A stretch of DNA of 47,419 nucleotides from IMG/VR virus record IMGVR_UViG_3300005530_000035, positions 1-47,419 of that record; one strand, 5' to 3'. Of the stretch, positions 1 through 47,419 are shown in pieces. Source of the stretch: a virus. The position numbers and the translations under genes are program-made. The notes beneath the pieces are model-generated. The model did not search any database. It saw only the letters and a program-made list of their open reading frames with translations, and had not been told where the DNA came from. Within the stretch, counting starts at the first letter, position 1, and each line of letters opens with the position of its first letter.

Positions 1-341
1 TAACAATTTTTCGGAGGTTCGCCGTTTAAAGTTACCCTCACCGGAAACGTAATAATATCGCAGTTAGTTTCGGTGGCTTTTAATAGTGACAACAAGTAGT
101 CACTTTCTAAAACATCGTCATCATCGGCAAAGGCTACATACTCACCTTGCGCTATTTCGAGCATCTTATTCCTCTTTGTGCCGAGCATTGTCTTTTTATT
201 ATCCAGTAATATTAAAATCTCTATTTCATCCTGTTCTGATTGCTCCAACTTATCATATTGGGCGAATATCCTAACCATAAAGGTCGGCAGGAAGGTTGCA
301 GACCTTGTGTGAGTGGAGCAAATTAGGATTGATAGCTTCAA
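1..341 (-). CDS. Glycosyltransferase family 2, N-terminal part (cut by window edge)
   Basis: Reading the minus strand from a TTG at 341 gives 113 codons with no stop before the window ends. The start resembles a GT-A fold N-terminus (LKLSILICSTHTR), and residues 71-77 read FADDDDV, the Asp-rich nucleotide-sugar and metal binding motif of family 2 glycosyltransferases. The family normally runs 230-350 aa, so most of the protein lies outside the window. The TTG overlaps the TGA of the 252-aa gene upstream (TTGA), which implies translational coupling in the minus operon that starts at 1838. Phage glycosyltransferases modify phage DNA or host surface glycans. Nothing here tells which. The family call is firm, the substrate unknown. 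Confidence 0.75.
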   Translation of the reverse strand, partial: MKLSILICSTHTRSATFLPTFMVRIFAQYDKLEQSEQDEIEILILLDNKKTMLGTKRNKMLEIAQGEYVAFADDDDVLESDYLLSLLKATETNCDIITFPVRVTLNGEPPKNC

Positions 342-1096
342 GGATTGGTTATTTTGGATTTTGATTTTTCAAAGACTGCATCTAAAAACTTAGATGTTGA
401 ACTTCCGTTATCCCTGAATAGATTGAAGACGTCATTCCAACTTAAGGATGGCTTGTTTCTGATTATATAATGTAGCCTTACTTCATCAGTTGAAAAATAT
501 TTCCATGCCGGATTTAATGGCGTAGAAAAACTACTCCTTTCTTTCATTCGTTTTACGGTATCTTCCCTTGTTTCCCATTGCGCTTTGGTTAGGACTGCGT
601 ACAGTGTTTGCTTTTCGTCTGTTATTTCTACTCCATCTTCGGTAGTGAATAAGGGTTGCTTAACTTTTTCTAAGCTATACAATGAACTTAAGGAACTCCC
701 TTTATGTGAAATAGCACATAATCCACCATTGAACTCAGTATCTATTTTAAATCCTTCAATCTTACTACTACCGTAATCATCTCCGACAGTAAAAATTTCT
801 CCATCTGAAAGGCGTTTAACCGAATAAATGGTTTTCATATATTCTGGATGCAAAAGCAAGGATTGTACAGGCACATCAAAGCCACAACAAAATTCTCCAA
901 AATTATTTTTGTTGTAAACTCGTTTTTGAAATGTGTAAGAAAGTATCTCATACTCCCTCTTTGGTTCTTTGGATTTTTTGTGTTTAAAGTAACTAAGCAA
1001 CACTTCTAAATTCTTACCACCAATGACAGGGGCGGAAGTATTAAAATACTTGCCTATAAATTCTTTAACGTTTTCGTCCGTCCATTCAAATTCCAT
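338..1096 (-). CDS. Hypothetical phage protein, 252 aa
   Basis: I do not recognise this protein as a named family. It opens with an acidic, aromatic stretch (MEFEWTDENVKEF) and has a central beta-rich part with a Gly/Asp-rich run around residues 95-125, resembling SH3-like segments of other phage accessory proteins. No signal peptide or membrane segment is visible. Its ATG overlaps the last 11 nt of the 70-aa gene and its stop overlaps the TTG of the glycosyltransferase, so it is an internal member of the minus-strand operon headed by the GroES-like gene. The tight packing and full-length open frame make it a real gene; the function is unknown. Confidence 0.75.
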   Translation of the reverse strand: MEFEWTDENVKEFIGKYFNTSAPVIGGKNLEVLLSYFKHKKSKEPKREYEILSYTFQKRVYNKNNFGEFCCGFDVPVQSLLLHPEYMKTIYSVKRLSDGEIFTVGDDYGSSKIEGFKIDTEFNGGLCAISHKGSSLSSLYSLEKVKQPLFTTEDGVEITDEKQTLYAVLTKAQWETREDTVKRMKERSSFSTPLNPAWKYFSTDEVRLHYIIRNKPSLSWNDVFNLFRDNGSSTSKFLDAVFEKSKSKITNP

Positions 1097-1298
1097 AAAA
1101 TAAGTTTTTGATTTTGATTGCAGTTATTTGGAAACACCTAATGAATTTATATTTTGAAAGCCTTCTAAGAGTAACAGAAGTTAAACACTTTTCATCATTT
1201 ACACTTAATACGATATGTTTTGTATCGTTGATGTTTATTATATCAAACTTCTTCATTCCTTTAGTTAGTGTTAATAAACTTAGTTTGGATTGCTTCAT
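1086..1298 (-). CDS. Small hypothetical protein, 70 aa
   Basis: The start lies 3 nt after the TAA of the GroES-like gene and the end overlaps the next gene by 11 nt, the spacing expected inside an operon. The sequence is Lys/Ile-rich and basic (MKQSKLSLLTLTKGMKKF at the start) with no recognised motif. A second possible start is Met15 (MKKFDIININDT), which begins more like a phage protein. A 65-codon plus-strand frame covers the same bases but has no promoter or leader, so I favour this strand on context alone. Function unknown. Confidence 0.55.
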   Translation of the reverse strand: MKQSKLSLLTLTKGMKKFDIININDTKHIVLSVNDEKCLTSVTLRRLSKYKFIRCFQITAIKIKNLFYGI

Positions 1299-1301
1299 TT
1301 T

Positions 1302-1838
1302 TTAATCTTCAAAATCTTCTACCAACTGACTTTCAGAAACAGCGTATATTTCACTTTGGTTTAAAATAATATTATCTTTAACTTTTACGCCTAAATTCTT
1401 AGGGTAAATAACTACATCTCCGACTTCCAGTAGCATGGGCTCTGACTGTGTCCCGCTTCCGGTGGCGATAACCTTTCCTTCGGCTATGGTTTTATCTTCG
1501 AGTAAGACTACGCCACCTTCGGAAAGCGTTTCGTCTTTTTTAATGGGTTCAATAAGTACTCTTGCGTGAAGTGGTATCATAGTATTGTCTTTTATAGTTC
1601 CTAAGATGAAGTTGTGATTAATAGATAAGTATTTTTTATCTCCGTATTCTGCGATATATCCGGTGCGGTGGTTGTAGAAAACGTGATCGCCGTCTTTTAA
1701 TTCGTGATCCGGTGATATTGAGATAATTATTCCTGTGTTAGTAGGTTTTCTTGCTTCTTCCGGTATATGGATGCCGTTTATTTTATCCGGTGGAGTGTCT
1801 GGAAGAATGACCGCCTGTAATCCGTAGTATTTCAGCAT
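1302..1838 (-). CDS. Co-chaperonin GroES-like protein with two GroES folds
   Basis: Residues about 5-83 and 86-172 each read like a GroES-type beta barrel. The second is clearest: ARVLIEPIKKDETLSEGGVV, then a short loop, an AEGKVIATGSGT segment and GDVVIYPKNLGVKV. Normal GroES is about 95 aa; at 178 aa this is a tandem version. GroES proteins cap the GroEL chamber, and phage versions (T4 gp31 is the classic case) help fold the capsid protein. It heads the leftmost minus operon. Its promoter has TTTG at 1888-1891 and a TATCTTCA -7 box at 1861-1868, the latter overlapped by the palindrome at 1865-1879. A second tandem GroES-like gene is divergently transcribed at 1961. The GroES fold is a pattern call from sequence. 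Confidence 0.7.
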   Translation of the reverse strand: MLKYYGLQAVILPDTPPDKINGIHIPEEARKPTNTGIIISISPDHELKDGDHVFYNHRTGYIAEYGDKKYLSINHNFILGTIKDNTMIPLHARVLIEPIKKDETLSEGGVVLLEDKTIAEGKVIATGSGTQSEPMLLEVGDVVIYPKNLGVKVKDNIILNQSEIYAVSESQLVEDFED

Positions 1839-1860
1839 TTAGTGGGAATGAAATAAAAAG

Positions 1861-1953
1861 TGAAGATACAAAATGTATCGAATCTACCAAATTTATTTTA
1901 GAAATTTCTCCCCTTTTTTTACGATACAATTTGTATCTACCTGTCTAACTTTG
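1861..1953. promoter_or_regulatory. Divergent promoter A: two palindromic operators, -7 boxes both ways
   Basis: Palindromes lie at 1865-1879 (GATACAAAATGTATC) and 1923-1937 (GATACAATTTGTATC). Rightward: TCTCCCC ends at 1913, 9 nt lie before the palindrome, 8 nt after it, then TAACTTTG at 1946-1953. Only 7 nt separate that box from the ATG at 1961, so the transcript is nearly leaderless. Leftward: TTTG on the minus strand (1888-1891), 19 nt, then TATCTTCA (1868-1861), with a leader of about 20 nt to 1838. The gap between the two palindromes is 43 nt, longer than the 32-34 nt at the other divergent sites. Confidence 0.8.
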
Positions 1954-1960
1954 TTCCAAG

Positions 1961-2530
1961 ATGAAATCTCCTTTTAAGTTTATAATCAACATAGAAAAGC
2001 CTTACATGGATGAAGCGCCAACAGCTTCCGGTATAAAATTATACCGTGATACTACGTTTCATCCTGAAAACTACGCCCAAACTCACGGTGTAGTAACAAG
2101 CACCCCTCTAAAAAATGATTTGGATGTTCAAAAAGGCGATGAAATCTACTTTTCTTATCAGGTAGTAGAGGATAAAGAACAAAGAGACCGCGATACTGAC
2201 GTTCATAAAAATATGATTTTTTACAACGGGCAAAAATCATGGATGGTTAATACCGACCTCGTGTATTTCAGAGTTCGTAATGACCAAATAGGAATGCTGA
2301 ATAAATATGCTCTCGTGGATTTAATGGAAGAAGAACAAACGTCCTCTTTAGTCATTCCTGATTACTTAAAAAAAGTGAAGTTGTTAGGACAGGCACGAAT
2401 CATTGCTTCCGCTAATCTAAAAAAGGGTGAAGTGATCTTATTTGACAAGCGGTTTATAGAAACTTATGAACTCTTTGGAAGGGAGTATTACATTTTGCAC
2501 GAAGAAAGAATACTGGCGAAATTAGGTTAA
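1961..2530 (+). CDS. Second GroES-like tandem-domain protein
   Basis: This 189-aa protein has two halves that each resemble a diverged GroES barrel: residues about 5-105 (FKFIINIEKP, then an EIYFSYQVV strand and VYFRVRN) and 110-188 (ALVDLMEEEQTSSLVIPDYL, then LKKGEVILFDKRF). The Val/Ile-Pro loop sits where GroES proteins carry the mobile GroEL-binding loop. It is more diverged than the minus-strand GroES-like protein, and the halves lack the clear glycine pattern of true GroES, so a capsid-decoration or other barrel function is possible. It is the first plus-strand gene and has its own composite promoter, with the -7 box only 7 nt before the ATG. Confidence 0.5.
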   Translation: MKSPFKFIINIEKPYMDEAPTASGIKLYRDTTFHPENYAQTHGVVTSTPLKNDLDVQKGDEIYFSYQVVEDKEQRDRDTDVHKNMIFYNGQKSWMVNTDLVYFRVRNDQIGMLNKYALVDLMEEEQTSSLVIPDYLKKVKLLGQARIIASANLKKGEVILFDKRFIETYELFGREYYILHEERILAKLG

Positions 2531-2536
2531 TTAATA

Positions 2537-2902
2537 TTATTTAAAAATATTACTAATATTTTCAGTTCCCACCGGATTCATTGAATGAATGAATATAACT
2601 GGCAAATCCGTTTTCATTTGTGCGTAAAATTCTTTCATCCATTTTGCACAATCAAGCCCGGTCTTTTCTAAGTACATAGGACTTTCCCATGTCTCTGAAT
2701 TATAATGTTCATCAGCTAAATCATGGTCAAAAGAAACATGGGTAATTAAGTCAATATTTTCTGAAATTACTTTTACAAATTCATCATAGTTCTTAACTAA
2801 CTCCCATTGCTCATAATAAATTGGATTCTTTGCTCCAATTCTTCTGTGCATATATCTACCTGCTTCTTGTGGTATTCTGTAATCATCTAGAAAGACTTTC
2901 AT
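2537..2902 (-). CDS. Cyclic-phosphate-processing receiver-domain-like protein
   Basis: This 121-aa protein matches the small receiver-like family predicted to act on cyclic phosphates at RNA ends. It starts MKVFLDDYRIP (paired Asp6-Asp7), has VSFDHDLAD at 56-64 with Asp59, His60 and Asp61, a Gly82 and Trp88 helix, and ends with FIHSMNPVGTENI around 104-116. The family is found in phages and RNA-repair contexts; the activity is a prediction in the literature, not something shown here. It is a lone minus-strand gene between two plus-strand transcription units, with its own promoter at 2923-2968 (TTTG, 19 nt, TATCTTTA). A role in repairing RNAs cut by host defences is inference. Confidence 0.7.
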   Translation of the reverse strand: MKVFLDDYRIPQEAGRYMHRRIGAKNPIYYEQWELVKNYDEFVKVISENIDLITHVSFDHDLADEHYNSETWESPMYLEKTGLDCAKWMKEFYAQMKTDLPVIFIHSMNPVGTENISNIFK

Positions 2903-2922
2903 CGGTAATGAGTTTTGAATAG

Positions 2923-3004
2923 TAAAGATACAAATTGTATCGAACTATCCAAATTTTTCTCCCCTTTTTTCAAGATACAAAATGTATCATTCATTCTAAT
3001 TTTG
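2923..3004. promoter_or_regulatory. Divergent promoter B
   Basis: Palindromes at 2927-2941 (GATACAAATTGTATC) and 2974-2988 (GATACAAAATGTATC) are separated by 32 nt. Rightward: TCTCCCC, 9 nt, palindrome, 8 nt, TAATTTTG at 2997-3004, ATG at 3018. Leftward: TTTG, 19 nt, TATCTTTA at 2930-2923, with the first palindrome overlapping the -7 box, and ATG at 2902. Confidence 0.85.
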
Positions 3005-3017
3005 TTCAAAGAGGATT

Positions 3018-3677
3018 ATGACCATTCAAGACATACATAACTGGATAGACTTTCTCACCAATAAAGCGCAAGGGGTTTACTTTACCCACGAAGAAAAGGA
3101 TATGGCTCTTGACAGGGCACAGATGCAGTATTTTAATGAGCAGTACGGTTATTATGCGCTTGCTCAAAAAATACAGGAATCTCTTTCTCCCTTTAAAACT
3201 AAGTACTCTTTTTTAGATACTCCAAGTGGACTAATAACTGCTCCGGCAGATTATTTATACCTCACAGGGGGTAAAATCGTGTACATGGAAGGTTCTCATA
3301 CTCGTTATAAGGCTTTAAAAGTCCTTTCAGATGATGAACTGGCTTATAGATTAAACTCTCAGTTGCGTCCGGTAACAATCACAAGTCCGGTAGCAGTAAT
3401 GGCAGGGAAAGTATCGGGCATCTCTCTGATTCAACTATATCCTAAGCAAACATTTGCAGGAGATATTGATTATCTGAGGCGACCCAAAGCACCTAAGTAC
3501 GCTTATACGCAATCAGGTAGAACGTTCACTTATGATAGTGCAAATTCTGTACAAATAGAATGGGGCGAAAGTGAACTCAATGAATTAATCATGCGTGCTT
3601 TAAGTTTCTTAGGTATCTCAATAGATGACCAGTTGGTAACTCAATATGCGGAAGCAAAAAGTAAATCAGTGAACTAA
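3018..3677 (+). CDS. Putative neck (ring/adaptor) protein, 219 aa
   Basis: The N-terminal helices (MTIQDIHNWIDFLTNKAQGV, then FTHEEKDMALDRAQMQYFNE) followed by a beta-rich middle with SGLITAPADYLYLTGG and a C-terminal acidic helix recall the neck or ring proteins that stack under the portal in crAss-like and other short-tailed phages. I base this on overall pattern and on position: it opens a run of structural genes and its stop overlaps the next start (TAATGA). It is not a named match. The promoter is composite site B, 13 nt upstream of the ATG. Confidence 0.5.
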   Translation: MTIQDIHNWIDFLTNKAQGVYFTHEEKDMALDRAQMQYFNEQYGYYALAQKIQESLSPFKTKYSFLDTPSGLITAPADYLYLTGGKIVYMEGSHTRYKALKVLSDDELAYRLNSQLRPVTITSPVAVMAGKVSGISLIQLYPKQTFAGDIDYLRRPKAPKYAYTQSGRTFTYDSANSVQIEWGESELNELIMRALSFLGISIDDQLVTQYAEAKSKSVN

Positions 3678-4309
3678 TGACTAAATACAAAATAGCCGAA
3701 CAAATTCTTCTCATGCTCAAAGGAGGCAACATAAAAGCTGCCACCACTATTGAGTTGGAAGATATTATGGAGGCAGTAGGGCAGTACATTAATTCACACT
3801 TCAAGCAGGAACAACTTTCAGTGAATATGCCATCGGGTGAAACTATTCCCGAAGGTGTTATGCTTACCTATTATGATGGGCTTGTGCCTGTACAGTATAA
3901 AGGGGTTTCTAAAGTTACATTGCCGGTTACGCCAATTTCTTTGCCGAGAAATATGGGCATTATGCACTTATCAAGGTCAAACGATATAAATGATGGATTT
4001 ATCCCTACGCAAAACGGGCAATTAGCCTTACTAAAAGGAGAAAGGTTAATCAGCGATATGTCAGGACAGGTTAGTTATACTCCTTTTGGGAATGATTGTA
4101 TTTTAAGCAAAGACCTAACAACAGAGACAGGAGTTACTGTAATTGCAGGATTGGTAGTCATGGATATTTCTAAGTATGGAGATTTTGATCCGCTTCCATT
4201 ACCCGCTGATATGGAAGCTACTATCATTCAGGAAGTGTTTAAATTATTTTCAATGCAGATGCAGGGTGCGAAATTAGATGACCCAAGCGCAGAAAGACAA
4301 CCAAAATGA
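3677..4309 (+). CDS. Putative neck/ring structural protein, 210 aa
   Basis: The ATG shares a base with the preceding stop, so it is translationally coupled. It has an N-terminal helical part with Ile-Glu-Leu-Glu repeats (about 10-45), a beta-rich centre (MPSGETIPEGVMLTYYDG at 51-68) and a C-terminal amphipathic helix (ADMEATIIQEVFKLFSMQMQ). The architecture resembles that of the upstream and downstream neck genes, suggesting a set of stacked ring proteins. No catalytic motif or membrane segment is visible. The assignment rests on context and pattern. Confidence 0.45.
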   Translation: MTKYKIAEQILLMLKGGNIKAATTIELEDIMEAVGQYINSHFKQEQLSVNMPSGETIPEGVMLTYYDGLVPVQYKGVSKVTLPVTPISLPRNMGIMHLSRSNDINDGFIPTQNGQLALLKGERLISDMSGQVSYTPFGNDCILSKDLTTETGVTVIAGLVVMDISKYGDFDPLPLPADMEATIIQEVFKLFSMQMQGAKLDDPSAERQPK

Positions 4310-4316
4310 GTTATTA

Positions 4317-4502
4317 TTAAGCATTCTTAGCAGCTTCGGTAAGTATAGCCCATTCTTCATCTGTAAACTTAACCTCTGAAATGCCTCTCTGGTCTAAATC
4401 TAAAACATAATCTACGCCTTCAATATCACGTATGTATTGAATGTATTTAGAAAGGACTGTATTTGAAATTGTATTGTCCTTAATAGGTTCCCCTTCTTTC
4501 AT
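4317..4502 (-). CDS. Small acidic hypothetical protein, 61 aa
   Basis: I place the start at the ATG at 4502 (MKEGEPIKDNTISNTVLSKY) because a longer frame reading back to 4532 would begin with TTG inside the -7 box of the promoter. The protein is acidic, with EGVDYVLDLDQRG in the middle and a C-terminal helix FTDEEWAILTEAAK. No known family was recognised. It is a single minus-strand gene ending 8 nt from the end of the upstream plus-strand gene and driven by the leftward half of promoter C. Its isolated position marks it as an accessory (moron-like) gene. Confidence 0.6.
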   Translation of the reverse strand: MKEGEPIKDNTISNTVLSKYIQYIRDIEGVDYVLDLDQRGISEVKFTDEEWAILTEAAKNA

Positions 4503-4521
4503 TAAGAATAGTTTTATTAAA

Positions 4522-4605
4522 TAAAGATACAAATTGTATCAAACCAACCAAATATTTTTCTCCCCTTTTTCTTAGATACAAAATGTATCTCAACTTCTAA
4601 CTTTG
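4522..4605. promoter_or_regulatory. Divergent promoter C
   Basis: Palindromes at 4526-4540 (GATACAAATTGTATC) and 4575-4589 (GATACAAAATGTATC) are 34 nt apart. Rightward: TCTCCCC at 4559-4565, 9 nt, palindrome, 8 nt, TAACTTTG at 4598-4605, ATG at 4621. Leftward: TTTG, 19 nt, TATCTTTA at 4529-4522, ATG at 4502. Confidence 0.85.
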
Positions 4606-4620
4606 TTGGAAGAAAAATAT

Positions 4621-5382
4621 ATGAGATATACTACGCTCGATAATATTTGCAGAAGCACATTAATGCAAGCCGGTTACAGCCTCCATTGGTATCTACAAGC
4701 CTTAAAGAGTGCAAGTGATTGCCTTCGTGAACTAACTTTCGACACTTTACAAAATGTAAATACAGTTAACCTTACTTTATCTGATTCCGGTTCGGCAGAC
4801 CTGCCTTGTGATTATGTTGACTTCGTAAAAGTTGGTGTTCCGTATTCTCAATATGTCCGTCCACTTGTGCAGAAAGATTCTATCAACAGGCTTCAAAACA
4901 AAGATACTTCCGGCAATCCTATACCTTATTCCAATGCGATTGATGTAACGTATGGAGATACCGTTTCCGTTCCTCCATTTTTTGAAAGCGACTACATAAA
5001 TGATAATGGTGAGCCTTTAGGAAGGCTATTTGGATTTAATGCAGGTTGGATTCAGGACGGCTTCAAAATATTGAGAGAAAGAGGACAAATACAGGTTGAC
5101 CAACAATTATGTGCGACCTCAATTTACTTGGAATATATCAGTGACGGACAATGTTCGGATAATGCTACTAAAGTTCATCCTTACGCCCAAAAAACTATTG
5201 AGGCTTATATCTTATGGCAGTTCAAACAACATAGTCGGGCTTACGGAAGTCAGGAAAGAGAATTAGCGAAGGATGAATTTAGTTCCCAAAGAAGAATATT
5301 GAGGGCACGATTAACCGGACTTACTGCACAGGATATTAAACGGATAGTAAGGAAATCTTATTCAGCAACTACTAAAGGTTAA
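4621..5382 (+). CDS. Putative neck/tail-tube adaptor protein, 253 aa
   Basis: I choose ATG 4621 (MRYTTLDNICRSTLMQAGYS); an in-frame TTG at 4603 lies within the TAACTTTG box and would not be transcribed. The fold pattern is that of podovirus-type adaptor or ring proteins: N-terminal helices with a conserved-looking HWYLQALKSASDCLREL segment, a beta region containing ADLPCDYVDFVKVGV, and a long C-terminal helical part with PYAQKTIEAYILWQFKQHS and a Lys/Arg-rich end. It is the first gene after promoter C and precedes small virion-region genes. Function is inferred from pattern and position. Confidence 0.55.
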   Translation: MRYTTLDNICRSTLMQAGYSLHWYLQALKSASDCLRELTFDTLQNVNTVNLTLSDSGSADLPCDYVDFVKVGVPYSQYVRPLVQKDSINRLQNKDTSGNPIPYSNAIDVTYGDTVSVPPFFESDYINDNGEPLGRLFGFNAGWIQDGFKILRERGQIQVDQQLCATSIYLEYISDGQCSDNATKVHPYAQKTIEAYILWQFKQHSRAYGSQERELAKDEFSSQRRILRARLTGLTAQDIKRIVRKSYSATTKG

Positions 5383-5403
5383 ATCATCTTAAAACATACA
5401 AAA

Positions 5404-5550
5404 ATGAAACATCCGGGATTCAAAAGTGTACAATCCTCAATCGCAAGAAAAGAGGGAGTATCTAAGAAAGCAGCAGGAGCTATTCTCGCAGCAGCAAGTA
5501 GAAAAAATGCAAAAACCTCGTCCAATCCGAGACTAAAGCGTGTTAAATAA
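5404..5550 (+). CDS. Small basic phage protein, 48 aa
   Basis: ATG at 5404 opens a 48-codon gene starting MKHPGFKSVQSSIARKEGVS. The sequence is rich in Lys, Ala and Ser (KKAAGAILAAASRKNAKTS) and ends in a basic tail. Very similar short Lys/Ala-rich proteins are common in phages of Bacteroidota next to neck genes, though their role is not known to me. The composition suggests a nucleic-acid-binding or virion-packed peptide. A plain A-rich leader precedes it and it is 21 nt downstream of the adaptor gene. Confidence 0.6.
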   Translation: MKHPGFKSVQSSIARKEGVSKKAAGAILAAASRKNAKTSSNPRLKRVK

Positions 5551-5583
5551 TTTGACATTAAAACAGACTAAACTTTAAAGCAG

Positions 5584-5601
5584 GAACCGGCTAAGCGGTT
5601 C
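5584..5601 (+). other. Small hairpin before the 134-aa gene
   Basis: GAACCG (5584-5589), a 6-nt loop and CGGTTC (5596-5601) form a perfect 6-bp stem ending about 10 nt before the ATG at 5612. It is not followed by a T run, so it is not a standard terminator. It could affect translation initiation or mRNA processing, or be chance. Confidence 0.3.
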
Positions 5602-5611
5602 ATATATAAAC

Positions 5612-6016
5612 ATGAATACAAAAGAAAAAGCAATCAGATTTTTTACAGAGAAAGTAGCAGATAATGTAAAGTTTGCTTATGGTTCAGAAAAAGAGATGAT
5701 GACACATCTTTTTTCTGGAGAAGTTACAATCCCGTTTACAGATGCTATCGATTATGTGACTGAACTGATTGGAGAGTGTAATCTTCCTTCAAGACATAAG
5801 CATGGTGATAAAGTTTTATTTGGTATGCAACCCTCAGATGGCGGATGGATTTGTCCGATGACAGGAACTGTTACAGGAGTGCATTTCTACCAAAGTAAGG
5901 TTAAATACGATTTAGAACTTGGACTTGATGAAGAAAAAACCAGAATTTATAACGTGGATTCTCTTTATGTGCAACCATTTTCGGAAGAAGCATATAAATG
6001 TTATGCGCTGAAATAG
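5612..6016 (+). CDS. Hypothetical protein with C-terminal SH3-like segment, 134 aa
   Basis: The first 55 residues look helical and charged. From about residue 60 a beta-rich part begins: HGDKVLFGMQPSDGGWICPM, then GTVTGVHFYQSKVKYDLEL, ending RIYNVDSLYVQPF. The G-D-K-V, G-x-V-T-G-V and hydrophobic/acidic tail arrangement is typical of KOW or SH3-like barrels in phage accessory proteins. No catalytic residues stand out. It lies between neck and tail genes on the same strand without its own promoter motif, so it is probably cotranscribed from promoter C. Confidence 0.6.
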   Translation: MNTKEKAIRFFTEKVADNVKFAYGSEKEMMTHLFSGEVTIPFTDAIDYVTELIGECNLPSRHKHGDKVLFGMQPSDGGWICPMTGTVTGVHFYQSKVKYDLELGLDEEKTRIYNVDSLYVQPFSEEAYKCYALK

Positions 6017-6063
6017 TAAACAAATCAAAACCTTTCTGTGTATAGGTCAACAGAATTAAAATT

Positions 6064-6303
6064 ATGGCAAGAATGAGAGCAAAATTTACAGTTCAAACTA
6101 TTGAAAAGTATGAAGGAGGAGAAACCCTTTATTTTTCCGCTGTTTGTCCAGACAAATTTGGAGAAAACGGAGAAAATGAAGATAATGATTTCGCAAGATG
6201 GACACCATCCGGGAATCTTTCAATGAGTGTTACCAATCCAAATTTATTGGGAACTTTTAAGGAAGGTGAGAAGTATTATTTGGACTTTACAAAAGCAGAT
6301 TAA
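6064..6303 (+). CDS. Small conserved phage protein, 79 aa
   Basis: The sequence runs MARMRAKFTVQTIEKYEGGE, then LYFSAVCPDKFGENGENEDN, a TPSGNLSMSVTNPNL motif, and ends FKEGEKYYLDFTKAD. The combination of S-A-V, D-x-F-A, T-P-S-G-x-L and G-E-K-Y-Y-L-D-F is a pattern I have seen in small phage proteins of unknown function in many tailed phages. It is all beta by appearance. It ends 4 nt before the start of the 1139-aa tail gene, which points to coupled expression. Confidence 0.6.
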   Translation: MARMRAKFTVQTIEKYEGGETLYFSAVCPDKFGENGENEDNDFARWTPSGNLSMSVTNPNLLGTFKEGEKYYLDFTKAD

Positions 6304-6307
6304 ATAA

Positions 6308-9300
6308 TTGGATAACTACCGCAAAATATTTAATGAGGGCTTAAATGCTGACGATGACTTCTCGGTAATATCGAAAGGGCAATGGGTGAACGCTTCCAAT
6401 ATCCGCACATTTACTACTGATAGCGGCGCAACAGGTCGTGTAGAAAATGTTGGCGGTACTTCTTTAATCTTTAGCTCGCTTCCTGCGGGAACGAATAAAT
6501 GTATCGGGGCGGTGGCGGATGATTCGCAAAAGTTTATTGTATTCTTTAACTGGAACGATACGGAGGCAACCGATATTCGTGACACACAAACAATCGTACA
6601 TAAAAGTCACGGAATATACTGTCTTTATAACGGTGTTCCTTATACTGTATTATTAGATGTGGACGCTGTAGGGGGGCTTAATTTTGACAAATACTACCGC
6701 ATAGATAGTAATTGTAAGATTAGCGGCGACCTCCTATATTGGACTGACAACAAAAACGAACCACGCAGACTTAACCTGAAAGCTGCGATAAATGCGTACC
6801 ACGCCAACACTTTCCCAAGTGTTACTCCTTATGCTCTACGTTTAGCACCTGAAAACATCACAGTTATAAGACGTGCGCCTCAACTTCCCTTAGAATGCAC
6901 CAAAGCAGTAGGAGCAGATTTAGGTGTTACCGTAGTGCAGAATTTCATTAAGAATCTTTCACTTCAATTTTGTTATTATTACGTTTTTAGAGATTATGAA
7001 ACTTCGGTTACTTCTACCCGCTCTCTCCTATTTAATTACAATTTCGATGAAGAGAATTTTGACGTTATAGACATCAAGATTCCCTTGTTAGAGAAAATCC
7101 AACAGGACGTTTCAGAAGTATATCTTGTGGCTCAAAATAAAGAATCAACGAAGTATTTCATTATTAAAAAATGGAGCAAAGAAAACACTTCTGATTTAAG
7201 CGCCATTAATCTTCATAATTCAGGAACAAAACAACTTGAATTTATCTTCAAAGGAGATTATTTCGGAGCTGCCTTAGACGATGTATTTTCAACGAAGCTG
7301 TATGAATCAATCCCGCTCCTCTCAAAGACGCTTGAACTGGCTAAAAACAGGCAATTCTTCGCTAATAATCTTGTAGGATATAATACACCCGCAATAACTT
7401 CGCTAACCACTTCAATATTGCAAGGGGGTACTACCTCAGAGACCGACAATGTTTATTGGACGGACTTTTTTATTAGTATTCACGGTACGCCTCAAAACAT
7501 GGGCAGTGGGGCTATAAATTTTGACTACCATTATAATGTAGTCAAACTACCGTCCGCAAGTAACGGATATTACACATTAGCTGATAACACTATGCCCGCT
7601 ACTGCTGATTTTTCTGATATGATTTTTGCGGGCAATACACTCGATGAAGTAAGCCAGTACTTTGTATTCGATATAATGAGGTTGAATCCTGGTTACGATA
7701 TTGATGTAATGGACAATTCTTTAAATGACACCACTACACCTGTTACCGTATCTAATATTGGCCTTATTGTTCCGCTTACCGGACGATTCTTTAAAACGGA
7801 TTCTACCTATAAGGTAAGTATTGAGTTTTTAGATGGCTTCCAGAGGAAATGCGGGGTAGTTGATGTAACCAACACGATAACAATTCCAACAAGGAAGTTT
7901 ACTTACGATTCGTACTATACGTATATAAAGTGGACTTTAAGTAATTCTAACGCTTTAATTGAAATACCGGAGTGGGCAACACATTATCAGATAGTAATAA
8001 CCCAAAGCCGGAATATTCTATTTTTTATTGAAGGAGTAGCGACCAAGTACGCTTATGTAAAAAAAGACGATGCCGGACTGTATACTTATACCGACACTGT
8101 ACCCGACGATGATTACGTAGGGCTGGCCGTTGACCTTTCAGAACTCCTCAATAATAATATCGGCTACACTTATCAGGATAAAGACCTCGCTGTAATATAC
8201 AGAGATAGCGTTCCTGCAATATATACGGAAGTTATCGGTACAGACGGAAAGTGGGTGATCCTAAACTATAAAGACATTGGAACCATCGCTACTACTCCTG
8301 CGCCTTTTGTGTATGAAATTCGCTCCCCTAAAACACAAGGCAGTGACGATGTTTTTTACGAAGTTTCACAGTGTTACCCAATTACGAATGCGGGAACTTC
8401 GGGCAGGGTTTTCAGTACCCTTACAGGTCAGGTAAGAGGCGATACCTATATCGTTAAGAGAACCGTAGGAGGAACTGATTACTATATGGAATCTATCTCC
8501 CCTAATGATAAACACCCTTTAACGTGGTTTACCGATGCTGGCAGACCCAATGCGGTTGACAATATCGGACAAAAATTACTTCCAGATAACATTTGTTTTA
8601 GTGATGTGCTAATTGAGGGAACCAAAGTAAACGGGTTATCCTCGTTCTCAACTTTGAACGTAACAGACCTTGAATCCGAAAACGGTTCTATACAGAAACT
8701 ACAACTCTCCAATAAAGTACAATCCGATGGTACTGTAATGCTTGCTATCTGTCAGGATGAAACGGTCTCAATGTATCTCGGCGAACAAGAGTTATTCGAT
8801 ACACAAGGGAGCGCTTATGTAGCACAGGCTACCGGAGTAATCGGTTCTCATAAAGCCCTCAAAGGTTCTCTCGGTACTTCTAATCCTGAATCAGTCTTTG
8901 AATATAACGGGCTGGTGTTTTGGTGGGATATCAGAAACGGTTGTGCGGTACAGTACGCAGATAACGGACTATCCCCAATTTCAAGTAAGAAGTTAGTTCG
9001 TGCCGCTAATTTGTTCTCTAATAAATTCGCTTCACTTACTAAGGCAGAAATAGAGGCACTCGGTAGCAATCCTTTTATTATCGGAGGATTCGACCCTTAT
9101 CATAAAGAAGTCTTATTCACTATCCCCTCTACAGAAACACCGCCAAAAGGTTATTTAGAGGATTTTAATGTCGTATATCCATACGACATTTATGATGGAC
9201 AAGGAAAGACTTTAGTCTATAAGAACCCTACGGATATGTGGTTTGGCTCAATGAGTTTTCAGGCAGAGCAATTTGTAAAAATGGGCAATGACCTATACTC

Positions 9301-9727
9301 GTTTAAAGACGGGGCGTTATACAGTCATAACCAAAATACCACTACATTCTACGGAGTACCGTTTAAATCGCAACTGATGTTCTCGGCAAATCCCGGAGCA
9401 ATACATACTTTTTACTCTCTCGGACTTGAAAGCAACAAAGTTCCTTCATGGGTACATTTTAGAACCGAAGACCCGTACACACAAAGTTCAGACCTTATAA
9501 CTACGGATTTCATAGTAAAAGAAGGAGTTATAGGGGCTTCATTATTGAGAGACCGCCTTTCACCGAATGCTATCGGAGACTACAATAAAAAAGAAGTAAC
9601 AGGCGATAGATTAATTGGTAAAGCCCTTCTCATAATGTTAGAATACGAATTTCAAACTGATACTTCCAAACTTCAATTAAGAATCATAGATGTAGGTAAT
9701 AATGTAAGAACAGAGTATATCAAATGA
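6308..9727 (+). CDS. Large tail-hub / stabilization-type structural protein, 1139 aa
   Basis: The start is TTG at 6308, four bases after the previous stop. The N-terminus (residues 1-50) has FNEGLNADDDFSVISKGQWV followed by NASNIRTFTTDSGATGRVEN, the G-L-N-x-D-D plus A-x-N-I plus G-x-x-E-N-V signature of large beta-propeller-like tail proteins such as crAss-like stabilization proteins and T7-type tail tube protein B relatives. The rest is beta-rich with many Tyr and Asp, typical of propeller and jelly-roll modules. It would sit at the base of the head or tail and hold the neck together. Family-level recognition only; the exact role is inferred. Confidence 0.65.
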   Translation: MDNYRKIFNEGLNADDDFSVISKGQWVNASNIRTFTTDSGATGRVENVGGTSLIFSSLPAGTNKCIGAVADDSQKFIVFFNWNDTEATDIRDTQTIVHKSHGIYCLYNGVPYTVLLDVDAVGGLNFDKYYRIDSNCKISGDLLYWTDNKNEPRRLNLKAAINAYHANTFPSVTPYALRLAPENITVIRRAPQLPLECTKAVGADLGVTVVQNFIKNLSLQFCYYYVFRDYETSVTSTRSLLFNYNFDEENFDVIDIKIPLLEKIQQDVSEVYLVAQNKESTKYFIIKKWSKENTSDLSAINLHNSGTKQLEFIFKGDYFGAALDDVFSTKLYESIPLLSKTLELAKNRQFFANNLVGYNTPAITSLTTSILQGGTTSETDNVYWTDFFISIHGTPQNMGSGAINFDYHYNVVKLPSASNGYYTLADNTMPATADFSDMIFAGNTLDEVSQYFVFDIMRLNPGYDIDVMDNSLNDTTTPVTVSNIGLIVPLTGRFFKTDSTYKVSIEFLDGFQRKCGVVDVTNTITIPTRKFTYDSYYTYIKWTLSNSNALIEIPEWATHYQIVITQSRNILFFIEGVATKYAYVKKDDAGLYTYTDTVPDDDYVGLAVDLSELLNNNIGYTYQDKDLAVIYRDSVPAIYTEVIGTDGKWVILNYKDIGTIATTPAPFVYEIRSPKTQGSDDVFYEVSQCYPITNAGTSGRVFSTLTGQVRGDTYIVKRTVGGTDYYMESISPNDKHPLTWFTDAGRPNAVDNIGQKLLPDNICFSDVLIEGTKVNGLSSFSTLNVTDLESENGSIQKLQLSNKVQSDGTVMLAICQDETVSMYLGEQELFDTQGSAYVAQATGVIGSHKALKGSLGTSNPESVFEYNGLVFWWDIRNGCAVQYADNGLSPISSKKLVRAANLFSNKFASLTKAEIEALGSNPFIIGGFDPYHKEVLFTIPSTETPPKGYLEDFNVVYPYDIYDGQGKTLVYKNPTDMWFGSMSFQAEQFVKMGNDLYSFKDGALYSHNQNTTTFYGVPFKSQLMFSANPGAIHTFYSLGLESNKVPSWVHFRTEDPYTQSSDLITTDFIVKEGVIGASLLRDRLSPNAIGDYNKKEVTGDRLIGKALLIMLEYEFQTDTSKLQLRIIDVGNNVRTEYIK

Positions 9728-9888
9728 AAGACGTAAAGTGTCAATGTGGTAAAAAAGCCGTTCAGTTCTTCCCTAAATATTCAGTCGAAGAAGGTAAAGA
9801 CATATCAAAACCGTATTGCGCATCCTGTCTTGCTAAAATGAGAAAAGAAGTAGCCGAAGATATTATGAAGAACGGAAGGCTGAATTAA
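9724..9888 (+). CDS. Small zinc-ribbon-like protein, 54 aa
   Basis: ATG at 9724 overlaps the stop of the tail gene (ATGA). The protein has Cys6-x-Cys8 and Cys32-x-x-Cys35 (MKDVKCQCGKKA, then YCASCLAKM), a four-cysteine knuckle, followed by a basic C-terminal helix. The spacing of about 24 residues between the pairs suits a small zinc ribbon. Such peptides in phages are often of unknown role. The direct overlap with the tail gene makes it a real, coupled gene. Confidence 0.6.
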   Translation: MKDVKCQCGKKAVQFFPKYSVEEGKDISKPYCASCLAKMRKEVAEDIMKNGRLN

Positions 9889-9890
9889 TT

Positions 9891-9939
9891 TTTCTCCCCT
9901 AAAATTACGATACATTATGTATCATCGGTTCTAACTTTG
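9891..9939 (+). promoter_or_regulatory. Composite promoter D (plus strand only)
   Basis: TCTCCCC ends at 9899, then 9 nt, palindrome GATACATTATGTATC at 9909-9923, 8 nt, TAACTTTG at 9932-9939. ATG is at 9961. No upstream palindrome and no divergent gene exist here, so TCTCCCC and the single palindrome belong to the rightward promoter itself. Confidence 0.85.
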
Positions 9940-9960
9940 TTCTGACTAAAATAAAGTACT

Positions 9961-10689
9961 ATGCCGGGATTTCCAATGCTTGATGCTGCCGGAGCCGTTT
10001 CTTCTCTTATAGGAGGAATATTTAAAGGTATTCAAGGCCATAAACAACAAAAGATGGCTAATGCGATTCATCCGGTGAACGCAGTGTATCACGTCTCTCC
10101 TTACGCTCAAAACCAATTATCTACTGTTCAACAGATGATGAACGGACGTATGGCGGGAGCAGGAGCAGAAGAACAAAACATTCAGGGGAATTTCGCTAAC
10201 TCAATGGGAGGTGTGGATAGAAACTCTACCAGTGGAGCACAATCTCTTGCGATGCTGGCGGGACTAAACGGGAATGCTAATCAGGCTTTTAGTCAACTCG
10301 CCCAACAGGAAGCCATGAATAAACAAAATATGCTCGGACAACTATATTATGCTAATCAGGGGATGACACAGGAAAACCAGAATGTTTATCAAGACCAGTT
10401 AAGAAACTATAACAACGACTTACAGGCTAAAAATGCCCTTCAAAATGCCGCATGGAACAATAAAGGTGGAATGATAGATAGTTTTCAAAATGCTTTAGTA
10501 CAAGCAGGAAATATGGGGCAAAATGGGGCTTTTAGTGGTGGTGGTGGTGGTGGAAATCCTACTGCGATGATTTCAGGAGGTAGTATGCCACAAGTAGGTA
10601 GTTATGCAGGTCAATTAAGTGGTGGTTCTTATATAAATCCATTTATGATGAACCCACAACAGAATTATACTAACCCTTTTATAAGATAA
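9961..10689 (+). CDS. Putative ejection/internal virion protein, 242 aa
   Basis: The N-terminus has a short hydrophobic Gly/Ala-rich segment (AAGAVSSLIGGIFKGI, about 9-24). The rest is a low-complexity Gln/Asn/Gly/Met-rich chain with a GGGGGG run near residue 195. Small proteins of this composition directly before two much larger cargo genes are typical of ejected virion proteins (T7 gp14 and P22 gp7-type position). It would be packed in the head and delivered into the envelope to form a DNA-translocation channel. This follows from composition and gene order, not from a detected domain. Confidence 0.55.
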   Translation: MPGFPMLDAAGAVSSLIGGIFKGIQGHKQQKMANAIHPVNAVYHVSPYAQNQLSTVQQMMNGRMAGAGAEEQNIQGNFANSMGGVDRNSTSGAQSLAMLAGLNGNANQAFSQLAQQEAMNKQNMLGQLYYANQGMTQENQNVYQDQLRNYNNDLQAKNALQNAAWNNKGGMIDSFQNALVQAGNMGQNGAFSGGGGGGNPTAMISGGSMPQVGSYAGQLSGGSYINPFMMNPQQNYTNPFIR

Positions 10690-10690
10690 T

Positions 10691-12307
10691 ATGGGCGCAC
10701 CAGGATCAGGAGCTTTAAATGCGGGATATGCAGTTACCTACGGTGACTTAGGGGAAACTAACCGGATGAACCTTGTAAACCTGTTAGACAGACAGAGGCA
10801 GGAACGTCAGGATAAGATTGATGCACAGAAAGAGGCAGACAAAGCACACCAGTTTGCCCTTCAAAAATATTACGGTACAGAGCTTGACCCTTCTAAATAC
10901 CAAACATCAACTCCATTAGACCAGTTTATAAATCCGGCAGCAAGTCAATCCCTTAAAGACATTTCTGACCTTATTTATAAAGGAGCAAGTGATGAAGATG
11001 TAGAAAGTGCCGCTAATCAGGCAACCAGTGAGTTGCAAAATATGTATCAGATAGGAACGTCGATAAAAAATAATATTGCAACTTCTGCTAAAGGATTAGA
11101 AGGTGATCCCGGGATAGATCAGGGTGCGTTACAACTGCACTCTAACTTAATGGCGTTTTATAAAAAAGACCCAACAACCGGACATATCATACCTAAGACA
11201 AAAGAAGAAATAAAGCAATTAGACCCTCAATACAATTACGCAGCTGATATTCTACAGAATCATCCAGAATGGGTGGCGAAGGACAAAGGCAATGTGGATT
11301 GGATTGGAATGAAAAAATTATTTACCCCTTCAAGTGTTGACGTATCAGGAACACACTACACTTCTCCGGGAGTAAAAAGTAAACATGATGCCAAAGCTAC
11401 CATATATGATGGATTGCAAACTTTGACCAAAGATGATAGTGGAGCATTTAAGGTTTCGACCCTATCCGACCCTATAATAACGACAGATGCTAATGGTAAT
11501 CAAGTGAAGATAGACGCAATACCACAAAGCACGCTTAATACCCTACAAAAAACTCCGGGAGCAAAAGCGAATATGGACGTAGCAACCCAAAGGTGGCTTG
11601 CTCAAAATTACCCAGACCAACCACAGCCAGCACCGGGAACACAGCACTTTGAAGACATGAAGCGTATTATGGGTTTTCAAATGATGAAAGATTTCGGAGC
11701 CAAAGCAATAAGTGATAAGACTGATGAAAACAGGTCAGCATTGCGAATAAGACTGGATTTAGGAGGTTCTCTACCGGGTCAAGGTAAAGAAGTTAAAGAT
11801 GGTAGTACCCCCGACATTTCAGCCTCATTCAAAGATATAAATGGCGCAGACTTCCAAAGTTCTGATGGGAAAGTAAATGGAACCATAGAGAATGGCGTAT
11901 TTCAACCGGCGAAGAAAAGTCTTTTTTCTCCTTTATTTGGAGGAGGATATAAAGCAGGACAGGAAATAACCGGAACTATACCTGTAGATAAGTTACCTGC
12001 ATCAGTTTATAAAGCGGCACAGTCTTATATTTCTAATAATGATATTACCGGAGAAACTGTTCCAGGAACTGATAAAGACGGAAATCCAACGAGCAAAGAA
12101 ATACCAACCGGACGTGTAAAAGTTAAGATTGGCGGTGACGGTCAAATACAAGCAATAAGAACTGATAAAGGATGGTTTGATGTTGGGGATAGAGAAAATG
12201 CCAACGTAAACCTTCTTAATAAGACACGCAGCATAAAAAATAAAATAGAAGGAAAGTTGCCTGACGCAAAAACTAAAAAAACAGCAGCCGATTACGGCTT
12301 AAATTAG
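10691..12307 (+). CDS. Putative ejection/cargo protein, 538 aa
   Basis: It starts 1 nt after the previous stop. An N-terminal Gly/Ala-rich patch (GAPGSGALNAGYAVTYGDLG) is followed by a long Gln/Arg/Glu-rich helix (about 30-65) and then Asp/Gly/Thr-rich regions. No catalytic motif was recognised. Its size, hydrophilic helical composition and place between the 242-aa and 2163-aa genes fit the three-gene ejection-protein set of short-tailed phages. It could also be a scaffold-like virion component. Confidence 0.5.
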   Translation: MGAPGSGALNAGYAVTYGDLGETNRMNLVNLLDRQRQERQDKIDAQKEADKAHQFALQKYYGTELDPSKYQTSTPLDQFINPAASQSLKDISDLIYKGASDEDVESAANQATSELQNMYQIGTSIKNNIATSAKGLEGDPGIDQGALQLHSNLMAFYKKDPTTGHIIPKTKEEIKQLDPQYNYAADILQNHPEWVAKDKGNVDWIGMKKLFTPSSVDVSGTHYTSPGVKSKHDAKATIYDGLQTLTKDDSGAFKVSTLSDPIITTDANGNQVKIDAIPQSTLNTLQKTPGAKANMDVATQRWLAQNYPDQPQPAPGTQHFEDMKRIMGFQMMKDFGAKAISDKTDENRSALRIRLDLGGSLPGQGKEVKDGSTPDISASFKDINGADFQSSDGKVNGTIENGVFQPAKKSLFSPLFGGGYKAGQEITGTIPVDKLPASVYKAAQSYISNNDITGETVPGTDKDGNPTSKEIPTGRVKVKIGGDGQIQAIRTDKGWFDVGDRENANVNLLNKTRSIKNKIEGKLPDAKTKKTAADYGLN

Positions 12308-12308
12308 T

Positions 12309-15300
12309 ATGAACGATCCACGACTTGATTATATTAGTAAAGTTTATAGCGCATTACAAGATAATGTTAGTGGTTTTAATAAAACTCCCGGCGATTTTTT
12401 AGATTCAATGAACGACCCCAACTACAGAAATAAGGTTTATTCAGCTTTAAAAGATAACGTTCAAGGTTTTAATAAATCACAGCAAGACTTTGAGAGTATA
12501 ACTGCTCAAAAAAAAAATTCTTTACCGACTTCAACTCCTTCAAAGTATGTGGCCGCACCGGAAGATACAGAAGATTCACAACCTTCTTCGGCCGTTGCTA
12601 CGCCTTCGCAAAGTCAATCAGGTTCCGTAGCCCAATCATCATCACAAGGAACGCAGCCAGTACAACCACAGCAGCAACCGACTAAACCACCGCCTTTTGA
12701 CCCGAATACGTTCATGCGTCAATCAAGGGCGAACGTAATACAACAACCTGTACAAGATAATACTTTAGCAGTACAGCCTCAACAAACTAAGGCTGCTATT
12801 GACAGCCAATTAGAGAAACCGGAATATCAGAAACGAAAAGCCGAAATTAATAAAGAAGCGGTAATCAATTCTACAGCTCAATATCTCAAAAATAAAGGAA
12901 TAAACGCTCCAGTAGGTTCTGCTCAATTTAATCAGCAACTTGCCAAAACACAAGAATTAGTTAATAGTGGGCAAGCTACCGTTGCTATCAATCCTGACGG
13001 ACAAATAGGGCTAAAAAGAGTAACAGGATTCTTAGAGAACATTAAGAATGGATGGGACGAGGCAACTAAGAGTGCAGATGAAGCTAATGACTTCACTAAT
13101 AATATGACTACTCAACAAAGAGTAGATTATGTTAAATCGCACGATATACCACAACCTGACCAATTTATAGGAGAACAACCTTCTACTTTGGGTTCTTTAG
13201 GGCATTTCATGGGTGGCGCTGCTCCGTTCTTAGGCAAAGCCGCCGTAGGTGCAGGTATAGGCGCTCTTGCAATAGCTGGTGCTCCTGAAAGTATGGGTGC
13301 TTCACTTACAGGATTACCAACGGCCATGTCTTTCATCCTTACTGCACCCGATATGGCGAATCAGGGAGCGCAACAAGAAATAATAAGGAGATACCAGATA
13401 CTCAAAAATCAGAATCCAGATATGTCCGATGTGGACGCAATGGAGGAGGCGGGTAAAGGTGCTCTTGTAGGAGGTATAGGTGGAATTTTAACCAATGCTG
13501 CCTTAATGGGTACTGGACTTAAAACACCCCTTTCTCTCGAAGCAAAAGGAGTTGTAGGGAAGACTTTGCAGGAAGTAGGAAAATCAGCAGTTCACATGGG
13601 AGGCGTATCAGCGGGAGTAACAGCGGCGCAACAACTCGAAGGTGAAGCAGAGGGTATTCATACTTCAACATCCGATAAATTAAAAGCAATAGAGGACAGT
13701 TTTAAAGAAAATGCTACCACAGGGGCTATGCTTACAGCTTTGATGCACGGAGTACCCAAGATAATGGAATCTGCCATTAAATACTCCTTAAAAGACACAC
13801 CTCCTGACCAGATAAGAAACGTACTTCAAGCTAATGAAAACGCCGGAACTGTACCAGAAGGTACTACCGAAAAGGTAATGAAGGACATAAGTTCTTATAA
13901 TGACGCTCTTAATAAAACAGTTGATGGACTTTCCCCCGAAGCCACCGCATCCGTCGCAGGATTAATACAGAAGAAAAACAGCCTTATCGAAGAATCCAAA
14001 ACAAAAGACGATTCGTTCAAACCTATCTATAAGGAAAAGATTGACGCCATAGACCAACAAATACAAGACATTCAAAGAACAGGCAAACCATTTGAACATG
14101 AGATAGACGAAGTAACAGGCAAACCTTATCAACAACCTACTTATGACGATGTAGCCCAACAACAAGTACAGGATTTAGCAAATAATATCGCTAAAGGAAA
14201 GAGAGTAGAAAAACCAGAAGATTTACAAACAGAAGCTAACTTCCCGAAAGAACTTGAAGATGAACTTCAAAACAGATTAAAAGAAGATCAGCAAGCAGGT
14301 AAAGAAAATTCAGGCGTACAACAAAATATTAATTCTTTCTTAAAGGATAAACAGCCGACCATTCAGAGTGCCGTAATAACTATCAACGGTAAAACTTATG
14401 AAGGCGAAAACCATGCAGAGGCTATATTAAAAGCCAAACAAGACGGGCAGGATATTTCACAAGTGGATAGACAAGGTCAAGGTCAATTTAAGTTATCTGA
14501 CGGCACAATAATCAGCAGAGATGAAGCTAAACAACGTTTCGGACAAGATAGGGCTGAACTACTAATACCACAAGATGAAGCAGCAAAACAAGCAGATAAG
14601 CAATACAGGGAAATAACTACTCCGAGCAACGAAGAACCTGCTCCCGTAAGAGCAGCAGATAAACCGGTTGAACCCGTAAGTTCTCCGGTTATTTCTGATA
14701 AAGAAGAAGAGGCTTTGTATGGAAAGAAAGGTGAGCCAAGAGTAAAATTAGATTTCTCCTCAAAAGGTAAAAATATAGTAGAACCTCCTAAGCCTATTTC
14801 AGAAATGAATAGTGATGAATTGTACGATTATTCCCAACAGGTTAAAAAGGCTCTCGCAAAACAGGATAAAGAATTTGAAGGTAAAACAGATGACGAAAAA
14901 GAAGCCGCAGGTTATTATGATTATGTTGATAATGTAAGTGATTTAAGAGATACAGCGCAAAGGGTAAACTTTGTTGAAAATTCAGAAAACCTTGACGAAT
15001 TGGCTTCATCTACAAAATCAGCATTGCGTGATTTTAATAAAGATAATCCTTCTGACGAATCTTTAGCTATATTAAACGCCGCAAAAAATAAAGCGGAAGA
15101 AATGAATATTGCGCCTGAAGATTTGATAAAGGCTGTTATAAAAAAAGTTGGCAATGATTATAAAGATAAAGATGATGCTGAATTTATGATGCGCAGCTAT
15201 CTTGAAAAAATAACACCAAAAGAATCTTCTTCCAGTAAACCAACAAATACAGAAGAAAATAATTCTTCAAATAAACCGGAAGTAGTACCTTCAACCCCCG

Positions 15301-18300
15301 ATTTAGAAGGTTTTGGTGGTAGAGGTGGAAGAAACAGGCTTTACGAAAGAGTGAAAAACATAGACGAACCCACTGATATTGATGGTAAAATATTACATTA
15401 CTTCGCAGGAGGTGGTAAAGTTCATCCTGAAAGTTTCAGCAAGGAAGTAGTAGGGATGAAAAGAAAGGGGTATGGCGACAAAGAAGGTTCTTATCCGTCC
15501 GAAGTAAAAGGTAATACGCTTGTAAAGGCTACTGATGAAAATGGCAAACCAAATCCGACTATTAAACAGCTTTCAGAATCATTTGGTGACGGTACAAACG
15601 ACCAAGAAATCAGAAATAAGATTATCGATGTTTTACAATCTCATGGAAGCAGAGAATCAGCGGCAACAGAACTTATAAACAGGTACGATCAGGAATATAT
15701 AGAAGCTAAACATCAAAAAGAAGAAAACGAATATTGGGAAGGGCTGCATAAACAAGAAGTAGCGGCAGAAGAAAACTACCTCACAGAGAAAGGAAAAGAA
15801 CAAGATGAAATCGAGCAAGACCCAGAGTATATTAAACACTTAATAAATCAATATGAAACTGAAACAGTTCCGGCAAATGATAAGCGGTCTGACACCGGAA
15901 GTAAGGCAGAAAGTGGTGAGGCACGTAGCACTCCAAAGGACACTCAGCCAGAGGGGATTGATAAATCCGAACGACCAAGTGACCTACGAGGATCTTCAGA
16001 AGATAAGCCAGAACCAGATAAAGGCAAACCAGAAACTCCTAAAGGGAAAATAGGCGACCCTTTACGTCATTTTGCTGACATTGTAGAGAGAGGAAAAATC
16101 TCCAAATTAGGGGGCTTTAGAGCCTCAACAGGCTTCGATGCTGTTTGGGATGGTTCATTAACTGTTGTAGCAGAAACACTCCGTAAAACGGCTGATTTAG
16201 CCGATGCTATACAAGCCGGACTTGAACACATTAAAAATTCAGATTGGTATAAAGGTCTTACAGATAAAAAAGACTTCGATGAAAAATATGTTGCTCACTT
16301 AGAAGGTGAGTATAGTAAGTTCAAAGAACAACCCAAAGAACAAAATGAACAGGAAGGAAAATCCGGTACACTCGGTATTTCACATGAAGCACTTAATGAC
16401 CTTGCTCAAAAAATAGGATTGCCTGAAATTGAGAGAGGCAAATCGTATGATCCAAAAGAACTTGCCGACAGGGGGCGTAAATTACTCAATGCAGGAGCAG
16501 ACCCAAATAAAATAGCAGATACCTTTTATACTAATGGACGTACTGATGAAAATGGAGTGTCAGTAATACGAGCCAAGATAGAGCAACTATTCAAAACAGG
16601 AGAACAAATTACTGATAAGGAAAGCACTTCATTTAAAGAAAATTTCGACCAGTTATCTAAGTTCATGCAGGTAGAAAAAGATATGGGTACTTTCGCTCAT
16701 AGGGTAATGAAATCCTTTCAGGGGCAACGTGACATAGACACTGATTCTTTTGTTTATGTATCAATGGCTGCGCAGCGTAAATTAGGAAGGGAATTAAATA
16801 GCGAGGAAAAAGCTAAAATTGATGGCCTTACAAAACAGGTATCAAATCTAAAAAATAAAGTAAATGAGTACGAAGAAAGGCTTAAAAATGCGATCGATAA
16901 AGATTTAACAGGGGAAAGTAAACCAGAAGTCAAATTGTCTATTTCAGAGAAGGCAAAGAAACTCGCAGACGTAATCAGAAAAGGGAAAGCTCATAAACCA
17001 GGCGTATTCAGTGCCGCTACTCCCGCAAGCCTTGTATGGGATGCGGCCGTTGAAACAACCGCACAAGTGGTAGAGAAAGGCGGCCAGTTAGTAGATGCTA
17101 TCCAAAAAGGCGTTGAATACATTAAAGGGACGGATTGGTATAAAGGACTTTCCGAAGATAAAAAGAAAGAAGCAGAGGACGCTTTCGTTAAGGCGCACAG
17201 GGATTCAGAAGGCACTTCACTTGAAAGCCTTCAAGAGATGCTCGCTGACAAAAAGGGAGACAAGTTTACACCACAGGAAGCTAAATCAATTTGGGATTAC
17301 GCAAAGACACAATACTTAAATAAAGGCGGTGACTATCTTCAAATGTTATCAGGAGTAGCTAATGATTTAGGTTACACGATGACGCAGGTAAGTAAAGCTA
17401 TCATTACTCCCAAAACACAACGTATTTCGGATGAAATGTGGAAACAAAGAAGCGAACTTTACAAAAATAGATCGTCTGTAAAAAGATGGCTTGATAATAA
17501 GGGCGGCAATCTGGCTTACAAAGGATTTAAAACTGCTATCGATACGTTTAGAGAAGCTGCGGTATTTGGTCATGGTGCCATCTTCATTGGAACCCACGCA
17601 ATGCCTACTTTCTTTGACATACCAAGAGCTAAATATGCAATAAAGGGATTTTTTAATGCTTATAGAGCAGCTTACGGAAAGACAGGTAATTATGAGTTAA
17701 TGATAGCAGATTTGAAAAATTCGCCTAACTATCTCAAAGCACAGCGAGCCGGACTACAAAACAATCCTGAACGAATTGGCTCAGATACTGAAATTATCAG
17801 CCATCACTTAAAATGGTTTACAGAAGCAGGAGAAAGAGGGTTTAATGCCATCAAAATACTAAGACAGAATTTATTCGATTCTCATTATAACGCTTTACCG
17901 GAAACCCTAAAACAAGACCCGACAGTATTAAAAGAAATAGCTCAGATAATAAATAATGCCACAGGCGCAACAAACGCTAAAGTACCCAACTGGATGAGAG
18001 AGGTAACTTTTGCAGGTGGTATGGAAATTTCAAGATGGGAAAGAATTATAAAAAACCCTGCTAAGGCGGCTGATATATTAGCGAAGGTAGCCAAAGGAAA
18101 TGCAACTCCTGCTGAAAAAGTATTTTTAAGAGTTTGGGCAACAAGGGCTGGAACAATAGCGGGTGTTTACACTTCTGCATTAATTATGAACAATGCGATT
18201 AACGCCTACCTGTACCCCGATGATGATAAGAAAAGAATTAATTTCTTCAACCCATCTAAAGGGGATTGGTTTAAATTAAAATTCGGAAGTGTAGTAATTG

Positions 18301-18800
18301 ATCCGACTTCCGGTATGGGTACAAGTTTAAGGTTTTTAACTACGATTGCCTCCATGCCATTTCACAGTGAAGATTATATTAAATCTCACAATCAGGGGGA
18401 CAACCGAAAAAATGCACTTGCTAAGAAAGTCTTGGGTTATGGATTAGGAAAACTTTCTCCCGGATATACCACAATTGGAGAATTGGTTCTTAAACATGAT
18501 TATACTGGTAATACAATTCCTTTCTCAAATGACAGACCTTTTTATAAGAGCGCAAGGAAATTAACCGCACTCGAATATATTGAACATAAAGCGCCATTAC
18601 CTTTAGCAGAAGGGTTTGAAATATACCACGATGCAGCACACGAGGCAGGTGCGAACGATGGAATATGGAATGCTTATACTAAAGGGTTGTTTTTTGGAGG
18701 TTTGAGTGGGGCTACTGGTGTACGGTCTTATGAAGACACCAAAGCTGCCGAACCTGCTAAAAAAGAAACTTCTGTTCCTTATTATCATTCACCCGATTGA
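12309..18800 (+). CDS. Giant polyvalent-type cargo/ejection protein, 2163 aa
   Basis: The protein begins with two copies of a YxxKVYSALxDNVxGFNK unit (about residues 8-30 and 41-63). A Pro/Gln/Ser-rich linker runs to about 150. Hydrophobic Gly/Ala segments at about 294-345 and 384-405 could enter a membrane. Two roughly 80-residue copies of a WDxxxxxxA..DAIxxGxxxIKxxDWYKGL repeat lie at about 1247-1330 and 1545-1625. The C-terminal 400 residues, with NNATGATNAKVPNWMREV and SVVIDPTSGMGTSLRFL, resemble a large polyvalent protein-associated domain (LPD38-like). Such proteins are injected with phage DNA. No protease or nuclease motif was found. The cargo role is inferred. Confidence 0.6.
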   Translation: MNDPRLDYISKVYSALQDNVSGFNKTPGDFLDSMNDPNYRNKVYSALKDNVQGFNKSQQDFESITAQKKNSLPTSTPSKYVAAPEDTEDSQPSSAVATPSQSQSGSVAQSSSQGTQPVQPQQQPTKPPPFDPNTFMRQSRANVIQQPVQDNTLAVQPQQTKAAIDSQLEKPEYQKRKAEINKEAVINSTAQYLKNKGINAPVGSAQFNQQLAKTQELVNSGQATVAINPDGQIGLKRVTGFLENIKNGWDEATKSADEANDFTNNMTTQQRVDYVKSHDIPQPDQFIGEQPSTLGSLGHFMGGAAPFLGKAAVGAGIGALAIAGAPESMGASLTGLPTAMSFILTAPDMANQGAQQEIIRRYQILKNQNPDMSDVDAMEEAGKGALVGGIGGILTNAALMGTGLKTPLSLEAKGVVGKTLQEVGKSAVHMGGVSAGVTAAQQLEGEAEGIHTSTSDKLKAIEDSFKENATTGAMLTALMHGVPKIMESAIKYSLKDTPPDQIRNVLQANENAGTVPEGTTEKVMKDISSYNDALNKTVDGLSPEATASVAGLIQKKNSLIEESKTKDDSFKPIYKEKIDAIDQQIQDIQRTGKPFEHEIDEVTGKPYQQPTYDDVAQQQVQDLANNIAKGKRVEKPEDLQTEANFPKELEDELQNRLKEDQQAGKENSGVQQNINSFLKDKQPTIQSAVITINGKTYEGENHAEAILKAKQDGQDISQVDRQGQGQFKLSDGTIISRDEAKQRFGQDRAELLIPQDEAAKQADKQYREITTPSNEEPAPVRAADKPVEPVSSPVISDKEEEALYGKKGEPRVKLDFSSKGKNIVEPPKPISEMNSDELYDYSQQVKKALAKQDKEFEGKTDDEKEAAGYYDYVDNVSDLRDTAQRVNFVENSENLDELASSTKSALRDFNKDNPSDESLAILNAAKNKAEEMNIAPEDLIKAVIKKVGNDYKDKDDAEFMMRSYLEKITPKESSSSKPTNTEENNSSNKPEVVPSTPDLEGFGGRGGRNRLYERVKNIDEPTDIDGKILHYFAGGGKVHPESFSKEVVGMKRKGYGDKEGSYPSEVKGNTLVKATDENGKPNPTIKQLSESFGDGTNDQEIRNKIIDVLQSHGSRESAATELINRYDQEYIEAKHQKEENEYWEGLHKQEVAAEENYLTEKGKEQDEIEQDPEYIKHLINQYETETVPANDKRSDTGSKAESGEARSTPKDTQPEGIDKSERPSDLRGSSEDKPEPDKGKPETPKGKIGDPLRHFADIVERGKISKLGGFRASTGFDAVWDGSLTVVAETLRKTADLADAIQAGLEHIKNSDWYKGLTDKKDFDEKYVAHLEGEYSKFKEQPKEQNEQEGKSGTLGISHEALNDLAQKIGLPEIERGKSYDPKELADRGRKLLNAGADPNKIADTFYTNGRTDENGVSVIRAKIEQLFKTGEQITDKESTSFKENFDQLSKFMQVEKDMGTFAHRVMKSFQGQRDIDTDSFVYVSMAAQRKLGRELNSEEKAKIDGLTKQVSNLKNKVNEYEERLKNAIDKDLTGESKPEVKLSISEKAKKLADVIRKGKAHKPGVFSAATPASLVWDAAVETTAQVVEKGGQLVDAIQKGVEYIKGTDWYKGLSEDKKKEAEDAFVKAHRDSEGTSLESLQEMLADKKGDKFTPQEAKSIWDYAKTQYLNKGGDYLQMLSGVANDLGYTMTQVSKAIITPKTQRISDEMWKQRSELYKNRSSVKRWLDNKGGNLAYKGFKTAIDTFREAAVFGHGAIFIGTHAMPTFFDIPRAKYAIKGFFNAYRAAYGKTGNYELMIADLKNSPNYLKAQRAGLQNNPERIGSDTEIISHHLKWFTEAGERGFNAIKILRQNLFDSHYNALPETLKQDPTVLKEIAQIINNATGATNAKVPNWMREVTFAGGMEISRWERIIKNPAKAADILAKVAKGNATPAEKVFLRVWATRAGTIAGVYTSALIMNNAINAYLYPDDDKKRINFFNPSKGDWFKLKFGSVVIDPTSGMGTSLRFLTTIASMPFHSEDYIKSHNQGDNRKNALAKKVLGYGLGKLSPGYTTIGELVLKHDYTGNTIPFSNDRPFYKSARKLTALEYIEHKAPLPLAEGFEIYHDAAHEAGANDGIWNAYTKGLFFGGLSGATGVRSYEDTKAAEPAKKETSVPYYHSPD

Positions 18801-19252
18801 AAATATTCCCAATTACCGTTGAACTGATTCCTTTGGTAATATCCTACTTTGCTCCCATTTGAATTAAAGACATTAATTCTATTTTTATCAAATTGATCTG
18901 CTTGTTTATAACCTATAATGTTCCCGTTCCGGTCATAAATATTTTCTTTAGATTTATCGAATGCGTCTTTTTGCTGTGAGGATTCCTGATTTCCACGGTT
19001 GTCATAGGTATTTGTTTTATTGTTATTAAATGCGTCTTTTTTTATAGTATTTACAAGATTTCCCCTTGAATCGTACACATCAATTTGGTTACTATTAAAA
19101 GCGTCCGGTTTATAATATCCAAGTAAATTTCCTCTATCATCTTTTATGTTTGTTTTACTTCTGTCAAATGGGTCTTGCTCATATACATAAGATTGCGCAA
19201 ATAAGTTTGCTGAAATAAAAGCAGTGATTACGAGTACTAATAATTTTTTCAT
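18785..19252 (-). CDS. Secreted repeat protein with signal peptide, 155 aa
   Basis: The N-terminus (MKKLLVLVITAFISANLFAQ) is a textbook Sec signal peptide with probable cleavage at LFA/Q. The mature part is built from five copies of a 23-residue unit of the form D-x-F-[DN]-x-[NS]-x-x-[ND]-x-Y/F-[DN]-x-x-G-N, starting with DPFDRSKTNI and DAFNSNQIDV, plus a partial sixth. The units suggest a beta-solenoid or hairpin array, like bacterial surface repeat proteins. It is a lone minus-strand gene whose end overlaps the cargo gene by 16 nt. As a secreted accessory protein it may alter the infected cell surface; that is inference. Confidence 0.7.
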   Translation of the reverse strand: MKKLLVLVITAFISANLFAQSYVYEQDPFDRSKTNIKDDRGNLLGYYKPDAFNSNQIDVYDSRGNLVNTIKKDAFNNNKTNTYDNRGNQESSQQKDAFDKSKENIYDRNGNIIGYKQADQFDKNRINVFNSNGSKVGYYQRNQFNGNWEYFQSGE

Positions 19253-19315
19253 ATTTCATTATTTGATACAATAAACATAATACAATCATTTTTAATCTGC
19301 AAATAAAATTTAATT

Positions 19316-19334
19316 GATACATTTTGTATCTTTG
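19316..19334 (+). promoter_or_regulatory. Promoter E: palindrome overlapping -7 box
   Basis: The palindrome GATACATTTTGTATC spans 19316-19330 and its TATC begins the -7 box TATCTTTG (19327-19334). The ATG at 19339 is only 4 nt further on, so the transcript is expected to start at or within the start codon (leaderless). No TCTCCCC element and no clear TTTG at -33 are present. Confidence 0.7.
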
Positions 19335-19338
19335 GGTT

Positions 19339-20178
19339 ATGCAGCAAGATTCCTCTTTACCACAGCCAAAAGACAATAAATATTACGTCCAAAAATACGG
19401 ACAGTACATGGCCGGAAGAAACACCGATGAAAAGTTAGCCGGACAAACCTTTCAGGACGCTACCAAACCGTACAAAGATTTAGTACTCGATGCGTCCAAA
19501 AAGACCGGAATACCACCGGAACTACTGTTTGCTTCTATTAACGAAGAAGGACTAAGAGATATGGTTGCTAAAGACGAATATTCCGGTGATGACAAATACC
19601 CGATAAGTGGTTTTGCTCATTTCGGACTTGATACTTTTGGAGACGCTTACCCTGAACTTGTTAAAAAGGGTTACTTACCTGACAATATGGACTTTTCGCC
19701 GCAAGTAGCGACCAATGAAAGAGGAGGTAGAGTTCACACCGCTAACTTTAAAACGGTAGATGATGCTATTGCAGCTAAAGCAGCTATGCTTAAAAACGTA
19801 CAAGACCAAGTAGAGGCTTATGCTGCCAAAAGAGGCTATAAACTAAGCGATAAAAGTAAAAACTTCTTTATGCTGGCAGGGTATAACGGAGGTACAGGAC
19901 TTGCACAAAAAATGATGGATTCCTACAACGATAAAGGAGTGCTTCAAAATGATGCTTACCTAACTAAAAAACCTTCAAGCTATCAAGGCGTGTATGATAA
20001 TGTTCAACGGCGTATGATACCTGCGCAAGCATGGGCTGATGACGGTATTTTCGTTCCACGTGAAACGGTACAAAATGTATCGGCGCAACCTGCCCAACCA
20101 CAAGGACAGCCTATTTACGGCCAAGATGGAAATGTTATGGCTTACAATGTGAATGGGCAGATTATTGCAGCAAATTGA
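19339..20178 (+). CDS. Lytic-transglycosylase-like virion protein, 279 aa
   Basis: I start at ATG 19339; a longer frame from 19324 lies within the promoter. Residues 51-71 (DASKKTGIPPELLFASINEE, then Gly) match the helix before the catalytic glutamate of lysozyme-fold transglycosylases, with Glu69 or Glu70 the candidate. AGYNGGTG near residue 183 matches the A-Y-N-G-G motif of SLT-type enzymes. The C-terminal 40 residues are Gln/Pro-rich. This enzyme would cut peptidoglycan locally during entry or release. It sits between the cargo and terminase genes, with its own promoter, which suggests a virion-bound entry enzyme. Confidence 0.65.
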   Translation: MQQDSSLPQPKDNKYYVQKYGQYMAGRNTDEKLAGQTFQDATKPYKDLVLDASKKTGIPPELLFASINEEGLRDMVAKDEYSGDDKYPISGFAHFGLDTFGDAYPELVKKGYLPDNMDFSPQVATNERGGRVHTANFKTVDDAIAAKAAMLKNVQDQVEAYAAKRGYKLSDKSKNFFMLAGYNGGTGLAQKMMDSYNDKGVLQNDAYLTKKPSSYQGVYDNVQRRMIPAQAWADDGIFVPRETVQNVSAQPAQPQGQPIYGQDGNVMAYNVNGQIIAAN

Positions 20179-20195
20179 TACATATTGTATCTTTA
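20177..20195 (+). promoter_or_regulatory. Promoter E2: palindrome overlapping -7 box
   Basis: The palindrome GATACATATTGTATC at 20177-20191 overlaps the -7 box TATCTTTA (20188-20195); ATTG lies 20 nt upstream of the box. The palindrome begins across the stop codon of the transglycosylase gene (TGA 20176-20178). ATG at 20209 leaves a 13-nt gap after the box. Confidence 0.7.
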
Positions 20196-20208
20196 CAAAA
20201 ATCAATTT

Positions 20209-20790
20209 ATGTACAAATATCAAGATTTCACTTCTTGTCTTTTTAATCCTTTAGAAAAAAATCTGTTGGTAAAATATCCTCAACTGATTGTACTGCTGCC
20301 GAAATGCAAGGATGATGAAAAAGTTTTAAGATTTATTATCTCAATGTATGACCCTAATAATCCGGTAGTAAGAGAAAACAGAGACCCTTTACTTAGAAAA
20401 AAATCCTGTGCCGTACTTGCAGGATTCGACCTCATAAAAGATGAAGCATTTTTGGAAGAAATTTTCAATTACACCAATGAAGAAATAGTAGAAAAGACTG
20501 ACCGTTTCCTAAAGGAGTTTGTACACATAAGATTATGGAGTATGATATGCGCCAATGAGCAAACCTTCTTTGAATACTCTAAAAGAATGATGAAACCTGT
20601 CGAAGAAGCTGGCGCCAAAGAAAAAGATTTAATGAGTGCCATTGCTATCAAATCAAAACTAAGTGAGGATATGGACGCTATTAATAACCGATTAGATTCT
20701 TACTATGATAAACTCTACGGTGATGCTGACCTGAAAAATAAAGTTCAGAAAGTAAGGATAAGCCCTGAAAGCATGAGTGGAACGGTTTAG
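20209..20790 (+). CDS. Hypothetical protein before terminase (possible small terminase), 193 aa
   Basis: Start ATG 20209 is chosen because an in-frame TTG at 20185 lies inside the promoter palindrome. The chain is helical: MYKYQDFTSCLFNPLEKNLL, then YDPNNPVVRENRDPLLRKKS, then a charged C-terminal helix. No DNA-binding motif is certain. Its place one gene upstream of the terminase large subunit on the same strand, and the all-helical build, make a small terminase subunit possible, but the minus-strand gene and promoter F intervene. I treat it as a conserved phage protein of unknown role. Confidence 0.45.
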   Translation: MYKYQDFTSCLFNPLEKNLLVKYPQLIVLLPKCKDDEKVLRFIISMYDPNNPVVRENRDPLLRKKSCAVLAGFDLIKDEAFLEEIFNYTNEEIVEKTDRFLKEFVHIRLWSMICANEQTFFEYSKRMMKPVEEAGAKEKDLMSAIAIKSKLSEDMDAINNRLDSYYDKLYGDADLKNKVQKVRISPESMSGTV

Positions 20791-21002
20791 TTACCGACTT
20801 CTCTTACATTATTTGGTGGCACGCTAAACTCTTTTCCTTTGTATTCAACGATCGCCCTACCCCCTTTAGTAAGCCGTAGTAGTGTTAAAGGCGTTTTATT
20901 ATAAATAAAATACCTAAGTTCATGATAAAAAGCTAAATCCCCTTCGCCTGTAAGATATACTTTATTCCCTATCGCTTGGTTTATAAAATCAAGGGTTTTC
21001 AT
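20787..21002 (-). CDS. Small hypothetical protein, 71 aa
   Basis: A single minus-strand gene with an ATG 15 nt after a good -7 box (TATCTTTA at 21025-21018). Its stop overlaps the stop of the plus-strand gene on its left within the four bases TTAG. The sequence MKTLDFINQAIGNKVYLTGE, with a central VEYKGKEFSVPP turn, looks like a small beta-rich domain. It is not a family I recognise. Its position upstream of a plus-strand promoter matches that of the other lone minus-strand accessory genes. Confidence 0.65.
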   Translation of the reverse strand: MKTLDFINQAIGNKVYLTGEGDLAFYHELRYFIYNKTPLTLLRLTKGGRAIVEYKGKEFSVPPNNVREVGN

Positions 21003-21017
21003 GTTTTTATATTTTGA

Positions 21018-21100
21018 TAAAGATATAATATGTATCTATTTATACCAAAACTTTCTCCCCCTTTTTCACGATACATAATGTATCTGTCGTTCTAATTTTG
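21018..21100. promoter_or_regulatory. Divergent promoter F (terminase/portal operon and 71-aa gene)
   Basis: Palindromes: a weaker one at 21022-21036 (GATATAATATGTATC) and a perfect one at 21070-21084 (GATACATAATGTATC), 33 nt apart. Rightward: TCTCCCC ending at 21060, 9 nt, palindrome, 8 nt, TAATTTTG at 21093-21100, ATG at 21117. Leftward: TTTG, 20 nt, TATCTTTA at 21025-21018, ATG at 21002. Confidence 0.85.
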
Positions 21101-21116
21101 TTGGAGAAGTATATTT

Positions 21117-23126
21117 ATGTTTTCACCAATAGAAAATGGTTCTGAAATTACGATAGAAGGCGTAAAGTGTTACGTGCCTCCTTATGGTTATGGCACGCAC
21201 TCCGAAACGGCTGAATTACAGCCTGTGGACACAATTAAACGTAGTAATAAGAAAGAAGAACAGTATTGGGAACATCAATCTTTGCCGGACGATTTTGAGG
21301 AAGAAGTCTTAGTAGAACTAAAAAGACAGGAAAGCGACAAAGATTACATCGACCCAGCCCTCGAAGCTATCCGAAGCAGGGAATGGCATCGTAGATTGTA
21401 CGGTTGCTGGGTGTGGATTAACGGCACCCCTACCTACTTAACAGGACTTCACTATTTCTACCTTAACTACTGGCCGCTTGATACCGGACTGCCTGACTTC
21501 CGTATTATAGACTTGGAGAAAGCCTATTTATGGCAAGTCGTGGTGGAAGATCCGAAATGTATCGGAATGATAGAAGTGAGAAAGAGGCGTGACGGTAAGT
21601 CGCTCTTTGCGGGGTGTATGTTATTTGAGTGTATTTCCCGAACTAAAAAAGCTCTTGGCGGTATTCAAAGTAAAACGGATAATGATGCTGCTTCTTTCTT
21701 CGCTAAGGCAATCGTAAATCAATTTAGGGAACTGCCTTCTTTCTTTGTTCCGGTGTGGGACACTTCATCGGGTAATACTCCTAAAGGGAAATTGTTATTT
21801 CAGCATCCCTCTGTTAAGGGAAAGCAAGCTACCATAAAAAAAGGTGCGGAGTTAAAGTCAATGATTGATTTTAGAAACTCCAAACCGAATGCTTATGACG
21901 GTGAAAAAACCAAAAGACTGATACTGGACGAGAGTGGTAAAGTACCTACTAATGTGGTTGACCGCCACCTTATCCTGAAACACTGTTGTCTTGACCACAG
22001 AAGAAATGTTATCGGTAAAATGCTGATTACTTCTACGGTGGAAGAAATAGGTGTACGATTTAAGTTCGACAAGTTATGGTCAGAGAACGACCAACTACAC
22101 AGAATGGCAACCGACCAAAAAAGAAGCGGTGAACTGTATTGTTTCTTTATGCCCGCAGACAGAGCAGGAGATTACGACAAGTACGGTTATCCTCGCCAAA
22201 AAGAAACGCTCATAGCAATCAAAGCTGACAGGGAACTCGAAAAAAACAACCCTGACAAGTTAATAAAGATGATGCGCAAAGAGCCTTTGAGCATTCAGGA
22301 GGCTTTTAGAATTTCTACTGATTTCTGTCACTACAATTCGATTAAAATTAATGACCGTATAGATGAAATTTCCTTTGCTACCAATCTAATCACAAGAGTG
22401 AATCTTACTTGGGAAAACGGGGTGCAATGTTCAAAAGTCTTACTTACACCTTCTCCTAATGGACGCTGGCATATCTGTACCGGATTCAAGTTTGACGATG
22501 AAAGCGAATGTAACAACGTAATCAGAAGAGGAAATAGTTTTGAACCGGGCAATGTAACTAAATTTATAGGTGGACTTGACCCTTACGACCATTCCAGAAC
22601 CGAAGATAGCAGACGTTCCAATGCTGCTTGCCTGATTAGAAAAAAACACAACCCTTTTAAAGAAGGCGACCCCTATAATAAAGCGTTTATAGTTAAATAC
22701 AAATACAGGCAAGATACAGCGCCTTTAATGTATGATGACATTCTAAAGACTTGCTTTTATTTCGGCACTCCTATTTTATTTGAGAACCAAAAAAACGGCA
22801 TACAGAAATACTTTGAAGAGAGAGGTTGCCTTTCATTTCTTGTTCACCTTCCCGATTATAAAGAACCAGGCATTCCCTCAACAGAGGATAATAAACGCTT
22901 TGGAGTTGACCTTACCGAAGAACTCATTAACAACGACTTGGACAAAGTTTATTATTCTGACCTTCTTGAAGAGTGGTTAAAATTCGACATAAACAATACT
23001 CAAATATTCGATTTAAGCATGGCCGCTATGTGGTGTTTGGTTGGAGACCGAAACAAAGTCTATAAAAGAGACCCCGCCAAACTGCGCCCAATATCCGATT
23101 ACATCAAAAAATTTAAAACTGCATGA
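21117..23126 (+). CDS. terL: Terminase large subunit
   Basis: This 669-aa protein has the two-domain build of a packaging motor. The ATPase has a Walker A-like RKRRDGKSLFAG at 155-166 and a Walker B LILDE around 268-272. The nuclease part begins with IGGLDPYDH near residue 483, where the Asp is a metal ligand, and has a late acidic DLSMAAMW segment near 632. It cuts concatemeric DNA and pumps it through the portal. The length and the long N-terminal lead (about 150 residues before Walker A) resemble crAss-like terminases. It overlaps the portal gene by 4 nt (ATGA). Confidence 0.9.
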   Translation: MFSPIENGSEITIEGVKCYVPPYGYGTHSETAELQPVDTIKRSNKKEEQYWEHQSLPDDFEEEVLVELKRQESDKDYIDPALEAIRSREWHRRLYGCWVWINGTPTYLTGLHYFYLNYWPLDTGLPDFRIIDLEKAYLWQVVVEDPKCIGMIEVRKRRDGKSLFAGCMLFECISRTKKALGGIQSKTDNDAASFFAKAIVNQFRELPSFFVPVWDTSSGNTPKGKLLFQHPSVKGKQATIKKGAELKSMIDFRNSKPNAYDGEKTKRLILDESGKVPTNVVDRHLILKHCCLDHRRNVIGKMLITSTVEEIGVRFKFDKLWSENDQLHRMATDQKRSGELYCFFMPADRAGDYDKYGYPRQKETLIAIKADRELEKNNPDKLIKMMRKEPLSIQEAFRISTDFCHYNSIKINDRIDEISFATNLITRVNLTWENGVQCSKVLLTPSPNGRWHICTGFKFDDESECNNVIRRGNSFEPGNVTKFIGGLDPYDHSRTEDSRRSNAACLIRKKHNPFKEGDPYNKAFIVKYKYRQDTAPLMYDDILKTCFYFGTPILFENQKNGIQKYFEERGCLSFLVHLPDYKEPGIPSTEDNKRFGVDLTEELINNDLDKVYYSDLLEEWLKFDINNTQIFDLSMAAMWCLVGDRNKVYKRDPAKLRPISDYIKKFKTA

Positions 23127-25435
23127 ATACGTTCCCCGCTGATGATATAGACCCGCAAAAAAAAGGACAAGACTACTGTAAAAAGTGGGCAGAAGCTATC
23201 TATGATAACTGGCTTCATGTAGTTCCTAAGACAATGTTTGCTCATGCTGCTGACAAGTATGAACGGATAAAATCGTATGCTCTCGGTTATCAGAATACTT
23301 CTAAATACCGTAAAGGAATGGGAGTAGATGAAGAAGATGATACTTCGTGGTTAAATATAGACTGGTCAATTCGTCCTATCGTTTCTAAGTTTAGAAGGAT
23401 AGCCATAGGGAAACTCCAAAAGGCCGACTATAATATTAATTTTCATCCTATTGACCCTTTGGCTCGTGATGAAGTCTCCAAGTATTATAGCGAGATTAAA
23501 GCAAAGATTATCCTTCGTGAAAAACTTCTTCAACAACAGCCGGAACTTGCTCAATTACCTGCTTTTAAGAAGAAATTCGGCGACCCCGAAGATTTGGAAG
23601 AATTGCAAATGCAGATAGATTACGGGAGCAAGACTAATCTATCTATTGAAGCAGAAGAAGGTGTAGGAGTGGTATTACAGGACACTGACAATAATATTTA
23701 CGAACACCGCAAACTGACTTTTGAGAACCTTTTCGACTATGATGTTAGTGGTCATAAGGTATGGATAGATGACAACGGAAGGGTACGTTTCAGGTGCGCA
23801 GATATGAGAAATATCCTGACTAACTATTGTAGAAAAAGGGATTTTTCAGACCTCGCTTATGTGGGCGAAATTATTGACGTTCCCTTAACGGAACTCTCTA
23901 AAGAGTTTAACGCAGAGGATATGGAGAAAATCAAAGGCATTGCCCAAACGCAACCACAACGTCCTATCGGTGGGAATACCTTTACAACTTATGCTCATGA
24001 TGAATCCAAAGTAAAGGTTCTCGATTGTGAATGGAAAACCTACAACACGATTGTAAAACGTCAATCCCAAAATGAAGAAGGGAATATCGTATTTAAGGAA
24101 TCCAAATTCAAAAATTTAAAATCAGATGAAAAAACCACTATCAACGGAGTACAGAAACCCAAATACATTGGTAAAACAGTAGAGGTAGTCTATAAGTGTA
24201 AATGGATTATTGGCTCTGACTTTGTTTATGATTTCGGACTTGCAAAAGACCAGCCACGTTCCGCTACCAAAGCTGCACGTACTGAATTAAGTTACTCCTT
24301 TTACGCACCGGACTTCCATGAAATGCGTACCCTATCTATTATGGAGCAACTTATCCCAATGGCAGACGAATACCAATTGCTCGTTTATAAAGTTCAGAAC
24401 CTCAATAACCGTATGATGCCCTTTGGATGGGCTATTGATTTGGATGCGATTGAAGATGTGGCACTCGGAGCAGGGGGAGCAAAATTAAAACCTTCCGAAG
24501 TACTGGATATGTTCTTCCAAAGTCAAATCTTAACTTATAGAAAAAAAGATTTAGACAGGCAGAATGTCAACTACAAACCAATCGAAGTTATACAGACTTC
24601 CTTTGCGCAGGAAATGGTAGCCTTATATAATCACATGGCTTCTATTATCGCCCAAATCAGGGATATAAGCGGATTAAATGAGTTGGTAGATGGCTCTACC
24701 GCAGGACAAGACAGGATGCCCAACGGATTAATAGAAGCTAATGCCGAAAGTGCCAACAATGCCCTCTTTGGAATCATTGATGCTGAAAAATGTTTGCTTG
24801 AAAAACTCGCAACCTCTTGTTTTAAGAGACTTCAAATAGCCATTAAATCGGGAGACTACGGAGGATATATTAACGCGATAGGTGGTAACTCGGTAAAACT
24901 AATTAAAGTCTCTCCTGACCTTGCCTTGCATGAATTTGCGATTATATGTGAAGTGAGACCTACGGACGAAATGAAGCAGTTAATCATTCAGGAAATGCAG
25001 CCGAATATAGCTGCCGGATTTTTAGACTTGTCAGACGTGTTGATTATACTGGATATGTACTCTACCCGAAAAGCGTATCAATTACTCGCTTACAAGGTGA
25101 AGAAAAATAAACAGCAGATGCAGGATAACGCTATGCAGCAACAGCAGCAAAACGGCCAAATACAGATGCAGTCAGCACAGGCAGCAGAGCAAATGAAACA
25201 GCAGACAGCAGCTATTAATCACGAGTTTGAAATGCAGTTGCAGAAATTAATCATCGAAGGAAATTTAGCCGTTCAGGAATTAAAGAATAAGACAACGGAG
25301 ACAGCAGCGGCACTCGGAGTTGCGGCAAAAGTGATTACAGATAATATGAGCGGAGATACCGCAGCACAACCATCACAGGGAATGCCGCAACAACAACAAG
25401 GAATGCCACAAGGACAGCCAGCAATGGCGCAATAA
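23123..25435 (+). CDS. Portal protein
   Basis: This 770-aa protein follows the terminase with a 4-nt overlap, the standard position for a portal. It has N-terminal helices, a WLNIDWSIRPIVSKFRRIAI segment at about residues 76-95, an alpha/beta core, then long helices with LEKLATSCFKRLQIAIKSGD and an ISGLNELVDGSTAGQ stretch. The last 100 residues (about 666-770) are Gln-rich coiled coil, like the barrel or tunnel end of large podovirus portals. It forms the dodecameric DNA gate and the nucleation point for head assembly. The C-terminal Gln runs may be variable between related phages. Confidence 0.85.
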   Translation: MNTFPADDIDPQKKGQDYCKKWAEAIYDNWLHVVPKTMFAHAADKYERIKSYALGYQNTSKYRKGMGVDEEDDTSWLNIDWSIRPIVSKFRRIAIGKLQKADYNINFHPIDPLARDEVSKYYSEIKAKIILREKLLQQQPELAQLPAFKKKFGDPEDLEELQMQIDYGSKTNLSIEAEEGVGVVLQDTDNNIYEHRKLTFENLFDYDVSGHKVWIDDNGRVRFRCADMRNILTNYCRKRDFSDLAYVGEIIDVPLTELSKEFNAEDMEKIKGIAQTQPQRPIGGNTFTTYAHDESKVKVLDCEWKTYNTIVKRQSQNEEGNIVFKESKFKNLKSDEKTTINGVQKPKYIGKTVEVVYKCKWIIGSDFVYDFGLAKDQPRSATKAARTELSYSFYAPDFHEMRTLSIMEQLIPMADEYQLLVYKVQNLNNRMMPFGWAIDLDAIEDVALGAGGAKLKPSEVLDMFFQSQILTYRKKDLDRQNVNYKPIEVIQTSFAQEMVALYNHMASIIAQIRDISGLNELVDGSTAGQDRMPNGLIEANAESANNALFGIIDAEKCLLEKLATSCFKRLQIAIKSGDYGGYINAIGGNSVKLIKVSPDLALHEFAIICEVRPTDEMKQLIIQEMQPNIAAGFLDLSDVLIILDMYSTRKAYQLLAYKVKKNKQQMQDNAMQQQQQNGQIQMQSAQAAEQMKQQTAAINHEFEMQLQKLIIEGNLAVQELKNKTTETAAALGVAAKVITDNMSGDTAAQPSQGMPQQQQGMPQGQPAMAQ

Positions 25436-25548
25436 TATGCCGTTATCAGATAGCCGTATTTCACATTAGGGGTGGTTACGGCCCACGGCTATATCCGCTG
25501 TTGCCTAAAATGCCCTACATTATGGCGCCAATAAATAGTTGGGCGCAA
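25436..25548 (-). repeat. attC-like element b (3' side of a cassette-like unit)
   Basis: On the minus strand the sequence after the stop of the 46-aa gene reads GCGCCCAAC (25546-25538), then an ATTGGCGCC arm, a spacer and a second arm pair (ATAGCCGT near 25489 and ACGGCTAT near 25452). GCCCAAC fits the RYYYAAC core of integron attC sites exactly and mirrors the GTTGGGC core on the other side of the gene. The outer R' core is not clear (GATAACGGC near 25440 is the best candidate), so the element is either degenerate or composite. Confidence 0.5.
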
Positions 25549-25689
25549 TTAAGTGTCCAACAGTTCCATTAGTGCTTCGTTGACAGATTCTCGGTATGCT
25601 TGCATTATCTCATTTCTACCCCAGCCAGTTTTTGCTTGTAGTTTCTCAGCAAATATTTCTTCAATTCGTTTTAAAATTTTTTTATTCAT
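25549..25689 (-). CDS. Cassette-borne small hypothetical protein, 46 aa
   Basis: I start at ATG 25689 (MNKKILKRIEEIFAEKLQAK); reading further upstream would translate the attC-like element. The protein is a basic then acidic helical peptide: a Lys-rich N-terminal helix, a TGWGRNEI turn, and a helix ending NEALMELLDT. No known family was recognised. The gene is immediately flanked by GTTGGGC (minus strand, 25712-25706) and GCCCAAC (25544-25538), only 16 nt before the ATG and 4 nt after the stop. That is the compact layout of an integron gene cassette. No promoter box is seen before it. Confidence 0.5.
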   Translation of the reverse strand: MNKKILKRIEEIFAEKLQAKTGWGRNEIMQAYRESVNEALMELLDT

Positions 25690-25703
25690 AACAAATTTAA
25701 ACT

Positions 25704-25839
25704 GCGCCCAACATTTCATTGGCTTAATCGGGGCTGAACGATATGTGCTCAACGGAAGTACTTCTATTTAGCATTAGTGCAAGGCTCGGCGGACGTACTT
25801 CGATTTCCCCGCCTGCGCCAATGAGTTGACTATTGGGCG
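25704..25839 (-). repeat. attC-like element a (136 bp imperfect palindrome)
   Basis: Read on the minus strand, it starts CGCCCAAT (25839-25832) and ends GTTGGGCGC (25712-25704), with the matched inner arms TCATTGGCG (25825-25817) against GCCAATGA (25723-25716) and GGGG (25810-25807) against CCCC (25733-25730). The left end matches the GTTRRRY core of integron attC sites exactly; the right end matches RYYYAAC except for the last base. A few unpaired bases interrupt one arm, as in real attC folds, and a loop of about 70 nt lies in the middle. Confidence 0.6.
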
Positions 25840-25843
25840 AAAG

Positions 25844-26092
25844 CTACCTACTTATTTCCGGCAGCATTCCTAAGTCAGCGTTTAATTGAGAAACAAATTC
25901 CCAATTCCCGGCCTCAATATCAGACAGGGCAACCCAATCAGTTTTACCATCGTCATATTTTACCTTGTAGGCTAAACGCCAATCATGTTCTTCATCAGGT
26001 TGTACGTTTTCCAATGCAACAACTTCACAGCGTTCGCCAGCACGAAAACAATATCTGTGAACACCAACTAAATAAACTTTTTCAACCTTCAT
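25844..26092 (-). CDS. Small hypothetical protein, 82 aa
   Basis: The 82-aa protein is beta-rich: MKVEKVYLVGVHRYCFRAGE, then CEVVALENVQPDEEHDWRLA, a KVKYDDGKTDWVALSDIEAG segment, and a short tail. Phage proteins with a similar layout (G-E-x-C-x-V, D-W-R-x-A-Y-x-V-x-Y-x-D-G, D-W-V-x-x-S-D-I) are small SH3-like domains of unknown role. Its ATG lies 18 nt after the leftward -7 box of promoter G. It ends 5 nt from attC-like element a, so the cassette-like unit was placed directly behind it. Confidence 0.65.
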   Translation of the reverse strand: MKVEKVYLVGVHRYCFRAGERCEVVALENVQPDEEHDWRLAYKVKYDDGKTDWVALSDIEAGNWEFVSQLNADLGMLPEISR

Positions 26093-26110
26093 AACTAAAC
26101 TTTTGAACCA

Positions 26111-26193
26111 ACAAGATACAAATTGTATCTATTCCCACCAAATTTTTCTCCCCTTTTTTTGAGATACATTTTGTATCGTTCATTATAATTTTG
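26111..26193. promoter_or_regulatory. Divergent promoter G (scaffold/capsid operon and 82-aa gene)
   Basis: Palindromes at 26115-26129 (GATACAAATTGTATC) and 26163-26177 (GATACATTTTGTATC), 33 nt apart. Rightward: TCTCCCC ending at 26153, 9 nt, palindrome, 8 nt, TAATTTTG at 26186-26193, then the longest gap of the set (31 nt) to ATG 26225. Leftward: TTTG, 20 nt, TATCTTGT at 26118-26111, ATG 26092. Confidence 0.85.
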
Positions 26194-26224
26194 TTTTTGA
26201 AGAATATCCAACTAAACAAAATAT

Positions 26225-27346
26225 ATGTTTTTAAGAAAATTTTACGAAGCTACAAGTGAAGGAGGCGGTATAGCCTACAATCCTTTTGAGGGAGCAAAAG
26301 CAGGTGATATTAAAATTATTGACCCCGATGCACCGGAAGAAGTAGAAGAAGTGGAAACACCGGAAGAAAAAGTTGTTGAGAAAGTAGAAGAAAAAACACC
26401 CGAAAAAGTTGAAGAAAAGGTAGAGGAAAAGACTAAGGAAAAAGAACCTGAAAAAGTTGAAGAAAAAGTAGAGGAGCAAGCGCCGGAGGTAGTAAAAGAA
26501 GCGCCTGTTTTCAACTTGGACGAAGAACTGAAAAAAATCGACAAGTGGGAAGCTCTTAAAAAGTTGGGTTTAGATGATTTTGAAATTGATCTTTTAAAAT
26601 ATAAGGCTGAAACAGGAGATGTAACTCCCTATCTGGAAGCAAAGACTGTTGATTACTCCAAATTCACTGACGAGCAGATTATGAGACATGATCTGCGCAA
26701 ACAGTACAAGGGTATGTCAGACAAAGCGTTTGAACTACTCTACGAAAAGAAAGTAAACGAACAGTTTAACCTTGATGCGGAAGTTCACGGAGAGGCCGCC
26801 GCAGAACTGGGCAGAGAGTTACTAAAGTTTGAAGCCGATAAAATTCGACAAAGAGAAATTGAGGCACAGAAGAAGTTCAAAGCACCCGAAAAACCTGTTG
26901 ATGATACCGCGCAACGTCAAAAGCAGGAACAGGAAAAGAAGTTCGAAGAATACAAGAGTTATGTTAATGACAATCCCGCAACTAAAACATTGCTTACAGA
27001 CAAGAGACTTGTTTACGGTAATGGAGAAACGGCCTTCAACTACGCAGTTGAACCGAAAAGTTTAGTAGAGACTGCCCTTAATCCACAACTTTTATTTAAC
27101 GACCTCGTGGACAAGAACGGAAACGCTGACCTCGCAAAAGTATACAAGGCTAAAGCCTATATAGCCAACATGGAGCAAATAGAAAAGATGCTCATAGAAC
27201 ATGGGAAAACTTTAGGCGCAAAAGAACAATTTGAGAAACTGGAAAATCCTTCCAAGAAAGAAGCTGCACCGGCTGTTACAACCGAAAATTTGACACCCGG
27301 ACAGGCTCTTGCGAAGTATGGAAAATTCAAGTCGCCAAATTATTAA
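26225..27346 (+). CDS. Scaffolding-type protein with acidic repeat, 373 aa
   Basis: The gene lies directly upstream of the capsid gene, where phage scaffolds are found. Residues about 37-90 are a Val-Glu-Glu-Lys repeat (variants of EKVEEK). A predicted helical core follows (FNLDEELKKIDKWEALKKLG, about 97-116), and the C-terminal 90 residues hold further coiled coil with a basic end that would contact capsid protein. The very high Glu/Lys content and lack of cysteine suit a scaffold that is later removed. Long frames on the other strand in the repeat are a by-product of the codon pattern and are not genes. Confidence 0.7.
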   Translation: MFLRKFYEATSEGGGIAYNPFEGAKAGDIKIIDPDAPEEVEEVETPEEKVVEKVEEKTPEKVEEKVEEKTKEKEPEKVEEKVEEQAPEVVKEAPVFNLDEELKKIDKWEALKKLGLDDFEIDLLKYKAETGDVTPYLEAKTVDYSKFTDEQIMRHDLRKQYKGMSDKAFELLYEKKVNEQFNLDAEVHGEAAAELGRELLKFEADKIRQREIEAQKKFKAPEKPVDDTAQRQKQEQEKKFEEYKSYVNDNPATKTLLTDKRLVYGNGETAFNYAVEPKSLVETALNPQLLFNDLVDKNGNADLAKVYKAKAYIANMEQIEKMLIEHGKTLGAKEQFEKLENPSKKEAAPAVTTENLTPGQALAKYGKFKSPNY

Positions 27347-27379
27347 ACAACATTATTAAAATTTTAATTCTTAAATAAA

Positions 27380-28690
27380 ATGGGAGTTTCAAGAGGAACA
27401 ACTAACAAATCCTACGTGTCCGCCCAAGACTGGATAGACACAAGAGAAATTAACCCCGCACTTATTGATGCGGCAAACGATACCGGGTTTTTAAAAACCA
27501 TGCAAATATTCGGACGTACAAAGAAAACATCACAGCCTTCATACAGCCATCACGTAAATAGTGAAATGTACGCTACTATCACAGTAGGAACAACTTCTGG
27601 CTCTGGCAGCGCAACCGTAACCACTGCATTAACTGCCGGTAATGGATTTTTAAGGGTGTCTGATACTGTTACTTTTCCTGACGGGAAACAAGGTGTCGTG
27701 TATTCAAAAACAACTACAAGTGGCGTGGACACTCTGGTTATCAAATCTACAGACGGAAGCAACCTTACTCTTGTTTCAGGAAACTCTTTGAGTTTTTCCG
27801 GATATGGAGTTGGTGAAGAAAGTGACGCAGTAGAAAACAGACGTTATGACACCGCAAGGTACTATAACCTGATTCAGACTTTCCGCGAAATTGACGTTAT
27901 TACTGATATTCAGAAAGTATCAACAGTGGAGTTCAATTATAATGGACAGAATTTGTACGGTGTATATCAGCACGCAAGAAAATTGCAAGCATTGAGATCA
28001 GCTATTGATATTGCGATGATACAGGGCAGGCAGTCTGTAACACAGTACGGAGATGCTTCACCGGCTTTGACTGATGCAAACGGTAAACCATTGCAGTTTA
28101 CTATGGGTCTTGACCAATATGTAACCACTTATGGCGTGAATGATTCTCTCACCACTACTGGTACTTTAACTTTCGATGACCTGAAAGATTTTGCATCACA
28201 GTTAAACGCAGCTAAAGCGCCTATGGAGTTTATGGGTTACACTTCTGACAGTTCTAAAATCGTTTACGACACCTTCTTTAAGGGTATCGGTAGTTCTGGC
28301 ATTACTTCCGGACGTATGAAACTGGATGGTAAAGAAGTTGACTTAACAGTTGACAAATACACTTTCGGTACTCGTACTTACGAATTAGTACCCGTGAAGA
28401 TTTTCGACCATCCTAAGGTTATTTCAAGTTCTATCAAGAACTCAATTTACTGGATTCCTAAAGGAAAAGTAAACGTTGAAGGTGGTGGAATGGAGCCTCG
28501 TATTCAGATTCGCTACATGGATCATGGCATGGCTAATGGAAATGACAATATGATCGGTGAAGCACATTCTGGTATGCTTGCTCCTGTACCAAATGGTACT
28601 ATTGCAAACTGGTCAACTCATTGGCTTACACATCAAGGGCTTGAAGTATTAGCGGCTAACCAATGCGCTAAACAGGCAATTAATTTCTAA
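27380..28690 (+). CDS. Major capsid protein (HK97 fold type)
   Basis: This 436-aa protein follows the scaffold gene and has the features of an HK97-type capsid protein: an N-terminal arm (MGVSRGTTNKSYVSAQDWID), an inserted beta domain at about 57-135 rich in Gly/Thr/Val, a long spine helix with NLYGVYQHARKLQALRSAID, a P-domain/A-domain part containing DHPKVISSSIKNSIYW, and a C-terminal part with IANWSTHWLTHQGLEV. The insertion could carry extra-capsid contacts. The gene ends in a strong hairpin terminator, which fits a highly expressed protein. Confidence 0.8.
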   Translation: MGVSRGTTNKSYVSAQDWIDTREINPALIDAANDTGFLKTMQIFGRTKKTSQPSYSHHVNSEMYATITVGTTSGSGSATVTTALTAGNGFLRVSDTVTFPDGKQGVVYSKTTTSGVDTLVIKSTDGSNLTLVSGNSLSFSGYGVGEESDAVENRRYDTARYYNLIQTFREIDVITDIQKVSTVEFNYNGQNLYGVYQHARKLQALRSAIDIAMIQGRQSVTQYGDASPALTDANGKPLQFTMGLDQYVTTYGVNDSLTTTGTLTFDDLKDFASQLNAAKAPMEFMGYTSDSSKIVYDTFFKGIGSSGITSGRMKLDGKEVDLTVDKYTFGTRTYELVPVKIFDHPKVISSSIKNSIYWIPKGKVNVEGGGMEPRIQIRYMDHGMANGNDNMIGEAHSGMLAPVPNGTIANWSTHWLTHQGLEVLAANQCAKQAINF

Positions 28691-28695
28691 TCCCT

Positions 28696-28730
28696 AATAA
28701 GGCGGGAATTACTCCCGCCTTATTTATTTC
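28696..28730 (+). terminator. Intrinsic terminator after the capsid gene
   Basis: A perfect 12-bp stem (28696-28707 with 28713-28724, AATAAGGCGGGA) closes a 5-nt loop and is followed by TATTTC. It lies 6 nt after the capsid stop. The downstream gene at 28749 has no promoter of its own that I can see, so read-through must feed it, which would set a lower expression level than for the capsid protein. Confidence 0.85.
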
Positions 28731-28748
28731 ATAACTAAACAAAAAAAG

Positions 28749-29624
28749 ATGGAAACATTTGACAATCTGAACATTAATAAAATTTCAGAAAAGTATCAGG
28801 AAGAACTGGACGGGAAAAGACTTGAAGTAGGGCAATCGGTACAGTTCTTATTCTTAGACCCAAAACTCAATCCAGACCCCGAAGAAAGACGTACGAAAGA
28901 ATTTATCTGGCGACAATCAGATTACATCAGAGGTAAGGAAACCATCAAAGACCCTTATTCCGGTAAACTTGTGGATATTGTAGTAGTAAAAGAAATAGAT
29001 AATAATGGTAAAGTCATACCCGACAAGCTAACAGTAAATCTTAAAGACAGCAACGGCTATTTAACCATTGTAGGAGGTAATACGGACTTGGAAAAATGGT
29101 ACGAATTTTTGTTAGCCAGCAATTACAACGAAAGCAATCCTTATAGAAATAAAAACGTACAAGCCAGGTTCAAAGTTATTGACGCTGTAAAGGAAAGTAA
29201 AGAGAAAAAGCGCGTTCAAAACACACTAAGGGAAATGCTTGTATTGGTTGACGGTCTTTCTAAATCTGAAAGACAAGAAATTGCCTCCGCTTACGGATGG
29301 GACAGAAATTCGGATGATGATGTAATTACAACAAGGCTTAATGAGATTGTAATGAAAGACCCCGAAGGCTTCTCTAAAATCGTAGGCAATAAGATTGACC
29401 TCTCCATGAGAGCGATTATCCACGATGCAATCACAGAAAATATTATTACTTATGCACCATTGGAAAATAAGTACACCTTCACAAAGACTAATGAAGTGAT
29501 CTGTACTTTAACAAGGAGTGAATCAGTAGAACCTAAAGACCAATTCTTAGAATGGCTTAAAACTAATACAGCGGGTAAAGCAGTATTAAACAATATAAAA
29601 AAATTGCTCAAATCTTCCGAGTAA
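28749..29624 (+). CDS. Capsid-associated hypothetical protein, 291 aa
   Basis: The gene follows the capsid protein after a terminator. The N-terminal half is a beta-rich domain (GKRLEVGQSVQFLFLDPKLN at about 22-41); the C-terminal half is mostly helical with EKKRVQNTLREMLVLVDGLS and a final KTNTAGKAVLNNIKKLLKSS. I do not recognise the family. Position immediately after the capsid gene and expression by read-through suggest a minor head protein, possibly a decoration or head-completion protein. No catalytic residues are apparent. Confidence 0.5.
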   Translation: METFDNLNINKISEKYQEELDGKRLEVGQSVQFLFLDPKLNPDPEERRTKEFIWRQSDYIRGKETIKDPYSGKLVDIVVVKEIDNNGKVIPDKLTVNLKDSNGYLTIVGGNTDLEKWYEFLLASNYNESNPYRNKNVQARFKVIDAVKESKEKKRVQNTLREMLVLVDGLSKSERQEIASAYGWDRNSDDDVITTRLNEIVMKDPEGFSKIVGNKIDLSMRAIIHDAITENIITYAPLENKYTFTKTNEVICTLTRSESVEPKDQFLEWLKTNTAGKAVLNNIKKLLKSSE

Positions 29625-29652
29625 CTGAGTTTAGTTTGGGATGATTAGGGTT

Positions 29653-29703
29653 GCCGCCTGATTGTATTCGTATCTACGTTTATTTGAAAGGCGGTATTTT
29701 TAT
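29653..29703 (+). terminator. Possible terminator, weak stem with T run
   Basis: CCGCCT (29654-29659) can pair with AGGCGG (29689-29694) across a 29-nt loop, followed by TATTTTTATT. It lies between the convergent ends of the capsid-associated gene (29624) and the DUF551 gene (29713). The long loop makes it a weaker call than the capsid-gene terminator. Confidence 0.45.
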
Positions 29704-29712
29704 TATGGGCTG

Positions 29713-29964
29713 TTATGGTTCACGGCTTTTAAAAGGCATGTCATATATTTTTGGAACTTCTATTGGTGGTTCAGGTAATTCCATCCAATGTGTAACCCCT
29801 TCTACCTGCTCCCACGCACCACTATAAAATCCGTGTTTTGGGCTGTACATACAGTCAAAGACTGTTCTACCATTGAATACTAATACTATGGTATTTAATG
29901 GTTTACAGTTTTCAGTTGCTTCCGGTAATTCAGGAAGTTTTTCTTGAACGTTTATCCAATCCAT
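29713..29964 (-). CDS. DUF551-family small protein
   Basis: The 83-aa sequence begins MDWINVQEKLPELPEA and ends with VTHWMELPEPPIEV, the two ends of the DUF551 pattern (M-x-W-I-x-V-x-x-x-L-P at the front, T-H-W-M-x-L-P-x-P-P near the end). A central GFYSGAWEQVEG completes it. DUF551 proteins are common in phages and prophages; their function is unknown. The gene is a lone minus-strand unit with its own promoter, the leftward half of site H, and faces away from the appendage operon. Confidence 0.8.
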   Translation of the reverse strand: MDWINVQEKLPELPEATENCKPLNTIVLVFNGRTVFDCMYSPKHGFYSGAWEQVEGVTHWMELPEPPIEVPKIYDMPFKSREP

Positions 29965-29984
29965 AATTTTTTATTTTATTTTCA

Positions 29985-30066
29985 TAAAGATACATTTTAT
30001 ATCATATCTACCAAATTTTTCTCCCCCTTTTTTAAGATACATTATGTATCGTACTGTCTAATTTTG
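29985..30066. promoter_or_regulatory. Divergent promoter H (appendage operon and DUF551 gene)
   Basis: Palindromes at 29989-30003 (GATACATTTTATATC, one half altered) and 30036-30050 (GATACATTATGTATC), 32 nt apart. Rightward: TCTCCCC, 9 nt, palindrome, 8 nt, TAATTTTG at 30059-30066, ATG at 30082. Leftward: TTTG, 19 nt, TATCTTTA at 29992-29985, ATG at 29964. Confidence 0.85.
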
Positions 30067-30081
30067 TCGTAACGAAAAAGT

Positions 30082-31257
30082 ATGGATTTAAGCTCATATA
30101 TTTCATTTTTAGTTAAGGCAGATATTACCGATATATCCTCTCCGATATTCGTACTGACAGACAATTCTGTTTATCCTGCGGAGGTTGTTCCTACAGGTGT
30201 TTTCACAATTACACAACCGGACGGATTGGTTAGAACAGGCACGTTTACTTCACCGGACATTGTAGCCTCCAATACTTCAAAGAGTATTAACCTTCGATTG
30301 GACTGTAATAATCTACTCCAACAAGGCGAATACACGATTAAATATGAAGTTCATGCTACAGGTTACGACCCGACTATTCTTTCAAGGTCGTTCACGGTAT
30401 CTTATACTAAGCCGACCGTTAATTTAACGAATAATATTGACGTATTTACTCCTTCGGTAGAAGTTGAGGACAACACTGTTTACAGCGAAACAGGATATAC
30501 CAATACCGTCACCCGTTCATGGAGTGCGGTAATAGGAACATTTAATTTAACCGGAACTAATTCGGCAAGTTTTGACCTCAAATACGGGGCTTATTATTAC
30601 GATGCGGCTTATACGGTTAACTTTTCTTCTATTGCGGATTTTCAATCTACGGTTTACTCGTTTCTCTCAATAAGAGACAGTTTTTCTAAAACTGATTCAT
30701 TTGATGTTTATGCGCCCGAATCTTCGGCTCAACTTTTAACAGGGCTGACGGCATTAAAAACAAAGCTCGATTCCTTAATAAACAGTTGCCAAAAATACGA
30801 CACAGCAAAAGCAGATTATGAGTATGCTTATATTCTCTACACTCATGCGATGAAACGGATTTGCGCAGGAGACAAGACAGGCGTATATACTTATTTGAAT
30901 GAGATTACGGCTATTATAAATAATAACGTAAAGCCTGTTCTCACTCATACGAATACCCCTATTTCGGCTTATGTGTATGACTGTGGTAGTTCCCCTACCC
31001 CTACTGTTCCTTTTGCTCTTGATGTGGTTGCAGGACAATCCGCTGCTATCGCAGCAGGTGTTCTCGTTGGTGCTACGACTTTTACGAATACTCAACTTGC
31101 CAGCAAATACGTATTGGTGTTCAGGGGTGGTAATAAACAACAAAACGGAGACCCCCTTGACGGTGGAATGTTCTACACGAAATCATATTTAGATACAACT
31201 ATAACTTTTTCTGCACCGATAGCGGACGGTGAAGCTATCTCCATTTATACGATATGA
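30082..31257 (+). CDS. Putative tail/appendage structural protein, 391 aa
   Basis: First gene of the appendage operon. The N-terminal 115 residues look like an Ig-like beta sandwich (DLSSYISFLVKADITDISSP, then NLRLDCNNLLQQGEYTIKYE). A second beta domain and a helical insert (about 220-290, with LLTGLTALKTKLDSLINSC) follow, and a C-terminal jelly-roll-like domain ends the protein. No signal peptide is present, unlike the next four genes. It probably attaches fibres to the tail. Its stop overlaps the next ATG (ATGA). Assigned by context and composition. Confidence 0.5.
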   Translation: MDLSSYISFLVKADITDISSPIFVLTDNSVYPAEVVPTGVFTITQPDGLVRTGTFTSPDIVASNTSKSINLRLDCNNLLQQGEYTIKYEVHATGYDPTILSRSFTVSYTKPTVNLTNNIDVFTPSVEVEDNTVYSETGYTNTVTRSWSAVIGTFNLTGTNSASFDLKYGAYYYDAAYTVNFSSIADFQSTVYSFLSIRDSFSKTDSFDVYAPESSAQLLTGLTALKTKLDSLINSCQKYDTAKADYEYAYILYTHAMKRICAGDKTGVYTYLNEITAIINNNVKPVLTHTNTPISAYVYDCGSSPTPTVPFALDVVAGQSAAIAAGVLVGATTFTNTQLASKYVLVFRGGNKQQNGDPLDGGMFYTKSYLDTTITFSAPIADGEAISIYTI

Positions 31258-34200
31258 AAAAATTATTAATAATCATACTGACCTTATTTTCGGTTCAGGC
31301 ATTTGCTCAATATCCTGCCATACAAGCTATTGGCAGTGATAGTACGGTAGTTAAATCTAAGGGAGCTTTACAGGGTCGTATAATTAACTGGGCTTACCCC
31401 GATACCACTGCGGCTAATAGGGAGAGAATAAGTCATTATCCTGGTTCTCAAATCTTCGTTAATAATTTAATTTATATAAGAGACAGTACCGCTACCAAGT
31501 GGCTTGTAAGTGAGAAGGGCACTTCAAATATTTCTATTCTCAATGATTCAACTTTAATAATATCCAATTTAAGTGGTTCTGATACATTTCATACCACTGT
31601 TTTAATTAGCAATTGGACAGTACTTTCAGATACTACAATACAAGTATGTGGCACAGGAGGTTGTGATACCGTTTATACATCTCCAACCGTTTTTGCAAAA
31701 CCTTATGTTGATTCAGTTATTATCCATAACGGAGTTAGTCTTGACACACTTTATTATTATGTAAATGGCAACGCCATAGTCGGAGGGTATATCGGAAGTC
31801 AATTCTACAATAAAACACAGATAGATTCAATATTTACCGTAACACTTCAAAACTACTACACTCAAACACAGATTGATTCTATTAACACAGTCAACGGAGT
31901 TACCAATGAATCAAATCACATCATATCAGGAGGTGTAGTCACTTATTCAGGAACAGGGCTTACTTATTACGTTTCTGTTTGTATTTATATGATAGGAGGA
32001 ACGGTTTATTACTCCCCACAAGCTACAATTACTTTAGCGGCTGCGGATGCTACCAACCCACGAATAGATTTGTTTGCGGTGGACACGTTAAGCGAAGCCA
32101 TTAAAATTACTGGAACGGCGGCTTCTGTTCCTTTAACCCCACAGATTAACCCCGCTTCTCAACTTGCTTTAACGACAGGGATTACACTTCCGCCCAATGC
32201 AACAACTCCCACAGGCGTTTCTTCGACTTTAATCTATGACGAGAATGTAGAGTGGACAACAGGTGGAACAGCTACGGTAAATTATAATAACACTACCAAC
32301 CCTTATCACGGAACTAAGGATGCCTTTATTTCGGCTTACGCTAAAAACTCTACCTTAACTTTTACCGGAACCACTCAAACAGTAAACGGACAAACATTAA
32401 GAACGTTCATCAGGCTTAATAATGCGAATTACTCATTTCAGTTTCAATTCTTCAACGGCACTACTGCCGTTTCTAATCTGCTTACTTTAAATGGTTTTGG
32501 ATTCAGCCCTACCCTTTACAATTCATATCAGAACGTCTCAATTCCTTTGTCCGCTTTCATATGGTCAGGAACCAGTTTCGATAAGTTGGTTATCACGATG
32601 ACAGGCAAAGGAAATCAAACAGCCGGAACTTATTACTTGGATTACATTTCTCTCGAAGGAGGTACACCCGTTATCCCCCCTGCGACAGATTACTCAAATA
32701 AAGTTGATTCCGTTAAAAACAGAAACGATTCTCTCTTTTGGTACGCTAATGGTATTCCCAATTACTCAGGATTCAATGCTTACCAAAGGTCTCAGACAGA
32801 TTCTATCACAGCACAGTTAAGAAGTGAGATTGTTTCCGCTGCGGGTGGTGGTGTCATCTCTTTCAACGGAAGAAACGGTTCAGTAACTTCTGATTCTACC
32901 GATTATAATTCGTTCTTCTATACTAAGCATATCACTGATTCTTTACTCGCATCAAAAATAAGTGCAGCTAATTTAAGTCTCGGAGCAGTAACTTCTACTT
33001 CTCAAGCTATTAATAACTCGGCAGGAACAGGGGTAGTATTACCGTCAGCCAGCATATCAACAGCGGGTTTAATGACTGCGGGGGATAAAGTATTAGTTAA
33101 TACAATTTCAGGCAAGGTAAATTATACCGATACAGCGGCAATGCTTAACCCTTATTTAAGAAAGGTGGATGCCTTTACGAAGTCACAGGCAGACGCTCTT
33201 TATAAACCGATTACTTACGTTCCTTCGTGGAGTGAAATCACAGGCAAACCTACTATCCCTGCGGCACAAATACAATCAGACTATACCCAAACAGATACTA
33301 CCAAATTAGACTATATCAAACACAAACCTACTATTCCAACTAATAACAATCAGTTGACTAATGGAATGGGGTATATCACAAGTATAGACACAGCCAATAC
33401 GCTACACACTTACGATTCTACCCTTTATACGACGATCTATAAAAACAGCCTGAAATTAAATATAGCAGACACTTCAAGTATGCTCGCTCACTATCTTAAC
33501 AGTGTAGGATTTGGGCTATCAAAAACAGGACAGGTAGTTTCAGTTGATACTTCGGTAATTCATTCTTCTGCTTATAATAATGCTACATATCAGGGAAAGA
33601 TAACCCTCACTACAACAGGCACAAGTGGGGCAGCTACTTTATCAGGCAACACGCTAAACATTCCTCAATATTCAGGAGGTAGTGGCGGCACAACTACCAA
33701 CTCTGTAACCTTCAATAATTCCGGCACAGGAGATGCCAGCGGAACAACTTTTAACGGTTCGGTTGCACGAACTGTAAGTTCCAATACGATCGGAGCAGTA
33801 GCAAAAGCAGACAGTACAACAGCTTACGTTACACCAACACAATTGGCTGCAATAAATAATCACATTAACCTATATAAACCTTTATACGGGGTAGCAAGCG
33901 ATACAAGTATTCATGTTTATACGGAAACTGATTCTACTCTTAATGATAACAGTGACACTACACTTCCGACAACAAAAGCAGTAAAAGCGTATGTAGATAA
34001 TCATGCGGGAGGAGGCGGAGTAATAGATTCAACCAATCAAACTGGCATTCTCAAGGGTGACGGCTCTCATATTACAGCGGCAGTCAGCGGGACGGATATT
34101 AAAACAATTAACGGTAATTCAATTTTAGGCGGTGGTGACTTGACAATAAGCGGCGGAGGTGGTACTACGACAACGGTAACAGAGCAAAAAAACTATTATC

Positions 34201-36422
34201 ACAATGAACTGTACTTATATCAGGCAATAAACACATCCACAGGTGCTTTTTCAATAGATTCTACAAAAGGAGTATCTGATTTGCTACCTATAACCGGTGG
34301 TGAAAGTATTACCGTTGTTGACAGCACTTCATCGGTAACAATGTACGGGTGGACTTACGATTCAACTTTCACCGGAATATCAGAAATAAGAAGTAATTCA
34401 TTAATAGGAACAACCTTAAACACCTATACGTTTACCGCTCCATCTAATGCGAGGTATTTATGTATTTATGTAAGATATGGCGGCGTGGATTACTCAAAAC
34501 AAATTTCTATAAAAAGCACAAATAGTTTTAGTTATACTGTGCCTATAATGCCTGAAAATTACACAGGAACCGACAGGCAGAAAATACAACAAGCACTTAA
34601 CTTCCAAAGGTTTTTTACAAGTCCAGTTATTTGTTACGGTACTTACTTTATTGATTCAGCCTTAATGGTGAGCAGCGGCACTAAATTAATTAACTACGGC
34701 AAAATACAGTTAGCAAGGGGAGCGAAGGATAACATTATCAGAAATGAAGCGGTATATAACAGAAGATTTCCAAGAGGCAACAGGAATATATTAATAACAG
34801 GTACAGGGGTATTTAATGGGACAGAAGATGGATGGGGAACAGATAATCCAACAGGTGTAGGAACTCAAAGATGGCGCTCTATTGGAATTCTTCTCGCAAA
34901 TGTGCAAAACTTCACGGTTTCTGGGGTTACATTAAGGAATACAAATAGCTGGGCAATGTGTATGGAGCAATCCAGAATAGGGATCGTGACTGGCTTGACT
35001 GTTTCTCAAAACGGACAGGTTATTAATATGGATGGGATAGACGTTAGGCGCGGTTCCAATAGGATTAATATTAATAATATAAAAGGGTATGCAGCTGATG
35101 ATATTGTTGCCTTAACAAACGTAAAAGTGGGGCCGACTATAAATATTTTAGATAGCACAATATATGAACCGTATAAAACAGACCTTGATATTTACGAAGT
35201 AAACGTAGATAATATTCAACGAGATTCTGTTGGAGTTTTATCAGACCCTTATCAAAAAAGTGGCATATTGCTACTTACTCAAGACAGCCTGAAGATTCAC
35301 GATGTTTCAATTAAGAATATTACAGGTTACCAACAAATTATTGTTGGCTATTCAGCATATTACCGCACCACACAACAGGGTATTAATGATATGTACAACA
35401 TACAGGTCAATAATACCGGCAAAGCATGGATTAGTGTGCAATATCCTATTAAAAATTCTTCATTTTTAAATATCGCAAGGACAGGCGTAAATGGGCAAGC
35501 GTCTTGCGTGTTCCTTCCGGGAACGGTCAATACAGAAAGAAGATATTATGGTTCTTATCCAGAATATTTTGAAGCTAATGGGCAAAACGGACTAATCCAT
35601 CTTGACACACTTGCGAATCTTTCGCTTACACCAACAAGATTAATTTTAGGCGGTACGGATGACGGTTTCCATAGATTACAGGTTTTAAATGGTGCAAGAA
35701 TGGATACTTTATTTGGTAGCACCCTCAATAATAAGTTAACATTAATGTCATCAGTAACACCTTCTGGTGGAACAATATTTATGCAGCCCAATGGAGGTAA
35801 GTTCTTATTTGGAAGTTCGACAAACACAGGAAATAATTTTTCAGTAACATCTGCGGCAGATGGAGATGGTATTGCTATAAACGGTTCATCTTCGATAAGT
35901 CCGGCATTACAGTTACAAGTTGGTGGGTCTCTATATGGACTATTAGGGGCAGCACCAGCAACAGGAAAACTACTCGCGAACTCCGCAGCAGGAGATGTAA
36001 TTCTTAGAAGTATATCAGGTCAGATACTATTTGGCGTAGGGTACACCAATGCTTCAATGGCCATAAAAAATGGCTTAGTAGGTATTAATACTTATTCACC
36101 CACTACCGCACTTACTACAACAGCGTTCGCAACATCTTACGCTGCTAAATCCACAAGCTATACTTTAACCGGATCAGATCATACCATTGAGGTTACAACA
36201 TCTTTAGCGACAACTCAAACGCTCCCAACGGCTGTAGGTATAACAGGACGTGAATATTTAATCACAAATTCAGGAACCGGAACAGTGACAATAGCAACGA
36301 CATCATCACAAACGTTTGTAAATGTATCCGGAACACCAACAACTTTAACCGTTGCTCAATTTACAAGTTATAAACTCATTAGTAACGGGGCAAATTGGCT
36401 TGCCTTTAAAATGGTAAACTAA
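31254..36422 (+). CDS. Tail-fibre-like protein with signal peptide and GH28-like beta-helix, 1722 aa
   Basis: Residues 1-19 (MKKLLIIILTLFSVQAFAQ) form a Sec signal peptide. The middle carries tail-fibre motifs: FNGRNGSVTSD at about 536 and two copies of a KPTIP motif, ITGKPTIP at about 661 and IKHKPTIP at about 684. From about 1130 to 1420 a right-handed beta-helix resembles polygalacturonase family GH28: GTGVFNGTEDG at about 1183, NMDGIDV at about 1257 and ADDIVALTN at about 1279, where GH28 enzymes have their catalytic Asp residues. A compact C-terminal beta domain follows (about 1600-1722). It could bind and degrade a host surface polysaccharide. Activity is inference. Confidence 0.6.
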   Translation: MKKLLIIILTLFSVQAFAQYPAIQAIGSDSTVVKSKGALQGRIINWAYPDTTAANRERISHYPGSQIFVNNLIYIRDSTATKWLVSEKGTSNISILNDSTLIISNLSGSDTFHTTVLISNWTVLSDTTIQVCGTGGCDTVYTSPTVFAKPYVDSVIIHNGVSLDTLYYYVNGNAIVGGYIGSQFYNKTQIDSIFTVTLQNYYTQTQIDSINTVNGVTNESNHIISGGVVTYSGTGLTYYVSVCIYMIGGTVYYSPQATITLAAADATNPRIDLFAVDTLSEAIKITGTAASVPLTPQINPASQLALTTGITLPPNATTPTGVSSTLIYDENVEWTTGGTATVNYNNTTNPYHGTKDAFISAYAKNSTLTFTGTTQTVNGQTLRTFIRLNNANYSFQFQFFNGTTAVSNLLTLNGFGFSPTLYNSYQNVSIPLSAFIWSGTSFDKLVITMTGKGNQTAGTYYLDYISLEGGTPVIPPATDYSNKVDSVKNRNDSLFWYANGIPNYSGFNAYQRSQTDSITAQLRSEIVSAAGGGVISFNGRNGSVTSDSTDYNSFFYTKHITDSLLASKISAANLSLGAVTSTSQAINNSAGTGVVLPSASISTAGLMTAGDKVLVNTISGKVNYTDTAAMLNPYLRKVDAFTKSQADALYKPITYVPSWSEITGKPTIPAAQIQSDYTQTDTTKLDYIKHKPTIPTNNNQLTNGMGYITSIDTANTLHTYDSTLYTTIYKNSLKLNIADTSSMLAHYLNSVGFGLSKTGQVVSVDTSVIHSSAYNNATYQGKITLTTTGTSGAATLSGNTLNIPQYSGGSGGTTTNSVTFNNSGTGDASGTTFNGSVARTVSSNTIGAVAKADSTTAYVTPTQLAAINNHINLYKPLYGVASDTSIHVYTETDSTLNDNSDTTLPTTKAVKAYVDNHAGGGGVIDSTNQTGILKGDGSHITAAVSGTDIKTINGNSILGGGDLTISGGGGTTTTVTEQKNYYHNELYLYQAINTSTGAFSIDSTKGVSDLLPITGGESITVVDSTSSVTMYGWTYDSTFTGISEIRSNSLIGTTLNTYTFTAPSNARYLCIYVRYGGVDYSKQISIKSTNSFSYTVPIMPENYTGTDRQKIQQALNFQRFFTSPVICYGTYFIDSALMVSSGTKLINYGKIQLARGAKDNIIRNEAVYNRRFPRGNRNILITGTGVFNGTEDGWGTDNPTGVGTQRWRSIGILLANVQNFTVSGVTLRNTNSWAMCMEQSRIGIVTGLTVSQNGQVINMDGIDVRRGSNRININNIKGYAADDIVALTNVKVGPTINILDSTIYEPYKTDLDIYEVNVDNIQRDSVGVLSDPYQKSGILLLTQDSLKIHDVSIKNITGYQQIIVGYSAYYRTTQQGINDMYNIQVNNTGKAWISVQYPIKNSSFLNIARTGVNGQASCVFLPGTVNTERRYYGSYPEYFEANGQNGLIHLDTLANLSLTPTRLILGGTDDGFHRLQVLNGARMDTLFGSTLNNKLTLMSSVTPSGGTIFMQPNGGKFLFGSSTNTGNNFSVTSAADGDGIAINGSSSISPALQLQVGGSLYGLLGAAPATGKLLANSAAGDVILRSISGQILFGVGYTNASMAIKNGLVGINTYSPTTALTTTAFATSYAAKSTSYTLTGSDHTIEVTTSLATTQTLPTAVGITGREYLITNSGTGTVTIATTSSQTFVNVSGTPTTLTVAQFTSYKLISNGANWLAFKMVN

Positions 36423-38362
36423 TGAGAACCCTCTTAACCATATTACTTCTCTTTGTGCTGCAAAATTCGTTTGGGCAGACAACTTACTATGTAAGCACTA
36501 CCGGAAGCGATGCTAACACTGGAACAATAGGGAGTCCGTGGCTGACACTTGCTCATGCAGCAACACAGGTTACCACAGCAGGAGATACGATTCAGATATT
36601 GAATGGCACGTACACTTTGACACAAGCATCTTTAATTGCTCCCGGTGTCAGCGTAAAAGGTCAAAGTATTACAGGAACAATTCTTTTGTCAAACTATAAA
36701 AACGACTGGAATTTTAATGACCCTTTATATGCACCTATTACATTTTCAAGTAATGCAGAGGGAACAAACGGAAACCAATCAATATCAAACTTAACATTAG
36801 ATGGTAATAATTTAACTGGGAATTCAGCAATTGTTGTTAGATGCAGAAGTAATGTATTTATACATGATATGACCATTAAAGATTTTTATATTAATGGAAT
36901 ATTTCTTACGGGCAGTTCTGTTAATAGTGAAACTCAACCAACAACATATTCAACAGGGAATAAAATTTTCAATATAACAATTAGAAACTGTTCAGATTCT
37001 GATGCAACATGGGTTGGCGGTGGGAATATAAATATAGCCGGCCAAAAAGATTTAGAAATCTACAATTTTAATTTATCTAATACAGATAGGCCTGCTGGTA
37101 GAAATGGTGATAATATTATAAACAACAGGTTCGGCAAAGGACTTCATATACACAACGGAATTTCAACCAAACCTTCTTCAAATAATGACCATTGGAACTT
37201 TCACTTTGAAATCCCTTGGGGTAGTGGAGGCACAGAAATAGACCACGTAACGTTTAACGGCGGTGATTGCCTCGTAGATATGGGCGGAAACGCTCCCATT
37301 GATTACAGTTATACTCACATGTTCTATGTGCATGACAACTATGCGCAGGATTCTTTAGGAACCCAATATTCAGGCTCTCACGGCAGATATGGGTACACAG
37401 TAGAAGGTGCCAAAGTGGTAAACGTACTTGTTGATAATAATACATTTGATTATATAGATCATATATTTTCTGTAACTGACGGCGCACCATCAGGAACCCC
37501 GGTAGTTGATTCGAATATTGTGTTTAGCCGGAACGTTGCAAACCACACGGGCTCTGGTATTTCAGGAACTTACGAGGACTTGATTGAAATTCAAAAAATA
37601 AATGCAAATAGCGTACTTACAGGACTTAAAATAATTAACAACACTGTAAAGCCGAATGCCACTACCAATTCAACTGCAATCTCAATAGTTGCCAATAACG
37701 GCGCGAATGTAAATGGAGTAGAAATTGGGAGTAACATTTTTATGAATGCAAAAAACGGGTATTGGATGAGCGTAGATAACACAGGGAGTACCTTTAATGC
37801 GCTTACAGTTAGAAACAACGACCTGTTTAATAATCCAAATAATAACGCAATCAATTCCACAGGAAATCCGGTAACTAATTACACCAATACAGCCAACATA
37901 AATACTGATCCATTATTTGTGTCATTAACAGACTTGCATCTGCAAGCAACTTCACCTAATATAGGTGCAGGGTTTAACTACGGATACGGCAGTGATATTG
38001 GAGCACTACAGTACACAGTAACTATTCCACCACCTACAATTTCAGTTTCTGGAAATCAAACTATTACCGTTTCAAATACTTCTGTTAGCGCAGTAGGAAC
38101 TCCTGCAAGTGGACAAACAATCACAGGTTACACTTGGTCAAAAGTAAGTGGCGCAGCTGTAACCTTTGGAACTCCAAATTCAGCCTCTACTACAGTTACT
38201 GGACTTACAACAGGAGTTTATGTTCTAAGGTGTACAGTTACTCAAAGTGATGGACAAACTGCTTATGGAGATGTAACTATAACGGTTAATATCCCTGTTC
38301 CACCAAGCCCACCAAATGCTTACATTAAATTAAGATTACCTACAAAATTTATAAACAAATGA
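36422..38362 (+). CDS. Secreted parallel beta-helix protein with PKD-like C-terminus, 646 aa
   Basis: The start codon shares a base with the preceding stop. It opens with a signal peptide (MRTLLTILLLFVLQNSFGQ) directly followed by TTYYVSTTGSDANTGTIGSP, the usual entry to DUF1565-type right-handed beta-helices (pectate-lyase superfamily). The helix runs to about residue 530 with many Asn/Ile turns. Residues about 540-625 form an Ig/PKD-like domain (GYTWSKVSGAAVTF, then GVYVLRCTVTQSDGQTAYGD). Catalytic residues cannot be assigned by eye. It may be a surface-binding or depolymerase spike, or an exported accessory protein. Confidence 0.6.
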   Translation: MRTLLTILLLFVLQNSFGQTTYYVSTTGSDANTGTIGSPWLTLAHAATQVTTAGDTIQILNGTYTLTQASLIAPGVSVKGQSITGTILLSNYKNDWNFNDPLYAPITFSSNAEGTNGNQSISNLTLDGNNLTGNSAIVVRCRSNVFIHDMTIKDFYINGIFLTGSSVNSETQPTTYSTGNKIFNITIRNCSDSDATWVGGGNINIAGQKDLEIYNFNLSNTDRPAGRNGDNIINNRFGKGLHIHNGISTKPSSNNDHWNFHFEIPWGSGGTEIDHVTFNGGDCLVDMGGNAPIDYSYTHMFYVHDNYAQDSLGTQYSGSHGRYGYTVEGAKVVNVLVDNNTFDYIDHIFSVTDGAPSGTPVVDSNIVFSRNVANHTGSGISGTYEDLIEIQKINANSVLTGLKIINNTVKPNATTNSTAISIVANNGANVNGVEIGSNIFMNAKNGYWMSVDNTGSTFNALTVRNNDLFNNPNNNAINSTGNPVTNYTNTANINTDPLFVSLTDLHLQATSPNIGAGFNYGYGSDIGALQYTVTIPPPTISVSGNQTITVSNTSVSAVGTPASGQTITGYTWSKVSGAAVTFGTPNSASTTVTGLTTGVYVLRCTVTQSDGQTAYGDVTITVNIPVPPSPPNAYIKLRLPTKFINK

Positions 38363-38730
38363 AACATCTATTAGTAATTATTTTTCTTCTTATGTCCTTT
38401 GGAGCGTTTGCTCAAACAGACACAACCGTAACCAACACCGTAATATTGGATGGTACCGGCTCCAATGATTCCTTTAATCAAAACGGGGGTATTGTTAAAT
38501 ATCAATGGTCGCAAACGGCTGGTCCGACAGTATCAATCCCTACCCCTTCAGCGGTTACAAATACAATCATATTATCGCAGCCAGGGATTTATGATTTCCA
38601 ATTAACAGTAACGAATAAAGCGGGCTTAACCGATACGCAGGTGATGGAATTTCCGGTTATAAGCGGTGATATGAAACCTGTAGCAAAAATTAAAGTGATC
38701 GGGGTAATAAAGTTACCTCCACAAAAATGA
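38359..38730 (+). CDS. Secreted PKD-like domain protein, 123 aa
   Basis: The ATG overlaps the previous stop by 4 nt. A signal peptide (MKHLLVIIFLLMSFGAFAQ) precedes one PKD/REJ-like domain: VILDGTGSND, KYQWSQTAGPTVSI, and PGIYDFQLTVTNKAGLTD. It closely resembles the C-terminal domain of the 646-aa neighbour, so the two likely arose by duplication or split. PKD domains mediate protein or carbohydrate contacts at surfaces. Its stop overlaps the next gene's start (ATGA). Confidence 0.6.
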   Translation: MKHLLVIIFLLMSFGAFAQTDTTVTNTVILDGTGSNDSFNQNGGIVKYQWSQTAGPTVSIPTPSAVTNTIILSQPGIYDFQLTVTNKAGLTDTQVMEFPVISGDMKPVAKIKVIGVIKLPPQK

Positions 38731-38957
38731 GGTGGCTTGTAGTCATATTACTATTTGGGTGTAACTCAACGAAGTCGTTCGTTTTAGACGGTAGTCAGTC
38801 ACAGGGAAATATCGTGAAGTATGAATGGAAAGTAAACGGCTTGCAGTACGATAACTCAAAAAGCACTTCGTTAAATATTAAACGAATTGCAACAGTAGAA
38901 TTAATAGTGACAGATAATTTAGGAAGGAGCGACACAGCTATAAAAGTTATACGATGA
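38727..38957 (+). CDS. Small lipoprotein-like PKD fragment, 76 aa
   Basis: The N-terminus MRWLVVILLFGCNSTKSF has a short hydrophobic core ending in LFGC, a fair type II (lipoprotein) signal with Cys12 as the lipidated residue. The remainder is a shortened PKD-like strand set: FVLDGSQSQGNIVKYEWKVN, then VELIVTDNLGRSDTA. It is the third PKD-like unit in a row. As a lipoprotein it would sit in the inner or outer membrane. Start and stop overlap both neighbours, so it is part of the operon. Confidence 0.55.
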   Translation: MRWLVVILLFGCNSTKSFVLDGSQSQGNIVKYEWKVNGLQYDNSKSTSLNIKRIATVELIVTDNLGRSDTAIKVIR

Positions 38958-39016
38958 AACTAAAAATAATTTTTTACCTGATAATGCTTGCGGCGGTAGC
39001 AGCGATTTTTACGTGA
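38954..39016 (+). CDS. 20-residue single transmembrane peptide
   Basis: ATG 38954 overlaps the preceding stop (ATGA) and opens a 20-codon frame, MKLKIIFYLIMLAAVAAIFT, that is essentially one membrane helix after two lysines. It sits at the border between appendage genes and the lysis-like genes. It could be a holin-type peptide or a leader peptide for the following genes. The coupling argues for expression, but so short a gene is uncertain. Confidence 0.4.
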   Translation: MKLKIIFYLIMLAAVAAIFT

Positions 39017-39029
39017 TAATAAACATGAG

Positions 39030-39323
39030 ATGACGATTGAGACATTAATAGGCGCACTTGTTTCAGGAGGGGTAATTACTTACGCTCTTGGCTGGCTATC
39101 GGGTCGCAAAAAAAATGAAGCAGAATTGGAAGGTAAGCGTTTAGAGAACCTTGAATCCACTATTGAGATTTACGAAAGGGTACATACCGAATTAAAATCT
39201 CAGTTGGAAAACCTTTCTCAAAAATGTACCCAATTGAGCAAACAGATTTCACAATTGCAAGGTGAAAACGAAAGCCTGAAAAAAGAAATTCATTCTCTTA
39301 ATAAAAAATTAAATGAACAATGA
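39030..39323 (+). CDS. Membrane-anchored coiled-coil protein (lysis accessory?), 97 aa
   Basis: An N-terminal membrane segment (TIETLIGALVSGGVITYALG WL, residues 2-23) is followed by a continuous coiled coil to the end, with heptads in LEGKRLENLESTIEIYERVH and LSQKCTQLSKQISQLQGENE. The shape, one anchor plus a long alpha-helical ectodomain, is that of an inner-membrane spanin or a holin accessory protein. The next gene is holin-like and an endolysin follows. The spanin reading is inference from architecture. Confidence 0.55.
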   Translation: MTIETLIGALVSGGVITYALGWLSGRKKNEAELEGKRLENLESTIEIYERVHTELKSQLENLSQKCTQLSKQISQLQGENESLKKEIHSLNKKLNEQ

Positions 39324-39592
39324 TAAAGTTTAATGCAGCGCAATTAAAGAATCCTACTCCCACTAATTTAAGTAACGGTATTCAGGTCTTTACTGTGATT
39401 GGGGGAATAATAATCGGATGGGTAGGTACGGCGAATTTTATTCCGGTTCAAACAGCTGGAATGATACAGAGTATTCTCGGATTGCTCGTAGGGATAGCCA
39501 ACGGCATTAAACCGTTTTTCGGGGTAGAGACTACTGATACCGAAGTGCCTATCGAACAGGTAGGCGAAATGGACACAAAAAAAAATTCATAA
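39320..39592 (+). CDS. Putative holin, 90 aa
   Basis: The ATG overlaps the previous stop. Two hydrophobic segments, about 22-41 (QVFTVIGGIIIGWVGTANFI) and 46-66 (AGMIQSILGLLVGIANGIKP), are joined by a short loop, and the C-terminus is charged and hydrophilic. This is the build of a class II type holin that opens the inner membrane at lysis. It lies between a coiled-coil membrane protein and the GH19 endolysin with two unknown genes between. No family name can be given with certainty. Confidence 0.5.
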   Translation: MIKFNAAQLKNPTPTNLSNGIQVFTVIGGIIIGWVGTANFIPVQTAGMIQSILGLLVGIANGIKPFFGVETTDTEVPIEQVGEMDTKKNS

Positions 39593-39609
39593 CAATAAAA
39601 CATACAAAC

Positions 39610-39873
39610 ATGAAATTCAATGTAGATTCAATCGGTGCTATTTTAATTTCGGCTCTCGTAGCCGGAGAACAGGACGCTGTTATTGCTTTCCTTCAATCTT
39701 TTTACGAGAAGGATGCGGATGAATACAAAGCAATCATTTTCCTTGCTAATTACGGACTTAAAAAAGCTGCCGAAGCTGCTACAAAAAGCGCAACAACTTT
39801 GGACGATCAAACAATTGCCGCGGCCAAATCTCTTCTGGCGGCATCAGCAACTAAAAACGGCATTACCCTTTAA
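39610..39873 (+). CDS. Small alanine-rich hypothetical protein, 87 aa
   Basis: The sequence MKFNVDSIGAILISALVAGE is followed by a mostly helical, Ala/Lys-rich chain (KKAAEAATKSATTLDDQTIA). It is not hydrophobic enough to be a membrane protein after the first 18 residues. A strong hairpin terminator begins 8 nt after its stop. A second frame in the same strand (39683-39877) overlaps it but lacks a sensible leader and is rejected. Function unknown. Confidence 0.6.
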   Translation: MKFNVDSIGAILISALVAGEQDAVIAFLQSFYEKDADEYKAIIFLANYGLKKAAEAATKSATTLDDQTIAAAKSLLAASATKNGITL

Positions 39874-39880
39874 TTAATTC

Positions 39881-39910
39881 AGGAGGGCTCAAAAGTGAGC
39901 CTTCCTTTTA
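39881..39910 (+). terminator. Intrinsic terminator or attenuator before the 156-aa gene
   Basis: Stem of 11 bp with one G-T pair: AGGAGGGCTCA (39881-39891) with TGAGCCTTCCT (39896-39906), 4-nt loop, then TTTT and an A run. It lies between the 87-aa gene and the 156-aa gene, whose ATG at 39922 follows 12 nt later. As the downstream genes have no visible promoter, read-through is needed. Confidence 0.75.
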
Positions 39911-39921
39911 AAAAAACAATT

Positions 39922-40392
39922 ATGAAACAAACATTTTTTCAAAAACTTTTCGCCTTCAAATTTGTATGGATAGGAAAGCTATTCAAGTCGGCTAATAAAC
40001 CCTTTTTACAAGCGGTAATAGATGTTACCAACACTGTAAAAGTTGCTCTAAATTCACAATTAGTGGATATTTTAACCGGCGTCATTCCCGGGACAGTTGA
40101 TAATGAGATCGTAGTCATCCTTCGAAAACAGATACCTATTTTACTTGCCGATGAACTCCTTTTGCAGTCAGCCGGCACTCCTGCAACACAGGAAGACGCA
40201 CAAGCCTTAGCACAAAAACTTTTAGACAGCTTCGGACTTATCAAGGATGAAAAGAAAGGTAAAATATACACTTCTATTGCAGCCGAGCTTTACATTTTCC
40301 TACAAGAACATCAGAACGGACAAAAAGTAACATTTGGTGAAGCCGCTGCACTCGTGGAAGGATTTTATCAAGACTGGTTAGCAGCACAATGA
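39922..40392 (+). CDS. Hypothetical phage protein, 156 aa
   Basis: I start at ATG 39922 (MKQTFFQKLFAFKFVWIGKL); a longer frame from 39895 would run through the terminator stem. The first 25 residues are amphipathic and aromatic, which may associate with membrane. The rest is helical and alanine-rich, with ILTGVIPGTVDNEIVVILRK in the middle. I recognise no family. Its stop overlaps the next small gene by 4 nt, and the whole stretch leads to the endolysin. Confidence 0.6.
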   Translation: MKQTFFQKLFAFKFVWIGKLFKSANKPFLQAVIDVTNTVKVALNSQLVDILTGVIPGTVDNEIVVILRKQIPILLADELLLQSAGTPATQEDAQALAQKLLDSFGLIKDEKKGKIYTSIAAELYIFLQEHQNGQKVTFGEAAALVEGFYQDWLAAQ

Positions 40393-40532
40393 AAGCAATA
40401 ATCTGTACTTGTGAGCAATGTAAAGGCGTGAAGAATAAACGCCACAAGGCCCGCAAGAAAATCAAAAGGATGATTAATAAAAAGAGACGCAAGATGAAAC
40501 TTGGGGATGTTTATAATTTTTATTACGCATGA
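40389..40532 (+). CDS. Small basic Cys-containing protein, 47 aa
   Basis: ATG 40389 overlaps the preceding stop (ATGA). The protein reads MKAIICTCEQCKGVKNKRHK and continues with a strongly basic run (about 16-37, Lys/Arg every second residue) before a short aromatic tail. Cys6, Cys8 and Cys11 (C-x-C-x-x-C) could bind zinc or be a knuckle remnant. The charge suggests RNA or DNA binding. Its stop overlaps the next start, so it is one of a chain of coupled tiny genes. Confidence 0.55.
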   Translation: MKAIICTCEQCKGVKNKRHKARKKIKRMINKKRRKMKLGDVYNFYYA

Positions 40533-40642
40533 AAAAAGAAAAAGTATCTAAAATCCGGCTTGTAATGAGAAAGGCAGAATTAAGAAAAAATGTAAGCTAT
40601 TTCAGATTCACAATTTGGAAAACCACTTCATCAACGTTATGA
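40529..40642 (+). CDS. Tiny basic protein, 37 aa, coupled to endolysin
   Basis: ATG 40529 overlaps the previous stop, and its TGA at 40640-40642 overlaps the endolysin ATG (40639). The peptide starts MKKEKVSKIRLVMRKAELRK and ends in Thr/Ser. It is basic and helical. Its main role may be to couple translation into the endolysin; as a protein it is unrecognised. The double ATGA overlap is the main support. Confidence 0.45.
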   Translation: MKKEKVSKIRLVMRKAELRKNVSYFRFTIWKTTSSTL

Positions 40643-41223
40643 TTACATCAGACCTACTCCTCAAAATAGCGCCCAACTCAAAAAGGGTGGCTGAAATTGT
40701 GCCTGATTGGTTTAATAAATTCTCTGGCCAGTACGAAGTAAACAACCAAAAAAGAATAGCCGCTTTTCTTGCTCAAACAATCGTTGAAAGCGCCTCCTTT
40801 ACTGCTACGAGAGAGTTTGATTCAGGTAGTGCTTATGAGGGGCGGAAGGATTTAGGGAACGTCTTTAAAGGCGATGGCAAAAAGTTCAAAGGAAGAGGCT
40901 ATATCCAAATCACAGGAAGAAATAATTACGCAGCTTGTTCTAAAGCTCTATTTGGAGATCAAACTTTATTAACGAATCCAGATTTACTTTCAACACCGCA
41001 ATATGCGATGCTTTCGGCCTTGTGGTATTGGAAAGATCGGGGATTAAATGAACAAGCCGATAAACAATTTTTCTATACAATCTCTGTAAGAATAAACGGG
41101 AAAAATAAAGATGGTTTACCAAATGACTGGGTTCCCCGGGTTCACTATTATAATCTTCTTTGCTCTGAATTTAATTTACCTCTTTACGATGCTGTAACGA
41201 GGAATATAATTATCAATCAATGA
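40639..41223 (+). CDS. GH19 chitinase-like endolysin, 194 aa
   Basis: I start at ATG 40639 (MITSDLLLKIAPNSKRVAEI) because it overlaps the previous stop; a TTG 24 nt upstream is the alternative. The glycoside hydrolase 19 core is clear: AAFLAQTIVESASFTATREF with the catalytic Glu after Ile-Val, then KGRGYIQITGRNNYAACSKA, where G-R-G-x-I-Q-x-T-G is the substrate-cleft motif, and a conserved SALWYWKDRGLNEQ helix. Phage GH19 proteins cut peptidoglycan at lysis. There is no signal peptide, so release needs the holin. Confidence 0.85.
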   Translation: MITSDLLLKIAPNSKRVAEIVPDWFNKFSGQYEVNNQKRIAAFLAQTIVESASFTATREFDSGSAYEGRKDLGNVFKGDGKKFKGRGYIQITGRNNYAACSKALFGDQTLLTNPDLLSTPQYAMLSALWYWKDRGLNEQADKQFFYTISVRINGKNKDGLPNDWVPRVHYYNLLCSEFNLPLYDAVTRNIIINQ

Positions 41224-42089
41224 CAAGCAATAAGCTGAACAAACTGTGTTATGAGTTTTCTTTTAGTAAAGACGAAAAAGTTGAAATTCTATTTGCCTCG
41301 GATATTCACTTCGATAATCCCAAATGCAAAAGAGAACTTTTCTTTAAACACTTGGAAAGGATCAGGAAGAAAGGTGGGAAAGCATTTATAATTGGTGATC
41401 TGTTTTGCTTCATGCAAGGCAAATATGACCCACGCAGGTCAAAGGGTGACATCAGAGAAGAACACAACAAGAACAACTACATAGATGCTGTGATTGATGA
41501 CACGGTGAACCTGTTAAGTCCTTATGCTGATATTATCGTTTTCGTATCAGATGGAAACCACGAAACAGCCATCTTGAAAAATTTAGAAACGGACACACTG
41601 GAAAGATTCGTGAATAAGTTCAACGAACGCAATAAAACACAAGTATTAAAAGGCGGGTATCGTGGCTGGATCATAATTAGAAAAGAAGTCAGCAAAGATG
41701 AAAATGTTACTCATAAAGTCTATTATCATCACGGCTACGGCGGAGGCGGTGAAATGACAAAAGGTATCTTACAGCACTCACGTATGAATATGCACATTGA
41801 AGGCGCAGACGCAATAATAATGGGGCACGTTCACGAATCCTATGTGCAAGCCGGAAAGACCGTTTACTTTGATAACAACGCAAACGCTTTTTGCGAAAAA
41901 GAACGCATTATCTGGAATATCAGAACCGCTTGTTATAAAGAGGAATTTGTTGATTCGGACGGCGGCTTTCATATTGAAAGAGGGAGGCCACCAAAACCAC
42001 TTGGAGCTGTTTACGCAGTCATGGAAGAAGGAAGAACGGAGAAGTTGACTAAAAAACTTTTAGCCGATTATACAATTTGGGCGCAATGA
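41220..42089 (+). CDS. Calcineurin-like metallophosphoesterase, 289 aa
   Basis: All metal-binding motifs are visible: FASDIHFD (Asp28, His30), IIGDLF (Asp60), DGNHE (Asn113, His114), YYHHGYGGGG near residue 170, and IMGHVHESY near 203. This is the D-x-H, G-D, G-N-H-[DE], H and G-H-x-H set of the calcineurin-like superfamily. Substrate specificity cannot be read; phage members act as phosphodiesterases or nucleases on nucleic acids or nucleotides. It overlaps the endolysin stop (ATGA) and the following small acidic gene. The His-Gly-Tyr-Gly-Gly stretch is unusually glycine-rich. Confidence 0.85.
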   Translation: MTSNKLNKLCYEFSFSKDEKVEILFASDIHFDNPKCKRELFFKHLERIRKKGGKAFIIGDLFCFMQGKYDPRRSKGDIREEHNKNNYIDAVIDDTVNLLSPYADIIVFVSDGNHETAILKNLETDTLERFVNKFNERNKTQVLKGGYRGWIIIRKEVSKDENVTHKVYYHHGYGGGGEMTKGILQHSRMNMHIEGADAIIMGHVHESYVQAGKTVYFDNNANAFCEKERIIWNIRTACYKEEFVDSDGGFHIERGRPPKPLGAVYAVMEEGRTEKLTKKLLADYTIWAQ

Positions 42090-42310
42090 CAGAAGAAAAA
42101 CCCATAGAAGAAGAAATTGAAGTAGAATTTACTTCCCGATCGGAATATATTGCTTCATGCTACAATGCAATTGCGGCGGTAGATTGTGTGAATGATATGA
42201 CGAATGAAGATGCCAAAAGAAAAAGAAGGATAATCAGAAAATCAGTAAAGATCATTGATAGCCTTATTTCTGAAATGTACGATGAATTATTTGAAGAAGA
42301 TGAAGAATAA
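42086..42310 (+). CDS. Small acidic hypothetical protein, 74 aa
   Basis: ATG 42086 overlaps the stop of the phosphoesterase. The protein is acidic at both ends (MTEEKPIEEEIEVEFTSRSE and a final DELFEEDEE) with a helical centre containing DAKRKRRIIRKSVKIIDSLI. No known motif. Given the overlap, it may be an accessory subunit or simply a small coupled gene. A longer frame from TTG 42077 was rejected in favour of the ATG. Confidence 0.6.
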   Translation: MTEEKPIEEEIEVEFTSRSEYIASCYNAIAAVDCVNDMTNEDAKRKRRIIRKSVKIIDSLISEMYDELFEEDEE

Positions 42311-42325
42311 TTAAAATCAAATAAA

Positions 42326-42670
42326 ATGAAAATCTATCTCGCAATCCCTTACAGCTTTAATCCTGCTTACTCTTTCAGGATAGCCAATAAAGTGGCTGCA
42401 AAATTAATGAGTGAAGGCAATGTGGTATTTAGTCCAATAAGTCACTCACATAATATCGCTGACCACTTACCTGATAACCTACGGACTGATTCTAAATGGT
42501 GGATGGAGCAAGACCTTCCCATGATAGATTGGTGTGATGAAGTACATGCAGTGTGCATCGGAGAGAACGGATCGGAATTAATTGCTGAATCCAAAGGAGT
42601 GGTAGAGGAAATTGAGTACGCCAATAAATTGCGTAAACCTGTTAAAATTATAGATTATTATGGAATTTAA
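42326..42670 (+). CDS. DUF1937-like protein, 114 aa
   Basis: The fold pattern is Rossmann-like and related to nucleoside 2-deoxyribosyltransferases: MKIYLAIPYSFNPAYSFRIA, NVVFSPISHSHNIADHL, a DLPMIDWCDEVHAVCIGENG strand-loop, SKGVVEEIEYANKLRKPVKI. The Y-L-A-x-P-Y-S opening, FSPI-x-HSH and the Gly-Val-x-x-E-I motif match DUF1937. Activity is unproven; a role in nucleotide salvage or modification is plausible from the fold. It overlaps the next gene (42660), which encodes a nucleotide pyrophosphatase-like protein, supporting a nucleotide role. Confidence 0.75.
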   Translation: MKIYLAIPYSFNPAYSFRIANKVAAKLMSEGNVVFSPISHSHNIADHLPDNLRTDSKWWMEQDLPMIDWCDEVHAVCIGENGSELIAESKGVVEEIEYANKLRKPVKIIDYYGI

Positions 42671-43028
42671 AGCACATTTTGAAAAGATAAACACTATGCC
42701 AGAATTAAAAGGACTTCGATACAATAAAGGTAAATTAAGGTGGTCTCTCGTAGATTATAAAGCATTGGAGCCAATGATAAGAGTACTAATGTACGGCGCA
42801 GAAAAATACACAACACAAGAAGCCAGCGGAGATCATAACTGGAAGAAAGGACTTGATAAGATTGAAATTTTAGAATGCTTACAGCGCCATCTGGCTGCTT
42901 TAATGGACGGCGAACTTTACGACAAAGAAAGTGGATTACCGCATATAGGGCACATCATGTGTAACGCGATGTTTTATTCATATTTTATGGAAGATGAAAA
43001 AGTACCTCATCATATACCTCTCCAATAA
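42660..43028 (+). CDS. dATP/dGTP diphosphohydrolase-like protein, 122 aa
   Basis: The sequence GLRYNKGKLRWSLVDYKALE, ALEPMIRVLMYGAEKYTTQE, HNWKKGLDKIEILECLQRHL and MDGELYDKESGLPHIGHIMC follows the all-helical phage dATP/dGTP diphosphohydrolase N-terminal family (MazG-like in style), with the R-Y-N-x-G-K-x-x-W-x-L start, Glu/Lys metal and substrate residues, and H-L-x-A-L-x-D-G-E. Such enzymes hydrolyse deoxynucleotide triphosphates and shape the dNTP pool. No purZ-like gene is in the window, so a modified-base pathway is not implied. It overlaps the DUF1937 gene by 11 nt. Confidence 0.7.
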   Translation: MEFKAHFEKINTMPELKGLRYNKGKLRWSLVDYKALEPMIRVLMYGAEKYTTQEASGDHNWKKGLDKIEILECLQRHLAALMDGELYDKESGLPHIGHIMCNAMFYSYFMEDEKVPHHIPLQ

Positions 43029-43137
43029 GAAAAAATTACAGGTTGAAATAATTGAAAGAGATGAGCGAAAAGTTCTGACAAGATTTTACGAATCTTATTC
43101 GGGGTTTATTTTAGAGTTGAGATATTATTTTGGGTGA
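42994..43137 (+). CDS. Small basic protein, 47 aa, overlapping the previous gene
   Basis: ATG 42994 starts a frame inside the last 35 nt of the previous gene. It reads MKKYLIIYLSNKKKLQVEII, then ERDERKVLTRFYESYSG and a hydrophobic, Tyr-rich end. It is a plausible last gene of the long plus-strand operon. Its TGA (43135-43137) and the minus gene's TGA (43139-43141 on plus) share one 7-bp TGACTCA sequence. Because it overlaps heavily and is short, I give moderate confidence. Confidence 0.4.
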   Translation: MKKYLIIYLSNKKKLQVEIIERDERKVLTRFYESYSGFILELRYYFG

Positions 43138-43138
43138 C

Positions 43139-43306
43139 TCATTTTCCTATTATTTCAATATTGTATTTAGACTTCATCCACGCTTCTTTTACCTTATTCT
43201 TGCTGTACCTTCTCATTGTTTCCCAGTGGCCGCCAATGGTGAGATAAATTCCTAAATCAACAAGGAATAAAAGAATGTTAATAATGATTAATTTTAGTTT
43301 TCGCAT
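43139..43306 (-). CDS. Small membrane protein, 55 aa
   Basis: ATG 43306 overlaps the end of the nuclease-like gene by 13 nt. The protein begins MRKLKLIIINILLFLVDLGI, one membrane helix, followed by YLTIGGHWETMRRYSKNKVK, a basic amphipathic tail. The overlap and the membrane segment support a real gene. Function is unknown; it could anchor or regulate an envelope process. It is the last gene of the minus operon and converges with the plus-strand operon. Confidence 0.6.
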   Translation of the reverse strand: MRKLKLIIINILLFLVDLGIYLTIGGHWETMRRYSKNKVKEAWMKSKYNIEIIGK

Positions 43307-43716
43307 TTAATATTTTTTTCAACTTCTTGTAAAACTTGTTTATAATTAATGCAAGTGAACCGTAAAACTTTCCATCCTAAGCTAATTGCCAGGTTTATTT
43401 TATCCGTGTCCTTAGTAAAGCCTAAAAGGGTTGTATGGCCCGACTTCTCACTGTTCAATCCATCATATTCTATTGCTATTTTAAATTCAGGCAAAGCAAA
43501 ATCTGCCCTGTATCGCCTTCCTTTTGCGAATTTGAACTCTTTTTCAAGTCTTATTCCTTTTTCAATGCACCAATACTTTAATTGCCAATGAATCCAGGAA
43601 ACTTCTTTACAATCATTGCGTGCTTTTTTCACTTTCTTTTTTACCGGTTCAACGAAAAGGTGCTGATTCCGTGAAAAACAGGCTGATTTTTTAATATCGT
43701 CAATGGAGAAATTCAC
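43294..43716 (-). CDS. PD-(D/E)xK nuclease of Vsr/DUF559-like type, 140 aa
   Basis: The C-terminal half has the nuclease core: RRYRADFALPEFKIAIEYDG with Asp72 and Glu83 as candidate metal ligands, then SGHTTLLGFTKDTDKINLAI, and GWKVLRFTCINYKQVLQEVE. The order (basic loop, R-x-D-F, A-I-E-x-D-G, a helix with Lys/Asp/Asn, W-K-V-L-R-F) is that of Vsr and DUF559-like endonucleases. The first 60 residues are basic, perhaps a DNA-binding arm. It may nick or process phage DNA or degrade host DNA. Confidence 0.7.
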   Translation of the reverse strand: MNFSIDDIKKSACFSRNQHLFVEPVKKKVKKARNDCKEVSWIHWQLKYWCIEKGIRLEKEFKFAKGRRYRADFALPEFKIAIEYDGLNSEKSGHTTLLGFTKDTDKINLAISLGWKVLRFTCINYKQVLQEVEKNIKCEN

Positions 43717-43719
43717 GGG

Positions 43720-44007
43720 TTACTTTTCCGGCGTTTCGGATAAGTGATTAATTAAACCGTTTATTTGGTCAGCATTTTGCCTAAATACTTCCAACTTCTT
43801 TTGATGTAATTGTAAGTCAGTTATTAAAGCGGAAAGTAATTCAGGGGTTACAATAAATCTGGATTCATTAAAATTTGTTTCCGAAATAAAATCACTCTTA
43901 CCGAGTTTATATTTTTTCCCGTCCAAAGAAGATTGGAGTTGAAATGTTTTTTCATTTTCTTTTTGGGTAAAGTAAGGGTTTGATCTTACAGAAATAACTT
44001 GCTTCAT
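43720..44007 (-). CDS. Hypothetical protein, 95 aa
   Basis: The sequence MKQVISVRSNPYFTQKENEK is beta-rich at first, then SRFIVTPELLSALITDLQLH leads to a charged C-terminal helix. No family recognised. It starts 21 nt after the 268-aa gene and ends 3 nt before the nuclease start, so it shares a transcript with both. Composition is ordinary for the phage. It could be a small regulator or nuclease partner. Confidence 0.6.
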   Translation of the reverse strand: MKQVISVRSNPYFTQKENEKTFQLQSSLDGKKYKLGKSDFISETNFNESRFIVTPELLSALITDLQLHQKKLEVFRQNADQINGLINHLSETPEK

Positions 44008-44028
44008 TTTGTTTTTATTTATGAGTGA

Positions 44029-44835
44029 TTAAACTTCTTTTTTCTGTGGTTGTGAATCCTTAAATTCTTGATAAAGGCCTACCGTTGTAAAATGCCCTTT
44101 CCCTGGAACATACCATTTTCTAAATTTTGCATGGTATCTAAACCAGCTATCTTTATTCATGTAGCCACTAATCCATTCCGCAAAAGCAATAGCATCACTA
44201 ACACCTACATTATCTTTCCTTTCATACATCAGTTCTTTTATACGTTCAGTATATTTAATAATTGCTTCTTCATTTTCCCAAAGCATATACCCAGACGGTT
44301 TTTTATTCAATGATTCTTTTGTCTCTTTGGATGCAATTAATCTATAGGTAGGTAACATTGCTTTTTCTATTGTCGTAAAAGGGATATGCAATGACACTAT
44401 AAGATTTTTGAATAATTTTATCGGGATGCTATTTGTATAGCATTCGTCATTTATTAATTGAATTAATGAGCCTTGTAACCCCAATTCTTTATCAATAGTT
44501 TCAGGATTTAATTCGTGTAACTCAATAGCTTGTTTTAGAATTTGACCAACAGTTATAACTGCGTCTTTCCTTTCATTTACGATAGAGGCGTATTCACATG
44601 AACATTCCAAATCAATTTTTTTGCATTTATTACAAAATTTATTACCATACTCATCAGTAGAATAACCATTTTCTGCACTTACATCACTTACTTTGTTTTG
44701 AAGGGCGGCTTTATTCAATAAATGATTTATGCCGTTTACAATACTTCCTTTGATGCTGTCTCTTGTATTGCCCGGGATAGATTTTATAATCTTATCTGCT
44801 AATTTGTCAATTTCTTGTTCTGTTATTTTACTCAT
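44029..44835 (-). CDS. Phage protein with zinc-knuckle and possible helix-turn-helix, 268 aa
   Basis: Residues about 68-80 carry Cys-x-x-Cys and Cys-x-Cys pairs (FCNKCKKIDLECSCEY), a small zinc site. Residues about 92-160 (ITVGQILKQAIELHELNPET, then IDKELGLQGSLIQLINDE) resemble the helix pattern of XRE-type repressors, with a turn before the second helix. The C-terminal 80 residues (about 190-260) have FAEWISGYMNKDSWFRYHAK and GKGHFTTVGLYQEF, a segment seen in phage proteins of unknown function. If the HTH is real it could bind the palindromes; that is only a suggestion. Confidence 0.5.
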   Translation of the reverse strand: MSKITEQEIDKLADKIIKSIPGNTRDSIKGSIVNGINHLLNKAALQNKVSDVSAENGYSTDEYGNKFCNKCKKIDLECSCEYASIVNERKDAVITVGQILKQAIELHELNPETIDKELGLQGSLIQLINDECYTNSIPIKLFKNLIVSLHIPFTTIEKAMLPTYRLIASKETKESLNKKPSGYMLWENEEAIIKYTERIKELMYERKDNVGVSDAIAFAEWISGYMNKDSWFRYHAKFRKWYVPGKGHFTTVGLYQEFKDSQPQKKEV

Positions 44836-44846
44836 TGGTTTTTATT

Positions 44847-45107
44847 TTAAGGGTTTTTATAATTTAAATTTTCATTCCACAGGTAATATTTTTTCATCCC
44901 TAAATAACTTCCATTTTTAAATTGTGGAATTTCTTTTTTACAAATTAACCCACGAGAGGCAAACCAAAAACAGATAGTAAATTCATCATTCTTTTCATCC
45001 GTTGGCGCAAACCATTCGTCTTGCGGAAAAGTTTCTAATACCGATAAATAATGGTCGTTCGTTTCATGGTCTAAAAACCCGTGTCTTTGTAATATTGATT
45101 TTATCAT
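44847..45107 (-). CDS. Hypothetical protein, 86 aa
   Basis: MIKSILQRHGFLDHETNDHY opens the protein, followed by LETFPQDEWFAPTDEKNDEF and an aromatic CFWFASRGLICKKEIPQFKN. It appears as a compact mixed alpha/beta domain. No motif recognised. It lies between two other small genes on the minus strand, with 9-11 nt gaps, so it is cotranscribed. Confidence 0.6.
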   Translation of the reverse strand: MIKSILQRHGFLDHETNDHYLSVLETFPQDEWFAPTDEKNDEFTICFWFASRGLICKKEIPQFKNGSYLGMKKYYLWNENLNYKNP

Positions 45108-45116
45108 TTTAAAGTT

Positions 45117-45344
45117 TTATTGGTTTAGTAATAAAATTTCTTTATCTATTCCAGGCGTGAAAAATGCCGGATAAAATCTTACCTTATATTTATCCGTTTG
45201 TTTATGGCCCGGCCATTTACCGCCCGTTTGCTCCATAAATTTTTTAAGGATTTCTTTGCCGAGCTCCATTTGTTGTTCTTCAGGAACTTCTTTTGTTTTT
45301 CCCATTTTATATAGTGCGTAACATCTTGCTTTTATTGTTGACAT
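45117..45344 (-). CDS. Hypothetical protein, 75 aa
   Basis: The protein reads MSTIKARCYALYKMGKTKEV, then a helix EEQQMELGKEILKKFMEQTG, and DKYKVRFYPAFFTPGIDKEI. It is basic. There is no recognised family. Gaps of 5 and 9 nt to its neighbours indicate an operon member. Confidence 0.6.
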   Translation of the reverse strand: MSTIKARCYALYKMGKTKEVPEEQQMELGKEILKKFMEQTGGKWPGHKQTDKYKVRFYPAFFTPGIDKEILLLNQ

Positions 45345-45349
45345 ATTTT

Positions 45350-45598
45350 TTAATTTAATTCAGGTTTAAAAATTTCTTCTTCGATTTCACATATTTTACT
45401 TTCTGCTATTAATCTTATTTCCCACTCTTTTTCTTCAATAATTCTTTCGTTATTTTTCTTCAATAATTCTTTCATTCTATTTACACATAATTCCCTATGC
45501 TTTACGTTTTCTTCAAAACTTAAACATCTTTCGAAAGGAGGCAATATAAACTCCTCTTCATCCAACAGGTGGCCTCTTATGTATAATTCTAATCTCAA
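45350..45598 (-). CDS. Hypothetical helical protein, 82 aa
   Basis: The sequence MRLELYIRGHLLDEEEFILP is followed by a long charged helix with CVNRMKELLKKNNERIIEEK and WEIRLIAESKICEIEEEIFK. The Glu/Lys/Arg pattern suggests coiled coil. Its ATG overlaps the stop of the 79-aa gene by 4 nt. No family recognised. Confidence 0.6.
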   Translation of the reverse strand: MRLELYIRGHLLDEEEFILPPFERCLSFEENVKHRELCVNRMKELLKKNNERIIEEKEWEIRLIAESKICEIEEEIFKPELN

Positions 45599-45834
45599 AA
45601 GGGTAGTGCTTCGGTGAATAATTTTATTTTACAGGGCCTTGCAAATTTTCTTAGTTGCTTGACACTTTTCTTACTACTTCCGTAGAGTAAAATTGATTTA
45701 CTCCCATTATTATAAACCTCTTTTACTTCTTTTTCATTAAACCAAAACTTCCCAGAGTGCCAGAAAAGACCTTCTATATTCGTGAAGTAATACCCGTTTA
45801 TTTCAACGGCCTTTAATCTAAATTTTCGGTTCAT
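45595..45834 (-). CDS. Hypothetical protein, 79 aa
   Basis: The sequence MNRKFRLKAVEINGYYFTNI continues EGLFWHSGKFWFNEKEVKEV, then a basic KSVKQLRKFARPCKIKLFTE tail. It is beta-rich with conserved-looking aromatic turns. The Lys/Arg content would suit nucleic-acid binding. It is the gene just downstream of the YopX gene and its truncated attC-like end. Confidence 0.6.
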   Translation of the reverse strand: MNRKFRLKAVEINGYYFTNIEGLFWHSGKFWFNEKEVKEVYNNGSKSILLYGSSKKSVKQLRKFARPCKIKLFTEALPF

Positions 45835-45861
45835 TTTTAATTAGTTGTTTAGAAGTTAGAC

Positions 45862-45900
45862 GGCAGCAATACAAACGTTGTAGGCAACCTACGCAACGCT
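45862..45900 (-). repeat. attC-like half site after the YopX-type gene
   Basis: On the minus strand: a hairpin CGTTGCGTAGG / CCTACAACG, a core GCCTACAAC (45885-45877), an arm GTTTGTATTGC, and then no clear partner arm. The 18 bases AATACAAACGTTGTAGGC (45868-45885) are repeated in inverted orientation, 16 of 18 matching, at 46354-46371 on the other side of the YopX-type gene. It looks like one arm of an attC site whose second arm has been lost. Confidence 0.4.
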
Positions 45901-46464
45901 CTGTAATAGTTCAGGGTTTAAGAATCGGTTTCCAATTATCTTTTTTGATTTTACTGCTGAACCGCCAAACTGAACAGAATAACAAGCGTGGCTCTTATCG
46001 TCAATTCTTTTTAAGTGGAAGCTGCTATCACATCCATAATCGCATATTAGTCTGATGATTGGCTTCTGTTTATCTTCGCCGAACGGATTAAACCCATTTA
46101 AAGGGTGGTCTCTAATCATTTCTTCGTGATATTCAATTTCTACAATATCATCTTCATATAATTCAATGCCATTGTATTTTTGATTAGAGAATTGGCATTT
46201 TGCAACTATTGAATATCCTGTGAGCCTTTCACATTGTGTTTTACATTCGCCATTGAATATTTGCGAGTAATCAAACACGATTGAACACATTCTTCCTGTT
46301 TCTTCATGTTGGAAAATATATTTGAATTTAATTTCACGGCTCTGAAACAGGCTGCCTACAACATTCGTATTTGCGTTAGGCTGGCTGACCTGCTGATTTT
46401 GAGCAGTTGAATTGCTATCAGCTTCGGTTTCGGCTGAAAGTTCGTTGATGTTACTATTATTCAT
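45889..46464 (-). CDS. YopX-like protein, 191 aa, with extended N-terminus
   Basis: From about residue 44 the protein follows the YopX pattern: REIKFKYIFQHEETGRMCSI, a middle with Cys and Gly, QKYNGIELYEDDIVEIEYHE (the Y-x-G-I/K-x-x-Y-E-x-D-I-V motif), and a beta-rich end. YopX family members are phage/prophage proteins of unknown function. The first 43 residues are Asn/Ser/Gln-rich and are encoded in part by the core of an attC-like element (46354-46384 on plus), so the reading frame runs through a recombination-type sequence. No ATG, GTG or TTG lies between there and the domain start. Confidence 0.6.
   Translation of the reverse strand: MNNSNINELSAETEADSNSTAQNQQVSQPNANTNVVGSLFQSREIKFKYIFQHEETGRMCSIVFDYSQIFNGECKTQCERLTGYSIVAKCQFSNQKYNGIELYEDDIVEIEYHEEMIRDHPLNGFNPFGEDKQKPIIRLICDYGCDSSFHLKRIDDKSHACYSVQFGGSAVKSKKIIGNRFLNPELLQSVA
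46354..46384 (-). repeat. attC-like core within the start of the YopX-type gene
   Basis: On the plus strand, GCCTACAAC at 46354-46362, then ATTCGTATT and GCGTTAGGC (46373-46381). GTTGTAGGC (minus) is the R' type core that matches GCCTACAAC at the far end of the gene (45885-45877). The sequence is coding as well, so it is a remnant rather than an intact site. The two copies of the core and its adjoining arm are inverted relative to each other. Confidence 0.4.
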
Positions 46465-46488
46465 ATTTTGAAGTTTTGTTTTTTAATT

Positions 46489-46556
46489 TAGCTGACGTTC
46501 GGGCGAAAAGTTCTTTTATCCAGCCCAAACGCAAATACGTGGTCGTTAGCAGTAAC
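46489..46556 (-). repeat. Short attC-like element between the YopX-type and 103-aa genes
   Basis: Minus strand: TACTGCTAACG (46554-46544), arm CGTTTGGGC (46531-46523), loop of 18 nt, arm GCCCGAACG (46504-46496), then TCAGCTAAA. The inner arms pair with one mismatch over 9 bp. The core CTGCTAAC equals the core on the other side of the 103-aa gene (46917-46910, read as GTTAGCAG). At 68 bp it is in the size range of short attC sites. The left outer core (GTCAGCT) is imperfect. Confidence 0.5.
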
Positions 46557-46557
46557 C

Positions 46558-46869
46558 TTATGCGACAATGTACAAATCATCCATAGTTCGCAAACCTTCA
46601 GCACCATCGTATTCTTCAACTTGAAATGCCGTGCCAATAGGTAGCCAATGAATTCGCAAATCAGAAGCACCCCCACAATAAACATCTTCAATTCCTAAAT
46701 TTTCTTTTATCCAATCTTCATCAATTTGGTCAGCTTTTCCTTTCTCTACCATTTCGACAATTTTAGGGCTAAATAATAATTGCTCATTGCTATTCCAAGA
46801 ATACCAACCTGCACCAAACCCGTGTGAGATAAGCACGGCAACTTTTCCATCTCTAATTACTTTTTCCAT
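46558..46869 (-). CDS. Cassette-borne hypothetical protein, 103 aa
   Basis: The protein starts MEKVIRDGKVAVLISHGFGA and runs through GWYSWNSNEQLLFSPKIVEM, VEKGKADQIDEDWIKENLGI, and a C-terminal WLPIGTAFQVEEYDGAEGLR. Gly-Trp, Trp-Asn and Glu-Tyr-Asp-Gly-Ala-Glu motifs are typical of a small protein family of unknown function seen in mobile elements. It lies between matching CTGCTAAC/GTTAGCAG cores and has no promoter box. A competing 67-codon frame (46488-46691) in the same strand overlaps it and the attC-like element and is rejected. Confidence 0.65.
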   Translation of the reverse strand: MEKVIRDGKVAVLISHGFGAGWYSWNSNEQLLFSPKIVEMVEKGKADQIDEDWIKENLGIEDVYCGGASDLRIHWLPIGTAFQVEEYDGAEGLRTMDDLYIVA

Positions 46870-46904
46870 TTTTATATTTGTTTTTTTTACGCTGACCGAA
46901 AAAA

Positions 46905-47046
46905 GGCTACTGCTAACATTGCATTGCCAAAATTGGGGCAGACGTGGTTAATTTAAACTTTTGTACTACTATTAAACTTCATTGCTAAATTGAACATTTG
47001 GTTTTCAAAATCCCCAACTTCGGCAATGCTTCAACGTTATAGGGGC
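46905..47046 (-). repeat. attC-like element, 142 bp imperfect palindrome
   Basis: Minus strand: GCCCCTATAACG (47046-47035), arm GCATTGCCG (47029-47021), CCCC/GGGG inner arms (47012-47015 with 46935-46938), a loop of about 70 nt, arm GGCAATGC (46928-46921), then AATGTTAGCAG (46920-46910). The long arms match on both sides with a few extra bases on one side, as in attC hairpins with extrahelical bases. The start core CTATAAC is identical to that of the next element to the right. Confidence 0.65.
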
Positions 47047-47048
47047 AT

Positions 47049-47270
47049 TTAAAGAGCCTGCGTAACCATATCGGATTTATTTTTAACTATTTCATACTTC
47101 CCGTTAAAGGGGTAGAAATTTTCACCTTTATCACCATAACCTATAGCCTTCATTATCCCATCAGTTCCCATAATAAAATCTGCGGCATCACCACCAACCC
47201 ATAGTTGAGACTGAAATCTTTTAGTTCCATCTTTTAAAGTTCCGATATGTAGTAATTTAATTTTGTTCAT
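47049..47270 (-). CDS. Cassette-borne hypothetical protein, 73 aa
   Basis: I start at ATG 47270 (MNKIKLLHIGTLKDGTKRFQ); a frame from 47303 would begin within the attC-like element. It continues SQLWVGGDAADFIMGTDGIM and ends KYEIVKNKSDMVTQAL. It looks like a small beta-rich domain with no recognised family. It is bounded by the core TATAAC on both sides: GTTATAGGGC 17 nt before the start and CCCCTATAAC immediately after the stop. That compact layout is typical of an integron gene cassette. Confidence 0.6.
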   Translation of the reverse strand: MNKIKLLHIGTLKDGTKRFQSQLWVGGDAADFIMGTDGIMKAIGYGDKGENFYPFNGKYEIVKNKSDMVTQAL

Positions 47271-47286
47271 CGTGTTGTAAATAAAC

Positions 47287-47419
47287 GCCCTATAACATTG
47301 CATTGCAGCAAGTGGGGCAGACGGAAGTTAATAATCTGTTGTTCGTTGTTCAGCTTTAGTTCTTGTGCTGGGCAGACGGAGCGCTGAATATCCCACCTGC
47401 TGCAATGCTTCAACGTTAT
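47287..47419 (-). repeat. attC-like element at the window edge, 133 bp or more
   Basis: Minus strand: ATAACG (47419-47414), TTGAAG, arm CATTGCAGCA (47407-47398), a loop of about 90 nt, arm TGCTGCAATG (47310-47301), then CAATGTTATAGGGC (47300-47287). The two arms pair without mismatch over 10 bp. An 18-base sequence at its right end (47402-47419) also occurs at 47023-47040. It is cut by the window end; the core's outer bases are lost. Confidence 0.6.

Follow-up and report, generated by a model that had tools for sequence, protein, structure and literature searches.

The virus record IMGVR_UViG_3300005530_000035, whose 47,419 bp were analysed in full and are called the window here, encodes a terminase and a portal that group with those of Flavobacteriia phages (Cellulophaga, Flavobacterium), and it is a virus of Bacteroidota bacteria. 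A minus-strand gene at 1302-1838 has a GroES-like match (PHROG 3188, E=2e-19) and its plus-strand neighbour at 1961-2530 has a Cpn10 match; these are possibly two co-chaperonin genes in one phage. Near the right end of the window there is a DUF559 / homing-endonuclease-like gene (43294-43716; PHROG 503, E=1e-20). Beyond it lies a row of small minus-strand genes separated by attC-like sites, which the initial annotation had described as an integron-cassette-like array, and a second such row (array B) interrupts the structural operon. On their sequences, the right array comprises at least the cassettes C1, C2 and C3 (45.9-47.4 kb) and the second place at least the cassette CB (25.4-26.2 kb). All of the cassettes start at a G|TT crossover and are set apart from one another by attC sites.

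Sites and cassettes at the two loci

The features, with the right array first, are as follows (R2 is the covariance model described below).

47286..47419, minus strand: attC0; core AAC..GTT at 47417-47294; R'' box lost at the contig end; stem score 16
46917..47295, minus strand: cassette C1, from the TT after the G|TT crossover to the next G
47049..47270, minus strand: C1 gene, 73 aa, no family; in frame with it, a longer ORF of 84 aa begins within the right arm of attC0
46907..47048, minus strand: attC1; core 47038-46915
46362..46916, minus strand: cassette C2, with R'/R'' pairing
46558..46869, minus strand: C2 gene, 103 aa, of a phage family of unknown function, with relatives in viral contigs
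46352..46555, minus strand: attC2; core 46547-46360; the loop holds the ATG (46464) of the YopX-like ORF
45877..46361, minus strand: cassette C3, with a YopX-like gene that has no start codon at its expected beginning; ends at R'' 45889-45877
45889..46464, minus strand: YopX-like ORF, 191 aa, the first ~35 residues encoded by attC2
45850..45889, minus strand: attC3 half-site, R'' and first stem arm; second arm not found; only 7.3 bits with R2
25436..26224: inserted segment; the portal gene ends at 25435 and the next structural gene starts at 26225
25844..26092, minus strand: upstream gene of array B (82 aa, unknown), running antisense to the structural operon
25702..25842, minus strand: attC-B; core 25834-25710; R'' is AAT rather than AAC
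25538..25711, minus strand: cassette CB, with a 46-aa ORF (25689-25549); R'' 25548-25538; no full attC after it

A scan for the pattern AAC, spacer, stem, loop, stem, spacer, GTT returned three strong sites in the right array (47417-47294, 47038-46915 and 46547-46360), all on one strand and within 1.1 kb, where a cluster calls for at least two attC sites. In all three the longer spacer (5-6 nt) is at the AAC side and AAT precedes GTT. The matching core pairs that had been proposed were recovered at 47296-47286/47046-47036, 46917-46905/46557-46545 and 46362-46350/45889-45877, with the AAC/GTT triplets kept at the cores and all genes of the array on the minus strand. Two of the palindromes drawn in the initial annotation (46905-47046 and 47287-47419) were also recovered, whereas the third, 46489-46556, is one arm only of the site 46547-46360, whose arms pair across a ~140-nt loop, and the YopX-like ORF overlaps that loop with its first 35 codons. 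Similarly, each of the first two genes does have a palindrome at its 3' end, as proposed, but the YopX cassette ends in a half attC. In line with the description of the genes as promoterless, sigma-70-like matches are at chance level (6 compared to 5.7 in shuffled sequence), in a scan for that promoter type, which does not extend to Bacteroidota promoters.

Both arrays end in a half attC made up of R'' and the first arm (45850-45889 and 25520-25548), and in the right array the start codon of the next phage gene lies within ~20 nt of it. A deletion following insertion, or a fusion to the adjoining phage gene, could possibly account for such ends. With no second arm in the array-final attC and AAT in place of AAC in attC-B, some of the sites may be dead.

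The initial annotation was concerned with the right end only and missed the second insertion at 25436-26224, in which two small genes antisense to the operon accompany a single full attC site. The 82-aa upstream gene probably belongs with the CB insertion. The junction of the portal gene and the next gene measures 37-121 bp in 10 of 11 relatives (~40% protein identity), and the eleventh, L064, has an unrelated insert of 637 bp there (14362-14998) in which the R2 model found no attC. The L064 insert encodes a small protein rich in Cys (GGSCCANCRFWDGEDC), which is similar to a cassette protein of L179. These relatives are distant and therefore show an insertion in the present lineage, not its date; the nearest contig, L052 (portal 86% identical), stops short of array B. 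Just upstream of the 82-aa antisense gene, at 26110-26180, is a hairpin with two self-palindromic GATACAAATTGTATC-like arms and AAC/GTT flanks, which may mark the 5' limit of array B or be a regulatory site of the phage.

Relatives of the 103-aa gene of C2 were found in 42 viral contigs and 14 phage records, and in two Vibrio phages it is part of an ordinary row of genes. The pattern scan showed no attC array around the gene at the 42 loci. A perfect hairpin lies upstream of it in L039. The initial annotation had held that the same genes joined in the same order without repeats in related phages would speak against an array. The 103-aa gene indeed lacks the repeats elsewhere, but its gene contexts differ, and therefore a common phage gene became a cassette and the repeats are not thereby unrelated. 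The label of the YopX-like gene proved weak, its Pfam YopX score of 18.0 bits being below the gathering cut-off of 22.4 (PHROG 98, E=4.2e-6). Searches with the 73-aa gene, the structural protein at 27380-28690 and the 268-aa gene beside the array yielded no relatives. No family was found for the remaining cassette genes.

Site model, folding and core complementarity

With a DNA pattern derived from one site, sites of the same geometry as those of the window were found in Pedobacter sp. BS3, in a Chitinophagaceae MAG and in four IMG/VR contigs, one of them being the Pedobacter provirus. The covariance model R2 was built from 19 sites of those Bacteroidota sequences, with the window sites left out. 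An earlier model, R1, had a span too short for long-loop sites and was replaced by R2, and three MAFFT alignments for the model were dropped as their stems were misaligned. R2 scored attC0 at 29.9 bits (E=1.8e-6), attC1 at 39.8 bits (E=2.2e-9) and attC2 at 34.1 bits (E=1e-7). The low covariance scores named in the initial annotation as grounds for rejection were thus not the outcome for any of the three. An unanticipated result was that R2 also matched attC-B (25.3 bits, E=4.1e-5), while the next match in the window scored 11.4 bits. The sites have the fold expected of attC, namely an R'' AAC, unequal spacers, an imperfect stem, a variable loop and an R' GTT, with AAT in attC-B.

R2 is specific: across 562 kb of phage loci only Polaribacter phage P12002L was matched, at two sites beside methylase genes, and there was no match in the 29 other phage loci or along the full length of 20 phage contigs that are related or share genes. 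The proteobacterial attC of Shewanella phage M16-3 was scarcely detected, and R2 is therefore a model of the Bacteroidota type. An Rfam scan of the region returned nothing relevant. In 200 dinucleotide shuffles of the 47 kb, stems scoring at least 14 with AAC/GTT flanks occurred 0.005 times per window, compared with the three observed. Folding as single-stranded DNA, as the initial annotation had suggested, gave z-scores for the better strand of -3.1 (attC0) and -3.6 (attC1; 0 of 200 shuffles), and attC2 reached -4.5 relative to shuffles on the plus strand, the only one folded for that site. The window sites also align end to end with sites of Bacteroidota arrays: attC1 is up to 71% identical to sites in Bacteroidia genomes, attC-B is 65% identical over its full length to a Bacteroidia site, and attC2 belongs to a 204-nt class shared with 20 of 63 Chitinophagaceae sites.

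In a circular integron cassette the first and last core belong together. Pairing of the first core with the cassette's own last core was found in all four bounded cassettes, at 9, 11, 11 and 11 of 12 positions, whereas non-matching core pairs agree at 4-7 of 12. In C1, R' GTTATAGGG pairs with its own R'' CCCTATAAC, and in C2 (over its first 12 positions), C3 and CB the R' and R'' pair at 11 of 12 positions each. The same relationship was evident in 32 Chitinophagaceae cassettes found with R2, whose own cores pair at a mean of 7.4 of 9 positions versus 3.7. This is the strongest single argument that these are true cassettes, because their own cores complement each other as excision circles require.

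The predicted attC2 leader and the distribution of the site type

The YopX-like ORF starts at 46464 in the attC2 loop and continues through the right arm of the attC and the recombination point into C3. The first in-frame ATG that C3 itself offers is no earlier than residue 57-59, while the family match already starts at residue 43. Other arrays show the same arrangement, among them a DNA methylase in the viral contig L047, the family match of which starts directly after the recombination point. In the window, attC2 appears to provide the beginning of the protein encoded by the following gene, a predicted leader of ~35 residues. With a leader taken to require an ATG 25 nt or more upstream and 40 codons downstream, leaders were present in 10 of 16 long sites at phage-like loci versus 2.3 with the loop shuffled (0 of 500 shuffles reach 10) and in 13 of 96 others (Fisher p=8e-5), a test that is partly circular because the phage-like loci are where the pattern was first seen. 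Among those loci, matches to Gam, an anti-repressor and a deoxyribosyltransferase support a prophage identity for L134, and L132 overlaps an IMG/VR provirus. Leaders occurred in 6 of 35 other Bacteroidia sites (null 1.8) and in 7 of 61 Chitinophagaceae chromosomal sites (null ~5), the latter not above chance. A leader as a general trait of all Bacteroidota attC was rejected, as the chromosomal sets are near chance. The leader in the window resembles one from a Chitinophagaceae site that shares its length class, a similarity reached by 0 of 2000 shuffles.

Sites of this type are common in Bacteroidota, R2 having matched 46 of 198 Bacteroidia genomes and 66 of 197 Chitinophagaceae genomes. In the Chitinophagaceae loci L186-L215, attC classes of ~140 and 204 nt (with flanks) lie side by side in the same arrays, and the 64-nt difference between them looks like an extra block in the loop.

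Alternative readings and known systems

Our analyses indicate that this phage is very probably a carrier of integron cassettes at two places without an integrase, that is, of CALINs, because attC sites and own-core complementarity are present and the contig has no tyrosine recombinase. The cassette cluster without an integrase put forward initially is supported by the covariance scores, by the complementarity of each cassette's own cores and by the end-to-end alignment with Bacteroidota sites. No PF00589 match was found in the contig, as the initial annotation had anticipated, in a search that was positive in 14 of 14 control genomes. The intI gene of a complete integron is absent from the contig, and since the record ends inside attC0 an integrase could lie beyond its end. 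It is highly improbable that the palindromes are terminators or other hairpins standing by chance between small phage genes, even though small minus-strand genes with palindromes are frequent in phages and a different self-palindromic hairpin is present at 26110-26180: the sites have no T-run terminator, their AAC/GTT and stem geometry is ~600-fold above chance, the covariance-model matches speak against terminators, and the core complementarity spans genes, not palindromes. Bacterial DNA joined to the phage contig by misassembly might be suspected because the right array sits at the end, where the contig breaks off at an attC repeat, and because this attC type is chromosomal in Bacteroidia. 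We nevertheless regard it as improbable, as the second insertion is inside the structural operon, far from the contig ends, the cassette genes are from phage families and the arrays have GC contents of 0.374 and 0.399, compared with 0.381 for the window.

A broader alternative concerns the recombinase, which might be another Bacteroidota tyrosine recombinase (XerA-like, without the IntI-specific insertion) acting in a related but separate system. We consider this a conceivable though rather unlikely explanation. An IntI match (E<=1e-40) was found in none of the 46 attC-positive Bacteroidia genomes, a result that is only suggestive of a mover other than canonical IntI because those genomes may be incomplete; the positive control, a Shewanella phage, matched in one piece with 394 bits (E=6.5e-120). 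Some attC-carrying genomes have XerA-like recombinases that align to the IntI model minus positions 179-238, and L047, a 7.6-kb viral contig, encodes at 960-1796 a 278-aa XerA/integron-integrase-like tyrosine recombinase with the same positions missing, beside leader-type cassettes with two DNA methylase genes. However, similar XerA-like recombinases are widespread, their linkage to these arrays is putative, and IntI1 recombined a site of Polaribacter phage P12002L (PMC9892861).

Under the reading of phage-borne cassettes without an integrase, whose mobilisation and leader translation are predictions, the attC bottom strand would fold into a hairpin whenever replication or entry leaves the phage DNA single-stranded, and a tyrosine recombinase that the host provides in trans would cut and join at G|TT. 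Cassettes could by such recombination enter, leave or shuffle, and would be read from phage transcription, with attC2 giving an ATG and a leader of ~35 residues, from which translation would run across the recombination point and on into the YopX-like gene. More speculatively, and in our estimation doubtful, Bacteroidota phages and hosts may share a cassette system in which the phage attC would encode the next gene's start and leader, start-less genes would be expressible as fusions anywhere and the mover would not be canonical IntI. Among open-licence papers we found no description of an attC-encoded leader or of a Bacteroidota attC type without canonical IntI, and the leader and the widespread Bacteroidota attC without detectable canonical IntI may be the new parts of this system.

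Phage-borne CALINs (attC clusters without an integrase) are a kind known from a few phages, reported in 2023 by Qi et al. (PMC9892861); what is new is the phage lineage and the presence of two separate cassette insertions in one genome, one of them interrupting the structural operon. The packaging of common phage genes as integron cassettes supports traffic between phages and bacterial cassette pools. In addition, the site model reveals a widespread attC type in a phylum for which IntegronFinder 2.0 reported very few integrons (PMC9024848). It is now testable which recombinase moves these cassettes and whether an attC can encode the beginning of a protein.

The closest likeness is to P12002L, a published CALIN (PMC9892861), which is also a Bacteroidota phage with small cassettes and with attC sites but no integrase; R2 detects the sites of both phages. 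From their position by methylase genes, its two R2 matches appear to be the two published sites. It differs in belonging to another phage lineage and in the shortness of its matches (72-73 nt versus 140-204 nt in the present phage, which has two separate insertions), and an attC-encoded leader is not mentioned in the consulted passages of its description (PMC9892861). The chromosomal arrays of Chitinophagaceae and Pedobacter sp. BS3 share the attC type, the ~140/204 nt classes and the own-core complementarity, although, unlike in the present phage, the attC leader is mostly absent from chromosomal Bacteroidota arrays. In class 1 integrons, ORF-11 in attI1 serves the first cassette by translational coupling (PMC8876359), and there, as is predicted here, a recombination site supplies translation initiation to a cassette without its own. 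In contrast to ORF-11, the start in the present phage lies within an attC, acts for the cassette that follows and is predicted to yield a fusion protein.
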